In this document: positions 1 through 25,317 of the stretch, piece by piece
Numbering within the stretch: the stretch's first letter is position 1
How the letters are laid out: each line of letters begins with the position of its first letter
From: a virus
Length of the DNA: 25,317 nucleotides
Strand: one strand, 5' to 3'
IMG/VR virus record: IMGVR_UViG_3300013286_000658
Coordinates: 1-25,317 of that record
Translations under genes and position numbers: made by a program
The notes under the pieces: generated by a model
Databases searched by the model: none
What the model saw: only the letters and a program-made list of their open reading frames with translations
Told to the model about the DNA's origin: nothing

Positions 1-1
1 A

Positions 2-19
2 GACGGCAAGAAAAAGTAA
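2..19 (+). CDS. Possible 3' end of an upstream gene (last five codons)
   Basis: Reading frame 2 gives DGKKK and then a TAA stop just before the promoter at 28. A lysine-rich tail directly upstream of a promoter is what the end of a preceding gene would look like, but five codons cannot prove it or identify the product. Confidence 0.25.
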   Translation, partial: DGKKK

Positions 20-27
20 TCAATTTC

Positions 28-56
28 TTGACAGGCTTCGTTTAAAATAGTATAAT
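28..56 (+). promoter_or_regulatory. Consensus sigma70 promoter of the dnaJ-def-clpA operon
   Basis: The sequence has a perfect -35 box TTGACA at 28-33 and a perfect -10 box TATAAT at 51-56, with exactly 17 bases between them. Transcription would start near 63, leaving a leader of about 25 bases before the dnaJ start. This is the form expected of an early phage promoter read by unmodified host RNA polymerase. The same architecture recurs at 13569 and 17393. Confidence 0.85.
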
Positions 57-87
57 TAATACTATAAACGGAGCCTTTTTTACGACT

Positions 88-942
88 ATGACTGATTATT
101 ACCAAACACTAGGTGTTAGCGAAAATGCTAGCCCAGACGAAATAAAAAAAGCATATAGAACTTTGGCTAATAAACATCATCCAGACAAGGGTGGGGATCA
201 AGCCAAATTCAAAGATATTAGTGTTGCCAACGATATTCTAGGCGACCCACAAAAACGTGCCGAGTATGACCAACAGAGGAGATTTGGTGGTGGCCCGCAA
301 GTAAGATTTACCACTGACGGATTTGATCCATTCGGTGCAATGTTTGGCCAACAATTTCCACAAGGACATCCTTTTGGAGATATATTTGGTCAAATGCATC
401 GACAACGCAGAAATAGAGACCTTAATATACAATGTCAGATTACATTGTTAGATAGTTTTCAAGGCAAACAATTAGAAGCACAATATCAATTACCTAGTGG
501 TCGTACACAAACTGTAGTCATCAATGTACCGGCTGGTATCGATCACGGATCGACTATACGTTATCCCGGATTAGGTGACGATAGTACACCCGGTGCTCCA
601 CGTGGGGATTTAAATGTTACTATTTTAATTCAACCCGATCGCAACTTTGAACGTAGGAACGATGACTTGTATACTACTGTAGAAATAAGTCCAATCGAAG
701 CTATGCTAGGTTGTAGGAAAGCTGTAAAAACCATTACAGGTTCTACAATAGAATTAGAAATTCGTGCAGGTGTAGAAACTGGAGTAGAATTTGCCAGCGC
801 CGGACAAGGATTTCAAAACGTAAATCATCAAGTTAAGGGCAGATTTGTAACTGTGGTTAAAATAAAAACGCCTACTATAAGAGATCCGGCATTAATAACT
901 AAACTGAGGGAATTAGATGTTCTCATTAGTCAAAGATCCTAA
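88..942 (+). CDS. DnaJ/CbpA-like co-chaperone (class B J-protein)
   Basis: This is a 284-residue J-domain co-chaperone that would stimulate the host Hsp70 (DnaK) ATPase and deliver substrates to it. Residues 1-65 form a complete J domain with the diagnostic HPD at 31-33. A short Gly/Phe-rich linker follows (about 66-105, with repeated FG and GG), then the two-part beta-sandwich substrate-binding region (about 106-275). The CxxCxGxG zinc repeats of class A DnaJ are absent, so it resembles CbpA, slightly shorter. The start is fixed because the J domain begins directly at the ATG. The likely ribosome site GGAG (70-73) is unusually far, 14 bases upstream. It is the first gene of the operon and its last 26 bases overlap the deformylase gene. 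Most phage J-proteins I know of are only fragments, so a full-length one is uncommon. Confidence 0.92.
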   Translation: MTDYYQTLGVSENASPDEIKKAYRTLANKHHPDKGGDQAKFKDISVANDILGDPQKRAEYDQQRRFGGGPQVRFTTDGFDPFGAMFGQQFPQGHPFGDIFGQMHRQRRNRDLNIQCQITLLDSFQGKQLEAQYQLPSGRTQTVVINVPAGIDHGSTIRYPGLGDDSTPGAPRGDLNVTILIQPDRNFERRNDDLYTTVEISPIEAMLGCRKAVKTITGSTIELEIRAGVETGVEFASAGQGFQNVNHQVKGRFVTVVKIKTPTIRDPALITKLRELDVLISQRS

Positions 943-1405
943 TCCAATTCTAAAACAAGAAGCGGAGAATTGGGATTTTAATCAACATGTCAATGCCGGA
1001 GTAGTCGAGCAAGAAATGCTCGACACAATGAATTCATTTAATGGCATCGGACTAGCCGCAAACCAAGTTGGATTACTACGCAGAGTATTTGTTATGCGTA
1101 CACAAGACGGCAGACAATTTGGATGCTTTAACCCATGGATCATGTTCGGCGATAACGATTTAATCGAAGACCGAGAAGGATGCTTGAGTTTTCCAGAACT
1201 ATGGCTCAAAGTCTCTCGCCATAATAAAATTACTGCCGGCTATCTTGACAATACCGGAAAACCGTGTATAATAGAATTAGAAGGCATTGATGCAAGATGC
1301 TTCCAACATGAACTAGATCATTTAAATGGAATTACATTTACAGAACATGTAAGTGCATTAAAATTACAAATGGCACGAAAGAAACAGAGGAAACTAAATG
1401 GTTGA
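917..1405 (+). CDS. def: Peptide deformylase
   Basis: This metalloenzyme removes the N-formyl group from nascent proteins at the ribosome. All three family motifs are present: GIGLAANQ (residues 43-50), EGCLSFP (87-93, with metal ligand Cys89) and HELDH (131-135, with two metal-binding His and the catalytic Glu). At 162 residues it is about the usual length for a bacterial deformylase, and it carries a short basic tail (ARKKQRKLNG). The ATG at 917 follows GAGGG at 906-910 at a good distance and lies inside the end of dnaJ. The stop overlaps the clpA start by 8 bases, so all three genes look translationally coupled. Deformylases are known from T4-like cyanophages. Placement between a J-protein and a Clp unfoldase is consistent with a nascent-chain processing role. 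Confidence 0.95.
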   Translation: MFSLVKDPNPILKQEAENWDFNQHVNAGVVEQEMLDTMNSFNGIGLAANQVGLLRRVFVMRTQDGRQFGCFNPWIMFGDNDLIEDREGCLSFPELWLKVSRHNKITAGYLDNTGKPCIIELEGIDARCFQHELDHLNGITFTEHVSALKLQMARKKQRKLNG

Positions 1406-3686
1406 ACCAAGCGACAATTTGCAATTAGTATTCGAAAAAGCAATCGAAACTGCAAAACAAAATAATCACGAATACTTAACGATCGAACATTTATTGTTTG
1501 CCATGCTGTGCGAAGAAGCATTTTCAAACACTATCCAAGGTTACGGAAGCGACCCGGAATTTATTAAAAAGAATCTCGAGCATTATTTAAAAAATAAGTG
1601 CGACGAAATTACTGCGGCTGGTCCTGTAGTTAAACCTAAGAAAACACAAGCAGTCGAACGTGTGCTTAACAAAGCATTTACACAAGTGCTGTTTAACGGA
1701 CGTCAAAAGATTGAACCTGCCGATGTATTCCTTGCCATGATGGGCGAGAAACGTAGTTGGGCACATTTTTATATTGCACAAGCAGAGATTGACAAAGATA
1801 AGTTTGCTGATTATTTGAATAACAGCATCGAAACTCAAGATGAAGAAGAACCTGACATGGGTTCTGCACAAGGAAACAAAGCTCTGAAAGCATTTACTAC
1901 TAATCTTAACGAGCAAGTTAAGAAGAATAAAATCGATCCTGTAATTGGTCGAATTGACGAATTAGAAAATGTTGCGCTGGCTATGGGACGTCGTAGTAAA
2001 AACAACGTAATCCTTGTTGGAGATCCTGGAGTAGGTAAGACTGCTATTGCAGAAGGACTTGCATACAATATTGTCAAAGGCGCAGTTCCCGACTTTCTCA
2101 AAGAATATAGTGTTTATAATCTAGACATTAGTGCCATGCTTGCAGGCAGTAAATATCGCGGCGATTTTGAAGAACGATTTAAAATGGTTCTTAAAGGACT
2201 TGCTACAAAAGGCAAAACTATTTTGTTTATCGACGAAGCGCACATGATTAGTGGTGCGGGTTCAGCAAGCAATAGTGCTAACGACTTGTCTAATATGATG
2301 AAGCCAGCACTGAGCAAAGGTACTATCAAAGTTATCGCAAGTACTACATGGGAAGAATATCGTAAACACTTTGAAAAGGACCGTGCATTAATGCGCCGCT
2401 TCCAACGCATCACAGTTGACGAGCCTACTCAAGAAGTTACATTGCAGATCCTTAAAGGAATTAAAAAGTATTATGAACAGTTCCATAATACCAAGATTAA
2501 AGATGATGCGCTACTAACTGCAATTAAGTTAAGCGTGAAATATCAATCAGATAAGAAATTGCCCGATAAGGCCATCGATTTAATCGACGTAGCATGTTCC
2601 CGCTTTAATTTAAAGCTAGCAGAAGAACGTGTTGTTTCTTCAGAAAGTATTCAATATGAACTTTCTAAAATGATTAACATGCCAGAAGAGCAGGTCGCAG
2701 AGCAAGAAAGCGAAAATCTGGTTAACTTAGAATCCAAGTTGTCTACAGAAGTATACGGCCAGGATCTTGCTATTACAGAAATTGTTGATAAGATTATGGT
2801 TGCACAAGCTGGCCTTAAATCAGAGAACAAACCTGTTGGTAGCTTTGTGTTCATGGGCCCGACTGGAACTGGTAAAACTGAAACTGCTAAGAGTTTAGCT
2901 AAGAACTTAGGTGTTAAGTTGCTACGTTTTGATATGAGTGAATATCAAGAAAAGCATAGCATTAGTAAATTAATCGGTAGTCCTCCAGGGTACGTTGGAT
3001 TCGAAGAAGATGCTGGTCAATTGATTACTCAGATCCAAGAAGCTCCCAATGCTGTATTGTTACTAGATGAAATTGAAAAGGCTCATCCAGATGTAATGAC
3101 AGTATTGCTACAACTAATGGATAACGGTTCTATTACAGGATCTAACGGCAAGAAAGCAGACTGTCGAAATATTATTCTTATCCTTACTACTAATGCCGGT
3201 GCAAGCGATGCTGAAAAGAACGCAATTGGCTTTGGCGGGCAAGAAAAAGAGTATAGCGATAAGGACTTAAAGAAGTTTTTAACTCCTGAATTCCGTAATC
3301 GCTTAGATGGTATTGTTACATTCAATAAACTTGGTAGAGATACTATGGTTAAGATTGTTAACAAGTTTATCGACCAACTTAAAGAACAAGTTAAAGACAA
3401 GGCAGTGCGTATCAAAATTGATAAAGAAGCTGTTAATTGGCTTATCGATAAAGGATTCGATGCTAAGATGGGTGCTCGTCCGTTGCAACGTGTCATTGAC
3501 AAGGAAATTAAACGTGACCTTGCTAAACTCATGTTGTTTGGAGAGTTGAAGAAAGGCGGCTGGGTAACTATTACTATTGACGATGATAAAATCGCTCTTG
3601 CAGTAAAACCTAAGACTCCTAAATTACCGTTTGCGGCTTCCGAGTCGGCGAACATAAGTATTGTAGATGATATACAAGGAAACTAA
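1398..3686 (+). CDS. ClpA-like AAA+ unfoldase with two ATPase modules
   Basis: This 762-residue Clp/Hsp100 ATPase is almost exactly the length of E. coli ClpA. The N-domain occupies about 1-140. The first AAA+ module has Walker A GDPGVGKT (208-215), Walker B LFIDEAH (276-282), the pore-loop region KYRGDFEER (252-260) and an arginine-finger segment (ALMRRFQ, 330-336). The second has Walker A GPTGTGKT (487-494), a LLLDEIEKAH Walker B and a ClpA-type C-terminal domain (FTPEFRNRLD-like, GARPLQRVI). There is no long coiled-coil M domain, so it is ClpA-like and not ClpB. An IGF tripeptide at 610-612 sits where ClpA carries its ClpP-docking loop, so the protein could feed substrates to host ClpP. 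The start follows AGAGGA at 1386-1391. No clpP is seen in the window. Confidence 0.92.
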   Translation: MVEPSDNLQLVFEKAIETAKQNNHEYLTIEHLLFAMLCEEAFSNTIQGYGSDPEFIKKNLEHYLKNKCDEITAAGPVVKPKKTQAVERVLNKAFTQVLFNGRQKIEPADVFLAMMGEKRSWAHFYIAQAEIDKDKFADYLNNSIETQDEEEPDMGSAQGNKALKAFTTNLNEQVKKNKIDPVIGRIDELENVALAMGRRSKNNVILVGDPGVGKTAIAEGLAYNIVKGAVPDFLKEYSVYNLDISAMLAGSKYRGDFEERFKMVLKGLATKGKTILFIDEAHMISGAGSASNSANDLSNMMKPALSKGTIKVIASTTWEEYRKHFEKDRALMRRFQRITVDEPTQEVTLQILKGIKKYYEQFHNTKIKDDALLTAIKLSVKYQSDKKLPDKAIDLIDVACSRFNLKLAEERVVSSESIQYELSKMINMPEEQVAEQESENLVNLESKLSTEVYGQDLAITEIVDKIMVAQAGLKSENKPVGSFVFMGPTGTGKTETAKSLAKNLGVKLLRFDMSEYQEKHSISKLIGSPPGYVGFEEDAGQLITQIQEAPNAVLLLDEIEKAHPDVMTVLLQLMDNGSITGSNGKKADCRNIILILTTNAGASDAEKNAIGFGGQEKEYSDKDLKKFLTPEFRNRLDGIVTFNKLGRDTMVKIVNKFIDQLKEQVKDKAVRIKIDKEAVNWLIDKGFDAKMGARPLQRVIDKEIKRDLAKLMLFGELKKGGWVTITIDDDKIALAVKPKTPKLPFAASESANISIVDDIQGN

Positions 3687-4293
3687 AAGTCTTTTTTTAA
3701 AAAAGTATCAGTATAAAGCTGTATTGGTATGCCCTGCCGCTGCCGGTTTTCGCGGCGGGGATTTTGAAACAGCACTTACTGATCTAAAAAATTACGATTT
3801 AAACGCTAGTTCAATATTCGGTTGGAAAAATAAGATTAAGACGCACGACGATTTACAATATAGTATATCATTATGTGCCGATCTTAAAAATCTAAACGGC
3901 ATTGAAACTAGAGTAGAAAGTCCATTTATAAGCATATACACAAACAGTATAAAAGATATTAATTTACTAAAAAAACGATATGCGGATCATGTAAAATATA
4001 TCAGCAAACCTGCGAAATCAGGACAATTAGAAGAGGGTGTAATAGTAATGCCCAAGATGGACTTTGATTTTAAAGTAACTCTTGCGGCAACTAAAACAGA
4101 GTACAGCGCATTTGTACAATGGGCTGAAACTAACAGCAAAGTTAAGATTACAAAAAGCTGTAAGCGTGATTTGAGTAAGAATCGTAGTTGGGGCGGTACC
4201 CATTTTTATGTTACCGGCTCCAACAATTTGCTCATGGTAAAGATGCATTTAGGCGGGTGTATTGCTAAAATACAGCGCATAATCAAAGAATAA
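3667..4293 (+). CDS. Conserved phage protein of unknown function
   Basis: This is a 208-residue protein whose start overlaps the end of the clpA-like gene by 20 bases, and it is the last gene before the terminator at 4314. It resembles a family I recall in T4-like cyanophages, with a basic N-terminus (KETKSLFLKKYQYK), an FRGGD-type motif near residues 28-32 and a C-terminal block containing SWGGTHFYV followed by a hydrophobic KMHLGG segment. It has no signal peptide, no clear membrane segment and no catalytic motif I recognise. Operon position raises the possibility that it works with the chaperone and protease genes, for example as an adaptor, but nothing in the sequence shows this. Confidence 0.8.
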   Translation: MIYKETKSLFLKKYQYKAVLVCPAAAGFRGGDFETALTDLKNYDLNASSIFGWKNKIKTHDDLQYSISLCADLKNLNGIETRVESPFISIYTNSIKDINLLKKRYADHVKYISKPAKSGQLEEGVIVMPKMDFDFKVTLAATKTEYSAFVQWAETNSKVKITKSCKRDLSKNRSWGGTHFYVTGSNNLLMVKMHLGGCIAKIQRIIKE

Positions 4294-4310
4294 TTTGCTA
4301 ACCATATTAC

Positions 4311-4318
4311 GATAAATA
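4311..4318 (+). promoter_or_regulatory. T4-type late promoter upstream of the first virion block
   Basis: GATAAATA followed by CTCT matches the T4 late promoter consensus (TATAAATA followed by CTATT) except at the first base, and equals the NATAAATA form known for T4-like cyanophages. It is 48 bases upstream of the 4367 start. In T4 such sites are read by RNA polymerase carrying gp55 with gp33 and the sliding clamp. A transcript starting about six bases downstream would begin inside the terminator hairpin and would lack most of its left arm. Confidence 0.65.
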
Positions 4319-4349
4319 CTCTAACACCCTTGTGTTAGGGTATTTTATT
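4314..4349 (+). terminator. Intrinsic terminator of the proteostasis operon
   Basis: A 14-pair hairpin (arms 4314-4327 and 4332-4345, one T:G wobble) closes on the four-base loop CCTT. The run TATTTTATT overlaps the end of the second arm. It lies 20 bases after the stop of the unknown gene at 3667-4293. A late-type promoter element (4311-4318) overlaps its left arm. Confidence 0.85.
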
Positions 4350-4366
4350 GATTAACGGGCTATTAT

Positions 4367-4738
4367 ATGCGAATTAAAGACCTTTGTGAAAGTGTAGGCC
4401 AAGAGCTAGACAAAGATGTAAAACATCAAGACAAACACGGCTTAGGCTACGATTTAGTAGACGATTTGCTATTTTTCATGCATCACGACGATGATGCATA
4501 TCGACGTCATACCTATCCAAGCATTATGAAAGCCCGTGATCACATGGCTGGCAATAAGCCTACAGACATGGCGCTGTTCAGCGATGCCGTCAACGAAGCG
4601 TATGAAAAGTATCGTAATAAATTCCATGAAGTTAGAGCACTTCCAGAAAAACTAGACGAAGAAACTCTGGGAGAAATTTGTTCTCATATGCATGAACACG
4701 AAACTAAAAAGATCCAAGACGGTCATTACGAGGATTAA
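4367..4738 (+). CDS. Conserved phage protein, possibly virion-associated
   Basis: This is a 123-residue acidic, His- and Asp-rich protein of unknown function (segments such as FMHHDDDAYRRHTYP and ICSHMHEHE). It resembles proteins I remember from T4-like cyanophages, but no function is known to me. The N-terminus MRIKDLCESVG is a weak match to the short leader seen on other proteins of this block. It is the first gene after the late promoter and is followed two bases later by the ligase-like gene. The His/Asp clusters could bind metal, though no recognised motif is present. It may be a small structural or head protein. Confidence 0.8.
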   Translation: MRIKDLCESVGQELDKDVKHQDKHGLGYDLVDDLLFFMHHDDDAYRRHTYPSIMKARDHMAGNKPTDMALFSDAVNEAYEKYRNKFHEVRALPEKLDEETLGEICSHMHEHETKKIQDGHYED

Positions 4739-4740
4739 TA

Positions 4741-5961
4741 GTGTTACTCCGTGAATTATTCCTTAAGGAAAATCAAGCAGGCCCGCATCCTACAACAGGT
4801 ATAGCACTGGGCCGTGCTTTCAACCACCCGGAGCATTTTATTATATTCTACGGGTTGTCTGGTATTAAGGAAGGCATACAGCATTTAGAAGATGCTGTTG
4901 GAGAAGACAAGCAATTACGTTTTAAATGGGACGGCAATCCTCAAATCTATTGGGGACGAGAAAGAAAGAATGGTCCATTAATTCTAGCAGGACATAACGG
5001 TTGGGCTAAAGGCGGTCGTGGTAATGGTACTACAATGGATGACTTTACAAGTCCAGAAGCTGTAGAAAATTTCATTCTACACAAAAGCGGTGAAGGTGCG
5101 AAGGGAGAAGAAATAACTCCTGAACGTCAACGATTTGCCAGCGAGTTTAGTAATCTATATCATATTTTTGATGCGGCAACTCCTAAAGATTTTGTAGGGT
5201 TCGTGTATGCCGATGCATTATTCTTGCCCAGTACAAAGCCAACGGCGCAAAATGGCATATACACCATGCATCCTAATCCACATAGTAAATCAGAATATCA
5301 CGTGGATGCGAACGGCACAGGGCCATTAAATTTAAGCAAACGTATTCCCCAAGCACAAGCGATGGTTGTAGCACACGGAACATTCAAAACATTTGGTGCT
5401 CCGGATAACGAGCAAATACCAGTAGACGATTTTAGTAAATTTGATAAAAGTCCTGGTTTGATTGTAGTAAGTCCAATATATAATAATGAAAAGCCTGATG
5501 TAGACATGTCTAGCATCAACCAAGTTAAAGAAGTAGGTGGCTATATTGACCAGCACGGAGAAAATATTCAAAATTTTGTAACACACATTCCTACGGGCGA
5601 TAGACAAGGATTCTTCTACAAATTTTTAAACCAACGTAATTCAGCGAACGATTTTGATACAATCACACCACAGATGTTTTATAACTGGATGGCACAACCT
5701 AATAAAGATGGCAAACCCCAGGTTAGTCTTAATAAACAACAACATATTAAAAATACAGATTTAAAATTTAATGCATTGGCGCCCATGTTTCACTTGATGA
5801 AAATTATGCGTCATTCTCGACATGCTATCAACGATAGTGTAAATAGTAAACACAAGCCGGAATGTTGGGCAACTAATCCAGAAGGATTTGTGCGTTATGC
5901 AAATCCAAAGAAATTCCAACACGGACATGTTAAATTTCAAAATGCGGGGTGGAAAGATTGA
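4741..5961 (+). CDS. Putative covalent nucleotidyltransferase / ligase-like protein
   Basis: This is a 406-residue protein with motifs that look like the DNA/RNA ligase and capping-enzyme superfamily. Motif I is KWDG with candidate nucleotidyl-accepting Lys62. A motif III-like stretch GFVYADAL lies at 153-160. EGFV (381-384) resembles motif IV and VKFQN with Lys398 resembles motif V. The 336-residue span between motifs I and V is longer than in T4 RNA ligases, implying insertions. The GTG start follows GAGG at 4729-4732. The N-terminus MLLRELFLKEN looks like a T4 head-targeting leader with a cut after Glu10. It lies between late genes and overlaps the next gene by 4 bases. Enzymatic activity is inferred from motifs only. 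The family may be annotated as unknown in databases. Confidence 0.6.
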   Translation: MLLRELFLKENQAGPHPTTGIALGRAFNHPEHFIIFYGLSGIKEGIQHLEDAVGEDKQLRFKWDGNPQIYWGRERKNGPLILAGHNGWAKGGRGNGTTMDDFTSPEAVENFILHKSGEGAKGEEITPERQRFASEFSNLYHIFDAATPKDFVGFVYADALFLPSTKPTAQNGIYTMHPNPHSKSEYHVDANGTGPLNLSKRIPQAQAMVVAHGTFKTFGAPDNEQIPVDDFSKFDKSPGLIVVSPIYNNEKPDVDMSSINQVKEVGGYIDQHGENIQNFVTHIPTGDRQGFFYKFLNQRNSANDFDTITPQMFYNWMAQPNKDGKPQVSLNKQQHIKNTDLKFNALAPMFHLMKIMRHSRHAINDSVNSKHKPECWATNPEGFVRYANPKKFQHGHVKFQNAGWKD

Positions 5962-7445
5962 GTCAAGTAGCAATTATATTTGGGCGTTTTAATCCGCCAC
6001 ACAAAGGACATAAAGTTGCATGGAAACGTGCGGCTACTATTCCACATTGGTTTGTAGGCACTAACGAGTCAACAGTTGGTCCTACTGATCCATTGCCGTT
6101 TAATATTAAAGAAAAAGCAATGTTGGCAATATATCCCGAACTTAAAGGGCATTTGATCACACAACAAAGTTGGTTTACAATGGCTTCTGCTATATTTGAA
6201 CGTTACGGCGATGTTGAATTAATTTGTGTAACAGATGAAGCATGGGTTGTTCCAGGCTTGCAAAAAGCCAATGGTAGGGAAGACCGACACGGGTACTACA
6301 AATTTTCTAATATTAGATTATTTCATAAAGATGTTGGTGCCGCAAAAGCAGACATGCGCAAAGGCAAAGCAAGCGATTTACGTGCTGCCGCATTAGCTGG
6401 CGATAGAGAAGCATTTACAAATGCCGCCGGCATATCTGCAGAGACTATGGTTGCTGGACATCCATATTTTGATTTAGTAGTGCATTATTTAAAACCGTAC
6501 GGCGCAAAAGCTGAAAAGGCAAATGCAAAGAAACTTGCGACCGCAGAACCAGTAAATACAGTAGAACCACAGGAACCAGTTATGAAACAAGGACCAGCGA
6601 AAGAATTGGCAGAATCGATGCATCGACGTGATGCGTATCAACGCGATGAATTTAGTGCTCACCAAGGCTTTGGCCGAGCGCACAAAGAGTGGGACGAAGG
6701 TAACACTGAGCCGCCAAATAATTTTGCTATTCATATTAACGGCAAGAAGTGGAAAGTATTACCAGGTCATGGAACTTATGCAGATGATCACCGTGAACAA
6801 AAACAACATCGTCAATTACAAGACATGTGTGCTAAGAAGACAGCTTCTACAGGTAAAAAATGGACTGTTCATCCTACTGGCGAACAAGCAACTGTTGAAA
6901 GTGTAGCAGAAAGTAAAACTGTAAAAGCAGAAGCTCCTAAACCACGTAACTTTGTTGCTAAGAATGCCGTTAATACAGGTGCAGGCGCACACAAGGACAA
7001 GAAGAAAGCTGCCAAACAAGGTGATGTTAAACACAAAAAACAATTGGAATTTGCAGAAGGACGATTAGGATCTAGTTTAAATTCAATGTTTGAAGAAAAG
7101 TTTCGTGCTAGATTAAAAGAAGCTGTGCTACGTGCTGACACGGCAAGTTCAATGCCTAACTTACGTATTCATCCAGATTTAGACAACTCTAGTCCATATA
7201 AAGCATATCGTTATGGCGTTGCTATGGCGAGCCAACCACGTGGTCCTGCTGACGAAAAAGGCCCGTTTGGTCAAAAGATGATTACTATAGGTTACACAGA
7301 AGCCGATAATGAAATTATACGTGCAACTGATAAAAAAATGCACTCTAAAAGCCAAGCAATGTCAGATGGTAAAAGTAAAGAATTAGAAGATACACAAACT
7401 GTTAGTCCAATCGCAAAGCCTAAACGTAACCAATATGGTGTATAA
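5958..7445 (+). CDS. HxGH nucleotidylyltransferase fused to phage virion-type domains
   Basis: The protein is 495 residues from the TTG at 5958. That TTG overlaps the previous stop as TTGA and has a purine-rich GTGGAAAG just upstream; a GTG nine bases earlier is the alternative start. The N-terminal ~190 residues form a cytidylyltransferase-like domain with NPPHKGH (HxGH at 15-18) and a later SDLR (139-142) at the place of the ISSTxxR signature. This superfamily includes NMN, phosphopantetheine and glycerol-3-phosphate nucleotidylyltransferases, and the substrate cannot be told. A charged linker follows, then a domain with FAIHINGKKWKV and a VHPTGE end (about 255-310), then a C-terminal domain (about 397-495) ending in SPIAKPKRNQYGV. 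The last domain is shared with the gene at 8196. Late-block position suggests it is packaged. Confidence 0.8.
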   Translation: MSQVAIIFGRFNPPHKGHKVAWKRAATIPHWFVGTNESTVGPTDPLPFNIKEKAMLAIYPELKGHLITQQSWFTMASAIFERYGDVELICVTDEAWVVPGLQKANGREDRHGYYKFSNIRLFHKDVGAAKADMRKGKASDLRAAALAGDREAFTNAAGISAETMVAGHPYFDLVVHYLKPYGAKAEKANAKKLATAEPVNTVEPQEPVMKQGPAKELAESMHRRDAYQRDEFSAHQGFGRAHKEWDEGNTEPPNNFAIHINGKKWKVLPGHGTYADDHREQKQHRQLQDMCAKKTASTGKKWTVHPTGEQATVESVAESKTVKAEAPKPRNFVAKNAVNTGAGAHKDKKKAAKQGDVKHKKQLEFAEGRLGSSLNSMFEEKFRARLKEAVLRADTASSMPNLRIHPDLDNSSPYKAYRYGVAMASQPRGPADEKGPFGQKMITIGYTEADNEIIRATDKKMHSKSQAMSDGKSKELEDTQTVSPIAKPKRNQYGV

Positions 7446-7885
7446 TGGAACATAATAAATATCATCTATCACTAAAAACAGCATTTGCCAGCGAGTTCAG
7501 CTTTTATTTAAAAGCGCATAACTTTCATTGGAATGTGGAAGGACCGTTGTTTGCACAACTACACAAACTATTTAAAACCATATACAAAGAAGTATATGGT
7601 GCGATTGATCCTTTTGCCGAGCATCTTCGTGCTTTGCAAATTTATACACCAGCCAGTTACAGCAAATTTAATATGTTGACTAAGGTAGAGGATGAGAATG
7701 CTGTGCCGGATTGGAATGGCATGCTGACTGAATTGCTAGCAGACAGTGAACGTATGGCTGAAATATTCCGTATTACATTTGAAATGGCTGAAGCGGCTGG
7801 GGACCATGGGCTAAGTAATTTTTTAGCAGATCGTCAAGATCAACATAAGAAACATAGTTGGATGCTGAGATCTAGTTTAAAATGA
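7445..7885 (+). CDS. dps: Dps-family ferritin-like DNA-protection protein
   Basis: This is a 146-residue ferritin-like protein. Dps dodecamers oxidise and store iron using H2O2 and protect DNA. The dinuclear ferroxidase site is fully kept: His28 in NFHWNV, His40, Asp55 and Glu59, with spacings of 12, 15 and 4 that match E. coli Dps His51, His63, Asp78 and Glu82. It is shorter than E. coli Dps (167 residues) and lacks the long Lys-rich N-terminal DNA-binding tail. The ATG overlaps the previous stop by one base (TAATG) and the stop overlaps the next start, so it is embedded in the late operon. It may guard DNA in the infected cell or be packaged with it; the sequence does not say which. Confidence 0.9.
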   Translation: MEHNKYHLSLKTAFASEFSFYLKAHNFHWNVEGPLFAQLHKLFKTIYKEVYGAIDPFAEHLRALQIYTPASYSKFNMLTKVEDENAVPDWNGMLTELLADSERMAEIFRITFEMAEAAGDHGLSNFLADRQDQHKKHSWMLRSSLK

Positions 7886-8199
7886 GACAATATAGAATTA
7901 CCAGTGCTGATCTAAACCAAGACAGTCCCGACGACTGTTATCTTGCGCCAAATGATCCTATACACGAAATGAAAGCAATAGCACACTTGGGCGGACTAGG
8001 CGGCGATGCAAGATTACATAAATTACGTGCCGAGCAAGGCAGTAACATAAGTGTTACTGGTAATGAGAAAGGCCGTATACAACGTGAAATGAACATACAA
8101 CCAGGCACAGATGAATGGTTTAAACTATGGTTTAGTCTTCCTAAATTTATGGAAGGCGAAAAAGCCGTAGGAGCAGGATTTAGAGGTGTAAGAAAATGA
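7882..8199 (+). CDS. Conserved phage protein of unknown function
   Basis: This is a 105-residue soluble protein with no function known to me. Its N-terminal half (ITSADLNQDSPDDCYLAPND followed by a HEMKAIAHLGGLGG segment) resembles small proteins I recall from T4-like cyanophages. It shares ATGA overlaps with both the Dps gene and the gene at 8196, so it should be made together with them from the late promoters. No membrane segment or metal-binding motif is visible. Confidence 0.8.
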   Translation: MRQYRITSADLNQDSPDDCYLAPNDPIHEMKAIAHLGGLGGDARLHKLRAEQGSNISVTGNEKGRIQREMNIQPGTDEWFKLWFSLPKFMEGEKAVGAGFRGVRK

Positions 8200-8549
8200 G
8201 AGCAAAAGAGTTTGTTAATGAGGCTAAAAGTCAGGAAATACGCCGGGCTGTGAAATTAGCCGGACCTTACGCCAAAAGGTACGATCAAATCGGAACTTAT
8301 TATGATATGTATAGGTTAGGTGTAGCTATTGCCGGTGGCAAAGATACTCCCCCCGAGGGCCCTGTTAGAGATAATCCAACTGTTTGGATCATGAACGATG
8401 TAGAAAACGACAAGATTAAGATGGCTGAAAAGGTTCTAGGCATCAAGGGAACTGTTGTTTCTCCTCAAGGCCCTAGTCAAGAAATGACGGATTTAACTAA
8501 CACTACTAGTCCGATCGCAAAGCCTAAGCGTAACAAGTACGGTATATGA
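8196..8549 (+). CDS. Small virion-type protein sharing a C-terminal module with the 5958 gene
   Basis: This is a 117-residue protein of unknown function. The N-terminus MRAKEFVNEAK closely resembles the leader of T4 internal protein III (MKTYQEFIAEA), which targets proteins into the prohead and is cut after Glu. The rest (about 22-117) aligns with the C-terminal ~100 residues of the nucleotidylyltransferase fusion: both have a YR-GVA-A core, a GP turn and the tail SPIAKPKRN-x-YG. It is therefore essentially a leader plus that module. Start and stop both overlap neighbours by 4 bases. A head-internal or structural role is inferred. Confidence 0.8.
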   Translation: MRAKEFVNEAKSQEIRRAVKLAGPYAKRYDQIGTYYDMYRLGVAIAGGKDTPPEGPVRDNPTVWIMNDVENDKIKMAEKVLGIKGTVVSPQGPSQEMTDLTNTTSPIAKPKRNKYGI

Positions 8550-8761
8550 GATTGCGAGAATTACTAGCAGAAGCAGGCGATTCAGCAGGAACAAACGCTG
8601 GTGCGATAGCATCAGTGCCTAGTGTTATAGGAAATAAACCCGGAAAAGGCGGTAAAGCACCTAAACAATTTAAAGTTAAAAGTGTAAATGCTACTAATTC
8701 TAACGTAAACATATTCGGAGCAGTGGGTGAAAACCAGGCTGTCGCCGTAATCAAAAGATAA
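8546..8761 (+). CDS. Small protein with head-targeting-like leader
   Basis: This is a 71-residue protein. MRLRELLAEAG at the N-terminus matches the pattern of T4 capsid-targeting peptides, with likely cleavage after Glu9. The remainder is a low-complexity basic Gly/Ala/Lys/Asn chain (KPGKGGKAPK, then VKSVNATNSNVNIFGAVG) with no recognisable fold, as in small T4 internal proteins. It is the last gene before the second late promoter, whose element overlaps its TAA stop. The function is unknown. Confidence 0.75.
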   Translation: MRLRELLAEAGDSAGTNAGAIASVPSVIGNKPGKGGKAPKQFKVKSVNATNSNVNIFGAVGENQAVAVIKR

Positions 8762-8764
8762 ATA
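8757..8764 (+). promoter_or_regulatory. T4-type late promoter before the 8785 gene
   Basis: GATAAATA, identical to the element at 4311, overlaps the stop codon of the preceding gene. The next ATG is 20 bases downstream of the element and is preceded by a good ribosome site (CGGAG, 8773-8777). The 23-base gap between genes, rare in this tightly packed block, supports a real promoter. Confidence 0.65.
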
Positions 8765-8784
8765 TTAGACAACGGAGTCCACCC

Positions 8785-9906
8785 ATGGCAAGAGAAGATC
8801 TATACAAAACAGCACGTCAAAGTGCAAAATTATTCAAACTAGTTCAAGAAGGTCAAGAACTAGAAAGCTGGGTATCTAATAAGATCACCAAAGCTGCCGC
8901 TGATATCGAAAGCGTTTATCAGTACTTGAATTTTGAAAAACATTTCAACGAACAGGAAAAAGCAATTATGGCTAACACAAGCATCAGCGAAGCAACTCGC
9001 GAAGAATTGCGTGGTAAACTACTAGAAGCAAAAGCTAAAGTAGCCGCAATGAAAAAGAAAGCTGCCAAAGAAAAATCTGAAAAGATGGACGAAGATAAAG
9101 AAATGAAAGTTGGCGATACGAAGAAAACACGTACTGGCGAACTAACAAAGACTAGTACAGGTGTTATACACAAGAATACCAGCTATCATGATGACGGTGA
9201 TGAAATGGCTTCTAATGCCAAGTCAGGCAAGGGTATCAAGAGCCATGCTAAAGCACAATCAGCCGCTGAGAAGAAAGAAAAAGCTCCAGCACAAAAGATG
9301 TCTCCAAAAAGTGCCAAGACATGGGGAATGTCAAACAGCGAAAAGTTTGATAACCGTGACAAAGTAGACGAAGCCAAAGCAAAATGTTGCTGTGAAGACA
9401 AGGGCAAAGCAAAATGCCCAGTGCATGGAAAAGTGGATGAAGCTAAACAAACTATGAGTCGTGCCGCTAAAGGCGTGATGAAGTATGGTAAGGATGGTAT
9501 GCAAGCACTTGCTAAAGCCGGTAAAGAAGGTAAAAGTCTTGAGCCAGTTAAAGCCAAATATAACAAGTATGATGAAGCCAAAGAATTAAAAGGCGGCCAA
9601 AAGAAACTAGATAAAAACCATAATGGTAAACTAGACAGCGATGATTTTAAAAAATTACGTGCTGAAAGAAAAGTCGACGAAACTGTTAGCCCAGAAAAAC
9701 TAAAAGTACGTGAAAGTATCGCTCGTGCTAAGGCATTACTAGAAGCTGGTAAGAAGAAACCAAAGTGGTTGGAAAAAGCTGAAGTAGAAGCTGAAGAAAA
9801 AGCAGGCCAAAAAGTTTCTAAGAAAGAAGAAAAGAAAGTTGGTATTGTCAAAGAGTCCACAGAGTTTGATCGTATGAAAACTTTGATGACACGTTTAAAC
9901 GGATAA
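8785..9906 (+). CDS. Lys/Glu/Ala-rich modular virion-type protein with an EF-hand-like loop
   Basis: This is a 373-residue protein of unknown function, very rich in Lys, Glu and Ala. Residues 2-52 form a helical module (EGQELESW-type core) that reappears at the C-terminus of the next gene. The middle is disordered and charged. CCC at 201-203 with Cys211 and His214 (CPVHG) could bind metal. Residues 276-287 read DKNHNGKLDSDD, a near-ideal 12-residue EF-hand calcium loop with acidic or Asn ligands at 1, 3, 5, 9 and 12. The C-terminus is again charged and helical. Similar modular proteins occur in T4-like cyanophages as I recall. The late promoter just upstream fits a head or scaffold-core role. 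Confidence 0.8.
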   Translation: MAREDLYKTARQSAKLFKLVQEGQELESWVSNKITKAAADIESVYQYLNFEKHFNEQEKAIMANTSISEATREELRGKLLEAKAKVAAMKKKAAKEKSEKMDEDKEMKVGDTKKTRTGELTKTSTGVIHKNTSYHDDGDEMASNAKSGKGIKSHAKAQSAAEKKEKAPAQKMSPKSAKTWGMSNSEKFDNRDKVDEAKAKCCCEDKGKAKCPVHGKVDEAKQTMSRAAKGVMKYGKDGMQALAKAGKEGKSLEPVKAKYNKYDEAKELKGGQKKLDKNHNGKLDSDDFKKLRAERKVDETVSPEKLKVRESIARAKALLEAGKKKPKWLEKAEVEAEEKAGQKVSKKEEKKVGIVKESTEFDRMKTLMTRLNG

Positions 9907-9910
9907 TATA

Positions 9911-10615
9911 ATGGACATGAAACGCATTTTACAGGCAATGGACGGCGTTGCCACCAAACCTGTAGAAGGCGGTAATGACATGAAGAAATTTCTTCAAGTG
10001 GTTACAGAAGGTGCTAGTCCACATAAGGTTACTTTGCCAGTACAAATGGCCATGCAACATTATTCCGAAGTAAAGACTGCGGCATTAAAGCCAATTAAAG
10101 AAGTTAAAAAGACAGCAATGTCCAGTTTGTTTCAACGATATGTTGTAGAAGCTGAAGAAGAATTGTTAGAAGAAAAAGCCGTACGTAAAGAAATTATCAG
10201 TGAACAGGCTCGCCGTGTTGCAGATCGTGTACTTGCAAAAGAATCACGTGTTGATGAACTTAGTAATCGTGTGTTAGGCGACTATAAAAAAGCCGCAGGT
10301 GCTGATGCTAGGGCCGCAGACAAAGCGGGAGATTTTAAACGTGCTGATAAACGATTCAAAGGCATTGTTAGTGCCACTAAAAAAGAATTTGCCAATGATA
10401 AAAAACAAAGTGTAGCAGAAGGCATTGATGCAGAAGGCGGCATGGCTCGTGAGCAATTGATTAGCATGGCGCATCACGCATTAGAATTAGCAAAACATTT
10501 AGAACCTGATACACAATTAGATGCTTGGGTCCAAACAAAAATTGGTCTAGCTAGTGATTATATTCAAACAGTCAGTGACTTTGTTAAATATGGTCATCAG
10601 GATGTAAACGATTAA
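9911..10615 (+). CDS. Modular virion-type helical protein
   Basis: This is a 234-residue mostly helical, charged protein. Near the N-terminus it carries MKKFLQVVTEGASPHK (24-39), a leader-like stretch with a plausible prohead-protease cut after Glu33, followed by VTLPVQMAMQHYSE, a phrase I recall from T4-like cyanophage structural proteins. The middle is rich in Arg, Lys, Glu and Ala. The C-terminal residues 178-228 repeat the helical module found at the start of the upstream neighbour (AREQL...QLDAWVQTKI...VSDFVKYG). It starts four bases after the previous stop. An alternative start at Met24 would place the leader at the very N-terminus. The function is unknown. Confidence 0.8.
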   Translation: MDMKRILQAMDGVATKPVEGGNDMKKFLQVVTEGASPHKVTLPVQMAMQHYSEVKTAALKPIKEVKKTAMSSLFQRYVVEAEEELLEEKAVRKEIISEQARRVADRVLAKESRVDELSNRVLGDYKKAAGADARAADKAGDFKRADKRFKGIVSATKKEFANDKKQSVAEGIDAEGGMAREQLISMAHHALELAKHLEPDTQLDAWVQTKIGLASDYIQTVSDFVKYGHQDVND

Positions 10616-10624
10616 GAGAACACT

Positions 10625-13525
10625 ATGGACTTTAAAAAATTATTAGAAAATTTAGAAAGAATAGAGCAAAATTCTCTGCTAGAACGTGCTCACATTAAAG
10701 ATGTGGATGCAACTGCTGACATTACTGATAAAAGCCAACGCTATGCCGCATTGGCTAAGTTAGCCAAGTCTGGCGGCTATGCAGGTATGTTCGACCCAGT
10801 TACTGGTAATTTTATTGATACAAATGGCAGTGCCGCTTGGATTGGTGCTTACAAAGCAGAAGTTCAACAACTGGCTAATCATGGTTTAATTCCTAATGCC
10901 GCTAAAGAAAAAACCAGCCACTTGTTAGGCAACATGGGCATGGATGAAAAAGAAGCGGGCGATATACAAACTAACGTTCGTAAAAGAGAACAAGCAATTG
11001 ACAAGGCAACTGGCTTTATTAACAAAGCACTAGAAACTTTTAAGACAGCGACTCCTAAAGCAGTCGAAGCTCCTAAAGCAGTCGCACCAGGTGCTAGTGA
11101 ATCATTAAATGCAGGTCTTGCACGAGCGTTGACAGAATCATTTGGGTATAACTTCAAGCAGTTGATTGAAAGTATTAGTCGTGACGATCACAAGTATATC
11201 AAAGACGTAATGACACAAGTTAAAGATGTACAAAATGATGACGACGTTGTGGAATTTAAAGGATTGTATAAACAATACATCCAACGTAGAGATCTATTAG
11301 TTGAACAAATTACTAGACTAGTTGCTAGAATCAAAGCAAAAACTGCTACCAAAACCATTAAAGAAAGCAAAGGCGATACCGCAGGACTAACCAAACGTAC
11401 ATATTTGCATTGGGAAGGTGGTAATACATTATTAGAATTCCATTTATATTACGATAGAGCTGGCGATTTAGTTGAATACAAATGGAGCAATCGTGAGAAT
11501 AAACCATTCAATGTTGCAGTTTTATTAGAAGGCGGTAAAGCAGAACCTAAAGAAAAAGGTGGTTTCTGGCAAGGTGTTAGCGATTTTGGTGCAGGATCCG
11601 CGGCCGGGCTTACACTAGGCTACAATGATCATATTGTTGCTGGATTAAAATCATTGTACCACGGGACTAAATTTGCAGATGAACTACACAACGAATTTAA
11701 ACATACAGAAGAAATTAAAAAACGTAGTCCATATTTGTATTTAGGCGGACAGATACTCGGAAGTGTAGCATTAGGCACATTGGTTCCTGGTTCAGGATTA
11801 GTCAATGCGGCTGGACAGATAGGTTTAGCAGGTGCTGAATTTGCAGGTAATCATTATTCTAATAAGAGCAAAGAAGATAATGAACTCGAATGGTTGAAAA
11901 CTCATCCTAACGGCCAACAAAAACCTAATAAAAATAAACCAAACGCTAACAATCAGCAACAACAAAATAGTCAGCAACAAAATAGTCAGCAACAAAATAG
12001 TCAGCAACAAAATAGTCAGCAACAACAGAATAGTCAGCAACAAAATAGTCAGCAACAACAAAACAATCCTATACCCCAAGCAGGTGCAGGAATGTCTGGG
12101 CCTTCGGATCCAGTCGTTAAATCATTGCAACAAAAACTTATTGCGGCAGGTTTTAGTGTTGGCGTACATAAAGATGACGGAAGATTTGGCAAAGATACTG
12201 TTGCGGCAGTTAAAGCGTATTCTCAAAAGAATGGTACTAGTGATGCCGATAGCATTACTAAATTATTAAGCATTACTCCTAAAGTTACGGAATCTATTAC
12301 TTATTCAAGCATGAGCGAAGCAGAGCGCATGAGCTATTTGCGTAATCGTTTAAAATCTATAGAATCTAGCCAATTAAATGAATATGTAGAAGCGGCAGTA
12401 CCAATCTTAAGGACACTGTTTAGAATCGGTGCTGCCGAAGCTGAAGCTCTAGCACCGTTCGTTAAAGGCGGTATGCAAGCATTGGAAGCAGGCACGGCTC
12501 AAATTGAAATCAATGGTTTGAGATATACTAAACTTTCTAAAGACGGTAGTCGCTGGTTAGCAGTTGATACTAAAACCGGTGGGCAAGTTGTAAAAACTAC
12601 CGATGAGTTGGCAGCTGAAGCAAAATTATTGAATGGTAACAAACCTCCAACACCTCCGGTTAAGACTAACACTAGCCCAGAGCCGCTACCTGATCCAAGC
12701 AAGGCTAATAAGCCAGGGTTTGATGCTCAAGGTCGACCACTTAAAGTAACTAACAATACACAACAAGTTGTGGGTAACGGCAATCAACTTGCTCAAAACG
12801 GAAGTAGTATAAGTAATACTACCCATAATACTTACAACACTTACAATATCGCTGGCAAAGAAGTAACACAAGCAGAGTTTACAGCGGTAGCTAGATCACA
12901 AGGCGCAACAGGTGCTATCGCAGAACAAGCTGTAGTTGCTGAGTTGGCTGCAATAACTCCAAAGGCGCCCGGTATACTTTCTCGCATTTGGAATAGCAAA
13001 ATATTAAGAAAGTGGAGTTATAGCAGGGCATTCTTAGTGACGGCAGTAAGTTTAGCGGCGTTCCACTATATGTTTGACGATGCTGGTAATATTACTACTG
13101 AAACTGATGATCCGGTTCAGCCTCCGGTTAATCCTCCGGTTAATCCTCCGGTTAATCCTCCAGTTGAGCCTCCAGTTGTTCCTCCAGTTGTTCCTAATAA
13201 ACCAGAAACAGCTGATAAACCTGAAGTCGATCCAGATGTCGAAGAACTTAAAGATTTAATTAGACAATACAACGAAGCGTTCCCAGACGATCCTCTAGAT
13301 CTTACATTAACAGCAGATATTGAAAAATTAATTGGCAAACTTCCAGCAGTACAAAGTGGCACCGGTAACAAACCAGTTAATGGTGCAAATGACAAAAAAG
13401 TTCCAGACTGGATGACAGGGCCAGACGTTGATGTAACTAAATTAAAGGCAGGCATTGACAATGGCAGTATAAATCCGGACAGGGGCGGTGATATAAATAA
13501 CACAGCAACAAAACAGATTAGGTAA
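10625..13525 (+). CDS. Large modular virion-associated protein with a peptidoglycan-binding-like domain
   Basis: This is a 966-residue protein. In order it has a leader-like start (MDFKKLLENLER), a helical N-terminal part, an inner segment with a second leader-like phrase (FGYNFKQLIES, before residue 190), a Gly/Ala-rich hydrophobic stretch (about 370-410), a Gln/Asn/Ser repeat (443-481), and a peptidoglycan-binding-type domain (about 494-550, with VVKSLQQKLIAAGF and DGRFGKDTVAAVKAY). A low-complexity Asn/Thr segment follows (near 717-745), then one likely membrane helix (about 802-817), a Pro-Pro-Val repeat (830-857) and an acidic C-terminal part. No catalytic lysozyme or peptidase motif is visible. 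Size, modules and late position suggest a virion protein that meets the cell wall and membrane, perhaps ejected with DNA. Confidence 0.8.
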   Translation: MDFKKLLENLERIEQNSLLERAHIKDVDATADITDKSQRYAALAKLAKSGGYAGMFDPVTGNFIDTNGSAAWIGAYKAEVQQLANHGLIPNAAKEKTSHLLGNMGMDEKEAGDIQTNVRKREQAIDKATGFINKALETFKTATPKAVEAPKAVAPGASESLNAGLARALTESFGYNFKQLIESISRDDHKYIKDVMTQVKDVQNDDDVVEFKGLYKQYIQRRDLLVEQITRLVARIKAKTATKTIKESKGDTAGLTKRTYLHWEGGNTLLEFHLYYDRAGDLVEYKWSNRENKPFNVAVLLEGGKAEPKEKGGFWQGVSDFGAGSAAGLTLGYNDHIVAGLKSLYHGTKFADELHNEFKHTEEIKKRSPYLYLGGQILGSVALGTLVPGSGLVNAAGQIGLAGAEFAGNHYSNKSKEDNELEWLKTHPNGQQKPNKNKPNANNQQQQNSQQQNSQQQNSQQQNSQQQQNSQQQNSQQQQNNPIPQAGAGMSGPSDPVVKSLQQKLIAAGFSVGVHKDDGRFGKDTVAAVKAYSQKNGTSDADSITKLLSITPKVTESITYSSMSEAERMSYLRNRLKSIESSQLNEYVEAAVPILRTLFRIGAAEAEALAPFVKGGMQALEAGTAQIEINGLRYTKLSKDGSRWLAVDTKTGGQVVKTTDELAAEAKLLNGNKPPTPPVKTNTSPEPLPDPSKANKPGFDAQGRPLKVTNNTQQVVGNGNQLAQNGSSISNTTHNTYNTYNIAGKEVTQAEFTAVARSQGATGAIAEQAVVAELAAITPKAPGILSRIWNSKILRKWSYSRAFLVTAVSLAAFHYMFDDAGNITTETDDPVQPPVNPPVNPPVNPPVEPPVVPPVVPNKPETADKPEVDPDVEELKDLIRQYNEAFPDDPLDLTLTADIEKLIGKLPAVQSGTGNKPVNGANDKKVPDWMTGPDVDVTKLKAGIDNGSINPDRGGDINNTATKQIR
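11951..12067 (+). repeat. 15-base tandem repeat encoding NSQQQ
   Basis: The unit AATAGTCAGCAACAA is repeated about six times in frame, some copies with an extra CAA codon, giving a flexible Gln/Asn/Ser linker (residues 443-481) just before the peptidoglycan-binding-like domain. Copies are nearly identical, so the tract should vary in length by slippage or recombination. Confidence 0.9.
13112..13195 (+). repeat. 12-base tandem repeat encoding a Pro-Pro-Val linker
   Basis: Seven consecutive PPV-x units of 12 bases (CCTCCGGTTAAT and variants CCTCCAGTTGAG/GTT) encode a stiff proline-rich linker after the single membrane helix of the 966-residue protein. The first copies are identical and the later ones have drifted. 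Confidence 0.85.
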
Positions 13526-13529
13526 TAAC

Positions 13530-13556
13530 AAATGGCAAACTAAGGTTTGCCATTTT
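13530..13556 (+). terminator. Intrinsic terminator closing the virion block
   Basis: A perfect 11-pair hairpin (13530-13540 with 13545-13555, loop TAAG) ends in a TTTT run, four bases after the stop of the 966-residue gene. It separates the late block from the sigma70 promoter that begins at 13569. Confidence 0.88.
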
Positions 13557-13568
13557 CACCTCAAAAAT

Positions 13569-13597
13569 TTGACACAGCAAGATAATTAGTTTATAAT
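13569..13597 (+). promoter_or_regulatory. Consensus sigma70 promoter upstream of dsbA and DNA polymerase
   Basis: TTGACA (13569-13574) and TATAAT (13592-13597) are both perfect, with a 17-base spacer. Transcription would start near 13604, only about 15 bases before the dsbA-like ATG. Confidence 0.88.
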
Positions 13598-13618
13598 AGG
13601 CAATATAGGAGATATTTC

Positions 13619-13876
13619 ATGTCAGGACGTTCATACGGTGCAGAAGAAAAGGCAAAACTAGAAAGATTAATCAGCGAAGGTTCTACGGTACTTCGTGAAA
13701 TTGAAGATTTATCGGTAGGCTTAAAAGAAACAATCAAAGCAGTAGCAGAAGAACTTAATGTCAAACCCAGCGTTATCAGTCGTGCAGTTAAAATTGCACA
13801 CAAAGGTAACTGGAGTGAGCATAACGAAGATTTCGCAGAAATTGAAGCAATTTTAGATATTACTAAACGTATCTAA
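13619..13876 (+). CDS. dsbA: DsbA-like small dsDNA-binding protein
   Basis: This is an 85-residue protein that resembles T4 DsbA, a small double-stranded-DNA-binding protein reported to bind near late promoters and to favour late transcription. This is not the periplasmic disulfide oxidoreductase of the same name. Visible similarity includes an acidic N-terminal helix, a central E-I-K-D/E-x-I-A-E-E-L-V-type region (TIKAVAEELNVKPSVISRAV) that looks like a small helical DNA-binding unit, and an acidic C-terminus (FAEIEAILD). There is no CxxC motif. A strong ribosome site (AGGAG) precedes the ATG. It sits alone with its own promoter ahead of the polymerase. The family call rests on remembered similarity. 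Confidence 0.65.
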   Translation: MSGRSYGAEEKAKLERLISEGSTVLREIEDLSVGLKETIKAVAEELNVKPSVISRAVKIAHKGNWSEHNEDFAEIEAILDITKRI

Positions 13877-13898
13877 ATAAGTATATAAAGAAAGGTCG

Positions 13899-13944
13899 GC
13901 GGGCCATAAACCGCACAATAGGTGTTTGTCAGCCCAAAATGACA
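13899..13944 (+). promoter_or_regulatory. Two-hairpin leader before the polymerase gene (candidate translational operator)
   Basis: Between dsbA and the polymerase start lie two short hairpins, each with an 8-base loop: GCGG/CCGC (13899-13914) and TGTCA/TGACA (13927-13944, loop GCCCAAAA). The second lies just upstream of the ribosome site AGGAG (13948-13952). T4 and RB69 polymerases repress their own mRNA by binding a hairpin with an 8-base loop directly upstream of the ribosome site. The form matches, but the loop sequence differs and binding is inferred. Confidence 0.4.
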
Positions 13945-13957
13945 TATAGGAGAATCA

Positions 13958-16624
13958 ATGAGCTATGTAGACGCATGGTTTGACCGTGATAATGACGTTA
14001 TCAAAGTAGTCGAACGCAACAAGAAAGGTGAAAGGGAATTTAGAGATATTCCTGTACGCCACACATTTTATTATTCAGACCCTCGCGGTAAGTATCAAAG
14101 CATTTACGGCGATCCTCTTGGCAAGATTGTAGTTAAAAGTACCAAAGAACTACGCAAAGAACAAGCCATACACAGCAATCAAAAGTTATTTGAAAGCGAC
14201 ATCAATCCAATCTTTTCGTGCCTAAGCGAAAACTATCTTAACGCAGATGCTCCAAAACTACATGCGGCATTTTTCGATATTGAGGTAGACTTTGATCCAG
14301 AGCGTGGCTATGCTAGTCCAGACGATGCATTTATGCCAATCACTGCGATTGCAGTTTACCTACAGTGGATGGAAACTATGATATGCTTGGCCATTCCTCC
14401 AAAGGGTGTTAAGATGGAGGATGCCAAAGAAATGGTCAAAGACTTTCCTAATACATACTTGTTTGAAAAAGAAGGTGAACTGTTAGACATGTTCTTAGAC
14501 TTGATCAAAGATGCAGATATATTAAGTGGTTGGAACAGCGAAGGTTTCGACGTACCATACACAACTAACCGTATTACCAAAGTATTAAGCAAAGAAGATA
14601 CCCGTCGGTTCTGTTTGTTTGATCAATTGCCAAAGAAACGTGAATATGAAAAGTTTGGCCGGCTTGCCACAACATATGACTTTATAGGCCGTGTACATTT
14701 GGATTATCTTGAACTATATCGTAAGTACACATATGAAGAACGACATTCATATAGGCTGGATGCTATTGCCGAGTATGAACTAGGTCAACGTAAGACACAG
14801 TATGAAGGCACATTAGATCAGTTATACAACAACGACTTTCGTACATTTGTAGAATACAACATCAATGACTGTAAACTACTCGACGATCTGGATAAGAAAT
14901 TGAAATTCTTAGATCTTGCCAACACACTAGCACATGAAAACACAGTACTGCTACAAACTACAATGGGGGCCGTGGCTGTAACTGAACAAGCTATTATCAA
15001 CGAAGCACATCGTAGAGGTTTCCAAGTTCCTAATCGTACTAAAATGGATGATAGGGAGAACAGTGCGGCAGCTGGTGCGTATGTGGCTGTTCCTAAAGAA
15101 GGAATACATGATTGGGTTGGGTCCCTGGATATTAACAGTCTTTATCCTAGTGCCATTAGAGCACTTAACATGGGGCCAGAAACTATTATCGGTCAGTTGC
15201 GACAAACAATGACTGATGAATATATCGAAAATAAGATGGCAAAAGGCTCTAGTTTTGCGGCCGCTTGGGAAGGTATGTTTGGCAGTGTAGAATACACAGC
15301 AGTAATGAATCAAGAGATTGGAACTGAAATTACTATCGACTGGGAAAATGGCGATAGCGATGTGCTAAGTGCGGCTGAAGTGTATAAGCTAATATTTGAC
15401 AGCCATCAGCCGTGGATGTTAAGTGCTAACGGCACAATTTTCACTTATGAGAAAGAAGGTATTATCCCTGGACTGTTAAAGCGTTGGTATGCTGAACGTA
15501 AAGAGATGCAGGCCAAGCTCAAAGAGTGTATTAAAACAGGGAATAAAATTGAAGAAGAATACTGGGACAAGCGACAGCTCGTCAAAAAGATTAACCTTAA
15601 TAGTTTGTATGGTGCCATTCTTAACAGCGGTTGCAGGTTTTTTGATAAGCGTATTGGGCAGTCGACTACACTAACAGGTCGACAAATTGTTAAACATATG
15701 GCAGGTAAGGTCAATGAGATTGTAACCGGCGAATATGATTATCGTGGTAAGGCAATTATCTACGGTGATACTGACTCCTGTTATTTTTCAGCATTTAAGA
15801 CACTACAAAAAGATATTGACAATGGCAATATCGAATGGTCTAAAGAAAATGTAATTGCACTGTATGATAACATTGGCGAAGAAGTTAATACTACTTTCCC
15901 GCAGTTTATGTTGGATACATTCCATTGTCCAAAGACACGTGGAGAAGTTATCAAAGCAGGTCGAGAAATTGTTGGAAGTAAAAGTTTGTTTATTACTAAG
16001 AAGCGTTACGCTGTGTTGTATTACGACAAAGAAGGCAAACGTGCAGACGTAGATGGTAAGCCAGGTAAGATCAAGGCCATGGGCTTGGATCTAAAGCGTA
16101 GTGATACTCCAGAATTTATTCAAAACTTTTTAAGTGATGTACTTGAAATGGTACTGATGGGTAAGCCTGAACAAGAAGTTTTAGATGCAATCAGTGAATT
16201 CCGTCTAAGATTTAAAACTAGACCTGGATGGGAGAAAGGTTCGCCTAAACGTGCAAACAAAGTTACGGAATATCAAGCCAAAGAAGCCAAAGCCGGTAAG
16301 GCCAATATGCCAGGACATGTACGTGCTAGTATTAATTGGAATACACTAAAGCGTATGTTTGATGACAAATACAGCATGAACATTACAGACGGTGCTAAAG
16401 TTATTGTTTGCAAATTGAAAACTAACCCGCTTGGATTTACTAGCGTTGCATATCCAGTAGACGAATTGCGTTTGCCACAATGGTTTAAAGATTTGCCATT
16501 TGATCACGCAGAAATGGAACAGACTATTATTGACAACAAGTTGGATAACTTGATTGGCGTACTAAACTGGGACGTTCGTAGTACAGAAGAAAAGAATACT
16601 TTTAATAATTTATTTGAGTTCTAA
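13958..16624 (+). CDS. 43: Replicative DNA polymerase, family B (T4 gp43-like)
   Basis: This is an 888-residue replicative polymerase with proofreading exonuclease, close to T4 gp43 (898 residues). The exonuclease has FDIEVDF (Asp107, Glu109), SGWNSEGFD (Asp198) and YNIND (Tyr300, Asp304). The polymerase has motif A DINSLYPS (Asp391), motif B KKINLNSLYG (543-552) and motif C YGDTDS (602-607, with Asp604 and Asp606). All metal-binding acids are present, so it should be active. The start follows AGGAG at 13948-13952. No inteins or splits, which do occur in T4-like polymerase genes, are seen. It is likely co-transcribed with dsbA from 13569, and a dehydrogenase gene follows one base after its stop. 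Confidence 0.97.
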   Translation: MSYVDAWFDRDNDVIKVVERNKKGEREFRDIPVRHTFYYSDPRGKYQSIYGDPLGKIVVKSTKELRKEQAIHSNQKLFESDINPIFSCLSENYLNADAPKLHAAFFDIEVDFDPERGYASPDDAFMPITAIAVYLQWMETMICLAIPPKGVKMEDAKEMVKDFPNTYLFEKEGELLDMFLDLIKDADILSGWNSEGFDVPYTTNRITKVLSKEDTRRFCLFDQLPKKREYEKFGRLATTYDFIGRVHLDYLELYRKYTYEERHSYRLDAIAEYELGQRKTQYEGTLDQLYNNDFRTFVEYNINDCKLLDDLDKKLKFLDLANTLAHENTVLLQTTMGAVAVTEQAIINEAHRRGFQVPNRTKMDDRENSAAAGAYVAVPKEGIHDWVGSLDINSLYPSAIRALNMGPETIIGQLRQTMTDEYIENKMAKGSSFAAAWEGMFGSVEYTAVMNQEIGTEITIDWENGDSDVLSAAEVYKLIFDSHQPWMLSANGTIFTYEKEGIIPGLLKRWYAERKEMQAKLKECIKTGNKIEEEYWDKRQLVKKINLNSLYGAILNSGCRFFDKRIGQSTTLTGRQIVKHMAGKVNEIVTGEYDYRGKAIIYGDTDSCYFSAFKTLQKDIDNGNIEWSKENVIALYDNIGEEVNTTFPQFMLDTFHCPKTRGEVIKAGREIVGSKSLFITKKRYAVLYYDKEGKRADVDGKPGKIKAMGLDLKRSDTPEFIQNFLSDVLEMVLMGKPEQEVLDAISEFRLRFKTRPGWEKGSPKRANKVTEYQAKEAKAGKANMPGHVRASINWNTLKRMFDDKYSMNITDGAKVIVCKLKTNPLGFTSVAYPVDELRLPQWFKDLPFDHAEMEQTIIDNKLDNLIGVLNWDVRSTEEKNTFNNLFEF

Positions 16625-16625
16625 T

Positions 16626-17396
16626 ATGAAAATAATAGTTGCAGGTTACGGGTTTGTTGGCAAAGCGGTTGCTAATGTTCTTAAAGAGCATCATCATGCT
16701 GTTATTGTCGATCCACAGTATACTACAAATGAAATAAAATATCATTTAGATGCTGATGCTATTGTCATTTGTGTCAACACTCCTACTGGAGAGAACGGTA
16801 TTATCGCCGAGAATTTAGCAAACGTAATGGACCAAGTTCCAATATACATGCCTGTACTCGTTAAAAGCACCGTTACTCCAGCAGTAGTTGATACATTTAA
16901 TCAATTATATCCAGATCATAGTATATGTTATAGTCCAGAATTTTTAAGAGCTAAAACAGCAGATCAAGATTTTTTAAATCAAAAGTATGTTGTAATTGGT
17001 GGAGAAGATCCAGAAAGTTTTTGGCATGAATTATTTTTGCAAGTATTGCCTAATTGTAAAATAGTATTCAATTGTACAGCAGAAGAAGCCTGTATGGTCA
17101 AATATACTGCTAACTCATTCCTTGCACTTAAAGTTAGTTTCTTTAATCAAATTTTTGATCTGTGTCAAAAAGCAGGTATCGACTATGACACAGTTAGACA
17201 CATTGTAAGTCAGGATACAAGAATTGGATCAGGACATACTCTAGTTCCAGGGCCCGACAATAGTCGAGGCTTTGGCGGTGCATGTTTCCCCAAAGATACA
17301 GAAGCACTAGTACATTGGGCCAAGCATGTTGATGCAGTTCCAAGTTTGGTAGAATTCGCTATCCAATACAACAACAAAGTAAGAAAAATCTCTTGA
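16626..17396 (+). CDS. Short UDP-glucose/GDP-mannose-type nucleotide-sugar 6-dehydrogenase
   Basis: This is a 256-residue NAD-dependent enzyme of the family that oxidises UDP-glucose or a related sugar nucleotide to the uronic acid. The Rossmann motif GYGFVG (7-12), CVNTPT (49-54), VKSTVTP (79-85), YSPEFLRA (102-109), the helix with Lys159 and Asn163, and FGGACFPKD with catalytic Cys220 are all visible. Family members are usually about 390-450 residues. Here the protein stops soon after the catalytic loop, so the C-terminal sugar-nucleotide-binding domain is missing. The ATG at 16626 is preferred because the protein then begins directly with the first beta strand. Its stop overlaps the next promoter's -35 box. 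Activity without the third domain is uncertain. Confidence 0.85.
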   Translation: MKIIVAGYGFVGKAVANVLKEHHHAVIVDPQYTTNEIKYHLDADAIVICVNTPTGENGIIAENLANVMDQVPIYMPVLVKSTVTPAVVDTFNQLYPDHSICYSPEFLRAKTADQDFLNQKYVVIGGEDPESFWHELFLQVLPNCKIVFNCTAEEACMVKYTANSFLALKVSFFNQIFDLCQKAGIDYDTVRHIVSQDTRIGSGHTLVPGPDNSRGFGGACFPKDTEALVHWAKHVDAVPSLVEFAIQYNNKVRKIS

Positions 17397-17421
17397 CTTT
17401 AAACGAAAATCTAAATATAAT
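17393..17421 (+). promoter_or_regulatory. Sigma70 promoter of the sliding-clamp gene
   Basis: TTGACT (17393-17398, one mismatch) and a perfect TATAAT (17416-17421) are 17 bases apart. The -35 box contains the stop codon of the dehydrogenase gene. A strong ribosome site AAGGAG follows before the ATG at 17440. Confidence 0.85.
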
Positions 17422-17439
17422 ACACATAAGGAGAATCAT

Positions 17440-18171
17440 ATGAAAGATATTTTACAAGACCTAGTAGCACATACACACTCACTAGGATTTTTGCCAATCG
17501 TTAAGATTAGCAGTGATGACAGTGAAACAGTTATTGAAGGCATGGCTGAAGACCGTTCAGTTATCCTACAAGGAAAAACTAAAAATGCAGTGCCGGTATT
17601 CACGGGCGTGTTTGGTATGCCTAATTTGAATAAATTAGACTTGCATCTGAAGTGTCCAGAATACAAAGAAGGTGCAAGCATTGATGTTGTTACACAACAA
17701 CGTAATGGTGAAGATATACCAACAGGTTTGCACTTTGAAAATGCCACCGGCGACTTTAAAAATGATTATCGTTTTATGAACGAAGCAATTATTACTGAGC
17801 AAATGAAATCTGTCAAGTTCAAAGGCGCACAATGGGTTATTGAATTTGAACCAACTGTTGCAAGCCTACAGCGTTTTAAATTCCAAGCGGCCGCACATAC
17901 TGAAGAATCTACTTTCCAAGTTAAGACAGAAGATAATAATCTGGTGTTTAGTTTCGGTGATGCTAGTACACACGCAGGTAATTTTGTATTCCAAAGCGGT
18001 ATTACTGGAAAACTAAAGCAACCTTGGGCATGGCCTGTACAGCAACTTATCAGTATTTTAAACTTGTCAGGTGAACTAACTATGCGTATCAGTGATCACG
18101 GTGCATTACAAGTTACTGTGGATAGTGGGCTTGCTGAATACAACTATATTCTTCCAGCACAAGCAAAATGA
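17440..18171 (+). CDS. 45: DNA polymerase sliding clamp (T4 gp45-like)
   Basis: This 243-residue protein is read as the trimeric ring clamp that tethers the polymerase to DNA and, in T4, also activates late transcription. Length is near T4 gp45 (228 residues). The middle carries a VFGMPNLNKLDL-type segment like the clamp linker strand seen in T4-like phages, and the C-terminus ends in alternating strands (LQVTVDSGLAEYNYIL) typical of a clamp. No catalytic motif is expected. It has its own early promoter at 17393 and the ribosome site AAGGAG. In T4 the clamp is next to gp44/gp62, but no clamp-loader gene is seen here. The call rests on pattern and context, since clamps conserve little sequence. 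Confidence 0.75.
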   Translation: MKDILQDLVAHTHSLGFLPIVKISSDDSETVIEGMAEDRSVILQGKTKNAVPVFTGVFGMPNLNKLDLHLKCPEYKEGASIDVVTQQRNGEDIPTGLHFENATGDFKNDYRFMNEAIITEQMKSVKFKGAQWVIEFEPTVASLQRFKFQAAAHTEESTFQVKTEDNNLVFSFGDASTHAGNFVFQSGITGKLKQPWAWPVQQLISILNLSGELTMRISDHGALQVTVDSGLAEYNYILPAQAK

Positions 18172-18329
18172 GCCAAGTAGATCCAAAAATAATTGAATTA
18201 GAACGCAAGGTTCTCTTTTTAGAAAATCTTGTAAAACAACTAGCTAGTCGACTCGATTATTTGGATCGTGAACGTGTTCGAACAAAAAATAGCTTGAATA
18301 CATTATCACACGAGATCAATCGAAAATGA
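18168..18329 (+). CDS. Small coiled-coil protein (53 residues)
   Basis: This short gene begins at ATG 18168 overlapping the clamp stop (ATGA) and ends at TGA 18327-18329, which in turn overlaps the next ATG. The product is an acidic/basic heptad-like helix: leucines recur in IIELERKVLFLENLVKQLA and continue in SRLDYLDRERV. It should therefore form a coiled coil. Perfect ATGA coupling on both sides is strong evidence that it is translated. No function is recognised; a partner of the clamp or of the following membrane protein is only a guess. Confidence 0.8.
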   Translation: MSQVDPKIIELERKVLFLENLVKQLASRLDYLDRERVRTKNSLNTLSHEINRK

Positions 18330-18679
18330 CATTAAATCAAATATTAGTTGGCTGTGGAGTATGGGCAGTATTGATAGTCCTAGTATATCGTCACATCACT
18401 TTTAATAAAATTAGAGAATGCTACGGCATGTGGTTCACAAAGGAATATTGGACCAACTATAATGTTGTTGAGCTCTTGAGTTGGGCGGCCAAGGCCTGTA
18501 TTATTGTCCCAGGCTTAATTTTTGGAATAAGTGTTTGGTGGTTGTATTTCTTTACACTAGCAACAAGTCTAACACTTATTTGGGCTAGTGAAAAGAAACT
18601 ACTACCTACACTAGTAGGTTTTAACACTATATGGGCTTGGATTAGCTGTATGGTATTAGCACAACATTTGATAGGATAA
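18326..18679 (+). CDS. Small multi-pass membrane protein of unknown function
   Basis: This is a 117-residue protein with three to four predicted membrane helices: about 6-24, about 52-72, about 70-90 and about 94-114, rich in Leu, Ile, Val and Trp. A polar stretch with basic residues (RHITFNKIRECYGMWFTKEYW) follows the first helix. The size and topology would suit a holin-like or inner-membrane protein, but there is no adjacent lysis enzyme and the promoter context is early. I do not recognise the family. It is coupled by ATGA to the coiled-coil gene upstream and followed after three bases by the next gene. Confidence 0.75.
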   Translation: MTLNQILVGCGVWAVLIVLVYRHITFNKIRECYGMWFTKEYWTNYNVVELLSWAAKACIIVPGLIFGISVWWLYFFTLATSLTLIWASEKKLLPTLVGFNTIWAWISCMVLAQHLIG

Positions 18680-18682
18680 TAT

Positions 18683-19180
18683 ATGGGTGCCGCAAGAGAA
18701 AAAGACCAAGCAGATTTTGACTTGGAAACATTTGTAGATTTATTTGATACTGCTATCAGTTCAGATAATCCAGCCGTACAACGAGCATTAAAAAACTTGT
18801 TGATGATTGCGGCTATTGTCAATGCTGAAGATAAAGAAGCAGGTATGCGTCAGGGTCCGTTGAAAAGAGTATTAGAGGATCAACGAAATATTATTCGCAG
18901 ACTTGACCGTATAGAAGGTGATAAGATTTATCCACAACAACCTACTCCGTATGTGCCGCCTGGGGGTGCCGGAACTCCGTTTGGGCCAGTTCCGTTAGGA
19001 CCATATTATCCTCCAACGCCATTAGCATGGCCTACTACTGGTACAGGTAGTCCACCGCCTAATACTATTTGGTGTAGTTCGCAAAGTGCAAGCTCAACAG
19101 CGTTTGATGATCAATTTACTAGCGATCCAGGTGCCAAGTATGCTACAATATTAGATAAATTGGAAACAAAGGTGTCATGA
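18683..19180 (+). CDS. Unknown protein with helical N-half and proline-rich C-half
   Basis: This is a 165-residue protein. Residues 1-85 are charged and helical (DLETFVDLFDTAISSDNPAVQ and then a KNLLMIAAIVNAEDKE segment). Residues 86-135 are rich in Pro and Gly (YVPPGGAGTPFGP, YYPPTPLAWP) and look disordered. A short tail (ATILDKLETKVS) ends the protein. It shares an ATGA overlap with the TGT-like gene downstream. No function is recognised. Confidence 0.75.
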   Translation: MGAAREKDQADFDLETFVDLFDTAISSDNPAVQRALKNLLMIAAIVNAEDKEAGMRQGPLKRVLEDQRNIIRRLDRIEGDKIYPQQPTPYVPPGGAGTPFGPVPLGPYYPPTPLAWPTTGTGSPPPNTIWCSSQSASSTAFDDQFTSDPGAKYATILDKLETKVS

Positions 19181-20913
19181 ATAAAAACTTAACAGCACAT
19201 CAAAGCGATTACGCATATTTTTTACCAGCAACAAGTGGTTTTTACAGCACGTACATAGGCAAACAAAGGCATGGCAACTATGTTGATCCAGCTCGTATTC
19301 CTGCTAGCTTTGGACCTTTAGGTATTGAAGCAATGAATTATCTAAATCCTAATGCGGCGTTTTACTTTGACCACTGTTTATATTCAGCGGGCCATGCTAA
19401 TTTAGATTTAACTAAACCCGATCCAAGTGAAGATATGTTTCGTAACAGAGATCGTACAACTAGTTGGGTATTAGGCGATTCAGGCGGATTCCAAATTGGT
19501 AAAGGTGTGTGGGAAGGTGAATGGAATGATCCAAACGGACCAGTAGTTGCACAACGTATGGCTGAAGCAGTTGCTCGAGGTATCGAACTAGTTCCGCAAG
19601 TACATCCAACAGGACATCCTAAAACAGATAAGAATGGCAATCCAAAGTATACTAAGATCGACCATGTTAAAATTTATCAAGCTAAATTAGATGCGGCGCA
19701 AAAGAAACGTGAACAAGTTTTAACTTGGATGGACGCACTAATGGATTACGGTATGGTACTTGATATTCCAGCATGGGTTGGACGTAGTCCGGTTGGTGCT
19801 AAAAATAGTGGTGTTAGCAATTATCCGCAGGCTGTTGCGGCAACCAAATACAATAATGAATACTGGATCAAACATCGTACAGGTGCTTGTAAGTTCTTAA
19901 ACGTATTGCAAGGCGAAAGTCACGATCAAGCAGAAGATTGGTATCAGCAAATGAAAGACTTTTGCGATCCAACCAAATATGATAAACCATTTAACGGTTG
20001 GGCCATGGGTGGACAAAATATGTGCGATGTTGACCTAGTACTACGTAGATTAGTGGCATTGAAATTTGATGGACTTCTTGAAAAAGGCCAGCAGGATTGG
20101 ATGCACTTCTTAGGCACCTCTAAATTAGAGTGGGCATTGTTATTAACTGACATTCAACGAGCTATAAGGAAATATCATAATGAAAACTTTACCATCTCTT
20201 TTGACTGCGCCTCGCCATTCCTTGCCACAGCAAACGGTCAAATCTATGTCCAGACAGAAATTACCAACAAAGAAAAATGGCTCTACAGAATGTTGCCGTC
20301 TCTTGATGACAAAAAGTACAGTCAAGACACACGACTCTTCCAAGATGTCGTAGTGCAAGATAAACATTTTGAAGCGTTTACTACAAGTCCATTAATGGAC
20401 GGTGTAGAAGTTAAAGATATTTGTATCTATGGTCCAAATGACATTAACAAAATTGGTAAGGTAGGTAAGACATCGTGGGACAGTTTTACTTACGCAATCA
20501 TGATGGGCCATAATGTATGGTTGCATTTGAACAGCGTACAAGAAGCCAATCGCCAATATGATGCTGGACTTTGTCCTGGCATGTTAGATGTTACTACAGC
20601 TATACCAAAGCCATTTACAGACTACTCTCCATTACCAAATAAATTTAGAGATGTAGTAGATGCTATTTTTAGTGCGTCCGATCGAGATTCGGCGATAGCA
20701 ATTATTGATTATTATGATAAATTTTGGCAAGCTATTCCAGGCACACGCGGTGCCATTGGTAAGAAAACGGTAAATGCCACTACCAAGTATTTCGAATTGT
20801 TTGACGAAGTAGGTGCAGATAGTGTACAATCAGATGACGAAGTAGATTTTGACGAGTCTGCAATTGATAAACTAGACGATTTGGAAGCCAGCGTCCATGA
20901 CATTACCCGATGA
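19177..20913 (+). CDS. tRNA-guanine transglycosylase-like protein (TGT/DpdA superfamily)
   Basis: This is a 578-residue TIM-barrel transglycosylase of the TGT superfamily, whose members exchange guanine for a 7-deazaguanine in tRNA (Tgt, ArcTGT) or DNA (DpdA). DSGGFQ (Asp101 to Gln106) equals the TGT Asp102 motif. MVLDIP (Asp196) sits where the substrate-binding Asp156 is expected. LQG (244-246) and GWAMGG (274-279) match the VQGG and YAIGG loops. FDCASPFLATANGQ places Asp343 at the nucleophile Asp280 of Zymomonas TGT (DCVxPTR-x-RNG). The zinc motif CxCxxC of bacterial Tgt is not visible, and about 200 extra residues, ending in an acidic tail, follow the core. This divergence favours a DpdA-like or other non-canonical role, but the substrate is not proven. 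Confidence 0.78.
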   Translation: MNKNLTAHQSDYAYFLPATSGFYSTYIGKQRHGNYVDPARIPASFGPLGIEAMNYLNPNAAFYFDHCLYSAGHANLDLTKPDPSEDMFRNRDRTTSWVLGDSGGFQIGKGVWEGEWNDPNGPVVAQRMAEAVARGIELVPQVHPTGHPKTDKNGNPKYTKIDHVKIYQAKLDAAQKKREQVLTWMDALMDYGMVLDIPAWVGRSPVGAKNSGVSNYPQAVAATKYNNEYWIKHRTGACKFLNVLQGESHDQAEDWYQQMKDFCDPTKYDKPFNGWAMGGQNMCDVDLVLRRLVALKFDGLLEKGQQDWMHFLGTSKLEWALLLTDIQRAIRKYHNENFTISFDCASPFLATANGQIYVQTEITNKEKWLYRMLPSLDDKKYSQDTRLFQDVVVQDKHFEAFTTSPLMDGVEVKDICIYGPNDINKIGKVGKTSWDSFTYAIMMGHNVWLHLNSVQEANRQYDAGLCPGMLDVTTAIPKPFTDYSPLPNKFRDVVDAIFSASDRDSAIAIIDYYDKFWQAIPGTRGAIGKKTVNATTKYFELFDEVGADSVQSDDEVDFDESAIDKLDDLEASVHDITR

Positions 20914-21142
20914 AAGATACCGAGCAGTAGTACAGACTCAAAGATTTTTATTACAGATCTTAACTACTCCTCGAGTGCCAAAGGCAATCAAAGATCAAGC
21001 AAGAAGTTGTTTGCGTCATTATCCTAGCGATTGGGATATGGACCGTGCATCGGAAGGTGCTCCGGACATATTTGCTAAACGTATGGAAGATGTAACTCGA
21101 ATGTTTAAAAAATACGAAGAGAGTAAAAATGAACAAACGTAG
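20897..21142 (+). CDS. BPSL0761-type small protein
   Basis: This is an 81-residue protein that begins with MTLPDERYRAVVQTQRFLLQ, continues with a TPRVPKAI segment and has CLRHYPSDWDM at 38-48. I recognise this as the pattern of the BPSL0761 family, small proteins of unknown function known mainly from Proteobacteria. The start lies inside the end of the TGT-like gene, with GGAAG upstream at a good distance. It ends in a charged helix (RMFKKYEESKNEQ). If the family call is right, it hints that the host, or a past donor, is a proteobacterium. The function is unknown. Confidence 0.7.
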   Translation: MTLPDERYRAVVQTQRFLLQILTTPRVPKAIKDQARSCLRHYPSDWDMDRASEGAPDIFAKRMEDVTRMFKKYEESKNEQT

Positions 21143-22013
21143 TCTTATTGTAGGCATGGGTATTGGACAGTTATATAAGACTGTACTAGAAAAACTTGGC
21201 TATACAGTTATTACAGTTGATCGAGATCCTAGCAAAGGTGCAGATTTTGATTCGGTTGACAGCGCATTGTTAGTACATGGTTTATTTGATACTGCACACA
21301 TTTGTACTCCTAATTTTACGCATTTTGAACTTGCGGCTAAAGTTGCGCCCTATACTAAAATTGTGTTTATTGAAAAACCCGGTGTTGCTACTAGCGATAC
21401 ATGGATTAAACTAGTAACTACGTTTACACAAACACGTTTTATTATGGTTAAAAATAATATGTGGCGTAGTAATGTTAACGAGCTAAAAGAATTAGCCAGT
21501 CGAGCTAATACTGTAGATATATTTTGGTCTAGAAAAAACTGTATTCCTAGTCCCGGTAGTTGGTTTACTACTAAAAAGTTGGCGTTCGGCGGTGTTAGTA
21601 GAGATTTAATGCCACATTTGTTAAGCCTGTATGTGGCAATGAATCCGGATTGGCGATCAGAACAAATAACCGGAAAGCAAGCATTACGATTACATACGTT
21701 AGAAAGCATCAAAAGTACCGAATATGGAACTATAAACCCTAATGGAACATACGATGTAGATGATCGTTGCCATATAATATTTGGTAGTAAATGGACTTTA
21801 CTAGCAGATTGGGCTAATATGCATGAAGATAATAGTTCTATTAAATTTACCATGGAAGATAGTACTATAGAGCGTTTTGAATTAGGCTGGTGTCCCGAAG
21901 ATGCGTATGAATCTATGATTAAAGAAGCAGTTGACCACATGTACGAAGCTGATTTTTGGAAACATCAATACATAATCGATACATGGATACATGAAAGAAT
22001 AGAATCCCTATGA
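21129..22013 (+). CDS. Gfo/Idh/MocA-family oxidoreductase
   Basis: This 294-residue NAD(P)-dependent dehydrogenase belongs to the family acting on sugars, inositols and sugar nucleotides. The nucleotide-binding start is SLIVGMGIGQLY (GxGxG at 9-13). The family signature EKP is at 82-84, and GGVSRDLMPH places Asp159 and His163 at the usual catalytic pair. It is somewhat shorter than typical members (about 330-350). The start overlaps the previous gene by 14 bases, and the stop overlaps the alcohol dehydrogenase start by 4. The pairing with an alcohol dehydrogenase suggests consecutive redox steps on one substrate, probably a sugar or sugar nucleotide. The substrate cannot be named from sequence. 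Confidence 0.85.
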   Translation: MNKRSLIVGMGIGQLYKTVLEKLGYTVITVDRDPSKGADFDSVDSALLVHGLFDTAHICTPNFTHFELAAKVAPYTKIVFIEKPGVATSDTWIKLVTTFTQTRFIMVKNNMWRSNVNELKELASRANTVDIFWSRKNCIPSPGSWFTTKKLAFGGVSRDLMPHLLSLYVAMNPDWRSEQITGKQALRLHTLESIKSTEYGTINPNGTYDVDDRCHIIFGSKWTLLADWANMHEDNSSIKFTMEDSTIERFELGWCPEDAYESMIKEAVDHMYEADFWKHQYIIDTWIHERIESL

Positions 22014-22909
22014 TAGTTAGATGTTTACAGACAACAGGGCAAGGTTATTTCGAAGAAGTATCTTACGATAAACCCGAGCCAAATTCATTAGAGCTCGAAG
22101 TTCGCACTATTATGACTGGTGTATGTCGCAGTGACATTGATATGATGCAAGGTAATTTTGGACCACTGCCGTTAAGTATGCAAGGTCACGAAGGATTAGG
22201 CGAAGTAACTAAAGTCGGTGCAGGTATTCTCGGAGTTAAAGTAGGAGATATCATTGCAACACGAGGAGAGCCTGCGTATGCAGACTTTTATAATGTACGT
22301 TATAATGAATTTGTACGTGTTCCATTCGCCGATCCAAAGTTTATACTTGAACCAGTGGCATGCGGTATTAATCTCATTAACCAAGCTAAGACATTAATTA
22401 AAAAGAAACAAGGAATTGAATCCAAAATGCTTATACTAGGCAGTGGATTCCTTGCGTGGGTCGCTTATCATACCATGCGACTGAATGGATACATCTACCA
22501 AGTAGATGTTCTAGGGTCTAATAACTTGGATTTATGGAAAGATCGACTGTTAATGGGCACTACCGAAAGTTATGATGTAGTTGTCGATGTTAGCGGAAAA
22601 TATCAATTAGGTACTGACATTAATCTAAATAACGATGCACTTGTTATCGATGCAGTTGGAAAGCCTATTAATAAAGCAGAAGCAGATCATTTGCTTTGGA
22701 AAGCCGTTACTACTGTAAGACCTAGTCCACGCACTGAAGAATTTATTAAGTGTATGCATTTTGCCAAACACTGGATTGAAAACGGCTATTTAGAGGTTGA
22801 TTCTTTTTGGACAAAAGCATATAATAGAAATATAGAGTGGCAACAAGCGTTTGCGGATGGTATGGATCGTCCGAACGGTTACAGCAGAGGTTATATCATA
22901 TGGGACTAA
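22010..22909 (+). CDS. Medium-chain zinc-type alcohol/polyol dehydrogenase
   Basis: This is a 299-residue medium-chain dehydrogenase. The catalytic zinc ligands are visible as Cys39 (GVCRSD) and His60-Glu61 (GHEGLGEV), with Glu114 in LEPVACG. The Rossmann motif ILGSGFLAW is at 142-150. The lobe that holds the four-Cys structural zinc is absent, as in some polyol-dehydrogenase relatives, and the protein is about 40-50 residues shorter than usual. The C-terminal part (DVVVDVSG...LVIDAVG) keeps the family fold. It is coupled by ATGA to the Gfo/Idh/MocA gene. Its stop lies 10 bases inside the next gene. The substrate is unknown. Confidence 0.85.
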   Translation: MIVRCLQTTGQGYFEEVSYDKPEPNSLELEVRTIMTGVCRSDIDMMQGNFGPLPLSMQGHEGLGEVTKVGAGILGVKVGDIIATRGEPAYADFYNVRYNEFVRVPFADPKFILEPVACGINLINQAKTLIKKKQGIESKMLILGSGFLAWVAYHTMRLNGYIYQVDVLGSNNLDLWKDRLLMGTTESYDVVVDVSGKYQLGTDINLNNDALVIDAVGKPINKAEADHLLWKAVTTVRPSPRTEEFIKCMHFAKHWIENGYLEVDSFWTKAYNRNIEWQQAFADGMDRPNGYSRGYIIWD

Positions 22910-23439
22910 ACACTGAAGAACGACAAGATGTCGTATACTTTACAGGGTATGAAGTCGAACATACTATTTGCCATGGTATGTTTACGCTATTTGTTGTAGG
23001 CACTCCGCCTATTGAAGAAATTTTTGCTAAAGTCGCAGAATCACAATCAATGTTAGACGAAAAAAAACATATTCGTCATATTTACTTTGGTACAAGCCAA
23101 AGTTTTAATCCTACCTCTATCTCCCAGGAGCAATACAAACCATGGGATGATGTCATTTTACCGTTCTTAAAGCAAGGCTATTGGGTAACTTTAGACTTTG
23201 ATGTGCAACATATAGAAGGTATCCTAGAATCTAGTTATTGCGAATATGACAAATTTGTTCCAATGATTAGTGTCAAACTGCCATATATTAATCAACTTAA
23301 TTATAACGCAACACTTAAATTAGACGACCGTACTTGGGGTGCTACTAATCCCGGTGTATGGACACATCAACTGCGTGACCTTATGGGTAAAGACAAATAT
23401 ACCCACTGGGAACAATATACACAAGATACAACACTATGA
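22900..23439 (+). CDS. Conserved T4-like phage protein of unknown function
   Basis: This is a 179-residue protein starting at ATG 22900, chosen over an upstream in-frame ATG at 22837 because AGAGG precedes it and because a short overlap with the previous stop is the rule here. The phrases YFTGYEVEHT, TLFVVGTPP, YFGTSQSFNP, GYWVTLDFDVQH and ISVKLPYI recall a family found in T4-like cyanophages and their relatives. No iron-sulfur CxxxCxxC, nucleotide-binding or membrane motif is present. It is coupled by ATGA to the QueD-like gene that follows, which suggests a shared task. The function is unknown to me. Confidence 0.75.
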   Translation: MGLNTEERQDVVYFTGYEVEHTICHGMFTLFVVGTPPIEEIFAKVAESQSMLDEKKHIRHIYFGTSQSFNPTSISQEQYKPWDDVILPFLKQGYWVTLDFDVQHIEGILESSYCEYDKFVPMISVKLPYINQLNYNATLKLDDRTWGATNPGVWTHQLRDLMGKDKYTHWEQYTQDTTL

Positions 23440-23831
23440 ATATTAAACAAGACATCCGCCCTAACAAAATGATCTGGGTCACATTTCAAAAAGAAGGCAT
23501 TCACGCATATCCGGCGGCAGCAACAGACCCTAACCTAGCAACAGGAGATTACTATGATGTATCGTTTCTTGCTAATCCTCATCGTCATATTTTCCATTTT
23601 CGTGTTTGGATTAGTGTTACCCATAATGACAGAGATATCGAGTTCATCCAATTTAAGAGATGGCTTGAAAGGTTGTATTCTAGCGAACAAGGTGTATTGT
23701 CGCTAGATCATAAGAGTTGTGAAATGATGTCAGACGATTTGTATGACACTATTTCCAATAAGTATCCAGGTCGAGAGATTTGGATTGAGGTCTCCGAAGA
23801 CGGAGAAAATGGCAGTTTTATCAAATATTAA
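23436..23831 (+). CDS. QueD/6-pyruvoyl-tetrahydropterin synthase-like T-fold protein
   Basis: This is a 131-residue protein that aligns by eye along the whole C-terminal part of E. coli QueD (120 residues). HRHIFHFRV (His49, His51) lies on the zinc-binding HGHSFMVR, IEFIQFKRWL on IIDFAELK, SLDHK (Asp91, His92) on the catalytic LDH, SDDLYDTI on the SEVLAKWI helix, and IEVSEDGENGSFI on the strand holding the pterin-anchoring Glu (probably Glu121). His23 could be the third zinc ligand. The catalytic Cys of QueD is not present (Leu45 sits there), so the reaction may differ or be lost. QueD makes the pterin precursor of 7-deazaguanines. The TGT-like gene nearby fits, but the homology is inferred and remote. 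Confidence 0.55.
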   Translation: MNIKQDIRPNKMIWVTFQKEGIHAYPAAATDPNLATGDYYDVSFLANPHRHIFHFRVWISVTHNDRDIEFIQFKRWLERLYSSEQGVLSLDHKSCEMMSDDLYDTISNKYPGREIWIEVSEDGENGSFIKY

Positions 23832-23843
23832 GAAGAGGCTATA

Positions 23844-24104
23844 ATGGCTAAGAACTACAAAGAAATTAACTATTTCGAAACCCGCCCCGATATCGTCAAA
23901 ATTTTTGACGATTTAGAATCCTTTCATGACTGGTGCCGTATTGAAATGGCTCCTTTCGACGAATCATACCTCTATAATAGAGACAGTTGGGCCTGGCGTA
24001 ATTATGAAAAATCACGCAGACCTAAAAAGCCATTTACTGGGGAACGTAAACCTTACTTAGGTAAGAATCCACGTCACACTACAAATGACCGTTTTTCTAA
24101 TTGA
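23844..24104 (+). CDS. Small conserved phage protein of unknown function
   Basis: This is an 86-residue protein preceded by the ribosome site AAGAGG. The middle (SFHDWCRIEMAPFDES, then a YNRDSWAWRNYEKSRRP segment) is rich in aromatic and charged residues and resembles small proteins I recall from T4-like cyanophages. The basic C-terminus (RRPKKPFTGERKPYLGK) could contact nucleic acid. The end overlaps the glycosyltransferase start by 20 bases. No function is known to me. Confidence 0.78.
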   Translation: MAKNYKEINYFETRPDIVKIFDDLESFHDWCRIEMAPFDESYLYNRDSWAWRNYEKSRRPKKPFTGERKPYLGKNPRHTTNDRFSN

Positions 24105-25185
24105 TTTAGAAGCAGTTGAAACCAGGTACACGGGTCAGTGGAAGACTCATGTGCCTGCTCTCTTACGAAAGGCGGGACACAATGTTCAAATTATCTCTGG
24201 CCCTGAGGATATTCCTACAGCCACTACTCCTGGTGCTTTTCTTAATTTTGGTGGCACCAATATATACAAGTCTCGACAAGTTGAGCAAATGGGCCGTTTA
24301 TTTTGTAGCGGATCCGTTCATCCTGGCGACCACTTTATTTTTACTGACGCTTGGCATCCGGGCATTATAAACTTAAAGTATATGAGTGAGTTACTGGGCA
24401 TCCCGGTGACAACACACGGCTTGTGGCATGCTGGTAGTTATGACCCACAAGACTTTTTAGGACGACTTGTTGGTAATAAACCTTGGGTTAGACACGCAGA
24501 ACAAAGTTTTTTCTATGCGTTTGATCATAATTATTTTGCTACTAAGTTTCATATTGAATTATTCCACAAAGAGTTGCTCAACGGCGGATTTCAAACAGAA
24601 AATCCCTGGTATGAGGAAGAGCTAGGTGAGATCTTAGCAGGTGAATATCCTAAAATTGTTCGTAGCGGATGGCCAATGGAATATATGGGGTCGACCCTTA
24701 CTGCATACAAGAACATGCCCAAGCGTGACCTTATACTGTTTCCTCATCGCATAGCGCCAGAGAAGCAGGTTGATATCTTTCGTGACTTGGCTATACACTT
24801 GCCACAATATGAATTTGTAGTATGCCAGGATCAACAGCTGACAAAGAATGAATATCATAATTTGTTGGGCGAAGCTAAAATGGTGTTCAGTGCCAACTTA
24901 CAAGAAACACTGGGCATCAGTTGTTATGAAGGTGCAGTGGTTGATGCTATACCGTTAGTACCGGATCGGTTAAGCTATACTGAAATGTATTACGATACAT
25001 TCAAGTATCCTAGCGTATGGACTGAAAGTTTTGAAGCATACAAAGTACATCGTCCTAATTTATGTTTTGCAATCATGCAACATATTGATAATTACATCAC
25101 ACGTATTCCACAGATTCGTAAACAAACACGCCAACTAACTGAAAACTTTTTCTCAGCACACACTTTGTTAGAAAGATTAAAATGA
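24085..25185 (+). CDS. GT-B-fold glycosyltransferase (family 1/4-like)
   Basis: This is a 366-residue protein with the two-domain GT-B layout. The C-terminal half has LFPHRIAPEKQVDIF (a glycosyltransferase family 4-type donor-side loop) and NLQETLGISCYEGAVVDAIPL, which resembles the E-x7-E acceptor and donor motif, followed by a PDRLSYTEMY loop. The N-terminal half has a FLIDLEAVETRYTGQW strand-loop and a TDAWHPG segment. Similar enzymes occur in T4-like cyanophages. Targets could be phage DNA bases, virion proteins or host glycans; the neighbouring sugar-nucleotide dehydrogenases suggest a link to donor supply. The ATG lies inside the previous gene and the stop overlaps the next start by 4 bases. 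Confidence 0.82.
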   Translation: MTVFLIDLEAVETRYTGQWKTHVPALLRKAGHNVQIISGPEDIPTATTPGAFLNFGGTNIYKSRQVEQMGRLFCSGSVHPGDHFIFTDAWHPGIINLKYMSELLGIPVTTHGLWHAGSYDPQDFLGRLVGNKPWVRHAEQSFFYAFDHNYFATKFHIELFHKELLNGGFQTENPWYEEELGEILAGEYPKIVRSGWPMEYMGSTLTAYKNMPKRDLILFPHRIAPEKQVDIFRDLAIHLPQYEFVVCQDQQLTKNEYHNLLGEAKMVFSANLQETLGISCYEGAVVDAIPLVPDRLSYTEMYYDTFKYPSVWTESFEAYKVHRPNLCFAIMQHIDNYITRIPQIRKQTRQLTENFFSAHTLLERLK

Positions 25186-25317
25186 TACTCAATTTGTTAG
25201 AACGCCTAGATCGCAAACGTATTATCATGGATCGACAACACAACGAACCCTTGCTAACTCGTTATTATCTTTTTTTAAAAGAACGCAAGACGTTTCCATT
25301 CAATATATTTTTGCACA
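25182..25317 (+). CDS. 5' part of a gene cut by the window edge
   Basis: An ATG overlapping the glycosyltransferase stop (ATGA) opens a frame that continues to the end of the window (45 codons). The visible N-terminus is basic (MILNLLERLDRKRIIMDRQ, then RYYLFLKERKTFPFNIFLH). The phrase RYYL-LK-RK-FPFN-FLH recalls small cupin-like phage proteins that continue with a His-rich metal site, but that part lies outside. The product cannot be assigned from what is visible. Confidence 0.7.
   Translation, partial: MILNLLERLDRKRIIMDRQHNEPLLTRYYLFLKERKTFPFNIFLH

Follow-up and report, generated by a model that had tools for sequence, protein, structure and literature searches.

A candidate promoter-in-terminator element ahead of a conserved chaperone and unfoldase gene unit in uncultivated jumbo phages

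A 25,317-nucleotide stretch of viral DNA (IMG/VR record IMGVR_UViG_3300013286_000658; here called the window) opens with genes for a DnaJ, a peptide deformylase (PDF) and a ClpA-like unfoldase behind a sigma70 promoter. Do these genes form one transcription unit, where does it end, and how is it kept apart from the genes that precede it? As a whole, we consider it moderately probable that they belong to an early-class proteostasis unit of a T4-superfamily jumbo phage, kin of Phosso and Atu_ph07, and that this unit is driven by a fused terminator and promoter which halts transcripts from the late lysis genes and initiates early transcription.

Gene content and order

The coding features of the region are as follows.

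1..20, (+) strand: 3' end of a gene for a small secreted Lys-rich protein (...DGKKK, then stop), from sequence
88..942, (+) strand: dnaJ, encoding a class-B J-domain protein of 284 aa with an HPD motif, from Pfam, alignments and motif counts
917..1405, (+) strand: def, peptide deformylase, 162 aa, from Pfam, alignments and motifs
1398..3686, (+) strand: clpA, two-ring AAA+ unfoldase, 762 aa, from Pfam, alignment and motifs
3225..3233, (+) strand: IGF motif codons (residues 610-612), ClpP-docking loop, from motif count and alignment
3667..4293, (+) strand: orf4, 208-aa protein with two predicted tandem ferredoxin-like domains, from synteny, AF2 and fold searches

ORF analysis gives a unit of four genes, dnaJ-def-clpA-orf4, on the (+) strand with overlapping neighbours; the three originally predicted reading frames, their overlaps and the identities of their products were borne out by ORFs, Pfam and alignments. 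Pfam reports only PF00226 and PF01556 in DnaJ, with no zinc-finger model, which is the make-up of a class-B protein; it aligns near full-length with T. thermophilus DnaJ2, and HPD is intact in all 94 phage DnaJ sequences. The window PDF scores above the TIGR00079 cut-off, and the deformylase motifs (GxGLAxxQ, EGCLS and HExDH in their commonest forms, with minor variants) are present across 81 sequences. By Pfam, ClpA comprises a Clp_N domain and two AAA+ rings without a middle domain in ~760 aa, and E. coli ClpA (758 aa) aligns with it full-length. The ring-1 Walker A motif, pore loop 1 and both arginine fingers are identical in 106/106 phage ClpA sequences while the remaining motifs vary conservatively, and all 106 carry IGF, aligned to the IGL of E. 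coli ClpA; this ClpP-docking IGL/IGF loop is absent from ClpB. Against TIGR02639, the NCBIfam ClpA equivalog, the protein scores 884 bits, still the best of all models but below the cut-off of 993, and we therefore withhold the equivalog label and call it a divergent ClpA-type unfoldase. Its motifs suggest that it would act with ClpP in the degradation of substrates.

The terminator once placed after clpA is not there: orf4 overlaps clpA, and a terminator-like hairpin lies at 4314-4345. The orf4 gene is syntenic in nearly all complete loci, and its product is modelled by AF2 with a pLDDT of 91. Fold comparison returns generic ferredoxin-like matches only (best Z 5.8, under the tool's telling level), and its relatives are confined to uncultured Caudovirales plus, weakly, Atu_ph07. 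Assignment to a known adaptor was considered and rejected, for the window protein falls in no family of Pfam, PHROG or NCBIfam and lacks a sequence match in the PDB.

The arrangement had been thought rare. A synteny search instead found the order kept across uncultivated relatives and in one described isolate, Phosso: dnaJ-def-clpA is preserved in 77 of 95 distinct related loci, the other 18 lacking def only, and the length of the dnaJ-def overlap is fixed at -26 or -23 nt in 73 of the 77. The order dnaJ-clpA-orf4 holds, with tight spacing, across the whole relative set. ClpA and DnaJ in jumbo phages have already been reported (PMC6102473, PMC7824862); we found no description of dnaJ-def-clpA as a unit in the openly accessible literature. 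ClpP is encoded by several relatives, and DnaK and ClpS by the largest; no GrpE was found in the relatives, and clpP, clpS and dnaK are absent from the 25-kb fragment that forms the window.

Promoters and hairpins

The regulatory features, all on the (+) strand, flank or interrupt these genes.

28..56, (+) strand: promoter P1, TTGACA-17-TATAAT, exact sigma70 consensus, conserved in relatives
34..75, (+) strand: hairpin of 17 bp and a 3-nt bulge, from folding z-scores and covariation
76..81, (+) strand: T-run after the hairpin, from sequence
1245..1272, (+) strand: promoter P2, TTGACA-16-TATAAT, exact match inside def
4311..4318, (+) strand: T4-type late promoter GATAAATA for orf5, from motif conservation
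4314..4345, (+) strand: terminator-like hairpin closing the unit and overlapping the late promoter, from a terminator scan

Two of these, the hairpin around P1 and the late promoter at 4311, had gone unnoticed in the original prediction.

The window holds three exact sigma70 matches against 0.05 expected from shuffles. P1 is the perfect promoter originally described (TTGACA-N17-TATAAT at 28-56), and it matches the consensus at 12/12 positions in 67 of 88 upstream regions of relatives, where shuffles predict none. It is not the single promoter that had been supposed, as P2 recurs in 65 of 81 def genes, where synonymous shuffles would give 0.4. P2 is thus under selection, a clean case of coding sequence selected for a promoter, and it would drive clpA-orf4. 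A unit of proteostasis genes transcribed from a host-type promoter of the early class is supported by the genes present, by their intact catalytic motifs and by the conservation of both overlaps and promoters.

P1 is enclosed by a hairpin of 42 nt, with the 5' arm within the promoter spacer and the -10 box in the loop and upper stem. The fold has a z of -4.8 for positions 15-90, and the corresponding elements of the relatives have a median dG of -19.4 and a median z of -6.1; among the 36 sigma70 promoters of a 345-kb relative, none has a more extreme value than the P1 element (z -7.5). Since a MAFFT alignment of the element misplaces the 3' arms, pairs were counted with an arm-anchored script in which the same register freedom was given to the shuffled control. 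Arms pair with their own partners at 6.86 of 8 positions, compared with 5.49 +/- 0.13 for shuffled arms, and none of 500 shuffles reached 6.86. The lower arms comprise 18-19 different sequences with compensatory changes among relatives, so it is complementarity that is conserved and not sequence. In L048, L059 and L125 a gene is inserted before dnaJ, and the hairpin still heads the unit with arms that are again complementary; L022 has a different promoter, overlapped by a stem plus T7, and in L053 and L069 the promoter resembles P1 but no hairpin accompanies it.

At least five T in the 8 nt after the hairpin are found in 68 of 70 relatives, giving the sequence form of an intrinsic terminator, a stable stem followed directly by a T-run, and the hairpin probably stops RNA polymerase. 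A simple terminator scan left it unflagged, probably because of the bulge, and terminator-like matches in the region show no excess over shuffles. On folding, an RNA beginning at 63 does not form the hairpin. No known RNA family matched convincingly in positions 1-4500; the best, RT-2 (3987-4144), scored 18.9 bits, below the gathering score of 40.

The genes upstream of the unit in relatives encode virion proteins, endolysin, spanin and holin, and the Lys-rich protein gene, complete in L082 (5669-5932), is the last gene after the lysis cassette. ATAAATA lies ~0.9 kb upstream of the unit in many relatives, and this motif, together with analogy, suggests that the lysis genes are late. At the other end, ATAAATA precedes orf5 in 97/97 relatives; genome-wide the motif is depleted overall, yet concentrated before ORFs. 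The closing hairpin has 14 pairs, with a TATTT arm, and is followed by TATTGATTAA.

A proposed insulator and its alternatives

In the mechanism that we propose, P1 would start dnaJ-def-clpA-orf4 and P2 would add clpA-orf4 transcripts. Late lysis transcripts (endolysin, spanins, holin) would copy both arms and form the hairpin and U-run, leading to a stop or to occlusion of the start region, while transcripts begun at P1 would be without the 5' arm and could proceed unhindered into dnaJ. By stopping late read-through and sparing P1 RNA, the hairpin would shield the unit from late transcription, with the T4-type late promoter taking over at orf5. That this is a conserved composite element, a sigma70 early promoter nested in an intrinsic-terminator stem-loop and insulating the chaperone/unfoldase unit from late lysis-gene transcription, is a proposition to which we give roughly even weight. 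At the protein level, DnaJ may recruit an Hsp70 (host DnaK, or phage DnaK where encoded), PDF would deformylate new proteins, and the IGF loop of ClpA may dock on ClpP, from the host or, in several relatives, from the phage, with substrates then unfolded and degraded. The folding of phage proteins or the removal of host factors, as originally suggested, are plausible functions.

The hairpin could instead act as a translational switch like that of T4 gene e, masking the ribosome-binding region of dnaJ on read-through transcripts without terminating them, with P1 RNA translated for want of the 5' arm. The geometry is the same as at T4 e, soc, 49 and I-TevI (PMC3014915, PMC2988022), GGAG, a possible Shine-Dalgarno sequence of the 3' arm, occurs in the leader in 41 of 70 relatives, and the hairpin ends 12 nt upstream of the dnaJ start codon. 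The stem nevertheless persists in the 29 of 70 that lack GGAG, so hiding a Shine-Dalgarno sequence cannot be its conserved purpose; GGAG stands ~14 nt from the ATG, beyond the usual distance, the T-run is conserved, and in L048, L059 and L125 the gene that follows the hairpin is not dnaJ. We regard such a switch as distinctly unlikely. The palindrome, with its centre at the -10/start region, might also be a DNA operator at which a dimeric repressor across the -10 box shuts P1 off. Heat-shock gene repressors (CIRCE/HrcA) use inverted repeats near promoters. An operator, however, sits poorly with compensatory changes that preserve pairing rather than sequence, leaves the T-run unexplained, and is in our estimate very improbable.

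A further alternative concerns the genes themselves, which might be a loose cargo cluster of meaningless adjacency, with PDF helping to mature phage proteins, DnaJ serving in virion assembly and ClpA acting as an assembly translocase. Translocase or virion-assembly roles have been suggested for jumbo-phage ClpA by Iyer et al. (PMC7824862); def is labile, being absent in 18 of 95 loci, and its distance correlation with clpA is weak (r 0.23, against 0.60 for dnaJ and 0.76 for orf4). Set against this are the order and tight spacing of dnaJ-clpA-orf4 across the whole set, and the presence of dnaJ-clpA also in Atu_ph07 and Phosso, and we think such a loose cluster unlikely. A group of uncultivated jumbo phages has retained a dedicated proteostasis unit under a host-type promoter, and some of the genomes carry ClpP, ClpS or DnaK at other sites, which suggests that very large phages have a basic requirement to control folding and proteolysis as infection begins.

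Comparison with known systems

The closest described arrangement is that of the Sinorhizobium jumbo phage Phosso (PV764938; 469 kb), in which XYS97351-XYS97353 encode DnaJ, peptide deformylase and a Clp ATPase in identical order on one strand. Phosso also encodes ClpP and ClpS, and its DNA polymerase is the closest named one (49%). It differs in having two extra genes before dnaJ, its proteins are only ~36-45% identical to those of the window, and a loose pattern found no sigma70-like promoter before its unit. In Agrobacterium phage Atu_ph07 (MF403008) DnaJ directly precedes ClpA (gp292-gp293), and ClpP and ClpS are encoded (PMC6102473); neither a peptide deformylase nor such a promoter before the unit was found there. 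RaK2-like jumbo phages (121Q, RaK2, GAP32, CBB, Munch) have a ClpA of the same kind, ~40% identical; in slurp01, the one RaK2-like genome examined, neither dnaJ nor def adjoins clpA on the same strand. Lake phages that encode bS21 are reported to carry folding chaperones and Clp protease (PMC9723584), and one relative (G001) likewise encodes bS21; the likeness noted here is one of gene content.

For the P1 element the nearest parallel is found at gene e of T4, whose late promoter lies within a hairpin that silences early read-through (PMC3014915, PMC2988022). The trait shared with e, soc and I-TevI is a promoter position that restricts hairpin formation to transcripts arriving from upstream, and P1's own transcripts likewise lack the 5' arm. 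The T4 cases combine a late promoter with a hairpin that hides the ribosome-binding site, whereas the window combines a sigma70 consensus, not a T4 late promoter (TATAAATA), with late genes upstream and a T-run. What looks new is the setting of P1, within a hairpin that has covarying arms and is followed by a T-run, immediately after the holin/spanin/endolysin genes. As a design for temporal insulation, a promoter in a terminator hairpin is compact and easily tested. By analogy, the window element appears to mirror gene e and, if our reading is true, it would be the T4 lysozyme hairpin in reverse and a generally applicable means of setting an early gene island in a late region.

Composition and distribution of the dnaJ-def-clpA-orf4 unit

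The original prediction described an unusual dnaJ-def-clpA operon behind one promoter, closed by a terminator after clpA. Three overlapping ORFs and a perfect sigma70 promoter ahead of dnaJ (P1, TTGACA-17-TATAAT, 28-56) were indeed found, but clpA is not followed by a terminator; it is overlapped by a fourth gene, orf4, and a terminator-like hairpin lies beyond that. Exact sigma70 promoter matches number three in the window, against 0.05 expected.

88-942, + strand, dnaJ (ORF call)
917-1405, + strand, def, overlapping dnaJ (ORF call)
1398-3686, + strand, clpA, overlapping def (ORF call)
3667-4293, + strand, orf4, overlapping clpA (ORF call)
4314-4345, + strand, terminator-like hairpin 3' of orf4 (terminator scan)

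By comparison with Pfam, NCBIfam and PDB entries, dnaJ encodes a class-B J-domain protein (J domain and DnaJ_C, without zinc finger), def a peptide deformylase that passes the curated cut-off, and clpA a two-ring AAA+ protein of the ClpA type. The HPD motif is present in 94/94 DnaJ proteins, the deformylase motifs are preserved with minor variants, and all 106 ClpA proteins retain the ring 1 Walker A, pore loop 1 and the two arginine fingers. All 106 also carry an IGF docking loop, which lines up with the IGL loop in E. coli ClpA and predicts coupling of the phage ClpA to ClpP. A high-confidence structure prediction (pLDDT 91) gives the orf4 product two ferredoxin-like domains.

IMG/VR scans gave at least 80 loci for ClpA and 80 for DnaJ. 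Counting one locus per distinct ClpA protein among the matches listed, and requiring a complete dnaJ (n=95), the order dnaJ-clpA holds in 95/95; def lies between them in 77, of which 73 share a fixed dnaJ-def overlap (-26 or -23 nt), and 18 have no complete def. Both orf4 and the next gene, orf5, follow clpA in nearly all loci. Protein distances correlate with those of clpA at r 0.76 for orf4 and 0.60 for dnaJ but weakly for def (0.23), the labile member of the unit. The nearest named phages by DNA polymerase are Sinorhizobium phage Phosso, with the exact order DnaJ-deformylase-Clp ATPase, and Agrobacterium phage Atu_ph07, with DnaJ-ClpA, which its authors treat together with ClpX, ClpB, ClpP and ClpS (PMC6102473). 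RaK2-like jumbo phages also commonly encode ClpA, and Iyer et al. note both DnaJ and ClpA in jumbo phages (PMC7824862). The cluster is thus real, conserved and known in kind: its order is routine within the lineage, and what stands of its unusualness is that the complete order occurs in only one described isolate.

Several relatives encode ClpP elsewhere in their genomes, and G001, a 345-kb relative of locus L154, has a DnaK gene with a ClpS gene <1 kb away. GrpE was found in no relative searched, although most records are fragments, in which missing genes carry little meaning. In G001, the largest relative, clpS, dnaK and the gene for ribosomal protein bS21 all lie inside 4 kb (300190-304139).

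Promoters and flanking regions

A 12/12 P1 promoter precedes dnaJ in 67/88 relatives. A second exact promoter (P2, TTGACA-16-TATAAT, 1245-1272) occupies one fixed place within def in 65/81 distinct def genes, against 0.4 expected from synonymous codon shuffling, and the other 16 match at 10-11/12; dnaJ, clpA and orf4 contain no promoter of this kind. In 7/18 def-less loci an 11-12/12 promoter lies ~55 nt ahead of clpA. From P2 and these cases, clpA would usually have its own promoter, rather than depend on the single one originally proposed.

ATAAATA is the T4 late promoter core. It is depleted in G001 (72 against 190 expected), with 54/72 copies lying no more than 120 nt ahead of an ORF, and occurs upstream of orf5 in 97/97 relatives and ~0.8-1.0 kb ahead of dnaJ in many. 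At locus L082, two virion structural proteins, an endolysin, spanin-like proteins, a holin-like protein and a small secreted Lys-rich protein are encoded ahead of dnaJ on the same strand. With late-type motifs or genes on both sides, the unit thus appears to be an island with a host-type promoter amid late-type regions. Separately, in G001 185-7160 perfect or near-perfect sigma70 promoters follow one another, often ahead of short genes, and this stretch looks like the phage's early region.

In the window's late region, proteins starting at 4367, 4741, 8196 and 8546 have similar short amphipathic N-termini (MRIRELLEG, VLLRELF, MRLRELFE), which recall the capsid-targeting sequences that the T4 prohead protease cleaves off; these are possibly internal virion proteins. 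The DUF6267 protein (4741-5961) contains FKWDGNPQIYWGRE, like the KxDG motif of covalent nucleotidyltransferases/ligases, and two distinct proteins (5949-7445 and 8196-8549) share a C-terminal SPIAKPKRNxYG(V/I). Two further genes are possible auxiliary metabolic genes.

7445-7885, strand not given, Dps-like ferritin (domain/family models)
16614-17396, strand not given, UDP-sugar dehydrogenase (domain/family models)

A promoter within a hairpin

The P1 spacer, -10 box and start region together form one hairpin (34-75), ending in a T-run (76-81) just 5' of the start codon. Distinct elements fold with a median energy of -19.4 kcal/mol and a median z of -6.1 (-4.8 in the window); among 36 sigma70 promoters in G001 this element has the lowest z (-7.5, the second -5.1). 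At least 5 T occur in the 8 nt after the stem in 68/70. With arms anchored from both ends, own-arm pairing is 6.86 of 8, against 5.49 +/- 0.13 for shuffled arms (maximum 5.90, 500 shuffles), counts that cannot serve as probabilities because related sequences lack independence. The stronger argument for covariation is the number of different arm types, with lower-stem pairs varying jointly (GGCTC/GAGCC, GGTCA/TGACC, GGTCC/GGACC, GGTCT/AGACC, GGGTA/TACCC, AGCAA/TTGCT and others).

RNA begun at ~63 is unable to form the hairpin, so only RNA derived from upstream can, and a fused terminator-promoter would be the most economical reading of the P1 element. Occlusion of the SD by the hairpin would probably be only secondary, since GGAG is missing in 29/70, and a palindromic DNA operator is less likely, as the arms preserve their complementarity and not a particular sequence. 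Two natural variants agree with termination. An extra gene of 232-235 aa separates the hairpin from dnaJ in L048, L059 and L125, where the hairpin, its arms again complementary, still heads the unit; in L022 a different promoter is overlapped by an AAAGGC/GCCTTT stem with T7. The hairpin is not present in L053 and L069. By eye, the extra gene resembles a 2-oxoglutarate/Fe(II) oxygenase.

Comparison with T4

We found no published description of this regulatory anatomy for this kind of unit. The anatomy appears well supported by sequence conservation; early timing, termination and protein partners are what we infer. The closest precedent for a promoter inside a hairpin is T4 genes e, soc, 49 and I-TevI, in which a late promoter lies in a hairpin that hides the RBS and silences early read-through (PMC3014915, PMC2988022). 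A second promoter-in-hairpin in G001 (position 2926, z -5.1), whose 3' arm carries GGAG immediately 5' of an ATG, is more like the gene e type. The P1 element differs from that type in that the promoter class is reversed, sigma70 rather than late, late-type genes lie upstream, and the T-run points to termination.

Follow-up and report, generated by a model that had tools for sequence, protein, structure and literature searches.

A predicted DpdA-type DNA guanine transglycosylase branch from a freshwater giant phage, linked to a GT4 glycosyltransferase

7-Deazaguanines are known to protect the DNA of other phages (PMC6884629). Among the enzymes of this kind, DpdA2, represented by that of Vibrio phage nt-1 (YP_008125322; Hutinet et al. 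2019, PMC6884629), has a TGT-like fold without a zinc motif, is linked to FolE, QueD and QueE and, in some phages (ACP17, X1, BUCT-ZZ01), has a GT4 glycosyltransferase as a partner. DpdA1 of Enterobacteria phage 9g, an enzyme of about 300 aa, likewise has no zinc motif and is encoded beside a sliding clamp and 7-deazaguanine genes. Here we describe a gene carried by a freshwater giant phage, in a window (the whole stretch of DNA analysed) of 25,317 nucleotides. The encoded enzyme and its family resemble DpdA2 in all of these respects, and the DSGG(F/L)Q, base-site D, Q-G, H-x-LG and nucleophile regions can be aligned between them. However, the window family is a separate, well-supported clade, and the window protein has an internal insertion and a longer tail. 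It shares the gene context and missing zinc motif of DpdA1, but has no detectable sequence similarity to it. Bacterial Tgt and archaeal ArcTGT are the best structural matches, with the same catalytic residues and a zinc-site His that the window protein has kept. In contrast to these, the window protein has no CxCxxC, is not recognised by PF01702 and falls in a separate clade, and its relatives coexist with normal Tgt in bacteria. The window gene probably represents a new branch of DpdA-type DNA guanine transglycosylases.

Active site, fold and the zinc motif

The gene (19177-20913, + strand) is an intact ORF of 578 aa, running from ATG to TGA, and its product is a predicted DNA guanine transglycosylase of the TGT superfamily. 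An earlier note on this DNA had picked out Asp101, Asp343 within FDCASP, and the LQG and AMGG loops, all of which are present in the ORF. D101, matching the catalytic Asp of TGT, opens the DSGGFQ motif (19477-19494, +; D101 codon 19477-19479), the predicted nucleophile D343 is encoded at 20203-20205 (+), and LQG and AMGG occupy residues 244-246 and 276-279. In an alignment of 35 sequences, including relatives down to 24-30% identity, D101, D196, Q245, G274 and D343 are invariant. Profile comparison placed Q245, G274 and D343 on their Tgt counterparts, and D101 and D343 on those of DpdA2. By alignment, the five residues correspond to the Tgt positions for catalysis, base binding and nucleophilic attack, roles that are established for TGT enzymes and would hold here as well.

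The AlphaFold model of the protein (pLDDT 85.6) found its top structural match in 2ash (Z 19.1, 301 residues, 4.2 A), and all 50 structural matches listed belong to the TGT family (TGT, ArcTGT or QTRT1). The sole Foldseek PDB match at E<=0.001 was ArcTGT 1iq8. Together with the invariant active-site columns, this best match to the TGT fold bears out the proposed superfamily identity. Among viral models (BFVD), Foldseek retrieved the DpdA2 of Vibrio nt-1 (E 1.8e-8) and also a TGT of phage Motura. Using hhalign, the family profile matched DpdA2 (P 2.8e-10) and Tgt (P 1.5e-8); similarity to DpdA1 was not significant even profile to profile. The window protein had no family match in Pfam, PHROG or NCBIfam, PF01702 and phrog_10773 included, and PDB sequences searched by phmmer and by profile gave chance matches only. 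Searches of the window protein against DpdA2 by tblastn found nothing from either side; with similarity at profile level only, the protein falls outside the sequence family of nt-1 DpdA2. Enzymes whose activity on DNA is proven are only remotely similar in sequence.

Structure comparison assigned residues 6-472 of the model to the TGT-like part. The tail that follows is partly of low confidence (pLDDT <50 for 524-559) and accounts for the long C-terminal extension that had been described, but some of the extra length is internal, in an insertion of ~60 residues (about 112-172) missing from the Paride homologue. The zinc site was rightly reported as not visible: CxCxxC is absent from the window protein and present in 10/10 Tgt references. 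A zinc-ligand-type His is retained, H445 of an 'HN' pair that matches the conserved HN of Tgt, and the three Cys are gone. The motif is also absent from all 12 phage references for DpdA1 (9g, CAjan, RHEph06, Typha, Dp-1, CRB2) and DpdA2 (nt-1, K567, pf16, BUCT-ZZ01, ACP17, Moby). Its absence is therefore usual for phage DpdA, and was rejected as an argument for novelty. A relative in phage PhiXhv-12 carries a CTCPIC motif.

Phylogeny and distribution

A maximum-likelihood tree of 42 rows, 27 of them family members from phages and bacteria, set the family apart from both Tgt (100/99) and DpdA2 (100/99), with a support of 99/98 and long branches. The earlier note had proposed a new branch and named placement inside ordinary bacterial Tgt as an outcome that would speak against it; the family lies outside the ordinary Tgt clade and outside DpdA2. 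Bacterial rows formed two groups, one of which includes the homologue of Sinorhizobium phage Phosso. Judged against Tgt, DpdA1 and DpdA2, the branch is apparently uncatalogued among DNA guanine transglycosylases. Neither the family nor a glycosylated 7-deazaguanine in DNA was found described in the literature searched; the further derivatives that Cui et al. 2023 reportedly describe lay outside that search.

Thirteen of 50,697 phage records contained relatives when searched by tblastn. Eleven are Pseudomonas jumbo phages of the PA5oct/Paride type (32% identity), and the others are Vibrio phage 2.275.O (28%) and Phosso (27%). All 13 homologues are annotated as hypothetical proteins. IMG/VR holds at least 597 relatives, and since 597 of the 599 pattern matches listed encode relatives, the family is far from a chance assemblage. 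The best 80 of these share about 77-97% identity with the window protein and lie on contigs of up to 383 kb. The branch is common in environmental phage contigs as well as being present in cultured jumbo phages. Moreover, GTDB genomes contained 38 loci with relatives. Some of these appear to be phage contigs that were binned into MAGs, and others are proteobacterial chromosomal islands (about 24-38% identity). PF01702 detected no Tgt in the phage records with relatives, including the 356- and 383-kb contigs. A normal Tgt is also carried by all 12 bacterial genomes tested that have a relative, which identifies the bacterial copies as extra, island-borne paralogues.

Neighbouring genes and the proposed DNA modification

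A sliding clamp homologue (phrog_12062; 17440-18171, +), homologous to Phosso gp221, which is annotated as a sliding clamp, precedes the TGT gene. In 79/79 viral loci, as well as in Paride, Vibrio 2.275.O and Phosso, a clamp homologue is found no more than 1.6 kb upstream of the TGT gene, and the DpdA1 genes of 9g, CAjan and RHEph06 are also close to a clamp gene. A family B DNA polymerase (13958-16624, +) provides further replication module context, and the clamp adjacency may reflect this module alone. Elsewhere in the window (88-3686), genes for DnaJ, a peptide deformylase and a ClpA/B-like ATPase stand in a row with overlapping ends.

The link to 7-deazaguanine synthesis suggested by the DpdA-like assignment holds in close relatives, Paride and Phosso, through FolE, QueE and QueD, and in Vibrio 2.275.O through QueC and QueF too. 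FolE is found downstream on the same strand in 24 of 25 close-relative loci with room, and in most of those with room it is part of a FolE-QueE arrangement. By contig, FolE occurs in 11/13 close relatives and QueD in 7/13, QueD being located elsewhere. Matches to phrog_2076 (QueE, E 2.4e-49) and phrog_2389 (QueD) verified these two identities. The window ends at 25317, short of the expected place of FolE, and as it is a 25-kb fragment, FolE, QueE and QueD are known only from its relatives. The relatives of 356 and 383 kb have neither QueC (PF06508) nor QueF (PF14489). Paride carries FolE, two QueD and QueE, and Phosso FolE, QueD and QueE, with neither QueC nor QueF in either phage. In Vibrio 2.275.O, QueF comes two genes after the homologue; next are a YhhQ-type transporter, QueC and FolE, and QueD lies farther along. 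FolE can also serve folate. The QueE proteins of two loci (L187:1249-2106, L081:19454-20326) have an interrupted Cys motif, GCNFKC followed after ~40 residues by GCDS, common to Paride and PhiXhv-12. Each of the large phage relatives (L180-L196; G001, G002, G004, G013) has at least 10 radical-SAM genes, often clustered, which is unusual for phages.

Downstream of the TGT gene, the window encodes a GT4-type GT-B glycosyltransferase (GT) of 366 aa (24085-25185, +). Although its sequence had no family assignment above the cut-off, its model (pLDDT 91.7) has a GT-B fold, with GT4 enzymes as top matches at Z 24-25 (sucrose-phosphate synthase 24.9, BshA 24.6), and the EX7E motif is intact, with E274 and E282 conserved. 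Wherever viral loci extend far enough (38/38), the GT follows the TGT gene on the same strand. A tblastn search detected the GT in only 19 of the 50,697 phage records, and every one of the 19 has a gene for a TGT-family enzyme; these records are not independent, representing at least six phage lineages that are. Six lineages with the GT (the window clade, Paride, Phosso, ACP17, X1 and BUCT-ZZ01) have FolE-QueD-QueE without QueC or QueF, and QueC occurs without the GT in Vibrio 2.275.O, nt-1, K567, pf16, Moby and 9g. However, PhiXhv-12 has a divergent GT two genes downstream of a Gat-QueC. Strict replacement of QueC by the GT was therefore rejected and is a tendency rather than a rule; the association of the GT with 7-deazaguanine chemistry stands despite this exception. 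The Gat-QueC gene of PhiXhv-12 (PV764601.1, L205:5819-7342; SGGMDS, CxxCxxC, TIGR00364 E 2.6e-38) is annotated as L-glutamine-D-fructose-6-phosphate aminotransferase.

Taken together, our best explanation, which we consider likely, is that the phage enzyme is a DNA guanine transglycosylase of a new DpdA-type branch. A farther-reaching reading, to which we give a probability of roughly 0.45, is that it inserts 7-carboxy-7-deazaguanine (CDG) or a close derivative into DNA, that the GT4 enzyme then glycosylates this base, and that in proteobacteria the TGT and GT genes are likewise paired in chromosomal islands for modification or defence, together with a queuosine-precursor transporter and a partner protein. 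The phage FolE, QueD and QueE would make CDG, which the host may convert to the derivative that is used. By TGT chemistry, nucleophilic attack of D343 on the glycosidic carbon of a guanosine would release guanine, with D101 as general acid/base and D196, Q245 and G274 binding the base, and the 7-deazaguanine would take the place of guanine. The substrate is predicted to be DNA rather than tRNA, and the adjoining sliding clamp gene suggests that newly replicated phage DNA would be acted upon. In the window phage and most relatives, the co-conserved GT4 enzyme may decorate the inserted base with a sugar, for which gene linkage gives about even odds. Such DNA would be hidden from restriction and similar defences. 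As the TGT gene occurs together with genes for base synthesis and sugar transfer, the phage DNA is probably armoured with a modified, perhaps sugar-coated, base.

The sugar step is where the closest competing explanation departs, sharing all else at its core: the enzyme would insert a 7-deazaguanine into DNA in plain DpdA fashion, and the GT4 enzyme would act elsewhere, on the cell surface or a virion glycan. We consider this a serious though somewhat less probable account. Glycosyltransferases and sugar genes are frequent in phages, GT4 acceptors are very varied, and in the window clade the GT is ~3 kb from the TGT gene, with sugar-type dehydrogenases between them. These are a GFO/IDH/MocA-type oxidoreductase (21129-22013, +), which might supply the sugar donor, though this is only a guess, and an alcohol-dehydrogenase-like protein (22010-22909, +). 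Against this, the 43% GT homologue of Paride is the very next gene after the TGT gene, the GT adjoins DpdA2 in ACP17 and X1 and is near it in BUCT-ZZ01, in Phosso it adjoins FolE with QueE nearby, and the PhiXhv-12 copy is two genes from Gat-QueC. Moreover, the bacterial islands hold the GT with a queuosine-precursor transporter. As a side observation, a UDP-glucose-dehydrogenase-like gene (16614-17396) lies on the other flank of the TGT gene from the two dehydrogenase-type genes, and in PhiXhv-12 a GFO/IDH-type gene also follows the GT (L205:9057-9905).

It is unlikely that the enzyme is instead a phage tRNA guanine transglycosylase that modifies tRNA of the host or the phage in the course of infection, in the manner of ordinary Tgt. 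Fold and active site are the same as in Tgt, and queuosine genes found in some DpdA-less phages may act on tRNA (PMC6884629), but the separate clade, the clamp adjacency, the Tgt already owned by the hosts of bacterial relatives, and the GT and queuosine genes held in common with DpdA2 phages (ACP17 and X1, for example) all argue against this. A role in protein deazaguanylation or counter-defence like that of Cap10 of type IV CBASS is very improbable: Cap10 (9ntn) does appear, weakly, in the Foldseek list (E 0.17), but the full TGT active site is retained, the gene is linked to base synthesis genes and neither a CdnD nor a Cap9 partner was seen in the window.

Glycosylation of an inserted 7-deazaguanine would have a functional analogy in the queuosine mannosyltransferase QTMAN which, like QTGAL, adds a sugar to a 7-deazaguanine base in animal tRNA (PMC12518689); the predicted acceptor of the window GT is a 7-deazaguanine in DNA. 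It would also parallel the glucosylated hydroxymethylcytosine of T4. The earlier note had suggested a new base or substrate; the conserved GT4 partner makes a further-modified base a concrete and testable prediction, namely hypermodification of DNA built on 7-deazaguanine, and the cultured phages Paride/PA5oct and Phosso put it within reach of testing now. The Paride paper, searched by keyword, did not mention DNA modification. The GT4 partner, the clamp adjacency and the bacterial islands are additions to what had been noted before.

Proteobacterial islands

Eight islands (L104, L107, L110, L115, L117, L118, L121, L122) combine a GT, the TGT-like gene and a queuosine-precursor transporter, assigned to TIGR00697 in L107. 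The island-borne TGT-like copies adjoin integrase genes. We regard the islands L094-L123 as candidates for new Dpd-like modification or defence islands. In these (e.g. L117:8246-13072; L094:8319-11344), the TGT-like gene is paired with a protein of one of two families, C2 or C4, never both in a locus. The two families are homologous to each other (P 2e-7); a clamp-like nature was considered for them and is unsupported (P 0.0017 and 0.015). A few of the islands also carry a C5 DNA-methyltransferase-like gene.
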